Shown piece by piece: positions 1 to 47,270 of a DNA stretch of 47,270 nucleotides (position 1 is the first letter of the stretch; each line of letters starts with the position of its first letter). Both the position numbers and the translations under genes were made by a program. Under the pieces are notes generated by a model. That model was not told where the DNA came from and did no database searches. It worked only from the letters and a program-made list of their open reading frames with translations. The stretch is from SAR86 cluster bacterium AG-422-E19 (lineage in GTDB: Bacteria > Pseudomonadota > Gammaproteobacteria > Magnimaribacterales > AG-339-G14), in contig QCMR01000005.1 of NCBI GenBank assembly GCA_003213595.1, positions 1 to 47,270 of the forward strand, in the 5' to 3' direction.

Positions 1-1019
1 GCATAACCCTGATCTATATATCCTGTTTTAACAAAGGCAGTAAAATCAGAACTCCCTCCTATCTCACTAGCATCAGCAAGTCTCTTCGGACCAGCTTTTT
101 TTGTTGTATCTTTGAAAGCATGCCAGCTTGAACCATGGTTTTCTGTTCCAGGATCCCAAGGAATTACATAAGCCAACATTCTCGCATAATCGTATTTTTG
201 ACAGAAAAATCTTTTGTCCTCTGCAGTATTCATGTAAAAACGATAGCCAATTGCCCAAGGCCAACCAACTTGAGCTGGTCTAAATTTTTCAAAAACACCG
301 GTTGAAACATCTCCATTATTCGTAAGCTTTACATTGTATGTGGTCTGACCAGCATGGGCTAAATAATCAATTGTATTGTCATTTACAATGATTTTTCCCA
401 TCCCAGCCGTTGTGCCAATATCAATCCCTAAATCTTCCGACCAGGTTGTTAAATTATTCCAAGTGGACAATGGTTGATAGGCATATTCCAAAGTAAGTTT
501 TCCATACTTGGAACAAGGTATATTTTTAGCAACGAAGTATTCATTACAAGCAAATTGAGAAAAAGAAAAATCATAGAAGATTTTCTGAGGTAATTTTGCA
601 GGATTTGTGCTTCCTGGATAAGGGGAAGACCAAACTTTAGCTTTTACTGGACTAGTATTGGATTCTCTAGTTACTTGGAAAATTGCTTCGTTAAAAGTTA
701 TATCTTTGAAACTTATATCGGTATCTTCTTGCTCGGTACTTGCACTTTTTGCAACATAGCCTTCGCTTTTTTGTTGAGAAAGAATCGGGGAATATCTATT
801 TATACATAAGTCTTCACTTGTAAGTACTCTGTAAGCTTTTTCATTAAGAAGACCCGCTCGACTGATTCCAGCTCCGATAAAGCAGGTGTAAAGATTTATT
901 GCTTGTAATGAGTCATTTAGCTCATTTCCTTGTACATAAAAATCAGAAATATCATTGGCATAATCTGTTGCACTTAAAATTGAACAGTATAAAAAGAAAA
1001 TAAATATAAGTTTTTTCAT
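1..1019 (-). CDS. Large secreted Cys-containing protein, module A (3' end cut by window edge)
   Basis: An open frame runs from an ATG at 1019 off the left edge: 339 codons are visible and the C-terminus is missing. The start follows a Shine-Dalgarno-like AGAGGT and lies 8 bases after the small lipoprotein gene. The N-terminus is a signal peptide (MKKLIFIFFLYCSILSA). An N-terminal domain follows with C46 and C72 (C-x25-C). It aligns with the paralogues further right: DISDFYVQGN here, EQDFFVSGN in module B and IVDFYVPS in module C. Unlike them it has no Gly/Ser linker after the second Cys. More Cys residues follow in a Trp/Tyr-rich, probably beta-rich region. I recognise no known domain. It is inferred to be periplasmic or surface-exposed; its function is unknown. 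Confidence 0.85.
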   Translation of the reverse strand, partial: MKKLIFIFFLYCSILSATDYANDISDFYVQGNELNDSLQAINLYTCFIGAGISRAGLLNEKAYRVLTSEDLCINRYSPILSQQKSEGYVAKSASTEQEDTDISFKDITFNEAIFQVTRESNTSPVKAKVWSSPYPGSTNPAKLPQKIFYDFSFSQFACNEYFVAKNIPCSKYGKLTLEYAYQPLSTWNNLTTWSEDLGIDIGTTAGMGKIIVNDNTIDYLAHAGQTTYNVKLTNNGDVSTGVFEKFRPAQVGWPWAIGYRFYMNTAEDKRFFCQKYDYARMLAYVIPWDPGTENHGSSWHAFKDTTKKAGPKRLADASEIGGSSDFTAFVKTGYIDQGY

Positions 1020-1027
1020 CTTTACCT

Positions 1028-1183
1028 CTAATCTAAATCTATGGGTTCTATTGCACTTATATCTCCCTGCATACCTGTAATGGCCGGAGCAGATGTAGAT
1101 GAAGAATTTGAATTAACAGATGATCCTCCTCCCCCACCACAGCTGATAAAAATAAAACTTATTAATATTAATGTAATTTTCAT
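1028..1183 (-). CDS. Small Gly/Ser-rich lipoprotein, module A
   Basis: This 51-residue gene has ATG at 1183 and TAG at 1028. A GGGAG ribosome site lies 6 bases before the start and a promoter-like pair further up. The N-terminus is a short lipoprotein signal (MKITLILISFIFISC) with the Cys directly followed by GGGGGSS. The mature part is about 37 residues, first Gly/Ser/Asn-rich and then ending in an acidic tail (IEPIDLD). The lipobox FISC is weak at the -3 position, but the same design recurs in modules B and C, which argues for a real gene. It directly precedes the large secreted gene. Inferred role: a membrane-anchored peptide partner of that protein. Function unknown. Confidence 0.75.
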   Translation of the reverse strand: MKITLILISFIFISCGGGGGSSVNSNSSSTSAPAITGMQGDISAIEPIDLD

Positions 1184-1207
1184 AGAGTACTCCCAAAGTA
1201 TTCTTAG

Positions 1208-1236
1208 ACTATATGTATATCTGAGTTAAATAACAA
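1208..1236 (-). promoter_or_regulatory. Sigma70-like promoter of module A
   Basis: On the minus strand TTGTTA (1236-1231) and TATAGT (1213-1208) are separated by exactly 17 bases. They match the -35 and -10 consensus at 4/6 and 5/6 positions. Transcription would begin near 1201, about 18 bases before the lipoprotein ATG at 1183, and just after the terminator of module B. Found by eye only. Confidence 0.5.
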
Positions 1237-1243
1237 TGAAAAT

Positions 1244-1271
1244 AAAAAAGCCTTCCGAAGAAGGCTTTTTT
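1244..1271 (-). terminator. Intrinsic terminator after module B
   Basis: Read on the minus strand this is a perfect 6-bp stem GCCTTC/GAAGGC closed by a TTCG loop, the very stable C(UUCG)G tetraloop, followed by TTTTTTATTTT. It starts 14 bases past the stop of the 1083-residue gene. It separates modules B and A, so A needs its own promoter. Confidence 0.9.
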
Positions 1272-1285
1272 AAGCTTACGTTATT

Positions 1286-4200
1286 TTAATTTGCTGTTGG
1301 CAGAGTAGCTAATTGCTCAGTAGTTTCTTTAACCTTACCCATAATGACTGATGGATCACCATTGTTTCTGAGTAAAGTAGGAACTGTACCGATTTTATTG
1401 ACTTCAGTTCCATTTGGACCCATGTCAGTAAGCTTTGTAGCTTCAGCAATAGGATTAGCTGTTTGTATCGCAGCATAGTCTCTTGTCCCTGCGACAACTT
1501 TTGTTGCTAAAAATTGATCTCCATTTAATCTTTTCGCATATAAAGTAACCGGACTTCCTGATGAATTATCAGTCAACTGAGATCCATCTGGAATGGTGAA
1601 TTTTGATACCCAACGGTAACAATCGCTCCAACTACCATTGATGTAATCTCCCTCGTAAAGGCCAGTACAGGTATTAAAGAATCCTCCAGGAATATTCCAA
1701 AGACTACCAAAGCCCTCAAACTGAAGTTGGTAAGTTTTTTCAGCAATCTCCAAGTTTCCTTTAGCGGCTGAAACCCCTGCAGCAGTCTGTTGAGCTGCAG
1801 TCCATTGAGTAGCATCCAATTCAAGTCTTTTTGGTTGCTGAATAGCTACTTTATTTCCACTTTCAGATAACTGATAAACACCCTCAGTCATGATTCCAAT
1901 TTCAAAATATGTAGTAACATCCCCACCCCAAATTTTTTCATTGCAGAATCTATCTTCAGCCATTTTAGCGCCATTCCCTAAATACCTTGGATGATCAACG
2001 TCATACAAAAGATATTGAGTTCCCAACTCATTTTCAGGGCATTCAAAGGTATGAATAGGAACTATATCGTCACCCGGTTTTCTTGCAGGAACTAAAAAGC
2101 CAGTTCTTGCAGACCAACTTACATATTCCAAGCTATAAGGATTTGCAGCTGTCCAGTCTGGGCGTTTGACTTGCATACCATAAAGTTTCCAAGTTACAGG
2201 TTCTTTGAGAGATGCCGTGGCGGCTGTCATTGCAGATGTATTGGCATCGGAAACTGTCATTTCATTAGCACTAGCAGCTGCTTGGTAATAAATTTTCCCT
2301 GAATCTATAATGTAGTCAGTAACATCTGATCGAGCTAAACCATCCAATTCTCCAAAAGACTCTCCCGCTCCATCATCAAAATCCCAAAACAAATGATTGG
2401 TATCCCAAATGGAATCGTATTGCACTTGATACAGATCATCATTATTTGGATCATTATCCGAAACTCTAGTTACAGCATCACTCAGTCTTGTGTTATATAA
2501 ATCTGGTTTCAAACATAAATTTATGCAAGCAAGTCTATCTGCTGGATCTGTGGTATTTGTATCGCCATCAATATCCACTGTAGCAAGATAGGTCTCTAAG
2601 TCAGCAACAGAAATTCTGTCAATTTGTTCGTTCTTAATTCCTATTCCAGCGGCTACAGAAGTATGATTTGCTGTTACAAATGCCTCTCCAGGAATTTGGA
2701 AATAAGTCCAAATATCAGGAGACCAAGCACCTAATTGTTCAATATAACCAGGCTGAATTTGCATTGCTCCTGCATAAACTGAACCATCAATAACAATCGG
2801 AGATGAAAGTTGTACTTCTGGGTCACCATTTTTTGCCCATTTCATACCGTGCGTAAGGGTAAGAGCCCCTTCGTTTCCAGTTCCACCATCTTTATCCCAA
2901 TAGCCTATGTAACTGTAAAAACAATTTTCATTATTTGCATCATCGTAATGAGACCAATCACACGCAACTCCGCCATTAGCTGCAGTTGAATTTGTTAGTG
3001 TTGCCCAAGCAGCTTTTGCTGAAGTCTCCCATGGCTCACTTATATCTAATTTTATTTTATGAATACTGTCTAAATTTCTATAAGAAGTAGAAAATTTAGT
3101 GATTTCTAAATAGTTTTTTGATAGGTCGCATTCAGTAGTAGAACATTTAAAATCTCCTCCTGACTGACCATCATCTCTTTTCCATTTTCTAGTGGTAGGA
3201 TCGATTCCTGCCTCTTGAGCATAATAATCTACCCAAACTCCCCAGTAATCTGCCCAGCCGAATAAATCGTCTCCTGTCAAACTATCCGATCTAATAGGAA
3301 AGCTTCCAGCACTTTCTCCATGCCTTGTGCCGTCGGCATTGTAAATTCCATAACGAAAGACATTGGTAAACGCATTTGCCTTATCGGTGTCGTAGCAAAC
3401 TTCTGCAGTTGAAATACCTGTATCTGCTAAGTTTATAGTTGCTCCCTGTAAAGATGTACCTTCTGTAGCTCCCTTAGCATTTGGATCTGCAAAGTCGTAA
3501 AAGCCACCTATCATATCTGCAAATGATGATTGTTCGGCTGAAATAGCTTTTTCACAATAATAATTACCAGAATTACTTACTTCAAAGGCATAAAATACTT
3601 TTACTTCTCCCATTTGTGTAGTGTTTTCACCACTCATCATCCAGGTATCGTCCCAAGTTTCCGTAGAATAAATACCAGTTGCTCCATCTGCTGAAAACGT
3701 AATGGTAATTTCCTGAGAACCCATAATGCTTTCTCTAAAAGTTATGGTTTGACCATTGGCTTCTAGGAAGCCATTACCAAGACTGAAGTTTTGAAGTTCC
3801 ATTTTCTCTTTTTGCGATCTTCCAAAATCATCAACTTCGATTAAAGAATCAGTCCCCGCAATATCTAGTGGAACACCAGCAGCCATTCCCATAAATGAAT
3901 CGGCTACAGCTTTAGCATCTGCATACATCGTGTAATTCATTTTGAAGTCACCAAACTTAGAAGTCCCACTTGCACTGGCCGTTTGTTCGTATTTCAAATA
4001 AACCGTGGCATCAAAAGGCATATCATCTCCACTCCCACCTTGGGCTCCTCCCATGGTGTCGGCAGCAATACCAATTGCTGCTGGACCGTCTCCAGCTCCA
4101 GATCCTTGTAGTTGAATCCATACACTACCAAACATTGGTGAAGAGCCATCAGCTTGAGTCACTTTTACATATGCAGTATTCCCTTCTTTAATATTTTGTG

Positions 4201-4537
4201 CTGAACTACCTCCACTGTTTGAGTTACCACCTCCACTGCTTCCACCTTTTGCTTGAGAAGCTTTTTGTTGGTCGTCTCCAGAGGCCTTACCAAAGGAGCA
4301 ATCATCTTCAAAGATCGTTGCTACGTATGTTTCTTTATTTACGAATTCAGCAGGTTTGGTGTTTGCCAAGTAACAAAGTAACAAATTAACTCTTTCTAAA
4401 GACTCATTGACTCTATTACCAGAGACAAAAAAATCTTGTTCATCAGTAGTATAAGCACCCGAAGTTGGTACTTGAGTCAAAGATAATTGCGTAAAAAATA
4501 TTGTTGAACTAAATACAAATAATTTAAAAAGTTTCAT
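1286..4537 (-). CDS. Large secreted Cys-containing protein, module B (1083 aa)
   Basis: The gene has ATG at 4537 with an AGGAG ribosome site, 10 bases after the module B lipoprotein stop. The signal peptide is about residues 1-22. The N-terminal domain carries C55 and C80 (C-x24-C). A Gly/Ser/Asn linker spans about 98-113. Segments shared with the module C protein include FGDFKMN (195-201), YYCEKAISA (327-335), YGIYNADG (396-403) and ADYWGVWVD (429-437). They also include a C-x3-C pair in ACINLCLKP, and the C-terminal block FEGFG (940-944), NGSWSDC (about 967-973), RLNGDQF and PSVIMG near the end. No enzyme motif, autotransporter barrel, Ca-binding repeat or known sorting signal is visible. 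It is a paralogue of the flanking large genes. Secretion is well supported; function is unknown. Confidence 0.92.
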   Translation of the reverse strand: MKLFKLFVFSSTIFFTQLSLTQVPTSGAYTTDEQDFFVSGNRVNESLERVNLLLCYLANTKPAEFVNKETYVATIFEDDCSFGKASGDDQQKASQAKGGSSGGGNSNSGGSSAQNIKEGNTAYVKVTQADGSSPMFGSVWIQLQGSGAGDGPAAIGIAADTMGGAQGGSGDDMPFDATVYLKYEQTASASGTSKFGDFKMNYTMYADAKAVADSFMGMAAGVPLDIAGTDSLIEVDDFGRSQKEKMELQNFSLGNGFLEANGQTITFRESIMGSQEITITFSADGATGIYSTETWDDTWMMSGENTTQMGEVKVFYAFEVSNSGNYYCEKAISAEQSSFADMIGGFYDFADPNAKGATEGTSLQGATINLADTGISTAEVCYDTDKANAFTNVFRYGIYNADGTRHGESAGSFPIRSDSLTGDDLFGWADYWGVWVDYYAQEAGIDPTTRKWKRDDGQSGGDFKCSTTECDLSKNYLEITKFSTSYRNLDSIHKIKLDISEPWETSAKAAWATLTNSTAANGGVACDWSHYDDANNENCFYSYIGYWDKDGGTGNEGALTLTHGMKWAKNGDPEVQLSSPIVIDGSVYAGAMQIQPGYIEQLGAWSPDIWTYFQIPGEAFVTANHTSVAAGIGIKNEQIDRISVADLETYLATVDIDGDTNTTDPADRLACINLCLKPDLYNTRLSDAVTRVSDNDPNNDDLYQVQYDSIWDTNHLFWDFDDGAGESFGELDGLARSDVTDYIIDSGKIYYQAAASANEMTVSDANTSAMTAATASLKEPVTWKLYGMQVKRPDWTAANPYSLEYVSWSARTGFLVPARKPGDDIVPIHTFECPENELGTQYLLYDVDHPRYLGNGAKMAEDRFCNEKIWGGDVTTYFEIGIMTEGVYQLSESGNKVAIQQPKRLELDATQWTAAQQTAAGVSAAKGNLEIAEKTYQLQFEGFGSLWNIPGGFFNTCTGLYEGDYINGSWSDCYRWVSKFTIPDGSQLTDNSSGSPVTLYAKRLNGDQFLATKVVAGTRDYAAIQTANPIAEATKLTDMGPNGTEVNKIGTVPTLLRNNGDPSVIMGKVKETTEQLATLPTAN

Positions 4538-4547
4538 AATTATTCTC

Positions 4548-4712
4548 CTAATCTACTGCCTGAATCTTTTCTTGTACTTGATAGCCTTGTGCAGCTCCTC
4601 CAGACCCAGAAGATCCTGCAGACCCTGATGCAGCTGACGAAGAAGAACCCCCGCCTCCTCCACAAGCAAATATAAAAAATAAAATTGGTACTAATAATAA
4701 TGATCTAGACAT
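4548..4712 (-). CDS. Small Gly/Ser-rich lipoprotein, module B
   Basis: This 54-residue gene has ATG at 4712 and TAG at 4548, with AAGGAGAG 7 bases before the start. The N-terminus MSRSLLLVPILFFIFAC is a lipoprotein signal (lipobox IFAC, small residue at -1). The Cys is followed by GGGGGSSSS and a Gly/Ser/Ala run, then a short tail QGYQVQEKIQAVD. The mature peptide is about 38 residues, too small for an enzyme. Its stop lies 10 bases before the start of the 1083-residue secreted gene, so the two are almost certainly co-transcribed. The design matches the lipoproteins of modules A and C. Function unknown; it may anchor or chaperone the partner. Confidence 0.8.
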   Translation of the reverse strand: MSRSLLLVPILFFIFACGGGGGSSSSAASGSAGSSGSGGAAQGYQVQEKIQAVD

Positions 4713-4759
4713 TTGTTCTCTCCTTAAGTAATCCTTAAATTAAAAAATATTTCTTTATA

Positions 4760-4788
4760 AAAATACTCCTTTTTAAAAAAAAACTCAA
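4760..4788 (-). promoter_or_regulatory. Possible promoter of module B
   Basis: On the minus strand TTGAGT (4788-4783) and TATTTT (4765-4760) lie 17 bases apart, each 4/6 to consensus. A TATAAA at 4759-4754 is an alternative -10 but has no well-placed -35. The pair lies between the module C terminator and the module B lipoprotein gene, where a promoter is needed. Confidence 0.35.
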
Positions 4789-4797
4789 TTAAGAAAT

Positions 4798-4830
4798 AAA
4801 AAAACCCTTGTTAAAAACAAGGGTTTTTTT
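4798..4830 (-). terminator. Intrinsic terminator after module C
   Basis: An 8-bp stem CCCTTGTT/AACAAGGG (4805-4812 with 4816-4823) has a 3-base loop. A-T pairs extend it, and on the minus strand seven T follow. It begins about 16 bases past the stop of the module C large gene. The symmetric A/T flanks could let it work in both directions, but only the minus strand carries genes here. Confidence 0.9.
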
Positions 4831-4845
4831 GCCAGTAAATAATAT

Positions 4846-7800
4846 CTATGGAGCTACTATAGTCTCGCCGTGAATAACTGAAGGCTTGCCATCATTTAAT
4901 ATTGTTGTCGGCTGCGCACCAATAAAATTAGTTGCAGATGGATTTGCTAGATCAATGAGCACACTATCAACAGGTATATTTGCTGCTGTACTGGTATAGG
5001 TTCTAGCAGCCAAAGCATTTCTTTCGCTATCAGTAAGAATTTTTAAATACTCATCACCGCGTAGCTGCCTAATTTTTATGTCATTTCCTGGATTAGAGAC
5101 ATTTGTCAGAGTAGTTCCGTCTGCAAGAGAAAACTCATGAACGTATCTCAAACAATCACTCCATGCACCATTATGATATCTACCTAAAATAGTATTTTCA
5201 CAATGATTGTAAACTTTACCCGGGAAATTATGTAAAGCACCAAAACCTTCAAATTTGAGTTTTACTTTTCTGCCAGTGTAATCTGTTTTATCAGTCCCGG
5301 TGAAGTTGTAGGTTGCTTTGGTGTCATTGATTTCAACCTCAAATGTTTCAGGCGCCATAATGTTAGCAAATTGATTCCTAGTTTCATTATAGACTTTATA
5401 TCTAGGTCTTTGCACAACATTAATTTCATAAGAATCCACCTCTCCTCTGTGAAGTTTATCTAGACAGTAGTAGGTAGTTGCCGCTTGCAATAATGAGGTA
5501 TTTTGAGAAGCGAAAGACTTAATTCTTGGAGTGTAACCTCTGGCATCTGAACCTTCTGTTGCACATGCAAGATTACTGAGATCTGTAGAATCGATTAATT
5601 CCATGTGATAAGCCCAACCAAACCTTTGCGAATGGTTTGATCTTAAAACATTATATGTAAGGCCAACATTCTGCCCTGTTCCCATGGCATTGTCTTTTTC
5701 CCAATATTCATACTTATCAAGTTTATTTTCATAATTACCAGAATCTATTTTTTGTTGATTAGCGGTTGTCCAGTCAAGTGCTTGACTTGCAGTAGAATCT
5801 GTAATGACTCCTGACGCGCCATCCACTGTATATACTCTCGTTTCAACTGTTCCACCAATCCAATGCCAATCTCCTGCATACATACGAAAATCACCTGAGT
5901 CATCATCATCGTAAGAATCTTGACTTGTACTTCCGGAAGCATCGTAATAAGCATCTACTTTAAGATAAGGACCAATACTGTAATAGGGAGTTACATTCAA
6001 TGGCCCAGCCGGTACGGTAGGATCAGTTGCATCGTAAGCAGTAAAAGCGGATGCTAGCGCTGTATTCATAAGAGGCTCTGAGAGACATCTTTCTAAGCAC
6101 GTAAGATTTGTAGGTAAATCTGTAGCAGCAATTTTGGTTCTAGTTCTTTGTTTTACGGCATTTGCATTAGAATCCGAAGTAGGATTTTGAAAAGAGGTAT
6201 ATCTAATATTGTATCCTTGGTTTGCGTCTGGATCCCAGAAATGCATGCCTCTATTCCAGCCAGAGCCATCAGTCATATTTGTAACCCAATTTGCAGCTGT
6301 AAATACAATAGGAGTAGCTAAAGTAACATGTACTGGCGGATTTTGTCTCCAGTCCATTCCTTCAGTTAAAGTAAAAGTAACTGTCCCGCCACTCGCAGTA
6401 ATTTTTCCTGTGTATTCTGGACAATTTCCATCTGTAGCATTACAAGCACCTGTAATAGGCACATTCAAAGCATTTAATTGATTCGCCCAATTAGTTGAAC
6501 CAGAAGTATCGTCTTTGTAATGTTGTGTATACCACTGAATACTTGTTCCAGCCAAAGATGTTAGAGTTTTACTATTCGTAGATTTTAGCCAAATCTCGTA
6601 ATAATCTTTTTTCAGAGAATATTCATCGTTATCATTATTATCTCTTTCGTTCACAAATAAAGTAGTGTCAGTGACAAAGCCTCTGTCTCTTTGGTCTACG
6701 TGGGTTCCCCAATAACTCGCATATGCATATGCTGAACTATTTGTACTTGGATTAACTTCTTTGGATTTTAAAGACATTGCATTTACTGCTGAAGAACTTG
6801 CTCCTGAATATCTATCACCTGCAGAAGTATAAGTTCCATACTCATATACAATTCTTTTGGCATCGCTAGCTTTGGTGCTCCAACATTCTTCCCCAGTAAC
6901 TGTTTGGGCAGACCCTCCATCGAGCTCAAGATAAGCTGAGGGTGGAGTTGTCAATGCTCCCGAAATCGCAGTTGCAAATTGCGAGGAGCTTAAAGCTGCC
7001 CCGTCGTTTTGAAATATTCCAGGACCTGCTGGAGTAACCTTTTGGGCTGAAACAAATTCTTGACAGTAGATACCAGTAGTTTTGTTAAGAAAAATCTTAT
7101 GACTTAACTGATATGTTTCAGAATCTCCTCCACCAAAAGGAAAATAAGTTCCAACAGAAACCATATAACCATGTTGGGCATCATCATTTGATAAGTCAGC
7201 ATAAAGAGATCTAGATGGCTCCATTGCACCACTTTGTTTGTATTCTATCGTCTTACCAAGTGTTTTGAGATAACCTTTCTCCAATTGGGTTCCATCTGGA
7301 ACAGGATCTATTGGAAATCCAGGGATGCTTTGTTCTTTCGCATCAGTTCTGGATTCTGCAACAACTTCGAAATTCATCGTGAAATCTCCAAAGGGACTAT
7401 CGGTATCAGGATCTTTAGAAAGCACTGTTTTTACATATGCCTTAGCTTTGAGTCCCTCCATCAGAAGCTCAACCCAACCCTTACCTTCGATTGTATTTCC
7501 AACGATAACATTTTCATAAACTCCAGGTGTATAAACAACATTATCTACTTCGTTGGTTTGAGCAGTTCCACCACTACTAGCACTTGAACCCGTGGCTGCA
7601 GCTGAATCTGATGCAGCATCGGCTCCATCAGCTTTTTCACAGGATTTTTCATCTACCAAAGCTCTATAAGCTGATTTATCAATAAAGTCTTTAAAATTTG
7701 TTTTAGCAACGAAACATAGAAGAAAATTTGGCATTTCCATTGCATCGTTAGCTAAGATGCTTGGAACATAAAAATCAACTATGTTTGCATCATCTTCATA

Positions 7801-7866
7801 AGCAGCGGTATAAACAAAACCCCCAAAAAATAGAGGCAGCATTAAAAATATTTTTTTAAAATTCAT
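4846..7866 (-). CDS. Large secreted Cys-containing protein, module C (1006 aa)
   Basis: I place the start at ATG 7866, behind AAAGGAG. A longer frame begins at 7905, but it overlaps the upstream lipoprotein stop and puts 13 residues before the signal peptide. MNFKKIFLMLPLFFGGFVYTAA is a clear signal peptide. The N-terminal domain has C51 and C76 (C-x24-C), followed by an Ala/Ser/Gly linker (about 84-103). Shared with the module B protein are FGDFTMN, IYCQEFVSA, ASYWGTHVD, LTCLERCLSEP and the C-terminal block FEGFG (872-876), NGAWSDC and RGDEYL. A terminal KPSVIHGE parallels DPSVIMGK in B. Overall identity is low, so the duplication is old. No known family recognised; secreted, function unknown. 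Confidence 0.92.
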   Translation of the reverse strand: MNFKKIFLMLPLFFGGFVYTAAYEDDANIVDFYVPSILANDAMEMPNFLLCFVAKTNFKDFIDKSAYRALVDEKSCEKADGADAASDSAAATGSSASSGGTAQTNEVDNVVYTPGVYENVIVGNTIEGKGWVELLMEGLKAKAYVKTVLSKDPDTDSPFGDFTMNFEVVAESRTDAKEQSIPGFPIDPVPDGTQLEKGYLKTLGKTIEYKQSGAMEPSRSLYADLSNDDAQHGYMVSVGTYFPFGGGDSETYQLSHKIFLNKTTGIYCQEFVSAQKVTPAGPGIFQNDGAALSSSQFATAISGALTTPPSAYLELDGGSAQTVTGEECWSTKASDAKRIVYEYGTYTSAGDRYSGASSSAVNAMSLKSKEVNPSTNSSAYAYASYWGTHVDQRDRGFVTDTTLFVNERDNNDNDEYSLKKDYYEIWLKSTNSKTLTSLAGTSIQWYTQHYKDDTSGSTNWANQLNALNVPITGACNATDGNCPEYTGKITASGGTVTFTLTEGMDWRQNPPVHVTLATPIVFTAANWVTNMTDGSGWNRGMHFWDPDANQGYNIRYTSFQNPTSDSNANAVKQRTRTKIAATDLPTNLTCLERCLSEPLMNTALASAFTAYDATDPTVPAGPLNVTPYYSIGPYLKVDAYYDASGSTSQDSYDDDDSGDFRMYAGDWHWIGGTVETRVYTVDGASGVITDSTASQALDWTTANQQKIDSGNYENKLDKYEYWEKDNAMGTGQNVGLTYNVLRSNHSQRFGWAYHMELIDSTDLSNLACATEGSDARGYTPRIKSFASQNTSLLQAATTYYCLDKLHRGEVDSYEINVVQRPRYKVYNETRNQFANIMAPETFEVEINDTKATYNFTGTDKTDYTGRKVKLKFEGFGALHNFPGKVYNHCENTILGRYHNGAWSDCLRYVHEFSLADGTTLTNVSNPGNDIKIRQLRGDEYLKILTDSERNALAARTYTSTAANIPVDSVLIDLANPSATNFIGAQPTTILNDGKPSVIHGETIVAP

Positions 7867-7888
7867 AATTTCTCCTTTAAAAACAATC

Positions 7889-8047
7889 TTAAGTTGTGCC
7901 AACAAGATCTACCTGACTTTTTAAGTTTCCAGTTGGGGCACTACCACTTCCTGAACCAGAACCCGAGGAACCTGCAGCTGCAGTTCCTCCACCACCACAA
8001 GAAACAATTAACAAAATAATAAATAAAAAAGCTGTTATTTTTTTCAT
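7889..8047 (-). CDS. Small Gly/Ser-rich lipoprotein, module C
   Basis: This 52-residue gene has ATG at 8047 and TAA at 7889, with GGAGAG 4 bases before the start. The N-terminus MKKITAFLFIILLIVSC is a lipoprotein signal (lipobox IVSC). The Cys is followed by GGGGTAAAG, a Gly/Ser repeat and the tail LKSQVDLVGTT. The mature peptide is about 36 residues. The gap to the start of the 1006-residue secreted gene is 22 bases. The other two modules have the same size, composition and place upstream of a large secreted paralogue. Function unknown. Confidence 0.8.
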   Translation of the reverse strand: MKKITAFLFIILLIVSCGGGGTAAAGSSGSGSGSGSAPTGNLKSQVDLVGTT

Positions 8048-8067
8048 AAAACTCTCCGTAAACCTCA

Positions 8068-8100
8068 ATTATAATATACCTTTTCTATAGTTAGAGTAAA
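8068..8100 (-). promoter_or_regulatory. Sigma70-like promoter of module C
   Basis: On the minus strand TTTACT (8100-8095, 4/6) is followed after 18 bases by TATTAT (8076-8071, 5/6). An overlapping perfect TATAAT lies at 8073-8068. Transcription would start near 8062, about 15 bases before the module C lipoprotein start. Found by eye only. Confidence 0.45.
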
Positions 8101-8105
8101 TGCTC

Positions 8106-8213
8106 TTAAACTACCAAATCTATTAAATAAGCTGCTATAGCTAAAATTACATTGACAACAACTATCACAATCAATAGTCCCTTTAAATTAAACTTTTTAT
8201 CTTCCTTACTCAT
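8106..8213 (-). CDS. Possible 35-residue single-span membrane protein
   Basis: A short frame runs from ATG 8213 to TAA 8106. It has a charged start (MSKEDKKFNLKG), one hydrophobic helix (residues about 13-34, LLIVIVVVNVILAIAAYL within it) and no tail. The Lys-rich start followed by a clean membrane helix is unlikely by chance in A/T-rich DNA, but there is no clear ribosome site. The start lies only 24 bases from the divergent infA start, leaving little room for a promoter. I do not recognise it. It could be a small inner-membrane protein or a chance frame. Confidence 0.35.
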   Translation of the reverse strand: MSKEDKKFNLKGLLIVIVVVNVILAIAAYLIDLVV

Positions 8214-8237
8214 AGGGCATAATTATGAACAAAATTT

Positions 8238-8456
8238 ATGGCAAAAGAAGATTTAATTGAAATGTCCGGCGAGGTAATAGACACCATGCCAAACACAACC
8301 TTCAAGGTTAAACTTGAAAACGATCACATTATAACTGCACACATCTCTGGAAAGATGCGAAAAAATTACATACGTATTTTAACTGGAGATAAAGTAAAGG
8401 TAGAAATGACTCCCTATGATCTATCCAAGGGACGCATAACCTTTAGGGAAAAATAA
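8238..8456 (+). CDS. infA: Translation initiation factor IF-1
   Basis: This is a 72-residue OB-fold protein, the exact family length, that binds the 30S A site during initiation. [20 protein letters not shown], the central [20 protein letters not shown] and RITFREK at the end are diagnostic. No Shine-Dalgarno sequence is visible before the ATG. CATAAT at 8218-8223 resembles a -10 box and would give a leader of under 10 bases, but there is no good -35. The gene converges on clpA with only 2 bases between the stops. infA next to clpA/clpS is a common gammaproteobacterial arrangement. Confidence 0.97.
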
Positions 8457-8458
8457 TC

Positions 8459-10708
8459 TTAAGTTGTTAATTCTTTTTCTTCGTGAGGAAGAAACTTAAT
8501 GTCTAACTTTTCTTTTTTAACTGATACTTTAGCTACTCCACCCTCTTTAGCTAAATCACCAAACAAAATGGACTCTGCAAGTTTTTGCTTGATTTCATCT
8601 TGAATGAGTCTTTGCATAGGACGAGCTCCCATTTTTTCATCATAACCGTTTTTTGATAACCAAGTTCTTGCTTTACTATCTACGTCTAAAACAACCCGTT
8701 TTTCATCCAATTGCGCTTGAAGCTCAGTAAGGAATTTATCAACTACAGTTTGGATAACTTCTGTTTTGAGCGCACCAAATTGAACAATTGAAGTGAGACG
8801 ATTTCTAAATTCAGGACTAAATGACTTTTTGATTGCCTCAGAGCCATCGGTTGTGTTGTCTTGTTTTTGAAAGCCCATGGATTCTCTAGACATTTCCATG
8901 GCTCCGGAATTAGTAGTCATGATCAAAACACAGTTTCTAAAACTTGCTTGTCTTCCATTATTATCAGTTAGCATGCCATGATCCATAACCTGAAGAAGAA
9001 CATTAAATACTTCTGGATGAGCTTTTTCTATTTCATCTAACAAAATCACTGAATGAGGATTTTTGGTTACTGCTTCTGTCAATAAGCCACCTTGGTCATA
9101 CCCAACATACCCTGGAGGTGCACCGATTAGCCTTGATACAGTATGTCTTTCCATATATTCAGACATATCAAATCTAATAAGTTCAACACCAAGAATTTTA
9201 GCTAATTGACGTGAGACTTCAGTTTTACCCACTCCAGTGGGACCTGAGAATAAAAATGATCCTATTGGTTTTTCTTCCTCTCCTAAGCCAGCTCTAGACA
9301 TCATGATGGAATTTGATAATTTCTGAATTGCTTCATCTTGGCCAAAGATTACTCTTTTTAGATCTTCTTCTAATTTACCTAAAGATACTCGATCCTTAGT
9401 AGAAACGCTTTTTTCAGGAATTTGTGCCATTAAGGAGATTACCCTTTCCACATCCTGTTCATTCACAGTCTTTCTTTTGATATTTAAGTTAAGTCTTAAT
9501 CTTGCTCCTGCTTCATCAATCACATCAATAGCTTTGTCAGGCAAAAACTTATCATTGATATGTTTAGCAGAAAGTTCAGCAGCAGCCTTTAAAGAAGCTT
9601 TGGAATATTTAAGTTCATGATGTTGTTCGTATTTCTTTTTTAGACCTTCTAAAATCTTTATAGTTTCTTGAACAGAAGGCTCGACCAGATCTACTTTTTG
9701 GAATCTTCTAGATAAAGCTCTGTCTTGCTCAAAAATAGTTCGGTATTCTTTAAAAGTTGTAGAGCCAATGAACCTTATACCTTCTTTTCCAAGAACTGGT
9801 TTCAAAAGATTGGAGGCATCCATCACCCCACCAGAAGTAGCACCTGCTCCAATAATTGTATGAATTTCATCGATGAATAAAATTGCATTGGGAATATTTG
9901 CCAGTTCTTTTAAGATTCCTTTGAGTCTCTTTTCAAAATCTCCTCGATATTTTGTACCGGCTAGTAAGGAACCCATATCCAATGAATAGATGACGCTTTC
10001 TTGCAGTGAAGGCGCAGCAGATTTCTCAACTATATTTTTTGCCAACCCTTCTATAAGAGCGGTTTTACCAACTCCCGATTCACCAACTAAAATAGGATTA
10101 TTTTTGGATCTTCTAGCTAAGATTTGGGAGATTCTTTCTATTTCCTTATCTCTGCCAACCAAAGGATCAATTCGGTTTTCTTCTGCTTCTTTATTAAGAT
10201 TCAAAGCATACTTACCAAGGTAACCCGATTCTTTTGAAGAAGAAGATTCTTGAGCAAACTCATCAAAAGATTCATCTTCTGTTACGCCTTCTCCGTGACT
10301 CATATAAGAAACAGCATCCAGTCTTGTCATTCCTTGCTTTTTTAACAAATAAACACTATGACTTTCTTTTTCGCTAAAAAGTGCAACCAAAACATTAGCC
10401 CCAGATACTTCTCCAGTACCAGAAGATTGCACGTGAAAGACAGCTCTTTGAATAACTCTTTGAAAAGATAAAGTCGGTTGTATCTCTACTGCTTCATCTT
10501 TCTTTTCAGGACAATTTTTTGATATAAATTCTTTTAATTCTGCTTCTAAAATATCGATATTTACATCACAAGCAAGAAGAACATTGAGAGCATCTTGATT
10601 ATTTAAAATGCAAAGCAATAAGTGTTCTGTGGTTACAAACTCATGATTGTTTTCATGAGCAAATTTAAAAGCATTATTTAGACATTCTTCAAGATTTTTT
10701 TCTAACAT
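8459..10708 (-). CDS. clpA: ClpA, ATPase subunit of the ClpAP protease
   Basis: ClpA is a 749-residue AAA+ unfoldase that feeds substrates, including N-degron proteins delivered by ClpS, into ClpP. Visible are the N-domain repeat (about 1-145), AAA module 1 with GESGVGKTAL and FIDEIHT, and AAA module 2 with GPTGVGKTEV and LLDEIEKAH. A C-terminal small domain contains MGARPMQR. The ClpP-docking loop is MGF (611-613) in SMGFQKQDNTTD, where E. coli ClpA has IGL. The start ATG overlaps the clpS stop by one base (TGATG), so the two are translationally coupled. No clpP lies in the window. Confidence 0.97.
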   Translation of the reverse strand: MLEKNLEECLNNAFKFAHENNHEFVTTEHLLLCILNNQDALNVLLACDVNIDILEAELKEFISKNCPEKKDEAVEIQPTLSFQRVIQRAVFHVQSSGTGEVSGANVLVALFSEKESHSVYLLKKQGMTRLDAVSYMSHGEGVTEDESFDEFAQESSSSKESGYLGKYALNLNKEAEENRIDPLVGRDKEIERISQILARRSKNNPILVGESGVGKTALIEGLAKNIVEKSAAPSLQESVIYSLDMGSLLAGTKYRGDFEKRLKGILKELANIPNAILFIDEIHTIIGAGATSGGVMDASNLLKPVLGKEGIRFIGSTTFKEYRTIFEQDRALSRRFQKVDLVEPSVQETIKILEGLKKKYEQHHELKYSKASLKAAAELSAKHINDKFLPDKAIDVIDEAGARLRLNLNIKRKTVNEQDVERVISLMAQIPEKSVSTKDRVSLGKLEEDLKRVIFGQDEAIQKLSNSIMMSRAGLGEEEKPIGSFLFSGPTGVGKTEVSRQLAKILGVELIRFDMSEYMERHTVSRLIGAPPGYVGYDQGGLLTEAVTKNPHSVILLDEIEKAHPEVFNVLLQVMDHGMLTDNNGRQASFRNCVLIMTTNSGAMEMSRESMGFQKQDNTTDGSEAIKKSFSPEFRNRLTSIVQFGALKTEVIQTVVDKFLTELQAQLDEKRVVLDVDSKARTWLSKNGYDEKMGARPMQRLIQDEIKQKLAESILFGDLAKEGGVAKVSVKKEKLDIKFLPHEEKELTT

Positions 10709-11058
10709 CAGTCTTCCTCGTCTATTGGTTCAATATCGCTTACTAATGGATGTTCATTTTGTTTAGCAAAGTTATTAATTTGGTTTGATTTTGTTTCAGC
10801 AACTTCTTTCGTATAAATACCACAAACACCCTTTCCTTTTGTGTGCACTGCGAGCATTATTTGAGTGGCTTTCTCTTTATCGTAGCTAAAAAAAGTTTGT
10901 AAAACATATATTACAAATTCCATTGGAGTGTAATCATCATTTAACAGAATGACTCTATACAAAGAAGGTTTCTTTAGTTTTGGTTCTTCTAGCTCAACTA
11001 AAGAGGAAGAATTGGATTCGTAATCTTCGGAATTATTACTAAGCTTGATATCTATCAT
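10708..11058 (-). CDS. clpS: ClpS, N-degron adaptor of ClpAP
   Basis: ClpS binds substrates with destabilising N-terminal residues and hands them to ClpA. The 116-residue protein has a disordered acidic N-terminus (about 1-30) and the core [18 protein letters not shown] with the family's [10 protein letters not shown] signature. [19 protein letters not shown] follows. The acidic tail IEPIDEED is a little longer than usual. It lies between icd (16 bases upstream) and clpA (overlapping), all on the minus strand. Several gammaproteobacteria place cspD near here; it is absent. Confidence 0.97.
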
Positions 11059-11074
11059 TCATTAAAAAGATTTA

Positions 11075-12334
11075 TTATGACATTCCATTACAGATTTGTT
11101 CTGCAAACTCAGAACATTTTAGTAATTTTGCTCCTGTCATCAATCTTTCTAAATCATAAGTTACTAACTTATTCTTAATTGCCCAACTTATACCTTTGAT
11201 AATATTTTCAGACGCTTCATGCCAACCGATATGATTAAGCATCATTTCTGCAGATAAAATTAAAGAAGCCGGATTAACTTTGTCTAAACCAGCATATTTT
11301 GGCGCAGTACCATGTGTTGCTTCAAATAAAGCAACTTTGTCTCCTAAATTTGCTCCAGGCGCAAGGCCTAAACCCCCTACTTTTGCTGCTAATGCGTCAG
11401 AAATAAAGTCCCCATTTAGATTCATGGTTGCAATTACATCATAGTCTCCTGGACGAATTAATATTTGTTGAAGGAAATTATCTGTGATGATGTCTTTTAA
11501 AATGATTAATCTTTTCGTAACTGGATTTCTGAAGCTCATCCATTCGCCACCGTCAAGAGATGTTGCTCCAAATTCTTTTGCTGCTAAAGAGTAGCTCCAT
11601 TCCTTGAAGGAGCCCTCTGTGTATTTCATGATGTTTCCTTTATGAACAATAGTTACCGATGAGCGGTCATTATCTATAGCATATTGAATTGCTTTTCTGA
11701 CATGCCTTTCAGTTCCTTCTTTAGATATTGGTTTGATACCAATGCCACAAGCGTCTTCAAATCTGATATTTTTTACATCCATTTCTTTGGTTAAGAAATC
11801 AATTAATTTAGTAGCTTCGTCTGAATTTGCTTCAAACTCAATTCCAGCATAGATATCTTCAGAGTTTTCACGAAAGACGATCATGTCTGTGGTTTCTGGA
11901 ATTACGACAGGACTTGGTACACCTTCAAAATACCTTATTGGTCTCTGGCACACATATAAATCCAACACTTGTCTCAATCGGACGTTTAAAGATCGGATCC
12001 CTCCTCCTATAGGAGTCGTTAAGGGTCCCTTAATTCCTACGATATATTTTTCCAGGGCATCAATCGTTTCATCTGGAAGCCATTCGTTTTCACCATAAAC
12101 ACTCAAGGATTTTTCTCCACAAAATACTTCCATCCATGCAATTTTTCTCTCTCCGTTATAAGAAATATTTACTGCATGATCGACAACTTTAATCATGGCA
12201 GCAGTTACATCTGTTCCAATGCCATCTCCTTCAATAAATGGGATTATCGGATTTGTAGGAACATTTAATTCACCGGAATCGGTTATCGTAATTTGTTCCC
12301 CATCTTCTGGAATTTCTATGTGTTTATATGCCAT
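11075..12334 (-). CDS. icd: Isocitrate dehydrogenase, NADP+-dependent
   Basis: This 419-residue enzyme oxidises isocitrate to 2-oxoglutarate in the TCA cycle. [13 protein letters not shown] opens the fold, and [11 protein letters not shown] (112-122) holds the substrate-binding Ser115. In E. coli the equivalent Ser113 is phosphorylated by AceK to divert carbon into the glyoxylate shunt. [15 protein letters not shown] and [17 protein letters not shown] carry the Lys-Tyr and Tyr/Arg residues that select NADP+ over NAD+. Isocitrate lyase, the competing enzyme, is 2.5 kb away. No aceK is in the window, so regulation by phosphorylation is inferred only from the site. Confidence 0.97.
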
Positions 12335-12364
12335 AAGAGTTATAAAAGTCCTTTGAAGCGCGGT

Positions 12365-12373
12365 ATCATAGCA
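12365..12373 (-). promoter_or_regulatory. Extended -10 promoter of icd
   Basis: On the minus strand TGC-TATGAT (12373-12365) is an extended -10 element (TGn plus 5/6 of TATAAT). Only an A/T-rich TTTTAT occupies the -35 place at 17 bases, as often seen with extended -10 promoters. Transcription would start near 12358, about 24 bases before the icd ATG. The same bases read TATCAT on the plus strand toward mnmA. Confidence 0.45.
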
Positions 12374-12396
12374 TTTTTTACTTATCTATAAAAATT

Positions 12397-13455
12397 GTGA
12401 AAGTTCTAATAGGTTTATCAGGGGGTGTTGACTCTTCAGTGGCAGCATTCCTTCTAAAGCAAGAGGGTTTCGACGTTACAGCGGGATTCATGAGAAATTG
12501 GGAAGATGATGATGGAAGCCCTTATTGTAGTGTAAAAGAAGACTTCTTAGACGCTGCACAAGTTGCTGACAAATTAGGCATAAATTTAGTGCAAATGAAT
12601 TTTGCCAAAGAATATAAAGACAAAGTATTCAGTTATTTTCTAGAAGAATTAAATAATGGAAAGACACCCAATCCAGATATTTATTGTAATAAATTTATTA
12701 AATTTAAAGAGTTTACAAACTATGCAATAGAGAATGACTTTGATGCAGTTGCAACAGGACATTACTCTAAAGTTCAAGTGATCGATAAAAAACATTTCTT
12801 ATGTAAATCTTATGATCAAAGTAAAGATCAAACTTATTTCCTGAGTCAGGTTGAAAAAGATGTTTTTAAAAATATTAAATTTCCCCTAGGAAACCTTTTA
12901 AAAACTGATGTGAGAAAAATTGCAGAAGTAGAAAATTTGGTTACTTATGATAAAAAAGATAGCACTGGGATTTGTTTCATTGGAGAAAGGCCTTTTCCGG
13001 AATTCTTAAAAAATTATCTTCCTGAAGATTATGGAGAAATCGTCGATGAAAATGATGAGGTTGTTGGGGAACATAAAGGTTTGTATTTTTATACAATTGG
13101 TCAAAGACAAGGTCTTGGGATTGGAGGAATGAAGAATAAACCAGAAAAAGCTTGGTACGTTGCTCAAAAAGATTTTTCAAACAATAAATTAATAGTTGTT
13201 CAAGAAAATGATCATCCTTTACTTTTCAAACAAAAACTTTCGGTATCAAATATTAATTGGTTAAAACAACCGTCTTCAAATAAAGTTTCTGCAAAAATTA
13301 GGTATCGTCAAAAAGATCAAGACTGTGAAATTGATATTCATGGAAACAAAGCTAAAGTCATTTTTAAGGAACCGCAAAGAGCAGTTACTCCTGGCCAATT
13401 TATTGTATTTTATGAAGATGAAATTTGTTTAGGTGGAGGCGAGATAGATATATAA
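12397..13455 (+). CDS. mnmA: tRNA 2-thiouridylase MnmA
   Basis: MnmA (352 residues) installs sulfur at position 2 of wobble U34 in tRNA-Lys, -Glu and -Gln, using ATP and sulfur relayed by the Tus system. SGGVDSS (8-14) is the PP-loop. C97 in NPDIYCNKFIKF and C193 in STGICFIGERPF are the catalytic cysteine pair. YTIGQRQGLGIGG and the C-terminal beta-barrel are present. The start is GTG at 12397; no in-frame ATG upstream fits. It leads a plus-strand run with purB 17 bases on. The hflD gene that usually sits between mnmA and purB is missing. Confidence 0.97.
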   Translation: MKVLIGLSGGVDSSVAAFLLKQEGFDVTAGFMRNWEDDDGSPYCSVKEDFLDAAQVADKLGINLVQMNFAKEYKDKVFSYFLEELNNGKTPNPDIYCNKFIKFKEFTNYAIENDFDAVATGHYSKVQVIDKKHFLCKSYDQSKDQTYFLSQVEKDVFKNIKFPLGNLLKTDVRKIAEVENLVTYDKKDSTGICFIGERPFPEFLKNYLPEDYGEIVDENDEVVGEHKGLYFYTIGQRQGLGIGGMKNKPEKAWYVAQKDFSNNKLIVVQENDHPLLFKQKLSVSNINWLKQPSSNKVSAKIRYRQKDQDCEIDIHGNKAKVIFKEPQRAVTPGQFIVFYEDEICLGGGEIDI

Positions 13456-13472
13456 TCCTCTTTTGAAAATTA

Positions 13473-14846
13473 ATGCCCAACGATAACCTGCTATCTGTAA
13501 CTCCCATTGATGGGAGGTATGAATCTCAAACAAAATCTCTTGCAAACTATTTCAGTGAATTTGCTTTAATTAAAACTAGAGTAGAAGTCGAGATTGAATG
13601 GCTTCTGCTGATATCAAAGAATAAGTCTCTTAAATTTGTTCCGGAAGTTTCAAACAGTCAGCAAAAAAAAATAACTAATATTTTTCAGGAGTTTTCTCTC
13701 CAAGATGCCAGGCAAATAAAGAAAATTGAAAAGAAAACAAATCATGATGTCAAAGCAGTCGAACTTTTTATTGTTGAAAAACTAAAAAAATTAAAACTCA
13801 ATAAACTCTGTGAATTTGTTCATTTTTGTTGTACTTCTGAGGATATCAATAATCTCTCTTACTCGATGATGTTGCAAAGATTTTTAGACATTGAATTTAT
13901 ACCTGAAGTTAATGTTATACAGAAAAATTTAAATTCTTTAGCAAAGAAATATTCAAAAATACCTATGTTAGCTTTTACGCATGGGCAACCTGCTTCTCCT
14001 ACTACAGTTGGTAAGGAATTTTCTAACTACAGTTACCGATTAAAATTTCATTTAGATCTTATTAAATCTATTAAACAAAAAGGAAAATTCAACGGAGCCT
14101 CAGGAAATTACAATGCTCATGTTGTTGCAGAAAAGAAAGTTAATTGGGAGACTTTATCTAAAAAATTCGTAAATTCTTTAGGCCTAGATTTTTCTAGTCA
14201 TTCAACGCAAATCGAACTTAAAGATGCAATGTCATTTCAATTAACAAATACTCATAATTTAAATAACGTATTCATTGATCTTGCTCAAGATATTTGGCTT
14301 TTAATTTCAAAAAATTATTTAAAGCAAAATTTGAAGGTTGGAGAAGTTGGCTCTTCAACCATGCCTCATAAAGTGAATCCAATAGATTTTGAAAATGCAG
14401 AAGGAAATTTATCCATGGCTAATGGCTTAATAATTGCTCTGAAAAATAAAATCCAAATATCCAGATTACAAAGAGATTTATCCGATTCGACTGTTTTAAG
14501 AAATATTGGCTCGTTATTTGCTTATATTGTTATCAGTTTCAATTCTTTAAAAAAAGGCATCGCTAAAATAGAGCCTAATAAGGAATTAATCCTCAAAGAC
14601 CTAGATAACAGTTGGGAAATTTTAACAGAAGCTATCCAAACCATACTCAGAAAAAATGGTGTTGAGGATAGTTATACAAAAATTAAATCAATTTCACGTG
14701 GAAAAAAGCTTGATTATCATTCCTACATAAAGATAATTGACGACTTAAAAATAAATAAAGCAGATAAGGAACTTCTTTTAAGCCTTACTCCAAAAAAATA
14801 TATTGGATTGGCAGACAAATTGGCTAAATCTTCTTTTAAATCCTAA
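13473..14846 (+). CDS. purB: Adenylosuccinate lyase
   Basis: PurB (457 residues) catalyses two purine steps: SAICAR to AICAR and adenylosuccinate to AMP, each releasing fumarate. LLSVTPIDGRYESQTKSL at the N-terminus is the family signature. FTHGQPASPTT contains catalytic His170. The flexible loop SSTMPHKVNPIDFENAEGN (from residue 294) carries the catalytic Ser and the fumarase/lyase superfamily signature. Length matches the E. coli type (456). It lies between mnmA and aceA, with a 10-base gap to aceA, so all three are probably co-transcribed. Confidence 0.97.
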   Translation: MPNDNLLSVTPIDGRYESQTKSLANYFSEFALIKTRVEVEIEWLLLISKNKSLKFVPEVSNSQQKKITNIFQEFSLQDARQIKKIEKKTNHDVKAVELFIVEKLKKLKLNKLCEFVHFCCTSEDINNLSYSMMLQRFLDIEFIPEVNVIQKNLNSLAKKYSKIPMLAFTHGQPASPTTVGKEFSNYSYRLKFHLDLIKSIKQKGKFNGASGNYNAHVVAEKKVNWETLSKKFVNSLGLDFSSHSTQIELKDAMSFQLTNTHNLNNVFIDLAQDIWLLISKNYLKQNLKVGEVGSSTMPHKVNPIDFENAEGNLSMANGLIIALKNKIQISRLQRDLSDSTVLRNIGSLFAYIVISFNSLKKGIAKIEPNKELILKDLDNSWEILTEAIQTILRKNGVEDSYTKIKSISRGKKLDYHSYIKIIDDLKINKADKELLLSLTPKKYIGLADKLAKSSFKS

Positions 14847-14856
14847 GGGGCACAAT

Positions 14857-16461
14857 ATGTTTGATTACAAAAAAATCGTTAAAGAATATGAGGATCTAAA
14901 GAACCAAAATCCAAATATTTATAAAAATATCAATCCTGTATCTGCTGCAAGAATGAGATTGCAAAATAGATTTCATACCGGTTTAGATATTGCTCAATAC
15001 ACAGCTGACATCATGCACGCTGACATGGCTGACTATGATAAAGACTCAAGTGTTTACACTCAGTCTTTAGGTTGTTGGCATGGCTTTACTGCTCAACAAA
15101 TGATGATGGAAATCAAACGTTCTCACACAACTACCTCTAAAAGATATGTCTATTTGAGTGGCTGGATGATTGCTGCCTTAAGATCTGAATTTGGCCCTCT
15201 TCCTGATCAGAGCATGCATGAAAAAACCGCAGTCCCTAACCTAATCAAAGAGATTTATACCTTTTTGAAAAGAGCTGATTCTGTCCAGCTTCAACATTTG
15301 TTCAACGAATTAGATGAAGCAGAAGCAGCAGGAAATAAAACTGATGACATTATTAAAAGAATTAATAATTTTGAAACTCACGTTGTTCCTATCATTGCTG
15401 ATATCGATGCTGGATTTGGTAATGAGGAAGCGACTTACTTACTTGCAAAAAAGATGATTCAAGCTGGTGCTTGTGCCATACAAATTGAAAACCAAGTATC
15501 TGATGAAAAACAGTGCGGTCACCAAGACGGAAAAGTAACCGTTCCACATGAAGACTTTTTATCTAAGGTTAATGCTGTTAGATATGCATTCTTAGAATTA
15601 GGTATTAAAAATGGAATCATTGTTGCAAGAACTGATTCTCTAGGCGCTGGTTTAACTCAAAAGGTTCCAGTTTCAAAAGAACCAGGAGATCTTGCTGATC
15701 AATACAACTCCTTTCTTGAATCTCATGAAATCAATGATTTGAGTGAATTAGAAGATAACGATGTAACAATTCATCAGGGAGGAAAACTTGTACAACCTGT
15801 AAGACTTCCAAATGGCCTCTATCAGTTTAAAAAAGATACTGGGTTTGATCGAGTTGTACTCGATTGCATAACCAGTCTTGAAAATGGTGCTGATCTTTTA
15901 TGGATTGAAACCGAAAAACCAAATGTACAACAGATTGCGGAAATGGTTTCTGCCATCAGAGAAAAACAACCACAAGCAAAACTTGTTTACAATAATTCCC
16001 CTTCCTTTAATTGGACTTTGTCTTTTAGAGAACAGGTTTATCAAGAATGGGTTGAAGCTGGAAAAGACGTTTCAAATTATCCTGATCCTGCAAAGGATCC
16101 AAAAGGCTTGATGGATAAAAAGTTTGATGATTCAGAGCTTGCAGTTGAAGCTGACAAATACATTCAAAATTTCCAAAAAGATGCTTCAAGAGACGCAGGA
16201 ATCTTTCATCATTTAATCACTCTACCAACGTATCATGAAACCGCTCTGGGTACGTCAGTGCTATCTGAAGGATACTTTGGCGATCAAGGTATGTTGGCGT
16301 ATGTAAAAGAGATTCAAAGGCAAGAAATCAGACGTGATATGTCTTCCGTTAAACATCAGGATTTAGCTGGTTCGACTGTTGGGGATACTCACAAAGAATA
16401 CTTCTCTGGAGATAATGCTCTTAAAGCTGGTGGTGAAGATAATACAATGAATCAGTTTTAA
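14857..16461 (+). CDS. aceA: Isocitrate lyase (long, Pseudomonas-type AceA)
   Basis: Isocitrate lyase cleaves isocitrate to succinate and glyoxylate, the first glyoxylate-shunt step needed for growth on acetate or fatty acids. I place the start at ATG 14857 behind AAGGGG. An in-frame ATG at 14803 lies inside purB, lacks a ribosome site and adds non-homologous residues. The protein has 534 residues, the long class rather than the 434-residue E. coli type. The active-site loop is SDEKQCGHQDGKV, with catalytic C220; ADIDAGFGN holds metal-binding acids. No malate synthase is in the window. The stop overlaps the convergent nqrM by 4 bases. Confidence 0.97.
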   Translation: MFDYKKIVKEYEDLKNQNPNIYKNINPVSAARMRLQNRFHTGLDIAQYTADIMHADMADYDKDSSVYTQSLGCWHGFTAQQMMMEIKRSHTTTSKRYVYLSGWMIAALRSEFGPLPDQSMHEKTAVPNLIKEIYTFLKRADSVQLQHLFNELDEAEAAGNKTDDIIKRINNFETHVVPIIADIDAGFGNEEATYLLAKKMIQAGACAIQIENQVSDEKQCGHQDGKVTVPHEDFLSKVNAVRYAFLELGIKNGIIVARTDSLGAGLTQKVPVSKEPGDLADQYNSFLESHEINDLSELEDNDVTIHQGGKLVQPVRLPNGLYQFKKDTGFDRVVLDCITSLENGADLLWIETEKPNVQQIAEMVSAIREKQPQAKLVYNNSPSFNWTLSFREQVYQEWVEAGKDVSNYPDPAKDPKGLMDKKFDDSELAVEADKYIQNFQKDASRDAGIFHHLITLPTYHETALGTSVLSEGYFGDQGMLAYVKEIQRQEIRRDMSSVKHQDLAGSTVGDTHKEYFSGDNALKAGGEDNTMNQF

Positions 16462-16616
16462 TCGACTGTTTTTCCACAAACCTTACAAGTATCTCCTTTT
16501 TCTAAATAAATTCCTCCACAACTTGGTTGGAGGGGTTTATTTTTAAGAATAAGTCCTATCGACATTCCAGCTATCGACAGAATGATAATAAATATGGCTA
16601 ATAAAGCAGTGATCAT
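16458..16616 (-). CDS. nqrM: NqrM, Na+-NQR maturation protein
   Basis: This 52-residue gene (ATG 16616, TAA 16458) starts 4 bases after the apbE stop. It has one N-terminal membrane helix (about 1-24), then SCGGIYLEKGDTCKVCGK, which holds three Cys (33, 44, 47). NqrM (DUF539) is a small membrane protein required to build the NQR complex, thought to supply iron to the NqrD/NqrE centre, and it normally ends the operon. The usual family protein is longer (about 70 residues) with four Cys; this is a shortened version. Position and the CGG motif make the call. Confidence 0.8.
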   Translation of the reverse strand: MITALLAIFIIILSIAGMSIGLILKNKPLQPSCGGIYLEKGDTCKVCGKTVD

Positions 16617-16620
16617 TTAA

Positions 16621-17466
16621 CTATTCTAACAATTTCTTCCATTGTTTTGATTCAAAAGATTGTATTTTTTCATTACCTCTGAAGATGAGTAATGCGGGGA
16701 TATCATTATCTCTAATATTATTTTTAATTAAATCAACTTTTCCTAATGCAAATAAACCAGTTGCAAGAGCATCAGCATAGGCAGTTGATTTTTTATCCAT
16801 TACTGAAATAGAAAGCACATCTTGATCAATTTTATTTCCTGCAACTCCAACAATATGACCAGGATTTCTGTAATTTCCTGAGGTAGCAATTGAGAGGCTT
16901 TGTTTAATTTCAAAAGGCTTAAAAATGCCTTGTTGATTTGGTAAAGGATTTTCAATTCCAATTTTCCAAAAATTTTTAGTTTTCATCCCTTCTGCCCTGA
17001 TTTCGCCACCAATATTTATAAAAAAATTCTTAATATTTAATTGTTTTAATTTAGAAGAAACAATGTCGACTGCATAACCTTTCGCAACTGCATTAAAGTA
17101 GTCGAAGTTATCAAATAATATAAATCCTTCAACAGTTTTATTAGCCTTTACAGAAATTTTTTCAACCTCTTGAAAATAATTTTTAATTTCTTCTTTAAAT
17201 ATGTCAGTATTTTTATTATCTCTTTTAAATGAAACCAAAGAATCACTCTTGTAAGTTGAACAGCACTGATTGATTGAAATAAAAATATTATTTATTTCAT
17301 CATTAACTTTTTTAATGTTGTATTGGGATTTTTCGATCTTTATATCATAAAACGTTCCAAAAGCTTGGCCGGATATAGATAGAATTTCGTTGTTACTGGA
17401 ACAAGCTCCTAAAAAGAAAAGAAAAAATAATAGATATTTTTTTAAAAAATTAGCTACCAAAATCAT
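16621..17466 (-). CDS. apbE: ApbE-type FMN transferase (flavinylates NqrB and NqrC)
   Basis: ApbE moves FMN from FAD onto Thr residues of NqrB and NqrC. I choose ATG 17466, which overlaps nqrF by 17 bases; a TTG one codon earlier is possible. It is a lipoprotein: hydrophobic N-terminus with lipobox LGAC, lipidated C22. Family motifs are AFGTFYDI (35-42), AKGYAVD (128-134), [10 protein letters not shown] (151-160), SIATSGNYR and the metal/FAD segment [14 protein letters not shown] (229-242). At 281 residues it is shorter than most ApbE proteins (about 340). The usual HIIDPRTG motif is degraded to HIVGVAGNK (204-212). Context makes the role secure even so. Confidence 0.93.
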
Positions 17467-18676
17467 CAAACATTATATTTTCTGGCTCAACACCTAGACT
17501 ATCAAGCATTTTGAATGCAGCTGACATCATCATAGGTGGACCACAAAGATAATATTCACAATCTTCTGGTGATGGGTGATGTTGTAGGTATTCGTCATAA
17601 AGAACATGACTTATGAATCCTGTTAGACCGTCCCAGTTATCTTCAGGCAAAGGATCAGATAAAGCCGCATGCCAAGAAAAATTTTCAAAGTCATCTGATA
17701 ACTTATCAAACTCTTCAACATAAAACATTTCCTTCAAACTTCTTGCTCCATACCAAAAACTTATTTTTCTTGATGAATTAATTGTCAGAAGTTGGTCAAA
17801 AATGTGAGACCTCATTGGTGCCATACCTGCCCCTCCTCCAATAAATACCATTTCAGCATCGGTTTTTTTTGCCTTAAATTCTCCGAAAGGTCCAAAAATA
17901 GTTAGTTTGTCACCTGCTTTTAAATTAAATAAATAAGATGATGCCTCTCCAGGAGGAACTGTCATGCCTGGTGGTGGAGAAGCAATTCTGATATTAAATT
18001 TCATAATCCCTTTTTCTTCAGGATAATTTGCCATTGAGTAAGCTCTTATGACTTCTTCTTTTACTGTAGAGACATTGTTGAATACCTCAAATCTATCCCA
18101 ATCCGATTTGTATTCATCTTGAATATAAAAATCTTTATAATCAGCTTGGTAAGGAGGAATTTCCATTTGCACATAACCACCAGCCTCAAAACCAACGTCT
18201 TCTCCTTCAGGAAGCTCTAAAACCAACTCTTTAATAAAGGTAGCAACATTATCATTTGATTTGACGGTAGTTTCCCATTTTTTAACTCCAAATACCTCTT
18301 CTGGAATGGTTATTTTCATATCGCTTTTAACTGGAACCTGACAAGAAAGACGCCAGAAGTCTTTTTTCTCTTTATTGTTAAAGTGACTTTCTTCAGTGGA
18401 TAAAATCGAACCACCTCCGTCAAAAACTTGGCAGCGGCATTGAGCGCATGTCCCGCCTCCTCCACATGCAGAAGAAAGAAAAAGATTGTTTTCTGCTAGA
18501 GTTTGTAAAAGTTTACCTCCGGCAGGAACAGTAATCTTTTGAGTTGGATCACCATTGATTTCAATATTTACATCTCCTGTAGAAACCAATTGAGATCTTG
18601 CCAAAAGAATTATGGCAACCATGACATTTACAATAACTGTAAAAGATAAAATACCTAAAACTATTTCAGTAACCAT
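17450..18676 (-). CDS. nqrF: Na+-NQR subunit F (NADH dehydrogenase subunit)
   Basis: NqrF (408 residues) is the electron entry point: NADH reduces FAD, then a [2Fe-2S] centre. One N-terminal membrane helix (about 4-27) anchors it. The ferredoxin domain has C71, C77, C80 and C112 (C-x5-C-x2-C-x31-C), the canonical spacing. [11 protein letters not shown] is the FAD-binding motif, [11 protein letters not shown] the NADH-binding motif, and YLCGPPMMM near the C-terminus completes the ferredoxin reductase fold. The start overlaps the nqrE stop (TAATG). Confidence 0.98.
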
Positions 18677-19287
18677 TATAGAATGATGCCTCCAAACGAC
18701 ATAAAACCAAAGCTCATCAAACCAACAATTATAAAAGTAGAACCTAGTCCCTGAAGCCCTTCAGGCATATCACTGTATTTTAATTTCTCTCTTATGCCTG
18801 CAAGTATTGTGATTGCTAATGCCCAACCAACTCCTGCTCCTAAACCATAGGCAACGCTTTCTCCAAAATACAAATCTTTTTCTACCATGAAGAGCGAAGC
18901 TCCTAAGATTGCACAATTAACTGTGATTAACGGTAAAAATATACCTAAAGCGTTATATAGGACAGGAACATATTTATCTAAAAACATTTCTAATATTTGT
19001 ACACATGCTGCAATCACACCGATGTAGCTGATCAATCCTACAAAGCTTAAATCAACATCTGATAGACCCGCCCAAGAAAGTGCCCCATCTCTTAGAATGT
19101 AGTTATAGATCAAGTTGTTGATGGGTACAGTAATTGCCAGTACAACAATTACAGCAATTCCCAAACCAATTGCAGCTTCAATTTTTTTAGAAATAGCAAT
19201 GAAAGTGCACATTCCTAAAAACACAGATAAGGCTAGGTTTTCGATAAAAATAGCATTGATAAAAATATTTAAATAGTTCTCTATCAT
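18676..19287 (-). CDS. nqrE: Na+-NQR subunit E
   Basis: NqrE (203 residues) is a six-helix membrane subunit of the sodium pump. With NqrD it forms an inverted-repeat pair holding a [2Fe-2S] centre in the membrane core. C27 ([10 protein letters not shown]) and C125 (TVNCAILGA) match the NqrE ligands. It overlaps nqrD by four bases (ATGA) and nqrF by one, which suggests coupled translation of these subunits. Confidence 0.97.
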
Positions 19288-19979
19288 GATGCAGCTTTTG
19301 ATGAAGGTGTAGGTGGAGGATTAGGAACTATTTCAGGTGAATTCTGAGACATTTTAAATTCTGGTTCTTCAATTTGATCTTTTTGCCACGCTCTTAGAGC
19401 CCATATGATTAAGCCAATTAATATGAAGGAAACTGGAGGAAGAAGGAAAAAGTTATTAGGTACATACCAACCACCATTTTGCACCAGAGGAAAAATTTCA
19501 TATTCCAAAATTGTTCCGGTACCAAATAATTCTCTGATCGTGCCTAGAATTATAAGGATTACGCTATAACCTAATCCATTTCCGAATCCATCAAGAAAAG
19601 ACACTCCTGGAGGATTTTGCATTGCAAAAGCTTCAGCTCTACCCATGACAATACAGTTGGTAATTATTAAACCGACAAAAACAGATAAAGTCTTACTTGT
19701 TTCGTAGTCATAGGCTTTTAATGCTTGATCAACCAAGATTACTAATGAGGAAATAATTGTCATTTGTACAATAATTCTTATATTTGATGGAGTAATATTT
19801 CGAATCATCGAAATAAAAAAATTCGATAAACTGACAGTAACTGTCAAAGCCACACACATTATTAAAGTCGGATAAAGTTTGCTGGTAACGGCCAAAGCAG
19901 AACAAATGCCAAGCATTTGCAAAGCAATAGGATTCTCTTTGAATACTGGTCGAAATAATATTTCAGAATATTTAGACAT
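19284..19979 (-). CDS. nqrD: Na+-NQR subunit D
   Basis: NqrD (231 residues) pairs with NqrE around the intramembrane [2Fe-2S] centre and is part of the Na+ path. C26 ([11 protein letters not shown]) and C109 ([12 protein letters not shown]) are the cluster ligands. Six membrane helices are visible. About 20 residues longer than usual, it has a C-terminal Pro/Ser tail ([14 protein letters not shown]) that I would not expect to be folded. It overlaps nqrC by 8 bases and nqrE by 4. Confidence 0.97.
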
Positions 19980-20748
19980 CTATTTTTTGTAAATTATTAA
20001 TAAAGTTTAAAAAGCCATCGTTACCCATCCAATAGGCTATCAAGTTACTTACTCCATTACAGGTTAAGGTAGCTCCAGACAATCCATCAATTTCATAACT
20101 AAAATTATTACTAGTTTCCAAGACAATTCCTTTGATTACTTTTAAGGAAACTTCACCGTTTTCTTGGTATATTTTTTTTCCTTTCCATAAAGCTTTCCAC
20201 TTGGGATTATCAATCTCAGCACCAAGTCCAGGAGTTTCTTTGTGTTCGTAGAATTCCAAACCAGCAACGGTATTAAAATCTCCTTCAATAGCTAAGTAAC
20301 CATAAAGGATTCCCCACAAGCCATAACCTCTTACAGGAAGAATTAAAGTGTTTATTTCATTGTCTTTGTATTCAATGTATATCTTCGAGTATTTTTCTCT
20401 TTTTTTAATTGAAGCTACGTCTTCCTCTGCAGACAGAAATTTATATTTTCCATCCTCTCTAAGTTCTTTAGCTAGTTCATAAGAATCTGGATTTATGTTT
20501 ACAATTTCGCCTTTATCCAAATCTATAATTAAAGTTTTTATGTTTGACATAGCATTTTCTACAGAACCATAAACTTTTTCTAAACCTGCAGATGAAACAA
20601 TTTTTTTTTGCATATCTAAAACAACATTATTTTCTTGAACAGATCTCAATTGAATTGCAATGAACGAAATAATAGCGCTGCATAATAAGCAAAGGCCAAT
20701 TCCAACGAATGTTATATTTAAGGTGCTGTCTTTATTAATTTTAGGCAT
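19972..20748 (-). CDS. nqrC: Na+-NQR subunit C (covalent FMN)
   Basis: NqrC (258 residues) has one N-terminal membrane helix (about 12-34) and a periplasmic FMN-binding domain. The flavinylation motif is DGLSGATLT (221-229), with Thr227 the expected FMN-linked residue, modified by Apb[13 protein letters not shown] and ETPGLGAEI are family motifs. It overlaps nqrB and nqrD by 8 bases each. Confidence 0.98.
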
Positions 20749-21955
20749 TTTGAAGAGCTAATCTTTTTTTAATATTATTTTGTACTACAAAATGATCTAT
20801 CAAGGGAGCTAATAAGTTTCCAAATAAAATAGCAAGCATCATCCCTTCGGGAAAAGCTGGATTTAGGACTCGAATTAAAATAACCATTACACCAATGATG
20901 ATTCCGTAAATCCATCTACCCGCATTGGTATGCGACCCGGAAACAGGTTCGGTTGCCATGAACACCAAGCCAAAAGCGTATCCACCAATTACCATGTGCC
21001 ACCAAAAAGGCATTGAAAACATAGGATTGGTTTCACTACCAGCAAGATTGAACAAATAACTTGTAAAGATTGTACCTATGGCTATACCAAGAACTATGCG
21101 CCATGAAGCAACCTTTGTATAAAGGAGAATAGCTAGACCTACTAAAATTGCTAAAGTTGAAGTTTCCCCAATGGAACCTGGTATGAAGCCAAGAAAAGCA
21201 TTGTTCCATGTATAGGCAAGGCTTTGATAGCCATCTTGAGCTGCTGTTCCTAGAATTGTTGCTGCTGTGTATCCATCAACTGCAACCCAGGACATATCAC
21301 CTGACCACGATGCAGGATAAGCAAAATACAAAAATGCCCTTCCCGTTAGGGCTGGATTTAAAAAGTTCTTACCAGTGCCGCCAAAAATTTCTTTACCTAT
21401 AACTAATCCAACGGCAATACCTAATGCACATTGCCAAAGAGGCGCATTCGGTGGACAAGATAATGCAAACAATACTGTTGTGACAAAAGCTCCCTCACTA
21501 ACTTCATGTCTTCGTATGAGGGCAAAGATTAATTCACAACCTATACCGACGGCAAATACCACGATATATATAGGTATAAAATAAATAGCCCCATACACCA
21601 AGCAATCCATAAAGCTATTTGGATTGAGCGAGGTAAAGAAAGTAATTAATGGCCAATGCCAGTCTTTCTCAAAAGTTGCGTTTGCAAGAGTTAATTGCTC
21701 AATTGCATTTAGCGATTGATATCCAAGGTTGTACATCCCCGCAAACATAGTTGGAAAAGTTGCAAGCCAGACGACAACCATAATCCTTTGGATATCGGAA
21801 CCATCTCTAATATGAGTTAAACCTTTAGTTTTTTTATCGGAGGAATAAAAAAGATTCTCGACAACATCAAATATTGGAAAGTAATAGGAAAGACCCCCTT
21901 TTCCCTGAAAAGAAGGTTTGATTTTATCAAGAAAATTTCTTAACGGATCTTTCAT
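20741..21955 (-). CDS. nqrB: Na+-NQR subunit B (covalent FMN, membrane core)
   Basis: NqrB (404 residues) is the largest membrane subunit. It carries covalent FMN and takes part in Na+ translocation and quinone reduction. About ten membrane helices are visible, with the core motifs GKEIFGGTGKNFLNPALTGR (188-207) and FMATEPVSGSHTNAGRWIYG. The flavinylation site reads DGYTAAT (227-233), where the usual consensus is D-x-x-S/T-G-A-T: Gly is replaced by Ala and Thr233 is the candidate. A 78-base gap, the longest in the cluster, separates it from nqrA. Confidence 0.97.
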   Translation of the reverse strand: MKDPLRNFLDKIKPSFQGKGGLSYYFPIFDVVENLFYSSDKKTKGLTHIRDGSDIQRIMVVVWLATFPTMFAGMYNLGYQSLNAIEQLTLANATFEKDWHWPLITFFTSLNPNSFMDCLVYGAIYFIPIYIVVFAVGIGCELIFALIRRHEVSEGAFVTTVLFALSCPPNAPLWQCALGIAVGLVIGKEIFGGTGKNFLNPALTGRAFLYFAYPASWSGDMSWVAVDGYTAATILGTAAQDGYQSLAYTWNNAFLGFIPGSIGETSTLAILVGLAILLYTKVASWRIVLGIAIGTIFTSYLFNLAGSETNPMFSMPFWWHMVIGGYAFGLVFMATEPVSGSHTNAGRWIYGIIIGVMVILIRVLNPAFPEGMMLAILFGNLLAPLIDHFVVQNNIKKRLALQNA

Positions 21956-22006
21956 CTCTAAGATATAGACGTAATTTTAATGATTTCAAGGAGTCAATTT
22001 AGTTTT

Positions 22007-22023
22007 TAGAAGATATTCTTCTA
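22007..22023 (-). other. Small perfect hairpin between nqrA and nqrB
   Basis: A 7-bp inverted repeat TAGAAGA/TCTTCTA with a 3-base loop sits 11 bases before the lower end of nqrA, in the operon's widest gap. On the minus strand it is followed by AAAACT rather than a T-run, so it is not an intrinsic terminator. It could be an mRNA stability or processing element, or chance. Confidence 0.3.
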
Positions 22024-22033
22024 TATTATGCTT

Positions 22034-23380
22034 TTATCCATCCTTCTCTATTTTTTCTAAAATATTTCTAAGGATTAATCCATAATCATATTTACTTGGA
22101 CAACTATAAGTACAAAGAGCTAAATCTTCTTCATCCAATTCTAAAATTCCCAGATTTTGAGCCAATTCTGTATCCTCAGTCACTATGGCTTTGAGCAGCT
22201 GAGTAATCATTAGATTCATCGGAAAAATATCTTCATAGATACCAACAGGAACAATTGCTCTAAAGCCACCATTTAAAGCTGATGTGAGATTGTATTTGTA
22301 ATTTTTTATTGCTGATGTAAGAAACATTCTCAAAGATGAATGTTTCTTTATTTCAGGTCTTAACCAATTCATAAACTCTCGATCATCTTGATTTACTTCT
22401 CTTATCACAGTGAGTTGATTAGTGAAACTAGATAGATAAGCAAGCGGTCCTTCACAAATATGACCGCATAATACAGAACCGGAAATCAATCGATTATCTT
22501 CCTCAATCAACTTCCCTGCTGTAAGTTCTTCAACACATGCGCCAAAATTTGTTAAAAAGATTTCTGGATTAAATACTTGAGGACCTGAAATAGAGATATA
22601 TTTTTCGTTTGATTGGGTACCTGTAAGAACAGTTTTTCCTATTTTTATTAATTCTTGATATCCAATAGTCCAAATTTGATTAGTTAATGAAGCAGGTGAA
22701 ATTTTATGAATTTGTGTACCTACAAGCCCTATAGGATGTGGTCCTGAAAAAATATGGTAGTTGATCTTTTCAGATCTAAACAAATCTAAAGTGTTGTCTT
22801 CAGAGATTCCAACATTAATATTCTCTTTAGGAAGATGAGAAATAACTTCCAATCCTTTATTAAAAGCTTCAAGGTTTTCTCCAATTACCAAAGCCGGATC
22901 AAAAGATAAAGGATTTGAATCTATCAGGGAAATAAAAATTTTATTTGGCAGGGAACCCACCAAAGGTACTTTAGAAAAAGGTCTAGTTCTGAAAAGACTA
23001 AGTAAACCAAATTTATTTAGAAAATTTAAAACTTGGTTATCAGTTGATTCAAATGTTGTATCAATTTCAAAAGTATTATCGTCATTACTTTTTTCTATGA
23101 CCATCGAAAGAAAAGACCTTCTATCGCCTCTATTGATTTCTGAAATCGTTCCATTCACTGGAGACAAATGAAAGTACCCAGGATTTTTTTTATCTTCAAA
23201 GAGTTTTTCTCCTTGGGAGACTTGTTGTCCTTCAGAGACAAACATTGTAGGTCGAATACCGTGAAAATCTTTTCCAAGGACAGCGACTCTTGAAGTTAAA
23301 TTTGTAACTTCTGGCAAAACTTGATGGTTAATCTCTCCCTGAAGAGATAAATCTAATCCCTTTTTAATTTTTATAGTCAT
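22034..23380 (-). CDS. nqrA: Na+-NQR subunit A
   Basis: NqrA (448 residues) is the cytoplasmic peripheral subunit of the sodium-pumping NADH:quinone oxidoreductase. The N-terminus MTIKIKKGLDLSLQGEIN is the family signature. An RnfC-like barrel and Rossmann-like region follow, with HPIGLVGTQIHKI and SGSVLCGHICEGPLAYL. CTYSCPSKYDYG near the C-terminus matches the family. The start lies one base after the GAPDH stop (TAATATG), so gap and nqr are transcribed together. Confidence 0.97.
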   Translation of the reverse strand: MTIKIKKGLDLSLQGEINHQVLPEVTNLTSRVAVLGKDFHGIRPTMFVSEGQQVSQGEKLFEDKKNPGYFHLSPVNGTISEINRGDRRSFLSMVIEKSNDDNTFEIDTTFESTDNQVLNFLNKFGLLSLFRTRPFSKVPLVGSLPNKIFISLIDSNPLSFDPALVIGENLEAFNKGLEVISHLPKENINVGISEDNTLDLFRSEKINYHIFSGPHPIGLVGTQIHKISPASLTNQIWTIGYQELIKIGKTVLTGTQSNEKYISISGPQVFNPEIFLTNFGACVEELTAGKLIEEDNRLISGSVLCGHICEGPLAYLSSFTNQLTVIREVNQDDREFMNWLRPEIKKHSSLRMFLTSAIKNYKYNLTSALNGGFRAIVPVGIYEDIFPMNLMITQLLKAIVTEDTELAQNLGILELDEEDLALCTYSCPSKYDYGLILRNILEKIEKDG

Positions 23381-23381
23381 A

Positions 23382-24869
23382 TTACAAAAATAGAGGTAAT
23401 CGTAGGTATTTAATACCGGCCATTTTCTTTAAGACTCGAAGCAATTGTACGCAGTAACCAAGCTCATTATCATACCAGGCATAAATGACTACGTTTTTTC
23501 CATTGCATATTGTTGCTTGAGAATCTACAACACATCCAAACCTACTTCCAATAATATCGGATGAGACAATTTCTGGAGAATTTGTATAGTCGACTTGGTC
23601 TTTATAAATGCTGTGAAAAGCTGTTTTTCTTAAAAAATCATTAAGCTTTTCTACGGTTGATTCTTTCTCAAGGTAAAGGTTTAAAATTGCCATAGAAACA
23701 TTTGGAGTAGGAACCCTTATAGCATTTGCTGATAATTTTCCTTCTAATTCAGGGAGGACTTGAGATACGGCTTTTGCTGCTCCAGTTTCAGTTAAAACCA
23801 TATTCAGTGCAGCACTTCTTCCACGTCTGGCTTTGTCATGATAATTATCAATTAAATTTTGATCATTGGTATATGAATGAACAGTTTCAACATGACCATT
23901 ATCAATACCGTACTCTTCTGATATCGCTTTTAATAAAGGAACAATTGCATTGGTAGTACAAGAAGCAGCCCCTAAGATTTTTTCTTTATCTGTGATATTT
24001 TTATGGTTTACACCGTAAACTATATTTTTTAATCCTCCTTTCGTAGGAGCAGTAAGCAATACTTTTGAAATACCCTTAGATTTAAGATGCTTTGATAGCC
24101 CTTTTTTATCCCGATAAACTCCAGTATTGTCTATTAAAATTGCTTTATTGATATTATGCTTGGAGTAATCCACTTCATCTGGATTATTGGCGTAGATAAA
24201 TTTTACAGGATTACCATTCATTACAAGAGTATTGGATTCTTCGTCTACTCTGATTGTTCCTTTAAAAGAACCATGCACAGAATCTCTTCTCATTAGTTCA
24301 GCTCTTTTAAAAAGATCTTCTGCTTTGGATTGTCTGACAACTACTGCTTTTAGAGAAAAAGTTTCACCTGCGCCCGTATCCTCGAGAATTAATCTTGTAA
24401 TTAACCTTCCTATCCTTCCAAAACCAAATAGGACTACATCTTGAGGTTTTTTTAGTACTGGAGTGTGATTTCCTATGCCTTTCTTAACCTGATTATTTAC
24501 AAATTCATCTATGTTTTGTCCATGATCATCAAACATAAAAGCTGCAGCTAATATACCTATATCTATTTGTGCAGGTCCTAGATCAAGTTTGTCTAGACTA
24601 GCTAAAATCATTGATGTTTCGTATTCACTTAGTTCATTTTCCTCGACTTCTCTTACAGTTCTGTGAGCTTGCATTATTTCTATTACTGAAAGAGAAATTA
24701 AAGGATTTCCATACAATAAAATTCGAACATTTTTTTCTCTATGAAATTTACCAATGATAGGAATCATTGATTCAACAAGGGACTGTCTTTCTATCCAGTT
24801 TTCTAGATAATTATCCGGTTTTGCTCTATCCCTCTTATCAGGGTTAGAGTCAGATTTGATTGCTGTCAT
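23382..24869 (-). CDS. gap: Glyceraldehyde-3-phosphate dehydrogenase, long form
   Basis: GAPDH interconverts glyceraldehyde-3-phosphate and 1,3-bisphosphoglycerate. This is the approximately 490-residue gammaproteobacterial form. An extra N-terminal region (about 1-140) precedes the Rossmann motif VVLFGFGRIGR (145-155). The catalytic segment AASCTTNA holds C304, and VETVHSYTNDQ holds His331. The second beta strand ends VVVRQ, without the Asp typical of strictly NAD-specific GAPDH; this appears usual for the long form, and cofactor choice is open. Pseudomonas also places this form between mfd and nqrA. Here two acyl-CoA dehydrogenase genes sit between them. Confidence 0.95.
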   Translation of the reverse strand: MTAIKSDSNPDKRDRAKPDNYLENWIERQSLVESMIPIIGKFHREKNVRILLYGNPLISLSVIEIMQAHRTVREVEENELSEYETSMILASLDKLDLGPAQIDIGILAAAFMFDDHGQNIDEFVNNQVKKGIGNHTPVLKKPQDVVLFGFGRIGRLITRLILEDTGAGETFSLKAVVVRQSKAEDLFKRAELMRRDSVHGSFKGTIRVDEESNTLVMNGNPVKFIYANNPDEVDYSKHNINKAILIDNTGVYRDKKGLSKHLKSKGISKVLLTAPTKGGLKNIVYGVNHKNITDKEKILGAASCTTNAIVPLLKAISEEYGIDNGHVETVHSYTNDQNLIDNYHDKARRGRSAALNMVLTETGAAKAVSQVLPELEGKLSANAIRVPTPNVSMAILNLYLEKESTVEKLNDFLRKTAFHSIYKDQVDYTNSPEIVSSDIIGSRFGCVVDSQATICNGKNVVIYAWYDNELGYCVQLLRVLKKMAGIKYLRLPLFL

Positions 24870-24872
24870 TTA

Positions 24873-26000
24873 TTACAAAGCAGAATATCTTTTCAGGTGA
24901 TAATCAGTATTTCCAAAAATTGCTCTAATTGTTGTTAAACGCTTAAAGTAATGGCCAATATTTGTCTCGTCAGTTACACCCATTCCACCATGCAGTTGAA
25001 CAGATTCTTCACCAACATGCTTAGCGGCTATCCCAACTTGATATTTCAAAGCTGAAACAGCTTTTTTAGCATCGTCTGACTTATCGGTAAGTTTTGCGGC
25101 ACACATTAAAAGTAAGGATTTAGTTTGTTCATATGCCATGAAAGTATCTACCATCCTGTGTTGTAGTGCTTGAAATGAACTAAGAGTCTCACCAAATTGC
25201 TCTCTTGTCTTAGTGTACTCTAAGGTTATTTCATTCATTTTTTCCATAATACCAACCGCTTCAGCTGATATAGCTAATGTTGCTAAGTCAATGACTTCTT
25301 CCAACGCAGAAAAAGCACCGCCTTCATTTCCCAATAGAGAAGATGCTGGCGTAGATACATTTTCAAGCGTTACCTCTGAAGCTTTAGACCCGTCTACATT
25401 TGAATAGTTTCTTAAAGATACTCCTTTGGAAGAAGGATCGACAATAAACAAAGATAGACCTTCTTTATCAAGCTGATTTCCAGATGTTCTTGCAACAACG
25501 ACAATACTATTTGAAGAAGGACCATTCATGACTACTGCTTTGTAACCATCAAGAATGTAATTATCACCATCTTTTTTGGCAGATGTAATAACATCGTTTA
25601 AATCAAACCTGCTTTGAGGTTCAGAAAATGCTACAGACATTTGAATTTCACCAGAAATTATTTTTGGTAGAAGTTCTTGTTTTTGTTCTTCCGAACCTAA
25701 TCTGCTAACTAAGCCACCTGCTAGAACAACATTTGGGATATAAGGCTCAACGACAAGCCCTCTTCCAAGTGATTCCATGATAACCATAAGGTCAATAGGT
25801 CCGCCATTATAGCCACCATCTGCTTCTGAAAATGGCATTCCTAACCATCCTAAATCAGCAAAAGTCTTCCAAAAATCTGAGCTATAACCTAACTCAGTTT
25901 TGATGCTTTTTTGTCTTACATCGAAAAGATAATCTTTGTCTACAAAGGTAGTGATACTATCTTTGAGTAATAATTGTTCTTCAGATAACGAGAAATCCAT
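24873..26000 (-). CDS. Acyl-CoA dehydrogenase, small partner (PimD-like)
   Basis: This 375-residue flavoprotein of the acyl-CoA dehydrogenase family oxidises an acyl-CoA at C2-C3 and passes electrons to ETF. N-terminal MDFSLSEEQLLLKDS, mid-domain MSVAFSEPQSRFD and C-terminal VQLHGGMGVTDETNIGHYFK are present. The last resembles the small subunit of two-gene dehydrogenases such as pimeloyl-CoA dehydrogenase (PimD). It abuts the larger dehydrogenase gene with no spacer, which suggests a heteromeric enzyme. Substrate unknown; dicarboxylic, branched or ring-derived acyl-CoA are possibilities by family only. Confidence 0.9.
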   Translation of the reverse strand: MDFSLSEEQLLLKDSITTFVDKDYLFDVRQKSIKTELGYSSDFWKTFADLGWLGMPFSEADGGYNGGPIDLMVIMESLGRGLVVEPYIPNVVLAGGLVSRLGSEEQKQELLPKIISGEIQMSVAFSEPQSRFDLNDVITSAKKDGDNYILDGYKAVVMNGPSSNSIVVVARTSGNQLDKEGLSLFIVDPSSKGVSLRNYSNVDGSKASEVTLENVSTPASSLLGNEGGAFSALEEVIDLATLAISAEAVGIMEKMNEITLEYTKTREQFGETLSSFQALQHRMVDTFMAYEQTKSLLLMCAAKLTDKSDDAKKAVSALKYQVGIAAKHVGEESVQLHGGMGVTDETNIGHYFKRLTTIRAIFGNTDYHLKRYSAL

Positions 26001-27194
26001 TTAAATACCTAAAACAGCCTTAGCAATTACATTTCTTTGGATTTCATTACTCCCACCGTAGATAGAAACTTTTCTGTAGTTTAAGTAATGCGGCATGACA
26101 TTGGCTGCAAAATCTGGGCCAATTCTTCCTTCATTAGAAATTAAATCATCTTCCGACATAAAAGGATGAGCATAATATCCAAGTGCTTCGACAAATAAGT
26201 CAGAAAGACCTTGCTGTAAATCAGTACCTTTAATTTTAAGAATGGATGATTCTGGACCAGGATGCCCACCTTTTGACATTGCCGCTAAAGTTCTTAATTC
26301 GCTGTATTCCGCAGCCAATAAATCAATCTCAAGTTTATTAAGCTTATCCATAAATAACTCGTCATCCTTTAAGAAACCCTCGCCTAATGGAAGTTCTGAA
26401 GTAATTTCTCTGAGTCTTCGAATCTCTCTTTTAAGAGCAGGAATACCACCAATACCAGTCCTTTCGTGAGCTAAGAGGAATTTTGCAATGTTCCAACCAG
26501 CACCCTCTTCTCCAATTAGGTTTTCGACAGGAACTTTGACGTTATCTAGGTAGACCATGTTTACTTCATGAGATCCATCAATAGTAATGATGGGCTTCAC
26601 CTCAACTCCAGGAGTTTTCATATCGATCAAAAGAAAACTTATTCCTTGTTGTTTGATATCGGTAGTTTCTGTTCTAACCAAACAGAAAATCCAATCTGCA
26701 TGTTGCGCCATGGTTGTCCAAGTTTTCGTTCCGTTCACAATATAGTGATCGCCATCTTTTACTGCTTTAGTCTTTAGCGATGCTAAATCAGAACCAGAAC
26801 CAGGCTCTGAATAACCTTGGCACCACCAAACATCATTGTTGATTATCCCTGGAAGAAACCTGTCTTTTTGTTCTTGAGATCCAAAAGTATAAACAACTGG
26901 ACCACACATACTTACTCCAAAAGGAACAAGAGTTGGAGTATTTGCATCAGCTAATTCATTTTGAAAAATATGTTTTTGTGTAATAGACCAACCAGTTCCA
27001 CCATACTCTTCAGGCCAATTAACGGCAAACCAACCTTTTTTGCTAAGGATTCTTTGCCAAGTTTGGATATCCTCTTTAGAAACGGGAATCCCATTATCCA
27101 TTTTATTTTTAATATCCGCAGGATAATTCTCTGCAATAAATGATCTCACTTCATCTTGAAATTTAAGATCTTCTTCTGAAAAAGATAAATTCAT
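26001..27194 (-). CDS. Acyl-CoA dehydrogenase, large partner (PimC-like)
   Basis: This 397-residue acyl-CoA dehydrogenase is encoded first in the minus-strand run. FAD-contact motifs are QGYSEPGSGSDLASLKT and TWTTMAQHADW. The C-terminal motif is SIYGGSNEIQRNVIAK: the position of the MCAD catalytic Glu (YEG) is Gly. This is seen in PimC-like large subunits and in families that place the base elsewhere. With the adjacent smaller protein it probably forms a mixed oligomer. ETF and ETF-QO genes 7-9 kb away would accept its electrons. Substrate not determinable. Confidence 0.9.
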   Translation of the reverse strand: MNLSFSEEDLKFQDEVRSFIAENYPADIKNKMDNGIPVSKEDIQTWQRILSKKGWFAVNWPEEYGGTGWSITQKHIFQNELADANTPTLVPFGVSMCGPVVYTFGSQEQKDRFLPGIINNDVWWCQGYSEPGSGSDLASLKTKAVKDGDHYIVNGTKTWTTMAQHADWIFCLVRTETTDIKQQGISFLLIDMKTPGVEVKPIITIDGSHEVNMVYLDNVKVPVENLIGEEGAGWNIAKFLLAHERTGIGGIPALKREIRRLREITSELPLGEGFLKDDELFMDKLNKLEIDLLAAEYSELRTLAAMSKGGHPGPESSILKIKGTDLQQGLSDLFVEALGYYAHPFMSEDDLISNEGRIGPDFAANVMPHYLNYRKVSIYGGSNEIQRNVIAKAVLGI

Positions 27195-27275
27195 TTAAAA
27201 CCTCTTTATAGTCTTATTCTTAGAAGTCAGTATTATACACAAACATTTATCTGTTAATACGTAGTAAAAATCATT
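27195..27275. promoter_or_regulatory. Divergent control region between acyl-CoA dehydrogenase run and mfd
   Basis: The 81-base gap separates minus and plus transcription units. TATAAT (minus, 27237-27232) is a perfect -10 for the dehydrogenase-gap-nqr run, with only weak -35 candidates near 27255-27260. The overlapping plus-strand TATTAT (27231-27236) could serve mfd. Such a shared, near-symmetric -10 would give a bidirectional promoter. AAGAGG ahead of the dehydrogenase ATG is a fair ribosome site. Confidence 0.45.
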
Positions 27276-30209
27276 ATGGAAATAACATTTGGTTATCAAA
27301 GGAATTTGGTAATTTGTAGTAATTCAGAGCTTCTGAAAAGAACTTGGTCTAATTCCACAAACGATGAAAAAATCTTAATTCCTGATTTAGAGGTATTACC
27401 CTATGATAATTTTTCTCCGCATTCTGAGGTTTCGTCAAAAAGGTTGATAGCCTTAAGAGATTTATTAAAAAAAGACTCGATCACAGCTTTCTCTACAGTT
27501 CCTGCTCTTTTTCAACCTTTTTTTGATAAAGCTAGTATCAATACTTTATACCTTGAATTCAAAGAAAATCAAAAAATTGATAGAAATGAGCTCATCTTAA
27601 ATTTAGTAGAAAATGGATATGACTCTTCAGATTTAGTTACCAAACCCTCGAGTTATGCCCTAAGAGGATCTGTAGTAGATATATTTCCATCCAATAGTAA
27701 ATATCCCATCAGGATTGATTTAGATGACGATTTGATTTCAAGTATTTCTATATTTGATACCGACACACAGAAAACTTTAAGGAAAATAAATTCATTCATT
27801 GTTAGACCATCACGAGGTTTTGTTTTAAATGTAAATTCTATAAAGATATTTAAAAAAAATTGGCGTTCTAAGTTTAAAGATGATGGCGAGGTTTTTGAAA
27901 GCGTCAGTAAAGGAAAATTTATATCAGGTATAGAATTTTATTCTTCTCTTTTCTATGATGAAAAACCTTCTTTAAAGGATTATCTCAATGGCTTTAATAT
28001 TTTTATCGTGGGTGACGTTAAATCAGAATCAAAAAATTATTGGGAATTAATAAATAATAGATACGAAGAATTTTTAGGCGATATTAATAGACCAATCCTA
28101 AAGCCTGCAGAAATTTTTAATTCGCTAGATGAAATTAATAACTTAATTTCAGAATCCGAAACAGTAGATTTACCAAAAAAATCTTTAGATAAATCTCTAG
28201 ATTCAGTTTTTAAAGATTCCTCTTCTAGTTCAGAGCAATTAGAAAGAGATTTTGATTCGTTATTAAATTTTAAAAAAGATGAACTTGTTGTGCATGCAAA
28301 TCATGGAATTGGAAGATTTTTAGGTCTCAAAAATCTTAATAATACGGAATGCTTTTTAATAGAGTATCAAAACAATGAGTTACTTTATGTTCCGGTAAAT
28401 TCGATATCTCAAATTACTCCTTACATTGGCGTAAAAGATATCCCTTTAGATTCTTTGAGTAAAAAGAAATGGAGTGAAAAATCACAAAAATCTAAATTAA
28501 AAGCTTTTGATATTGCTTCAGAAATTTTAGAAGCTGAAGCCAAAAGAAATTTAGAAGAGTCACAAAAAGTATCACTTAATACAAATGAATATGAGAAGTT
28601 TTGCGATACTTTTAAGTTTACAGAAACTCCTGATCAAGAAAGAGTCATCAGAGAAGTCATTACTGATTTACTTTCAGACAAGCCACAGGACAGATTGATT
28701 TGTGGTGAGGTAGGATTTGGTAAAACCGAGGTAGCTTTAAGGGCCTCTTTCATAGTGGCTCAAAATGATTACCAGGTTTGTATTCTCGCACCAACTACCG
28801 TATTGGCTAAACAGCATTTTGAGTTATTCAAAGATAGATTCAGCGAATTTCCTTACAGGACTTGTCTTCTCACTAGAGAGCAAACAAAAACAGAAAAAAT
28901 AGATATATACAATAAAATTAAAGAAAATTATTACTCAATCATTATTGGTACTCATGCCCTATTCAATAAAGAGATTTCTTTTGATAATTTAAACCTTCTT
29001 ATTATCGATGAAGAACATAAATTTGGTGTAAGACAAAAAGAACAAATAAGATCTTTGAAAAATGGCATAAATGTCATTTCTCTTTCCGCAACTCCAATTC
29101 CAAGAACTTTAAACCTTTCTTTATCCAAAGTGAGAGATATTTCTTTGATCACCACTCCTCCTGTAGGACGTAAAAGTGTTAAGACAATTGTCTCGAGATA
29201 TTCAAAAAGCCTCGTCTTTGAAGCCATTCAAAGAGAATTTTATAGAGATGGACAAGTTTTTTATCTCTTAAACAATGTGAGTATGTTGGAAGAAAAGAAA
29301 AAAGAAATTTCAGATAGATTTCCAGGTAAAAAAATCGCTTTTGCTCACGGGCAACTTAGACCAAAAGAGTTAAGTAAAGTCATGCAAAGTTTTATTAGGA
29401 AAGAAATTGATTTGCTTGTCTGCACAACAATTATTGAAAGTGGGATAGATATAGAGAACGCAAATACCCTAATTGTAGAAGAATCGGAAAATTATGGATT
29501 GTCTCAACTTCACCAAATTAGAGGGAGGGTTGGAAGGTCGCAAAGAGAGGCATATGCCTATTTCCTCCTTAACGAAACTAAAGAATTAAAAAATAAGGCG
29601 ACGGAAAGAATTGAAGCTCTGCAAGAGAACGAATCACTTTTATCTGGATTCAGCTTGGCAATGAGAGATTTAGAAATAAGAGGAGCTGGTGAGTTGCTAG
29701 GAGAAAAGCAAAGTGGACCTATAGATGTAGTAGGTTTAACTTTATTTTCAAAAATGATTGAAAGTGCTATTAAAGTTTTAAAAGGAGAAAAGATTATAGA
29801 TCAAGCCGATATAGATATTGATATCGGTATCTATGGATTCATTCCAGAAGAAATCATTCCTCAAGCAGAATTAAGACTGAGTATTTACAAAGAAATATCA
29901 TCTATAAAAGAAAATAAAAATCTAGAACAGAATAAAAAGGATTTTATCGATCGTTTTGGCGATTTAACTTTAGAAATTACTAATCTCTATGAATTATCAA
30001 AACTAAAAAATATTGCCAGAAAGCTAAATATTTTAGGCATCAAGTATCGGGATGAAAATTTTTCCTTAAAATTAGCAGATGATTCAAGACTTATTCCTCC
30101 ATCCTCGAAAATAAGAGAGATCAAGGTAAGTGCTAAAGATATTAAAAGTGATCGTCTAACCTTTATAATGTCAAAGTTGGAAAGTTTTCTTGATAAGAAT
30201 GAAATATAA
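27276..30209 (+). CDS. mfd: Transcription-repair coupling factor Mfd (short form)
   Basis: Mfd removes stalled RNA polymerase and recruits UvrA to the lesion. At 977 residues it is about 170 shorter than E. coli Mfd (1148). Present are the UvrB-like N-module (LPYDNFSPHSEV, ALRGSVVDIFPSN) and D2 (FISGIEFYSSLF, 216-227). The RNA-polymerase-interacting domain starts near 335 (VVHANHGIGRFLGL). The motor carries GEVGFGKTEVA (477-487), DEEHKFG (578-584) and RGRVGRSQREAYAYF, with a C-terminal D7. Between D2 and the polymerase-binding domain only about 85 mostly polar, Ser-rich residues remain, so most of D3 is missing. Confidence 0.96.
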   Translation: MEITFGYQRNLVICSNSELLKRTWSNSTNDEKILIPDLEVLPYDNFSPHSEVSSKRLIALRDLLKKDSITAFSTVPALFQPFFDKASINTLYLEFKENQKIDRNELILNLVENGYDSSDLVTKPSSYALRGSVVDIFPSNSKYPIRIDLDDDLISSISIFDTDTQKTLRKINSFIVRPSRGFVLNVNSIKIFKKNWRSKFKDDGEVFESVSKGKFISGIEFYSSLFYDEKPSLKDYLNGFNIFIVGDVKSESKNYWELINNRYEEFLGDINRPILKPAEIFNSLDEINNLISESETVDLPKKSLDKSLDSVFKDSSSSSEQLERDFDSLLNFKKDELVVHANHGIGRFLGLKNLNNTECFLIEYQNNELLYVPVNSISQITPYIGVKDIPLDSLSKKKWSEKSQKSKLKAFDIASEILEAEAKRNLEESQKVSLNTNEYEKFCDTFKFTETPDQERVIREVITDLLSDKPQDRLICGEVGFGKTEVALRASFIVAQNDYQVCILAPTTVLAKQHFELFKDRFSEFPYRTCLLTREQTKTEKIDIYNKIKENYYSIIIGTHALFNKEISFDNLNLLIIDEEHKFGVRQKEQIRSLKNGINVISLSATPIPRTLNLSLSKVRDISLITTPPVGRKSVKTIVSRYSKSLVFEAIQREFYRDGQVFYLLNNVSMLEEKKKEISDRFPGKKIAFAHGQLRPKELSKVMQSFIRKEIDLLVCTTIIESGIDIENANTLIVEESENYGLSQLHQIRGRVGRSQREAYAYFLLNETKELKNKATERIEALQENESLLSGFSLAMRDLEIRGAGELLGEKQSGPIDVVGLTLFSKMIESAIKVLKGEKIIDQADIDIDIGIYGFIPEEIIPQAELRLSIYKEISSIKENKNLEQNKKDFIDRFGDLTLEITNLYELSKLKNIARKLNILGIKYRDENFSLKLADDSRLIPPSSKIREIKVSAKDIKSDRLTFIMSKLESFLDKNEI

Positions 30210-31023
30210 ATTATCTTTATTGCTAACGCTTCTTTCTATAAATTTATTTTCTGAAGAGCAGCTTTATTTGGTTGATTTGATTTTGATCAAATATCTTCCT
30301 GATTTTGAAACTAAAGAAAAGTTTCTCCCTCCTGAACTCGATATCCCAGATAATATAACTTTTCTTACTGAGTTTCCTTATCCTAAATTAGAAATTAATT
30401 CATTACCATTTAATCTTGAATATAAATTTCAGGATTTATTTATGTCAGTAAAAATTGAAGAAGACTCAGATTTATCTGTTTCTGAAGATGAAACTCCAAG
30501 TGATATTGAATCTATTCCAACCCTAGAAGTAAATAAATCTGTATTTGAAATTGATTCTGCGAGAGAATTTTCTCTATCAGCTGAAGTTTCCAAAATTGCA
30601 AGAAGTAGAGACTTTAGAGTTATTTCCACAAAATCATGGTTCCAAAATATTAAGGCTAAAGATGCAGCTGAGCTTATTTTTATCGACAGTGATTTTTTTA
30701 AAGGAACTAGGATATTTGGTTTTTTTCAACTCTACAAAGAACGTTTTCTACACTTCAATACAAAACTATATCTTTCTGAGTTAGATCCTTTATTCACACA
30801 AGATGAAAGATTAATGGTTGGAAAAAATGTTTTCAATCAAGAAAAAGAGCTAGATATATATGAAGAAAAAAACCAAAAGGTTCTTTACGAAGTTGTGCAC
30901 TCAAAAAAATTTCGTAGTGGTGAACTTCATTACGTAGATCATCCAAAATTTGGGATGCTTATAATGCTTACTAAAGCTCAGAAAAAGATTTCTTCTCCTG
31001 ATAATGGTTTAGTAAAGAATTAA
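30199..31023 (+). CDS. csiV: CsiV-family peptidoglycan-associated protein
   Basis: This 274-residue protein has an N-terminal signal peptide (MKYKLSLLLTLLSINLFS) followed by QLYLVDLILIKY. An acidic low-complexity middle (about 85-110) follows. The C-terminal half ends LHYVDHPKFGMLIMLT; the H-[VY]-x-DHP-x-FG ending is typical of CsiV (DUF2803). In Vibrio cholerae CsiV is a periplasmic peptidoglycan-binding protein needed for resistance to toxic D-amino acids. I chose ATG 30199, overlapping mfd by 11 bases; a TTG lies nine bases earlier. A csiV-like gene next to mfd is common in this class. Assignment rests on ending, size and context. Confidence 0.7.
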   Translation: MKYKLSLLLTLLSINLFSEEQLYLVDLILIKYLPDFETKEKFLPPELDIPDNITFLTEFPYPKLEINSLPFNLEYKFQDLFMSVKIEEDSDLSVSEDETPSDIESIPTLEVNKSVFEIDSAREFSLSAEVSKIARSRDFRVISTKSWFQNIKAKDAAELIFIDSDFFKGTRIFGFFQLYKERFLHFNTKLYLSELDPLFTQDERLMVGKNVFNQEKELDIYEEKNQKVLYEVVHSKKFRSGELHYVDHPKFGMLIMLTKAQKKISSPDNGLVKN

Positions 31024-32386
31024 TAATTTCTAATTTCTCCTGTTCTTTATTTTCTTCTGCCTCAATTTTCAAGGAGTTGGTTCTTGAAATTGCTTTCTCC
31101 AAAGTCATTTTCCAAGGACCATTTGTTAAAAGTCTTTCCTTTAAAAATTCATGATAATTATCCTGTTCTTTATTTGAGGAAAATTCTGGTTTTAAATAAT
31201 TTATGAGTCTTTGAGAGAGCTCTCTATACCTTTCATCTTCAAACCCATTTAGGAGTTTTGCTTTTTCTGCCCAAGTAGATATTTCAAATCTTTCCATCCA
31301 AAGTTTGTCGCTATTTGAGGGAAATCTTTCATATACCTTTTGTTCTAAGTATTTGTTGGGGGGATATTCTCTTTGGTTGATAGATAGTAGTTCGCAAATT
31401 CTATTTTGAAAGTCTGTATTCTCATTAACTTGCTGAGCCCTTGACTCTAACAATTTCATTGGTGAGTCAAGATGTTCTTCTATATTTGATATTTTGTTTG
31501 CTGGCATCAAAGGAATACTTTTATTTATTGATATTGTTTTAAGTCCTCCACCTGCTCCAAATTGTTCTGATAATTCATAATCTGACATATCAAACATTTT
31601 TTTTGGATCAAAATATAAATCTATCAACGCTACCTGATTAGCTTGATTGGGATTTTGTCCACATGAAATAACAGGATAGATGTATTTTTTCTTCCGATAG
31701 ATTTCTCCCAAAATAGAGAAAGGACTGGACTTAGTTAGCTCAATATTTCCATTTTTTGAAGATCCTTTTACAGCTGCTTCTAATGCTTCAGGAGCATGTT
31801 TTTTAATTTTTTTCATCAAATTAACCATCAGCATACAATCAACAATTGCATCATGAGCATTTTCTACGGAAATATTATTTTCCTCAGCTAAATCAGTTAA
31901 TTTCAAACTGATATTTTTATCCTCATCCTGAGGAACTTTTACTTTTGAACTATAAAAATTTCCAATTATCTGGAATAGACTCATGAGATCAAGTCTACGA
32001 TTACCATTTGTGTTGGTTATATAAGGTTCAAAAAGATTCCAATAAAACTGCCTTCTAACAAGTTCTTCGTCAAATCGATGACCATTGTATGAGACGAATA
32101 TTAAATTTTTCTCTTTCCCCCATGACAACCATTTATCTCTTAATGATTTCATCATCTCAAAATGAGACTGACCTGACTCTAGGCATTTGGTTTGTTTATG
32201 TACCAAAAATGCATCTGGGGAGGGAACTATCCACGGAAGAACTTTTGAACTCAAATTAAGCTCTTCGAGTACGTTGAAATTACTATCCGTTAATACACAT
32301 CCAATTTGAATGATTTGAGAGAAATTAATATCCAGCCCAGTTGTTTCCGCATCATAGAAAACATAAAGATCGTCTGAATCAAACAT
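30971..32386 (-). CDS. sbcB: Exodeoxyribonuclease I
   Basis: ExoI (471 residues) degrades single-stranded DNA 3' to 5' and acts in mismatch repair and recombination. DEDDh catalytic residues are visible: D12 and E14 in FYDAETTGL, D106 in NGHRFDEE, and H178 and D183 in AHDAIVDC. The SH3-like and C-terminal helical domains follow. The 3' end overlaps the convergent csiV gene by 53 bases. It is the last gene of the minus-strand etfB-etfA-nfuA-sbcB run, 38 bases after nfuA. Confidence 0.96.
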   Translation of the reverse strand: MFDSDDLYVFYDAETTGLDINFSQIIQIGCVLTDSNFNVLEELNLSSKVLPWIVPSPDAFLVHKQTKCLESGQSHFEMMKSLRDKWLSWGKEKNLIFVSYNGHRFDEELVRRQFYWNLFEPYITNTNGNRRLDLMSLFQIIGNFYSSKVKVPQDEDKNISLKLTDLAEENNISVENAHDAIVDCMLMVNLMKKIKKHAPEALEAAVKGSSKNGNIELTKSSPFSILGEIYRKKKYIYPVISCGQNPNQANQVALIDLYFDPKKMFDMSDYELSEQFGAGGGLKTISINKSIPLMPANKISNIEEHLDSPMKLLESRAQQVNENTDFQNRICELLSINQREYPPNKYLEQKVYERFPSNSDKLWMERFEISTWAEKAKLLNGFEDERYRELSQRLINYLKPEFSSNKEQDNYHEFLKERLLTNGPWKMTLEKAISRTNSLKIEAEENKEQEKLEIINSLLNHYQEKKSFSEL

Positions 32387-32424
32387 CTCTGAATTATAAG
32401 GGAAACAAACGTCAAATTTAGACG

Positions 32425-33009
32425 TTATTTGTAAAAAGCATTATCTTTAAAAGAATGATCTGTAGAGTCAACTATTTCAGTTATCTCAGGAATGTTATCT
32501 TTTAAAGTCTTTTCAACACCATTTTTAAGAGTGAGGTCAACCATTCCGCAACCTTGGCAGCCGCCACCAAATTTCAAAACGGCTTTGCTTGAGTCAATTA
32601 CTTCTACAAGGCTTACTTCACCTCCATGAGATGCAAGCGAAGGATTTATCTCGCTATATAAATAATAATTAATTTTTTCTTCTATAGAACTATTTTCTTT
32701 TAAACTTGGTACTTTTGCGTTGGGAGCTCTGATTGTAAGTTGTCCTCCAAATTTATCAGGATGATAATCAACCTTACAATCTTCTAAAAAAGGAAGACTT
32801 TCATTTTCCAGATAAACAGAAAGATCCCCGACTTCCATTAAAACATCATCTTCTTCTTCTTCGCCGACTTTACAATAAACAATACATGTTTCTGCCCTCA
32901 TAGTTCCGGGGTCAGAAACAAATATTTTTATGTTTGTTTCTTCTTCCTGACTGATAAGTAAATCTTGAAGATAAGTTACAGCAGAATCTGAGATTGTAAC
33001 CAGAGACAT
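32425..33009 (-). CDS. nfuA: Fe-S carrier protein NfuA
   Basis: NfuA (194 residues) carries [4Fe-4S] clusters to apo-proteins and helps under iron or oxidative stress. It has an N-terminal degenerate A-type domain (about 1-95) and a C-terminal Nfu domain with the cluster motif GGGCQGCGM (C151, C154). SLASHGGEVSLVEV is a family signature. It starts 2 bases after etfA, an unusual partner. Its cluster clients nearby could include ETF-QO, NqrF and NqrD/E, but that is inference. Confidence 0.96.
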   Translation of the reverse strand: MSLVTISDSAVTYLQDLLISQEEETNIKIFVSDPGTMRAETCIVYCKVGEEEEDDVLMEVGDLSVYLENESLPFLEDCKVDYHPDKFGGQLTIRAPNAKVPSLKENSSIEEKINYYLYSEINPSLASHGGEVSLVEVIDSSKAVLKFGGGCQGCGMVDLTLKNGVEKTLKDNIPEITEIVDSTDHSFKDNAFYK

Positions 33010-33011
33010 AT

Positions 33012-33941
33012 TTATATTTTTGATTCCATTTCTGGTAAAGCTGTAAATAGATCTGCAACTAATCCATAATCTGCAACTTGAAAGATAGGTGCATCTTCAT
33101 CTTTGTTAATTGCAACAATAACTTTACTGTCTTTCATTCCTGCTAAGTGCTGAATTGCACCTGAAATACCAACAGCGATATATAGATTAGGAGCTACTAT
33201 TTTTCCAGTTTGACCAACCTGATAGTCGTTAGGAACAAATCCTGAGTCAACTGCAGCTCTTGAAGCTCCTATAGCTGCTCCCAATTTATCTGCTATTCCC
33301 TCAAGCAAAGTGAAGTTATCCCCGTTTTGCATACCCCTCCCGCCAGAAATAACCACCTCGGCAGCTGTCAATTCAGGTCGATCTGATTTAGCCAACTCTT
33401 CTTTAATAAATTCTGATATTCCAGCATCATTTACTTCTTCTAATTTTAAAATTTCAGCACTGTTAGAGCCTTTAGCTGCTGCATCGAATGCAGTAGTCCT
33501 TACAGTGATTACTTTTTTTGAATCCGATGATTGAACAGTAGCAATACAGTTTCCTGCATAAATTGGTCTTTGAAAAGTATCTTCTGACTCAACTGAGCTG
33601 ATATCTGAAATTTGAGCCACATCCAATAGAGCAGCAACTCTTGGCATATAATTTTTACCATTAGTAGTTGCAGGAGCCAAAATCGAAGAATAATCATCAC
33701 TGACGTTTTTGATTAGGTTTGCGATATTTTCTGCAAGAAAATTCTCATACTCATTTGAATCAACATACAAAACTTTTGTAACTCCTTCACAAGAAGCTGC
33801 TTCTTCAGCAACTGAATTGCATTCTGAACCGGCAACTAGCACATGAATATCGCCATCAAGCTTCGAGGCTGCGCTTATTGTATTTTGTGTTGAGACTTTT
33901 AGCTCATTATTATCGTGTTCTGCTATTACTAATGCTGTCAT
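33012..33941 (-). CDS. etfA: Electron transfer flavoprotein alpha subunit
   Basis: EtfA (309 residues) binds the redox FAD of the ETF heterodimer, which takes electrons from acyl-CoA dehydrogenases and passes them to ETF-QO. The C-terminal FAD domain shows [30 protein letters not shown] and [17 protein letters not shown] with NKDEDAPIF, all diagnostic. The start overlaps the etfB stop by 4 bases (ATGA). Confidence 0.98.
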
Positions 33942-34690
33942 GAAATCACCTTTGCTTCATTTTTTAATTTTTCGACCAATTGATCGACAGATTCTACAAT
34001 TATACCCGCCTCTCTTTCTGGAGGAGGAGAAACTTTCAAAGTAGAAATTCTTGGATTTAAATCTACCCCGAGATCGTCAGATTTAATTATTTCTAAGGGT
34101 TTTTGTTTTGCCTTCATTATGTTAGGTAACGAAGCATATCTTGGTTCGTTAAGTCTGAGATCTGATGTAACTACTGCGGGTAAATTGATGGAAATAGTTT
34201 GAAGACCACCATCCACTTCTCTGGTAACCACTGCTTTTTCTCCCTCAATTTTAAGTTCCGAAGCAAAAGTTGCTTGAGGATAATTCATTAACGCAGCTAA
34301 CATTTGTCCTGTTTGATTATTATCTCCATCAATAGCCTGCTTACCCATAACAATTAGGTTTGGAGATTCTTTTTCAACGATAGCCTTGAGAACTTTTGAG
34401 ATGCCCAGAGGTTCAACTTCCAAGTCAGTTTCTACTAAAATTGCTCTATCCGCTCCTAATGCAAGTGCCGTTCTAAGTTGTTCTTGTGCATTTTCTGCTC
34501 CAACAGTGACTGCAATTATTTCAGTAGCTGAGCCCGCTTCTTTAAGTCTTACAGCTTCTTCGACTGCAATTTCACAGAAAGGATTAATAGCCATTTTTAC
34601 ATTGTTTAGGTCTACACCCGATTCGTCAGCTTTTGGCCTAACTTTTACGTTGTAATCTACAACTCTCTTTATTGGTACTAAAATTTTCAT
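33938..34690 (-). CDS. etfB: Electron transfer flavoprotein beta subunit
   Basis: EtfB (250 residues) binds AMP and docks on acyl-CoA dehydrogenases through its recognition loop. [34 protein letters not shown] and [20 protein letters not shown] are family signatures. AAGGG precedes the ATG at a usable distance. It opens the minus-strand run, divergent from ETF-QO, so all three ETF components share one control region. Confidence 0.98.
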
Positions 34691-34734
34691 ATATTACCCT
34701 TATAATGGTTAGTGGAATAACTCAAGAAGCATAT

Positions 34735-34762
34735 ATTCTATAGGATGATGACTTTTCATCAA
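34735..34762 (-). promoter_or_regulatory. Possible promoter of etfBA-nfuA-sbcB
   Basis: On the minus strand TTGATG (34762-34757, 4/6) and TAGAAT (34740-34735, 5/6) are 16 bases apart. Transcription would start about 38 bases before the etfB ATG. The 135-base gap also has to hold a promoter for ETF-QO on the plus strand; it is A/T-rich and I cannot pick one site with confidence. Confidence 0.4.
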
Positions 34763-34825
34763 AGTATTAAAATAAAGCTAAATAAATGGGTTATATCTTA
34801 ATAATTTGCCCTAAAGAGATGAATT

Positions 34826-36496
34826 ATGAATGAACAAGTTGAAAGAGACGTCATGGAATATGACGTTCTTATTATTGGCGGAGGCCCTTCTGGCCTATCT
34901 TCTGCAATTAAAGTCAAGCAATTAGCTAGTGCTGAAGGAAAAGACGTTTCCGTTTGCGTTCTTGAAAAAGGTTCTGAAATTGGCGCTCACATCCTCTCCG
35001 GAAACGTATTCGAGCCCACTGCTTTAAATGAGTTAATTCCTGATTGGAAAGAAAAAGAAGCTCCTTTAAATTCGCCTGCAACTAAAGATATCGTCAAATT
35101 TCTGATTTCTGAAAATTCTTCTTTCAACATACCATTTCCTAGTTTTTTAATTCCTACTTTTAATAATCATGGAAACTACGTCATGAGTTTGGCTAACTTT
35201 ACAAGATGGTTAGCAACACAGGCTGAATCCCTAGGTGTTGAAATTTTTCCTGGTTTTACAGCAGCCGAAGTAATTTTTGAAGAAGACGTTGTTAAAGGAG
35301 TACTTACAGGTGAAATGGGGATTTCTAAAGATGGCGAAAAGAAACCTTCTTATCAGCCATCTATGGAACTTAGAGGTAAATACACTGTTTTTGCAGAAGG
35401 ATGCAGAGGACATTTAGGTAAACAATTAATTAAAAAGTTTAATCTAGATGAAAACAGAGATCCTCAACATTACGGTATAGGTTTTAAAGAAATATGGGAT
35501 ATTTCTTCTGAAGATCATAAAGAAGGAACTGTAATGCATACTATGGGTTGGCCAAGTAATGGAACTATTTCAGGATCTTATTTTTATCATGGAGAAAATA
35601 ATCAAGTCTATTTAGGCTATGTTGTTCCTCTAGATTATGAAAATCCACATTTAAGCCCGTTCGATGAATTCCAACAATGGAAACAACATAAAGATATTAA
35701 AAAGATTCTTGAAAAAGGTAAAAGAGTTGCTTACGGAGCTAGAGCATTAATAAAAGGAGGCTATCAATCTAGACCGAAAATGTCATTCCCTGGAGGATTG
35801 TTGGTCGGAGATAACGCTGGAACTTTGAACTTCCCTAAAATTAAAGGTACTCATACGGCAATGAAGTCAGGAATGATTGCAGCTGAAACGATTTATGAAG
35901 CCCTTCAAAAAGATTCGGTTGGTGAAGATTTGATTTCATATGAAGAGAAATTTACTAATTCTTGGGTGGATAAAGAATTGCATAAAGCAAGAAATTGGGG
36001 TCCTTTTTTACATAATGGATTGAAATGGGGTCTTAAAGGTCTATTAGGAGTTGCATTAGCTGCAATAGATCAATTTATCTTTAGAGGCAAACTTCCATTT
36101 ACTTTAAATCACCCCACTCCTGATCATGCTTGTTTAAAGAAAGCTTCTGAATCTAAGAAAATAGATTATCCAAAACCCGATGGGGTCGTAAGTTTTGACA
36201 AATTATCTTCTGTTTTTCTTTCAAATACTAATCACGAAGAAGATCAGCCTTGTCATCTTACTTTAAAAAATGCATCCATTCCTATTTCAGTAAATCTACC
36301 GGAATACGATGAACCAGCACAGAGATATTGTCCTGCGGGAGTATATGAAGTTGTTGAAAAGGATGGCGAACACAAATTTCAGATCAATGCTCAAAATTGT
36401 GTGCATTGTAAAACTTGTGATATCAAAGATCCAAGTCAGAACATTGTTTGGGTGACTCCTGAGGGAATGGGCGGTCCTAACTACCCGAACATGTAA
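34826..36496 (+). CDS. Electron transfer flavoprotein:ubiquinone oxidoreductase
   Basis: ETF-QO (556 residues) is a membrane-associated flavoprotein that oxidises ETF and reduces quinone. YDVLIIGGGPSGLSSA (12-27) binds FAD. GIGFKEIW and GGLLVGDNAGTLNFPKIKGTHTAMKSG are family motifs. The C-terminal ferredoxin part carries four Cys (CPAGVYE and NCVHCKTCDIKDP) for one [4Fe-4S] centre and ends in GGPNYPNM. Together with etfBA opposite and the acyl-CoA dehydrogenase pair it completes electron flow from acyl-CoA oxidation to quinone. Confidence 0.98.
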   Translation: MNEQVERDVMEYDVLIIGGGPSGLSSAIKVKQLASAEGKDVSVCVLEKGSEIGAHILSGNVFEPTALNELIPDWKEKEAPLNSPATKDIVKFLISENSSFNIPFPSFLIPTFNNHGNYVMSLANFTRWLATQAESLGVEIFPGFTAAEVIFEEDVVKGVLTGEMGISKDGEKKPSYQPSMELRGKYTVFAEGCRGHLGKQLIKKFNLDENRDPQHYGIGFKEIWDISSEDHKEGTVMHTMGWPSNGTISGSYFYHGENNQVYLGYVVPLDYENPHLSPFDEFQQWKQHKDIKKILEKGKRVAYGARALIKGGYQSRPKMSFPGGLLVGDNAGTLNFPKIKGTHTAMKSGMIAAETIYEALQKDSVGEDLISYEEKFTNSWVDKELHKARNWGPFLHNGLKWGLKGLLGVALAAIDQFIFRGKLPFTLNHPTPDHACLKKASESKKIDYPKPDGVVSFDKLSSVFLSNTNHEEDQPCHLTLKNASIPISVNLPEYDEPAQRYCPAGVYEVVEKDGEHKFQINAQNCVHCKTCDIKDPSQNIVWVTPEGMGGPNYPNM

Positions 36497-36512
36497 AAAT
36501 TTTAAATCAATA

Positions 36513-36815
36513 ATGAAAAATTTAGTAATTGTTGGATTTCCAGCAAAAAAAAATAAATTCGAAGAATTAAAAAATACTCTCAAAGAGGCATTAGTCGATA
36601 CCAGAGCTTTTGAAGGATGTATTTCTATAGATACCTACGAAGATATCTCAGCAAGTACTATTTATTTGATAGAAGATTGGGAATCATTGGACAATCATAC
36701 TAGTTATGCAAATTGGCGAGCAGAAACTGGATTAGCTGATGTTCTAGAGCCCTTGCTTGAAGGTGGAGCAGCAAGTTTAAAAATTATTAGATGTGGAGAA
36801 AAATTAGATATCTAA
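36513..36815 (+). CDS. Antibiotic-biosynthesis-monooxygenase-like small protein
   Basis: This 100-residue protein looks like a single dimeric alpha/beta-barrel (ABM/YgiN-like) domain. After MKNLVIVGFPAKKNKFEEL, the pattern continues with RAFEGCISIDTYEDI, then TIYLIEDWESLDNHTSYANW and a last strand near the C-terminus. Members act as small quinol monooxygenases or haem-handling proteins; many are uncharacterised. It follows ETF-QO by 16 bases and converges on the DUF1285 gene with a single base between stops. Exact function unknown. Confidence 0.75.
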   Translation: MKNLVIVGFPAKKNKFEELKNTLKEALVDTRAFEGCISIDTYEDISASTIYLIEDWESLDNHTSYANWRAETGLADVLEPLLEGGAASLKIIRCGEKLDI

Positions 36816-36816
36816 T

Positions 36817-37383
36817 CTATATGACTTTGCCTAAAGCAAATATGTCACCGCCAGAATTAATTTCCAATTCCTGGGTTTCGGAATTTAATTTAGCTTCCTC
36901 AACCAATTGGTAAAAAACATTTCTGCTTATTAAAGCTTCTAGATTCTTTCTTACCAAAATATAAGGCGAAGGTTCTTGGGTCTTTATATTAATTTCAACT
37001 CTCAAAGGATTTTCATTAGTTAGAGTAACAATATCATCTACATTGGTTTGGAATAAATAAACTTCTTTACCATCGATTACTTCCTTATTAAAAGTCTTTA
37101 TTACGAAAGGTTTATCTTCAACTTTGAGTTTAATTTTTTCAACTGGAGTTACTAGATAATAAAACCCATCATCATCAAATCTGATTACAGTACTGAAAAG
37201 CTTAACCATTTTTTCTCTGCCTATCGGAGAGTTTTTAAAAAACCATTTTCCATCTCTTGCAATTTTCATATCAACATTTTCACAAAGAGGCGGATCCCAT
37301 TTTTCTACTGGAGGCAATTCATTATTTTTTTGCGCCTCTAAAATGGATTGAAACAAGGAAGTTGTATTTATCTCTTTAGTCAT
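36817..37383 (-). CDS. DUF1285-family protein
   Basis: This 188-residue protein has no signal peptide. PPVEKWDPPLCENVDMKI, then ARDGKWFFKNSPIGREKMV and LFSTVIRFDDDGFYYLVTPV match the DUF1285 pattern as I know it. The family is widespread in proteobacteria and its function is not established. The start overlaps the murB stop (TAATG), placing it at the end of the envelope gene run. Confidence 0.85.
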   Translation of the reverse strand: MTKEINTTSLFQSILEAQKNNELPPVEKWDPPLCENVDMKIARDGKWFFKNSPIGREKMVKLFSTVIRFDDDGFYYLVTPVEKIKLKVEDKPFVIKTFNKEVIDGKEVYLFQTNVDDIVTLTNENPLRVEINIKTQEPSPYILVRKNLEALISRNVFYQLVEEAKLNSETQELEINSGGDIFALGKVI

Positions 37384-38369
37384 TAAATAATTGTAGGCTC
37401 TTCTTCCAACCTAATATTGTATTTTTTTGAAACTGTAGTCTTTACTTTATTCTTTAGCTTTAAGATCGAATTTGGAGATTTATCTTCATTAATTAATACT
37501 AGAGAATGTTTTCTTGAGACTCGTGCTTTATTTAATTGCATTCCTTTAAGGTCGCATCTTTCAATTAGCCATGCAGCTGAAACTTTTATCAATGCATCAT
37601 GTTTATAAAATTTTAAATCAACTTCTTCGGAAAGAAGTTTTTTAAGATCTTTTTTATTGATCAATGGATTTTTAAAGAAACTTCCTACGTTTGGCTTTGT
37701 TAAGTAGTTTTCTAGTTTCTGATTACGAATTCTTAAAATCCTTTTTCTTAGCTCAGAGGCTTTCTTAAACCTATAATCTTGTAAATCTTGATATGAATTA
37801 TTTGCGATAAATTTTTCTTTTAATTTAAAAAAGACGTTTTTAATAAACAAATGTTTGTGTTTTTTAAAAAGTGAATCTCTATAATCAAAATTACAATTCA
37901 TATTATTTAGAATTTCAACATTCCCTGTCTTCAAATTAAAAACTTCAATGTGTTCTATGTAATCGGAAATTTCTTCTCCGTAAGCGCCAATATTTTGAAT
38001 TGGACCTGCTCCGACAGTTCCTGGTATTCCAGATAAATTTTCTAAACCATATAAAGAATTTTTGATACAAAATGTTACAAATCTATCCCAATTGAAACCA
38101 CTGGAAACTTTTACTTTATTTTTATAAATCTTTTTTTCTTTTTTAAATGAATTTTTGATGACGAGTCCTTCGTAGGGTTTCGTAAAAACAACATTAGTTC
38201 CCTCCCCTAGTATTAGGAATTTAATTTTATTTTTCTTTGTAAATTGAAAAGCTTCTTCTATGTCAGAATCTGTTTTGCACTCTATGTAGTACTTTGCATT
38301 TACAGCTATCTGAAGAGAATTAAATTCACTCAGATCTTTATTTGTAACTATCATCTTTTGCAATTTCAT
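37383..38369 (-). CDS. murB: UDP-N-acetylenolpyruvoylglucosamine reductase
   Basis: MurB (328 residues) uses FAD and NADPH to reduce UDP-GlcNAc-enolpyruvate to UDP-MurNAc, the second committed peptidoglycan step. LILGEGTNVVF and GIPGTVGAGPIQNIGAYG bind FAD. GSFFKNP holds the catalytic Ser230, FDYRDSLFK is the type I motif, and the C-terminal EEEP supplies the catalytic Glu. The start (ATG 38369, or 38354 five codons in) overlaps kdsB. This stretch is notably A/T-rich and lysine-rich. Confidence 0.96.
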   Translation of the reverse strand: MKLQKMIVTNKDLSEFNSLQIAVNAKYYIECKTDSDIEEAFQFTKKNKIKFLILGEGTNVVFTKPYEGLVIKNSFKKEKKIYKNKVKVSSGFNWDRFVTFCIKNSLYGLENLSGIPGTVGAGPIQNIGAYGEEISDYIEHIEVFNLKTGNVEILNNMNCNFDYRDSLFKKHKHLFIKNVFFKLKEKFIANNSYQDLQDYRFKKASELRKRILRIRNQKLENYLTKPNVGSFFKNPLINKKDLKKLLSEEVDLKFYKHDALIKVSAAWLIERCDLKGMQLNKARVSRKHSLVLINEDKSPNSILKLKNKVKTTVSKKYNIRLEEEPTII

Positions 38370-39051
38370 TAGCTTTTTTAAGATCGTCTTCTGTATCTAC
38401 TCCCAAATGTATTTTGGATACCGATTTGATTGCATTTATCTTAATTCCATTATCTAAAGCTCTGAACTGTTCCAGTTTAAATTTCTTTTCATTATCGCTT
38501 GGCTTCCAAGATACAAAACTTTTTAAAGTCTTATATTTGAATGCATAAACTCCTTGATGAATGAATATATTATTCACTAGAGATGTTTCTCTAAAAAAAT
38601 TAGATGCAATTCCATCATTAACCAATATCTTTACTTTATTTAAATCTTCCAGTTCATCTAGAGATTTAAGATCGCTGTAAAGAGTTGCCATTTCAATCTC
38701 TTCTTTGGAAACTAAATCAAAAAGATTGTTTATATCCTCTGGATTAATAAAAGGCTCATCGCCTTGAATGTTAATGATTACATCCTGATCACTCAAACCA
38801 ATCTTCGAAACAGCTTCGTTCACTCTATCAGTACCAGAAAGATGACTTGAAGAGGTCATTACCGCATTACCGTTTGAAAATAAGTCATAAATTTTCTTTG
38901 AATCTGTAGCTACTTGAACTATATCTGCTGAAGCTTGCAATCCGGCTTCAAAAGTCCAATTAATCATTGGCTTGTTCAATATCAACCTCAATGGCTTCTC
39001 AGGCAATCTCTCAGACTGAATTCTTGCAGGAATTACGACAATTTTTTTCAA
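38338..39051 (-). CDS. kdsB: CMP-KDO synthetase
   Basis: KdsB (237 residues) activates 3-deoxy-manno-octulosonate with CTP for transfer to lipid A. MKKIVVIPARIQSERLPEKP binds CTP, LSGTDRVNEAV and INIQGDEPFI are active-site motifs, and HQGVYAFK completes the fold. It overlaps the msbA::lpxK stop by 4 bases (ATGA) and murB by 32. The order lpxK-kdsB-murB is conserved in Pseudomonas and relatives. Confidence 0.97.
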   Translation of the reverse strand: MKKIVVIPARIQSERLPEKPLRLILNKPMINWTFEAGLQASADIVQVATDSKKIYDLFSNGNAVMTSSSHLSGTDRVNEAVSKIGLSDQDVIINIQGDEPFINPEDINNLFDLVSKEEIEMATLYSDLKSLDELEDLNKVKILVNDGIASNFFRETSLVNNIFIHQGVYAFKYKTLKSFVSWKPSDNEKKFKLEQFRALDNGIKINAIKSVSKIHLGVDTEDDLKKANEIAKDDSYK

Positions 39052-41813
39052 ATTATTTTCTTAAATAAATCAGTTTTAAAATCTTCTTTTATGACAGGTT
39101 CAATTTTTAAATACCAACAATTAGGGTTTTTTAAAAACTTACATTTAATCGCATCTTTTTCTGTCATTACGACGGGTAAATCATTCATCTCAAAGAAATC
39201 TGTATCTATGAATTCATGATGGTCAGGAAATACTTTTTCAATCACTTGAAAATCAAGACTTCTCAGAAGGGAAAAGAAACTACTAGGATTTCCAATACCA
39301 GCTATCCCATAAACAATTCTATCTTTGCTCCAATCATTTATATCAATTGATTCCTGAGTAACTAAGTTAACCCAAGATATAGGCTTGTAAGTCATCAAAA
39401 AATTATTTTTTTTGGATTCAGCCTCCTTCGAATGAAAGGTATTCGTATTAATAACAAAATCAACTTGTTCTAATTTTTTAATTGGTTCTCTTAAGGGTCC
39501 AGCAGGAAGCAAAAGATTATTACCAAATTTTCTCATTCCATCAATCATGGCAATTTCTATGTCCCTTCCCAATTTAAAATGTTGAAGGCCATCGTCGCTT
39601 ATTAAGACGTTACATTGTCTATTTTGTATTAAATGCTTTGCAGCTCGTACTCTATTTGCTCCTACTACAACTGGACAATTTGTATTATTAAAAATGATCA
39701 ATGGCTCATCTCCAACGTCGCTTGGATTTGAAGATTGAGTAATTAAAACGGGGTTATTATTGGCTGTGCTCTTATACCCTCTTGAGACAATACCAGGATA
39801 AAAACCCTCTTTTTTAAGCTCATTGGCAAGCCAAATAACTAGAGGAGTTTTTCCTGTACCCCCAACTGTAAGATTTCCAATGACTATTGTCTTAAAATCA
39901 GGCTTCCACGACGAAGCTAAATCCCTTTTTCGAAATAATTTAAATAAAAATCTATAAATCCAAGAAAATGGCAGTAGGATTTTTATCCAATTTTTATTTT
40001 CGTACCAAGCTTCTTCAATAAAATTGCTAGTTTTTTGTTCTGATAAAGCAAATTGAGATTTTAGAACAGGAAGTTTTTTCTTAGCTGGCTCAACTTCATC
40101 TTTGAACTGATTCTTATAAAGTTCAAAGTAAGCTTTTTCAAGATTCATTAAATCATTGTGAGTGCCACTTTCTACAATTTTGCCGTTTTTTAAAACAATA
40201 ATATTTTCAGCGTTCTCTACAGTAGAAAGTCTGTGAGCTATAACAATAGTAGTCTTACCTATTTTTAAGTTGTCTATTGCTTGTTGAATTTGATTTTCTG
40301 ATTCTGAATCTAATGCTGAAGTAGCTTCATCCAAAATGATAATTGGCGCATCTTTCAATAAAGCTCTAGCAATTGCAATCCTTTGTTTTTGACCTCCAGA
40401 GAGTAATGTTCCATCATCACCCACAATTGTTTCATATCCATTTGGAAGGCTCTCTATAAAATCATGAGCATTTGCATTTCTTGCAGCTTCAAAAATTTCT
40501 TCATCAGAGGCCATGGGTTTGGCGTAGCTAATATTATTCTTAATTGAATCATTAAATAAAACGGTATTCTGACTCACTGTTGAGATTAAACTTCTAAGAT
40601 TATCAAGCTTTATCTCTTTTACATTACAACCATCTATTTCAATTCGTCCTTCTAAAATTTCATAAAATCTAGGTATAAGATTTACCATCGTGCTTTTACC
40701 TGAACCTGATTGACCGACTATAGCTAAGGTATTGCCTTTTGAGATTGTAAAAGAGACATCATCAAGAATCTTTTCGTTATCGCCATATGAAAAATTTACA
40801 TTTTCAAAAGAAATATCTCCCTTAACCTCGGATATTTCTTTAGCGCCATCATCTATTTCAGGCTTTATATCCATTTGATTAAAAATAACCTCTGCGGCAG
40901 CAAGACCTTTTTGAATCATTGAATTTGTCATTGAGAGCTGTCTGATTGGTCTTGGTAACATTGCCGCAGCACCAAAGAAAGCAATAAATGTTCCTGGAGA
41001 CATTCTTTCAAAAAAAGAAGAATCCAATGCAACCCAAGTAATAATTGCTAATGCAATAGCTAAAAATATTTGAATAATTGGAGACTGAAGAGAATTTGTT
41101 GTTTCTAGTTTTAAATTCTGAATTCTGTTATTCGAATTGACTGAGTTAAATTTATCAATTTCACTCTCTTGCTGACCAAATATTTTAACTTCTTTGTTGG
41201 CATTGATTGACTCAGAACTTACTTGGGTGACATCTCCCATAGAATTTTGAATTCTTGTACTTACTCTTTTCATTCTTTTGCCTGCGATGGAAACTACTAA
41301 AAGAATAAAAGGCGATGCTAGAAATAATAAAGCTGTAAGTTGCCAATTAAGATAAATTAAATATCCTAGCAATCCCAAAACAATAAGCCCTTCTCTTACT
41401 AGAATTGTTATTGCAGCTGTACCAGCTTCATTAATTTGTGCAACGTTAAAGGTAATTCTAGAAAGAAGATGACCACTATTGTTGGAATCATAAAAACTAG
41501 ATGGCAGATAAATTAAAGACTTAAATAAATCTTTTCTTAAATCAAAAACTAATCTGGTAGAGACAAGTGCCATAAAGAAATTTCCTACAAAATAACCAAT
41601 ACCTCTTCCAAATGCTAAAACAAATAAAAGAATTGGCAGATAAAGATTTAAAGATGTATCAGGCTGAGAAATATAATCAACAATTTGTCTAAACCAGTCT
41701 GCAATTCCAACTTGAGATATGGCAAAAAGGAAATACCCCAGAGAACTTAAAAGAAAGAATCCTAAATTTGGAAGGACATAGGCTAGTATCCTTGAATAGG
41801 GGCTCATTTTCAT
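39048..41813 (-). CDS. msbA-lpxK: Fusion of lipid A flippase MsbA and lipid A 4'-kinase LpxK
   Basis: One uninterrupted 921-residue frame joins two lipid A enzymes. Residues 1-570 are MsbA: six membrane helices, Walker A GQSGSGKST (367-375), LSGGQ (471-475), Walker B IIILDE (491-496) and His527. A charged linker (about 571-597, KDEVEPAKKK) follows. Residues from 598 are LpxK: FIEEAWYENKNW resembles the normal LpxK start but lacks Met. Next come IGNLTVGGTGKTP (P-loop 651-656), SDDGLQH (739-745) and DHHEF (864-868). LpxK phosphorylates tetraacyldisaccharide at the inner membrane; MsbA flips finished core-lipid A. The genes are usually adjacent but separate. Confidence 0.95.
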   Translation of the reverse strand: MKMSPYSRILAYVLPNLGFFLLSSLGYFLFAISQVGIADWFRQIVDYISQPDTSLNLYLPILLFVLAFGRGIGYFVGNFFMALVSTRLVFDLRKDLFKSLIYLPSSFYDSNNSGHLLSRITFNVAQINEAGTAAITILVREGLIVLGLLGYLIYLNWQLTALLFLASPFILLVVSIAGKRMKRVSTRIQNSMGDVTQVSSESINANKEVKIFGQQESEIDKFNSVNSNNRIQNLKLETTNSLQSPIIQIFLAIALAIITWVALDSSFFERMSPGTFIAFFGAAAMLPRPIRQLSMTNSMIQKGLAAAEVIFNQMDIKPEIDDGAKEISEVKGDISFENVNFSYGDNEKILDDVSFTISKGNTLAIVGQSGSGKSTMVNLIPRFYEILEGRIEIDGCNVKEIKLDNLRSLISTVSQNTVLFNDSIKNNISYAKPMASDEEIFEAARNANAHDFIESLPNGYETIVGDDGTLLSGGQKQRIAIARALLKDAPIIILDEATSALDSESENQIQQAIDNLKIGKTTIVIAHRLSTVENAENIIVLKNGKIVESGTHNDLMNLEKAYFELYKNQFKDEVEPAKKKLPVLKSQFALSEQKTSNFIEEAWYENKNWIKILLPFSWIYRFLFKLFRKRDLASSWKPDFKTIVIGNLTVGGTGKTPLVIWLANELKKEGFYPGIVSRGYKSTANNNPVLITQSSNPSDVGDEPLIIFNNTNCPVVVGANRVRAAKHLIQNRQCNVLISDDGLQHFKLGRDIEIAMIDGMRKFGNNLLLPAGPLREPIKKLEQVDFVINTNTFHSKEAESKKNNFLMTYKPISWVNLVTQESIDINDWSKDRIVYGIAGIGNPSSFFSLLRSLDFQVIEKVFPDHHEFIDTDFFEMNDLPVVMTEKDAIKCKFLKNPNCWYLKIEPVIKEDFKTDLFKKII

Positions 41814-41825
41814 AGAAGGCTTATT

Positions 41826-42494
41826 TTAAACGAAAACGCCAGAATCCATGGTAAGAATTTTATCGCTAAAATTTCTAAATTCAGGATCATGAGTAGCAAC
41901 AATTATTGAAGATTTAATCTCGTCAGTTAATTGATTTAAATAGTTTATTACTTCTTTGGAGGTATCTTTATCTAAATTTCCAGTTGGTTCATCCAAAAAG
42001 ATAAGATCAGGTTTATTGATTAAGGCTCTTGCCATTGCAACACGTTGTTTTTCTCCTCCGGATAGCTGGGAAGGAAAATGATTCAATCTTTCAGACAGGC
42101 CAAATTTATCAAGAATATCAGAAGCTTGTTCCAAAGATCTTTTTTTATTCTTTCCTGAGATCATCGACCCTAATGCAACATTTTCAATGGAAGTAAATTC
42201 TTTCAGTAAGTGATGAAATTGATATACAAAACCCATACTCTCTTTCCTCAATTGAGTTAACTTTCTGTGTTGATTTTCGTATTTATAATTTTTATAGAAA
42301 ATTTGACCGTCAGAATAAGTATCCAAACCACTCAATAAATTTAACAAAGTGGACTTTCCAGAACCCGATCTTCCATAAATTACTATTTTCTCATTTTCTT
42401 TTATAGAAAAATCTATATTGTTTACAGCTTTAATTTCTTCATTACCCTCTTTATAAAATTTAGATAATTTTTTTGCTTCCAATAAATTATTCAT
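41826..42494 (-). CDS. lolD: LolD, ATPase of the lipoprotein-release ABC transporter
   Basis: LolD (222 residues) powers extraction of outer-membrane lipoproteins from the inner membrane and their transfer to LolA. IYGRSGSGKSTLLNLLSGLD is Walker A, LSGGEKQRVAMARAL the signature and LIFLDEPTGNLD the Walker B. It overlaps the permease gene by 8 bases. The three small lipoproteins at the left of the window would be possible clients if they go to the outer membrane. Confidence 0.96.
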   Translation of the reverse strand: MNNLLEAKKLSKFYKEGNEEIKAVNNIDFSIKENEKIVIYGRSGSGKSTLLNLLSGLDTYSDGQIFYKNYKYENQHRKLTQLRKESMGFVYQFHHLLKEFTSIENVALGSMISGKNKKRSLEQASDILDKFGLSERLNHFPSQLSGGEKQRVAMARALINKPDLIFLDEPTGNLDKDTSKEVINYLNQLTDEIKSSIIVATHDPEFRNFSDKILTMDSGVFV

Positions 42495-43734
42495 TTCTTA
42501 GAATCTCAATTGGATGAAGCTTGCTAGCTGTTCTGGCCGGGAAAATTACTGAAAGTATTGTAATTAGTAAGCTTACGGCCATGATTATCAAAACTGTATC
42601 TAGGCGGATATCGTATGGAAAATAAGATATAAAATAGGTACCAAAGTATTCCATCAAAGAAGTGAGTTGAGCTTCAAAAATCGAAGATCCAATAAGAAAC
42701 GTAATAGTTAATCCAAATATCAAACCTAAAAACGTTCCAATGAAGGCTATCAAAGCACCTAAATATAAAAATATTTTAAATATTTCATTACTACCCATAC
42801 CCATCGTTTGAAGAATAGCAATTGCCCCTCTTTTTTCGTTAATCATTGTCATGAGCATGGAAACTATATTGAAAGCTGCAACGACAATAATTAAGGTCAA
42901 CAATAAAAAAACCAAACTCTTTTCCATCATGATTGCTTCAAACAAAGGGCCGTACGTATATGACCAATCTTCTGCATTAAGTAATACGTTTGAATTTTTT
43001 TCTGCAAATATCAATGACTGCCAAACCAAATAAGGAGCTTCAAATAAATCATCAAACTTCAATCGAAAGCCATGTACTTGATCTTTTAAACCAGTAAGAA
43101 TGGATGCATTTTCAAGAGAAATGTAAGCTAGAGTTTGATCGATTTCTTTAGAACCTATATTAAAAATGCCGGAAATGTTAAAAACTTTTGATCTAGGAAA
43201 ATATCCTGCAAATGAAGAGCTAGCGTCAGGAAGCATTAAAGATATTTTGTCTCCTATGTCGACATTTAATTTTCTTGCAAGCAGTCTTCCTAAAACAATA
43301 TTGTTATCTGTTTGAATTTTTTCAAAATCTCCAGCCTGCATAAATTCATGAATGACTGAAACGGTCTTGTCTTTAGATGCAATAACGCCATTCACCAATA
43401 CTCCTGCGACAGCTGATTTACTTTTTATAAGAGCCTCAGTTTCAATATAAGGAGAAATACCTCTTATATTTGTGTCGTCTTTTAAATTAATTTCTACATT
43501 CTCCCAATCGTCGATTGGATTTAAACCATAAATTGAAGCATGCGGAATAACGTTTAGAACTCTGTCTTTAAGTTCTTGTTCAAAGCCATTCATGACCGAT
43601 GAAACAATAATTAATACTGCAACACCAAGTGATGTAGAAATAAATGCAAGTGCCGAGATAAAAGAGAGAAAGCCAGACTTTCTCCCTTTCAAATATCTCA
43701 AAGCTATATAAAAAGACGTATAGTTTTGAGACAT
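42487..43734 (-). CDS. lolC: LolC/LolE-family lipoprotein-release permease
   Basis: This 415-residue permease has one N-terminal membrane helix, a large periplasmic domain and three C-terminal helices, the MacB/LolCE topology. FYIALRYLKGRKSGFLSFIS, SSVMNGFEQELKDRVL and FPARTASKLHPIEILRNE are family signatures. Most gammaproteobacteria carry separate lolC and lolE around lolD; only one permease gene is here. It may act as a homodimer (the LolF arrangement) or have a partner elsewhere. Confidence 0.92.
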   Translation of the reverse strand: MSQNYTSFYIALRYLKGRKSGFLSFISALAFISTSLGVAVLIIVSSVMNGFEQELKDRVLNVIPHASIYGLNPIDDWENVEINLKDDTNIRGISPYIETEALIKSKSAVAGVLVNGVIASKDKTVSVIHEFMQAGDFEKIQTDNNIVLGRLLARKLNVDIGDKISLMLPDASSSFAGYFPRSKVFNISGIFNIGSKEIDQTLAYISLENASILTGLKDQVHGFRLKFDDLFEAPYLVWQSLIFAEKNSNVLLNAEDWSYTYGPLFEAIMMEKSLVFLLLTLIIVVAAFNIVSMLMTMINEKRGAIAILQTMGMGSNEIFKIFLYLGALIAFIGTFLGLIFGLTITFLIGSSIFEAQLTSLMEYFGTYFISYFPYDIRLDTVLIIMAVSLLITILSVIFPARTASKLHPIEILRNE

Positions 43735-43750
43735 TTTTTTAGTTTCAAAA

Positions 43751-45202
43751 CTATTTTTTAATTTGATTCTTCATGGATTCAAACATTTTGCCTTTATAAG
43801 GAGGCATCATTTGAGCCATAAGATCTGCTGAAAATTGTTTATAAACTGCTTTGGCATGACTAAATTCTTTAAATCCATCGTGACCATGATATGAGCCTGT
43901 TCCGCTAGGACCAACTCCTCCGAAGGGAAGTTCTTCTTGTCCAATGTGCCAGATAACATCATTTAAAGTAACTCCACCGGAAGTAGTATTATCAAGAACT
44001 TTCTTTTCCTTACTTTTATCCTTGCTAAAAAGGTAAAGTCCCAAAGGCCTATCTTTGGAATTAACGTAATTAACAGTCTCGTCAAAGTCTTCATATTCTT
44101 TGACAGGTAATACTGGACCGAAAATTTCTTCTTGCATGATTTTCATTTCATCTGTCGGATTCAAAACCAAAGTAGGAGGAATTTTGTGTAACTCTTGTTG
44201 TTCAAAATCTTCGTCTGCAGGATTTATTTGGATGACTTCTGCTCCTTTTTCTTTTGCATCTGAAACAAGCTCATTGATTCTCTCATAATGCCTTTCATTA
44301 ATTACAGAGGTATAGTCTTCGTTGTACTTAAGATCTGCAAACATTTCGCTTACCGCTTCATTTGAAGCCTCTGCAAATTCTCCACTTTTACCTTTAGGTA
44401 GCATCAAATAATCAGGAGCTAAACAAATTTGTCCAGCATTCATAGTTTTTCCTCGCATAACTTTCTTAGCAACTTCTGACAAATCTGCATTTTCATCAAC
44501 AATAACAGGAGATTTGCCGCCAAGTTCTAAAGTTACCGGAACTAGGTTATCAGAAGCAGCTTTCATAACCTTTTTGCCTATTTGTGTTCCGCCTGTGAAA
44601 AGTAAGTGATCAAATGGAAGAGCACTAAATGCAGCACCGACCTCAGCATCGCCAGTAAATACAGCAGCTTCAGATTTATCAAAATAAGCTTCAAACATCT
44701 TTTTGGTGACTTCGCTTGTTGCCGGAGTCAACTCAGAAGGTTTAATCATGGCTCTATTTCCAGCAGCAAAGATTCCTCCCAAAGGGGCTAAAATCAAATT
44801 TACTGGAAAATTCCAAGGACTGATGACACCAACTGTCCCCAATGGTTGATACTTAATATAAGATTTTGAACCCAACAAACCCATCAACATTCTAATAAAA
44901 AATGGCCTATCAACGTTGGACGGTCTTTTTTCATCCTTTGTCCACTTATCAACGTTTTTTATAGCATGTTCTAAAACACCTATAGTTGAAGCTATTTCCG
45001 TTAAAAAACTTGACTTTGGATCTCTGTTACCAAAGTCTTTTTGAAGAGCATCAATTATTTCATCACTGTATTCTTTGATCATCTTGATACAACGATTCAA
45101 TCTATCTTTTCTAAGTTCTATGCTTGCAGGACCTTCTTCAATATGAAGCTTTTTTTGCAGTTTTAGAACACTTTCCATTTCTTGTAATGTTTCTGTACTC
45201 AT
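43751..45202 (-). CDS. Aldehyde dehydrogenase (coniferyl-aldehyde-dehydrogenase-like)
   Basis: This 483-residue NAD(P)+-dependent enzyme oxidises aldehydes to acids. VISPWNFPVNLILAPL binds the cofactor, LELGGKSPVIV contains the general base Glu, and MNAGQICLAPDY the catalytic Cys. GHIGxEEx-type motifs near the C-terminus (WHIGQEELPFGG) resemble the coniferyl and fatty aldehyde dehydrogenase group. The Met-rich C-terminal region (about 455-483) is amphipathic. It sits between an SDR and lolC on one strand. Substrate unknown; lipid-derived aldehydes are plausible. Confidence 0.93.
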   Translation of the reverse strand: MSTETLQEMESVLKLQKKLHIEEGPASIELRKDRLNRCIKMIKEYSDEIIDALQKDFGNRDPKSSFLTEIASTIGVLEHAIKNVDKWTKDEKRPSNVDRPFFIRMLMGLLGSKSYIKYQPLGTVGVISPWNFPVNLILAPLGGIFAAGNRAMIKPSELTPATSEVTKKMFEAYFDKSEAAVFTGDAEVGAAFSALPFDHLLFTGGTQIGKKVMKAASDNLVPVTLELGGKSPVIVDENADLSEVAKKVMRGKTMNAGQICLAPDYLMLPKGKSGEFAEASNEAVSEMFADLKYNEDYTSVINERHYERINELVSDAKEKGAEVIQINPADEDFEQQELHKIPPTLVLNPTDEMKIMQEEIFGPVLPVKEYEDFDETVNYVNSKDRPLGLYLFSKDKSKEKKVLDNTTSGGVTLNDVIWHIGQEELPFGGVGPSGTGSYHGHDGFKEFSHAKAVYKQFSADLMAQMMPPYKGKMFESMKNQIKK

Positions 45203-45222
45203 AATATTTTCTCCCTTTTAAA

Positions 45223-46116
45223 TTAAACTGATCTTTGTTTTTTATCTTTTTCGTTGGATTTTTTAATTGTATTTCTAATGTTATCCCAATCTTCATCGGA
45301 AAGGCTATTCAGATTAGCAAAAGTTCCAGATGAAGATAAATATTGAGCTCCGTCAATTGCTATAGTTTGTCCTGTTAGGTATTCACAACCATCAGCCATT
45401 AAAAATGTAGCAAGATTACCTAGTTCTTCCATTTCTCCAGCTCTTTGCAGGGGAATGTTCATATATTGTCCTGTAACTTTTTCATCTTTTTTACTATCCC
45501 CTGTTTGCGGCATTAATCTTGACCAAGCTCCTTCTGTAGGAAAAGGACCAGGAGCTATTGCATTCAATCTAATTCCATATTGACCCCACTCCACAGCTAA
45601 AGACTTTGTCATGGCGTTTATTCCTGATTTAGACATTGCTGAGGGAATAACATATGGAGATCCTGTCCAAACCCAAGTAGCTAGAATTGAGACAATGCTT
45701 CCTTTTTGTTTGTTTTCAATCCATCTTTTTCCAATTGCATTTGTTATATAGAAAGTTCCATGAAAGACAATGCTTGCAATTGCATTAAATCCATTAGGAG
45801 ATAAATCTTTTGTTCTACTGATAAAGTTACCAGCTGCATTATTGATTAAGCCTGTTATGGGTTTTTCAGCAAATAGTTCTTCTACAGAAGATTCAATAGC
45901 TAGAGAGTCTCTTATGTCTAAGGCAAAACAAGAAATATCTCCACCAGTTTCATCTTTTAATTCTTTTACTGTATCTTCTAAAACTGATTCTCTTCTTCCG
46001 CAAATAACTACTTCAGATCCATGTTTTAAAAAATGCCTAGACATTTCTTTTCCCAATCCAGAACCTCCTCCAGTTACAAGAATTCTTTGCCCCTTCAATG
46101 CGTCTTTACTAAACAT
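45223..46116 (-). CDS. SDR-family oxidoreductase (2,4-dienoyl-CoA-reductase-like)
   Basis: A 297-residue short-chain dehydrogenase. LVTGGGSGLGKEMSR binds NAD(P), and INNAAGNFISRTKDLS is the mid motif. PYVIPSAMSKSGINAMTKSL replaces the usual YxxxK arrangement, and NAIAPGPFPTEGAWSRL follows. This combination is typical of peroxisomal-type 2,4-dienoyl-CoA reductases, which help beta-oxidise unsaturated fatty acids. It overlaps the MFS gene by 8 bases and precedes the aldehyde dehydrogenase by 20. Substrate is inferred from family resemblance only. Confidence 0.88.
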   Translation of the reverse strand: MFSKDALKGQRILVTGGGSGLGKEMSRHFLKHGSEVVICGRRESVLEDTVKELKDETGGDISCFALDIRDSLAIESSVEELFAEKPITGLINNAAGNFISRTKDLSPNGFNAIASIVFHGTFYITNAIGKRWIENKQKGSIVSILATWVWTGSPYVIPSAMSKSGINAMTKSLAVEWGQYGIRLNAIAPGPFPTEGAWSRLMPQTGDSKKDEKVTGQYMNIPLQRAGEMEELGNLATFLMADGCEYLTGQTIAIDGAQYLSSSGTFANLNSLSDEDWDNIRNTIKKSNEKDKKQRSV

Positions 46117-47270
46117 CCTCTCTCACCTCTGTTTTTATAAAATTAAAAAATAGTTTTTGATTATAGAACATATATAAGACTAGAAATAACCCCATAATTG
46201 AAATTAATAAATATGGATAACTAGGATTTAACATGTATAGAGGCATTATTGAAAATGGGGTGAGTAAATGACCTAATGGAAAAACAGTACCCATAAGACC
46301 TGAAGCAGAACCCTGTTCATTTTTGTTTATTGACAAGGAAAGAATTGAAACGTTGCCTGGTCTTGCAAGTCCTCCGCCAAAACCGTATACAGCCAATAAA
46401 ATATAAAAAGAAAATATCTGATTAACATTAGACAAAAGATAAAAAACTAAAGACATTAGAAATAATCCAACAAACACCAGTCCTTTTGGATTAAATGAGT
46501 ATCTATCAACAATTAAAAGTTGAGTAAGAAGACCCGATAAGGCAACTATTGCAAAGCCTATTGAGACAAAAAAATATAAATCTTCAGTTGATTTTAAAAT
46601 TACATCATTCACAAACAATGACGATGTTAAAACAACGCAAGCATTAGACACTCCTAAAAAAGCCGCAATTACCAGTGAAGGAAAGACTCTCTTGTCAGTA
46701 AACTTGAGCGGCGAAATATCCTCATTGTTTAAAAATGAAGAATCATCCTTTTTAAGTAACTTAAAGTTTAAAAAACCTATGGAAAGACCTAATAAACTCA
46801 AAAAAATAAAAGGCATCAATAAATTATTTCCAGACAATAACATGATTAATCCAACAGCAACTGGTCCTAGAACCACCCCAAATTGCCAGCCGGCATCTAA
46901 TCTTGCAAATCCAGATGTTCTATTTGTTGTATCGGTTATATCTGCAATCCGTCCTCCTGCAGAAGGTCTAACTGCACTACCTAGAAGTCCATTTATAAGT
47001 CTCGCAGCAATAAGCAAAACAAATAATAAAGAGAAAGAAATAGGATAAAGTTGTGCAAATTTAATAATTGCCGCAAAAAGGAACAAAGATATAGCGAAGC
47101 CAATAATCCCAAGCATAAAAACTTTACTTCTTCCGATGCGATCACTTAACCTGCCCCAAAAAGGACTGAAGAAAATCCAAGCTAGTGCTGATATGGAAAA
47201 TATTAAACCAACTTGAAATTCATTGAATCCCAATGATCTAATTTCTTGTGGAACCAAAATAAATATTGTT
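46109..47270 (-). CDS. MFS transporter, TetA-like (5' end cut by window edge)
   Basis: The frame is open to the right edge: TIFILVPQEIRSLG reads in from base 47269, so the start and most of the first helix lie outside. About eleven further membrane helices are visible. FFSPFWGRLSDRIGRSKVF is the A-like motif after helix 2, and NGLLGSAVRPSAGGRIADIT lies in the helix 4-5 region, as in drug/H+ antiporters of the TetA group. Substrate unknown. It is the first visible gene of the minus-strand run that continues with the SDR, aldehyde dehydrogenase and lol genes. Confidence 0.88.
   Translation of the reverse strand, partial: TIFILVPQEIRSLGFNEFQVGLIFSISALAWIFFSPFWGRLSDRIGRSKVFMLGIIGFAISLFLFAAIIKFAQLYPISFSLLFVLLIAARLINGLLGSAVRPSAGGRIADITDTTNRTSGFARLDAGWQFGVVLGPVAVGLIMLLSGNNLLMPFIFLSLLGLSIGFLNFKLLKKDDSSFLNNEDISPLKFTDKRVFPSLVIAAFLGVSNACVVLTSSLFVNDVILKSTEDLYFFVSIGFAIVALSGLLTQLLIVDRYSFNPKGLVFVGLFLMSLVFYLLSNVNQIFSFYILLAVYGFGGGLARPGNVSILSLSINKNEQGSASGLMGTVFPLGHLLTPFSIMPLYMLNPSYPYLLISIMGLFLVLYMFYNQKLFFNFIKTEVREDV

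Follow-up and report, generated by a model that had tools for sequence, protein, structure and literature searches.

The window analysed here is a stretch of 47,270 nucleotides at the start of contig G000:C5 of the SAR86 genome G000 (1.11 Mb, 91% complete). At positions 1-8047 it carries three modules arranged head to tail on the minus strand, each made of a small lipoprotein gene followed by the gene of a large secreted protein. According to the ORF list, the lipoproteins of modules 1, 2 and 3 have 52, 54 and 51 aa and are encoded at 7889..8047, 4548..4712 and 1028..1183, respectively, while the large proteins have 1006, 1083 and at least 339 aa and are encoded at 4846..7866, 1286..4537 and 3..1019, after gaps of 22 bases in module 1, 10 in module 2 and 8 in module 3. 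The large gene of module 3 is partial, with its first 339 codons in view, because position 1 of the window is the end of the contig. The 1006 residues of large protein 1, which is also covered by the family alignment, are counted from an ATG; the open frame also includes a TTG 13 codons farther upstream. A two-gene design occurring three times, with these lengths and gaps of 8-22 bases, had been reported in a preliminary description of the locus, and it agrees with the ORF list.

Three parts can be told apart in each lipoprotein: the anchor, a linker of Gly/Ser and, at the C-terminus, a motif about 12 residues long. In module 1, the 52 residues counted from the ATG comprise a hydrophobic signal, a Cys, a Gly/Ser linker and a tail, which occupies the last 17 codons (7892..7942, minus strand); the tails of modules 2 and 3, placed by alignment, lie at 4551..4601 and 1031..1081 on the same strand. 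Signal peptides and lipoboxes were assigned by eye, and on this basis the large proteins of the window have a plain signal peptide with no lipobox Cys, the Cys being located in the separate small protein.

Directly 3' of large genes 1 and 2, the terminator scan and folding place terminator-like hairpins on the minus strand, each followed by a T-run (4798..4830, 15-pair stem; 1243..1272, 13-pair stem). Across the region, terminator-like sites are not above shuffles (5 vs 5.2), and promoter-like sites are fewer than in shuffles (14 vs 26.2). Among the SAR86 large genes with a checkable downstream stretch, a hairpin before a T-run follows 24 of 41, one of the 24 resembling the end of a tRNA gene; the module can therefore be described as a lipoprotein gene, a large gene and often a terminator. 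No tRNA gene and no Rfam family at the gathering score was found in the window.

The large-protein family

The 1083-aa protein matches copy 1 in both its C-terminal part (E 4.9e-24) and its N-terminal part (E 3.0e-14), and copy 3 with an E of 9.9e-9. The two complete copies share about 25% identity over their length, as expected from the earlier claim that the large proteins are related at low identity, and these comparisons indicate that the large proteins of the window are true paralogues. When 22 members were aligned, among them both complete proteins of the window, 25 columns proved invariant; eight of these are Cys (C51, C76, C268, C328, C590, C594, C768 and C801 in the numbering of large protein 1), while C482 of large protein 1 is nearly invariant.

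The preliminary description had also recognised no domain in these proteins, and the searches bear this out. Indeed, neither the window proteins nor the large relatives that were scanned have a Pfam or NCBIfam match above the cut-off, and the best match of the large proteins in the PDB by sequence profile has an E of 0.29. PADLOC, a collection of described anti-phage defence proteins, gave no match for five proteins, three of them from the window, and PHROGs gave a single match (E 0.09) that is not useful for the large proteins of the window. Weak matches to Fungus-induced (0.0033), lipo_LytA (0.0033) and invert_tail (0.005-0.09) involve low-complexity lipoproteins and were set aside. The AlphaFold model of large protein 1, based on an alignment of 11 rows, is of low confidence (pLDDT 47.5, pTM 0.35), and of the 289 Foldseek matches to this model none reached E<=0.001, the best E being 0.04.

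The family is present in 28 of 61 SAR86 genomes by single-protein search, including 12 of 16 in the genus of the window, and in 25 of 75 by profile. At class level, the SAR86 profile matches 15 of 275 genomes, 13 of them outside SAR86, and a profile of the outside members matches 23 of 370, 20 of them outside; taken together, the two profiles yield 22 family-positive genomes of the class outside SAR86. Part of the family-positive genomes have several paralogues. A scan of viral contigs gave 11 stretches, none of them a relative, and tblastn against plasmids with one fused relative as query gave no match. Open-licence papers on SAR86 lipoproteins, islands, secretion or split surface lipoproteins contained, among the matches listed, nothing on this locus, and a check of PMC11582366 for related terms was likewise negative. 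Judged by their sequences, the large proteins form one undescribed family.

Large, variable, exported proteins in repeated modules could also be the hallmark of polymorphic toxins or contact-dependent killing, a reading that we regard as very improbable given that variation spans the whole protein and that the C-terminus, rather than being a variable toxin domain, is conserved (G983, P986, V997 and G1000 are kept). Unlike polymorphic toxin systems, the window modules have no adjacent immunity gene, nor any further gene within them, the next gene after large 1 and large 2 being the next lipoprotein; moreover, no toxin-like family was matched in Pfam or NCBIfam.

Short paralogues of the family, 512-572 aa long and each with its own lipoprotein of 43-59 aa, were also observed (L031:3682-5403, L047:10736-12586); by eye, their Asp-rich C-terminal repeats resemble calcium-binding type-3 repeats. 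An alpha/beta-hydrolase gene, presumably haloalkane-dehalogenase-like, lies beside or near modules in three genera (L028:2327-3184, L031:11316-12182, L041:2976-3839, L047:8586-9449).

Fused and split anchors

A script located 75 family genes in 60 stretches. For SAR86, the pairing count covers 48 large genes whose 5' end is in view; their products have 966-1527 aa, except where the gene is truncated 3'. The count leaves aside four of the 75 genes, which encode short SAR86 paralogues or part of such a paralogue, as well as SAR86 fragments with the 5' end missing (G020:C6, G036:C10). Large genes with no small lipoprotein, which the preliminary description had proposed to look for, are the exception in SAR86, where 46 of 48 are paired: a complete lipoprotein lies directly upstream of 45, the lipoprotein of L081 is cut by the contig end, and the orthologous large genes of L034 and L037 have none within about 1 kb upstream. 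Outside SAR86 (23 family genes in 22 genomes) the expected pairing does not extend to 18 of the 23, in which a single chain comprises anchor, motif and large protein, so that a separate small gene is missing. A lipoprotein start is visible in 17 of these 18 fused genes, the remaining one being cut by the contig end. The split form accounts for five of the 23, including that of G307, with a gap of 222 bases to the first ATG, and one of the 23 is a 270-aa fragment.

The tail motif, which by eye reads loosely as hydrophobic-Pro-x-x-[Ile/Val]-x-x-[Val/Ile], recurs after the linker in the fused proteins, again by eye. The matrix used to score the tails came exclusively from fused proteins (16 motifs, after removal of two near-duplicates), and each tail was compared with shuffles of itself. 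At p<0.05 it recognised 16 of 33 SAR86 lipoproteins, module 3 of the window being among the tails assessed, and four of the five outside split ones; the other 17 of the 33 missed this level, including module 1 of the window (p 0.77), whose tail shows a related motif by eye. The 33, many of them near relatives, are made up of 31 lipoproteins from the 45 modules and two from short paralogues; of the other module lipoproteins, 11 contain inserted domains and three are plain, one of these being an exact copy, and these were left out. In addition, the profile of outside members spans the in-frame stop between lipoprotein and large protein in two modules of the SAR86 genome G016 (E 3.8e-19 and 6.0e-14). 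A quickly computed tree on 36 selected rows (SAR86, 17 of 48 genes; fused, 14 of 18; split, all five) places SAR86 on one side of a branch and intersperses the outside split forms with the fused ones, so that at least two changes are required. Collectively, these comparisons indicate that the small lipoprotein is the counterpart, encoded on its own, of the anchor in fused lipoprotein relatives, whichever of the two forms came first.

The anchors themselves vary. Some lipoproteins have a cupredoxin-like domain between anchor and tail (L044:3768-4292, L041:7324-7872, L047:4503-4988), for which the L044 anchor matches Copper-bind (0.079) and CBM_4_9 (0.0086), both below the Pfam cut-off, and some anchors carry an Ig/cadherin domain (Big_9, 3e-15). 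In three genomes, a Cys-Gly lipoprotein of 568-577 aa lies on the far side of the module locus (L028:487-2193, L029:256-1974, L030:2747-4480); its L028 copy contains HEYFH and, by eye, a cupredoxin-like C-terminal part, with no Pfam match above the cut-off. A further lipoprotein stretch with a DGY...D-N-N...D-E pattern, found by eye (L036:1843-4020, L075:2378-6074, L033:3581-5356), adjoins modules in two lineages and lies within the long anchor of another family.

The cupredoxin-like and Ig/cadherin domains of some anchors, together with the fact that some genomes hold several paralogues, would suit a role in nutrient or polymer capture, in which the large proteins would be surface receptors for glycans, proteins or metals and the alleles would follow diet and not predators. 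The large proteins themselves gave no domain match, no TonB receptor was recognised by eye beside the modules, and the replacement of alleles at one locus between sister genomes, described below, seems more than diet alone needs. We thus consider capture rather unlikely, less so than the other alternatives weighed here.

Co-inheritance and exchange of modules

In the 990 pairs formed by 45 modules, the more alike two large proteins are, the more alike are their tails (Mantel r 0.79); signal peptides show this trend less (r 0.30), and in both cases 0 of 2000 permutations were as high; the corresponding rank correlations are 0.39 and 0.02. In 32 pairs with 60-80% identity between large proteins, tails average 82% and signals 52%. 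Mean identities of tail, linker and signal are 69, 49 and 41% in a first orthologue group, 72, 63 and 43% in a second, and 54, 39 and 51% in a third. Linkage alone could give part of this co-inheritance, because tail and large gene are neighbours.

A natural chimera is present in G034. Its lipoprotein (174 aa) has an anchor and cupredoxin-like domain 87% identical to those of module b of G016, while its tail is identical to that of module a of G016 (16/16), and the large protein encoded next belongs to type a (89%) rather than type b (32%). The changeover in the DNA falls at L044 4239-4241, just before the first base of the tail at 4242. By these comparisons, the lipoprotein is a chimera of anchor and cargo broken at the junction of linker and tail. 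In the window, the tail of module 2 is 17/17 identical in G006 and G012 though its signal peptide is merely 25% identical in G012, and DNA similarity to G012 ends at 4604, the linker/tail junction of lipoprotein 2, three bases past the tail and into the linker. For lipoprotein 3, similarity ends inside the linker (1122..1127; G006 at 1122, G012 at 1127), and the anchor there is weakly alike. The break in the linker is weaker in the comparison of G000 with G006 than in those of G034 with G016 and G000 with G012.

It could be argued that the lipoprotein is a separate small envelope protein or a secretion helper and not a tether, with tail and large gene joined merely by adjacency. Within the lipoprotein gene it is indeed the tail, not the signal peptide, that lies nearer to the large gene, and the docking of a tether is proposed from sequence comparison. 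AlphaFold gave low-confidence models, including one of a read-through of tail and N-domain (pLDDT 36.6) in which the tail lies within a low-confidence helix, a result taken as neutral with regard to docking. However, in fused proteins the same motif still sits between the anchor and the large part, similarity breaks in the linker in the comparisons just described, and tails are better conserved than linker and signal in each of the three orthologue groups. A separate envelope protein or helper is thus unlikely, and a tether is preferred.

Replacement also affects whole alleles. Relative to the window, G001, the closest of eight genomes compared at clpA (dS 0.53), has a large protein 1 that is 40% identical, a large protein 2 that is 46% identical and a large protein 3 that is 27% identical over 38% of its length, whereas 29 other window genes have a match at 87-100% identity. 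Between G000 and G006, by comparison, dS is 0.70 at clpA, 0.074 in module 1 and 0.41 in module 2, and bins of 100 bases are 93-100% identical from about 4500 to 8000 vs 80-96% in clpA, while large protein 3 of G006 is 38-42% identical to that of the window. These values indicate that module 1 was recently exchanged between G000 and G006. The number of modules at the locus varies as well: G006 and G012 have three, G001, G010 and G005 have two, and G011 and G002 have one. We read this pattern as cassette exchange with divergent alleles maintained. Draft genomes may contain chimeric contigs; chimerism could mimic one breakpoint, hardly all of them.

Relaxed constraint or decay could in principle produce the low identity between copies, and dN/dS between divergent alleles is 0.22-0.38 with dS near saturation. 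In recent module pairs, by contrast, dN/dS is 0.07-0.14, so the alleles are kept functional; frames of about 1000 codons are open with no internal stops, and Cys and Gly residues are invariant. Decay in place of selection for variety is therefore highly unlikely. Selection for variety had been proposed in the preliminary description, and one part of that proposal is supported: between sister genomes, the genes of the modules stand out from the rest of the window, and modules change hands as whole units. For the associated roles in surface display, adhesion, polymer binding or defence, searches of the large proteins in Pfam, NCBIfam, PADLOC and PHROGs turned up no useful match.

Variation by recombination between genomes in a hypervariable large protein is also seen in the VARTIG modules of Thermococcales, archaeal Ig-domain proteins whose variation, according to PMC8416519, lies in the C-terminal domain. 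The window large proteins differ in that whole-protein alleles are replaced and in that the three proteins have no Pfam Ig match above the cut-off (best Ig_5, E 0.94). A variable, surface-related SAR86 locus has been described as well: according to PMC3569297, the SAR86 hypervariable region contains outer-membrane modification genes, glycosyltransferases and related enzymes, whereas the window holds protein cassettes. Pressure from phages or grazers is suggested by its authors for variable surface regions, and the varying alleles of the modules would fit such pressure.

Secretion route and surface display

In G000, T2SSK and T2SSL, the only two type II secretion system (T2SS) genes sought, match over the cut-off and adjoin each other at G000:C2:5608-6236. 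T2SSL is present in 21 of the 22 family-positive genomes outside SAR86 vs 7 of 13 others (Fisher p 0.006, kinship ignored), the 13 being the first negatives of at least 2 Mb in the profile-search listing and not a random draw. Within SAR86, T2SSL matched in five of eight genomes tried, four over the cut-off and G016 only below the family cut-off, with no match at E<=0.01 in the other three. T2SSK is found in 22 of 28 family-positive vs 17 of 33 family-negative SAR86 genomes (p 0.035) and had no match in six of the 28; it is a weak marker, because its profile also matches in 8 of 14 control genomes. T2SS is a plausible exit for the large protein. In G140 (L075:6502-15001), a split lipoprotein and its 513-aa partner directly follow a type II secretion operon, a gene row that we take to be gspF to gspN; one gene of the row was confirmed as T2SSL.

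Export of a surface lipoprotein by T2SS has a precedent in pullulanase PulA, as described in PMC7857515. What the SAR86 modules would share with this type is the lipid anchoring of a large exported protein, and G000 does have T2SS genes, but anchor and cargo are two genes in SAR86 and the exported protein has, by eye, no lipobox Cys of its own; no sequence relation between the window proteins and PulA-type lipoproteins was found. The Slam/T11SS surface lipoproteins covered in the same paper are likewise large, lipid-anchored surface proteins, a position that we infer for those of the window. A Slam/T11SS route was set aside for the modules, since PF04575 had no match in G000 (91% complete) and matched in one of eight SAR86 genomes.

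Our preferred reading, to which we assign a probability of roughly 0.6 from sequence evidence, is that the modules are cassettes for surface display: through the tail, an exported protein would be docked to a lipid anchor, and recombination diversifies the locus. Lipoproteins in which Gly at +2 follows the lipobox Cys are sorted to the outer membrane. In particular, the small lipoprotein would be lipidated at its Cys and sent to the outer membrane by the Gly at +2, its flexible Gly/Ser linker would present the short tail, and the tail would dock non-covalently on the large exported protein from the next gene, holding it at the cell surface. The large protein would probably cross the outer membrane via T2SS, and the tail probably takes over the position of a segment that belongs to the single chain of fused proteins; in relatives with both parts in one lipoprotein, it is the tail that remains attached to the large protein. 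Whole modules, or tail and large protein behind another anchor, would then be swapped among relatives, so that the surface is varied under the pressure of phages, grazers or targets.

More tentatively, and at a little below even odds, the tail may be a cognate address tag that plugs the large exported protein into interchangeable anchors, with recombination in the repetitive Gly/Ser linker making new combinations of anchor and cargo as well as new surface alleles in streamlined ocean bacteria. That these anchors would comprise plain, cupredoxin-bearing and Ig/cadherin-bearing forms is an equally tentative suggestion. So far as we could find in the literature, a modular display system of this kind has not been described.

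An unnamed family in which fused forms, split forms and a natural chimera all occur would allow a direct test of non-covalent lipid tethering. The same family bears on how a streamlined genome keeps a variable surface and, if surface exposure is true, the locus could mark phage or grazer pressure in metagenomes.
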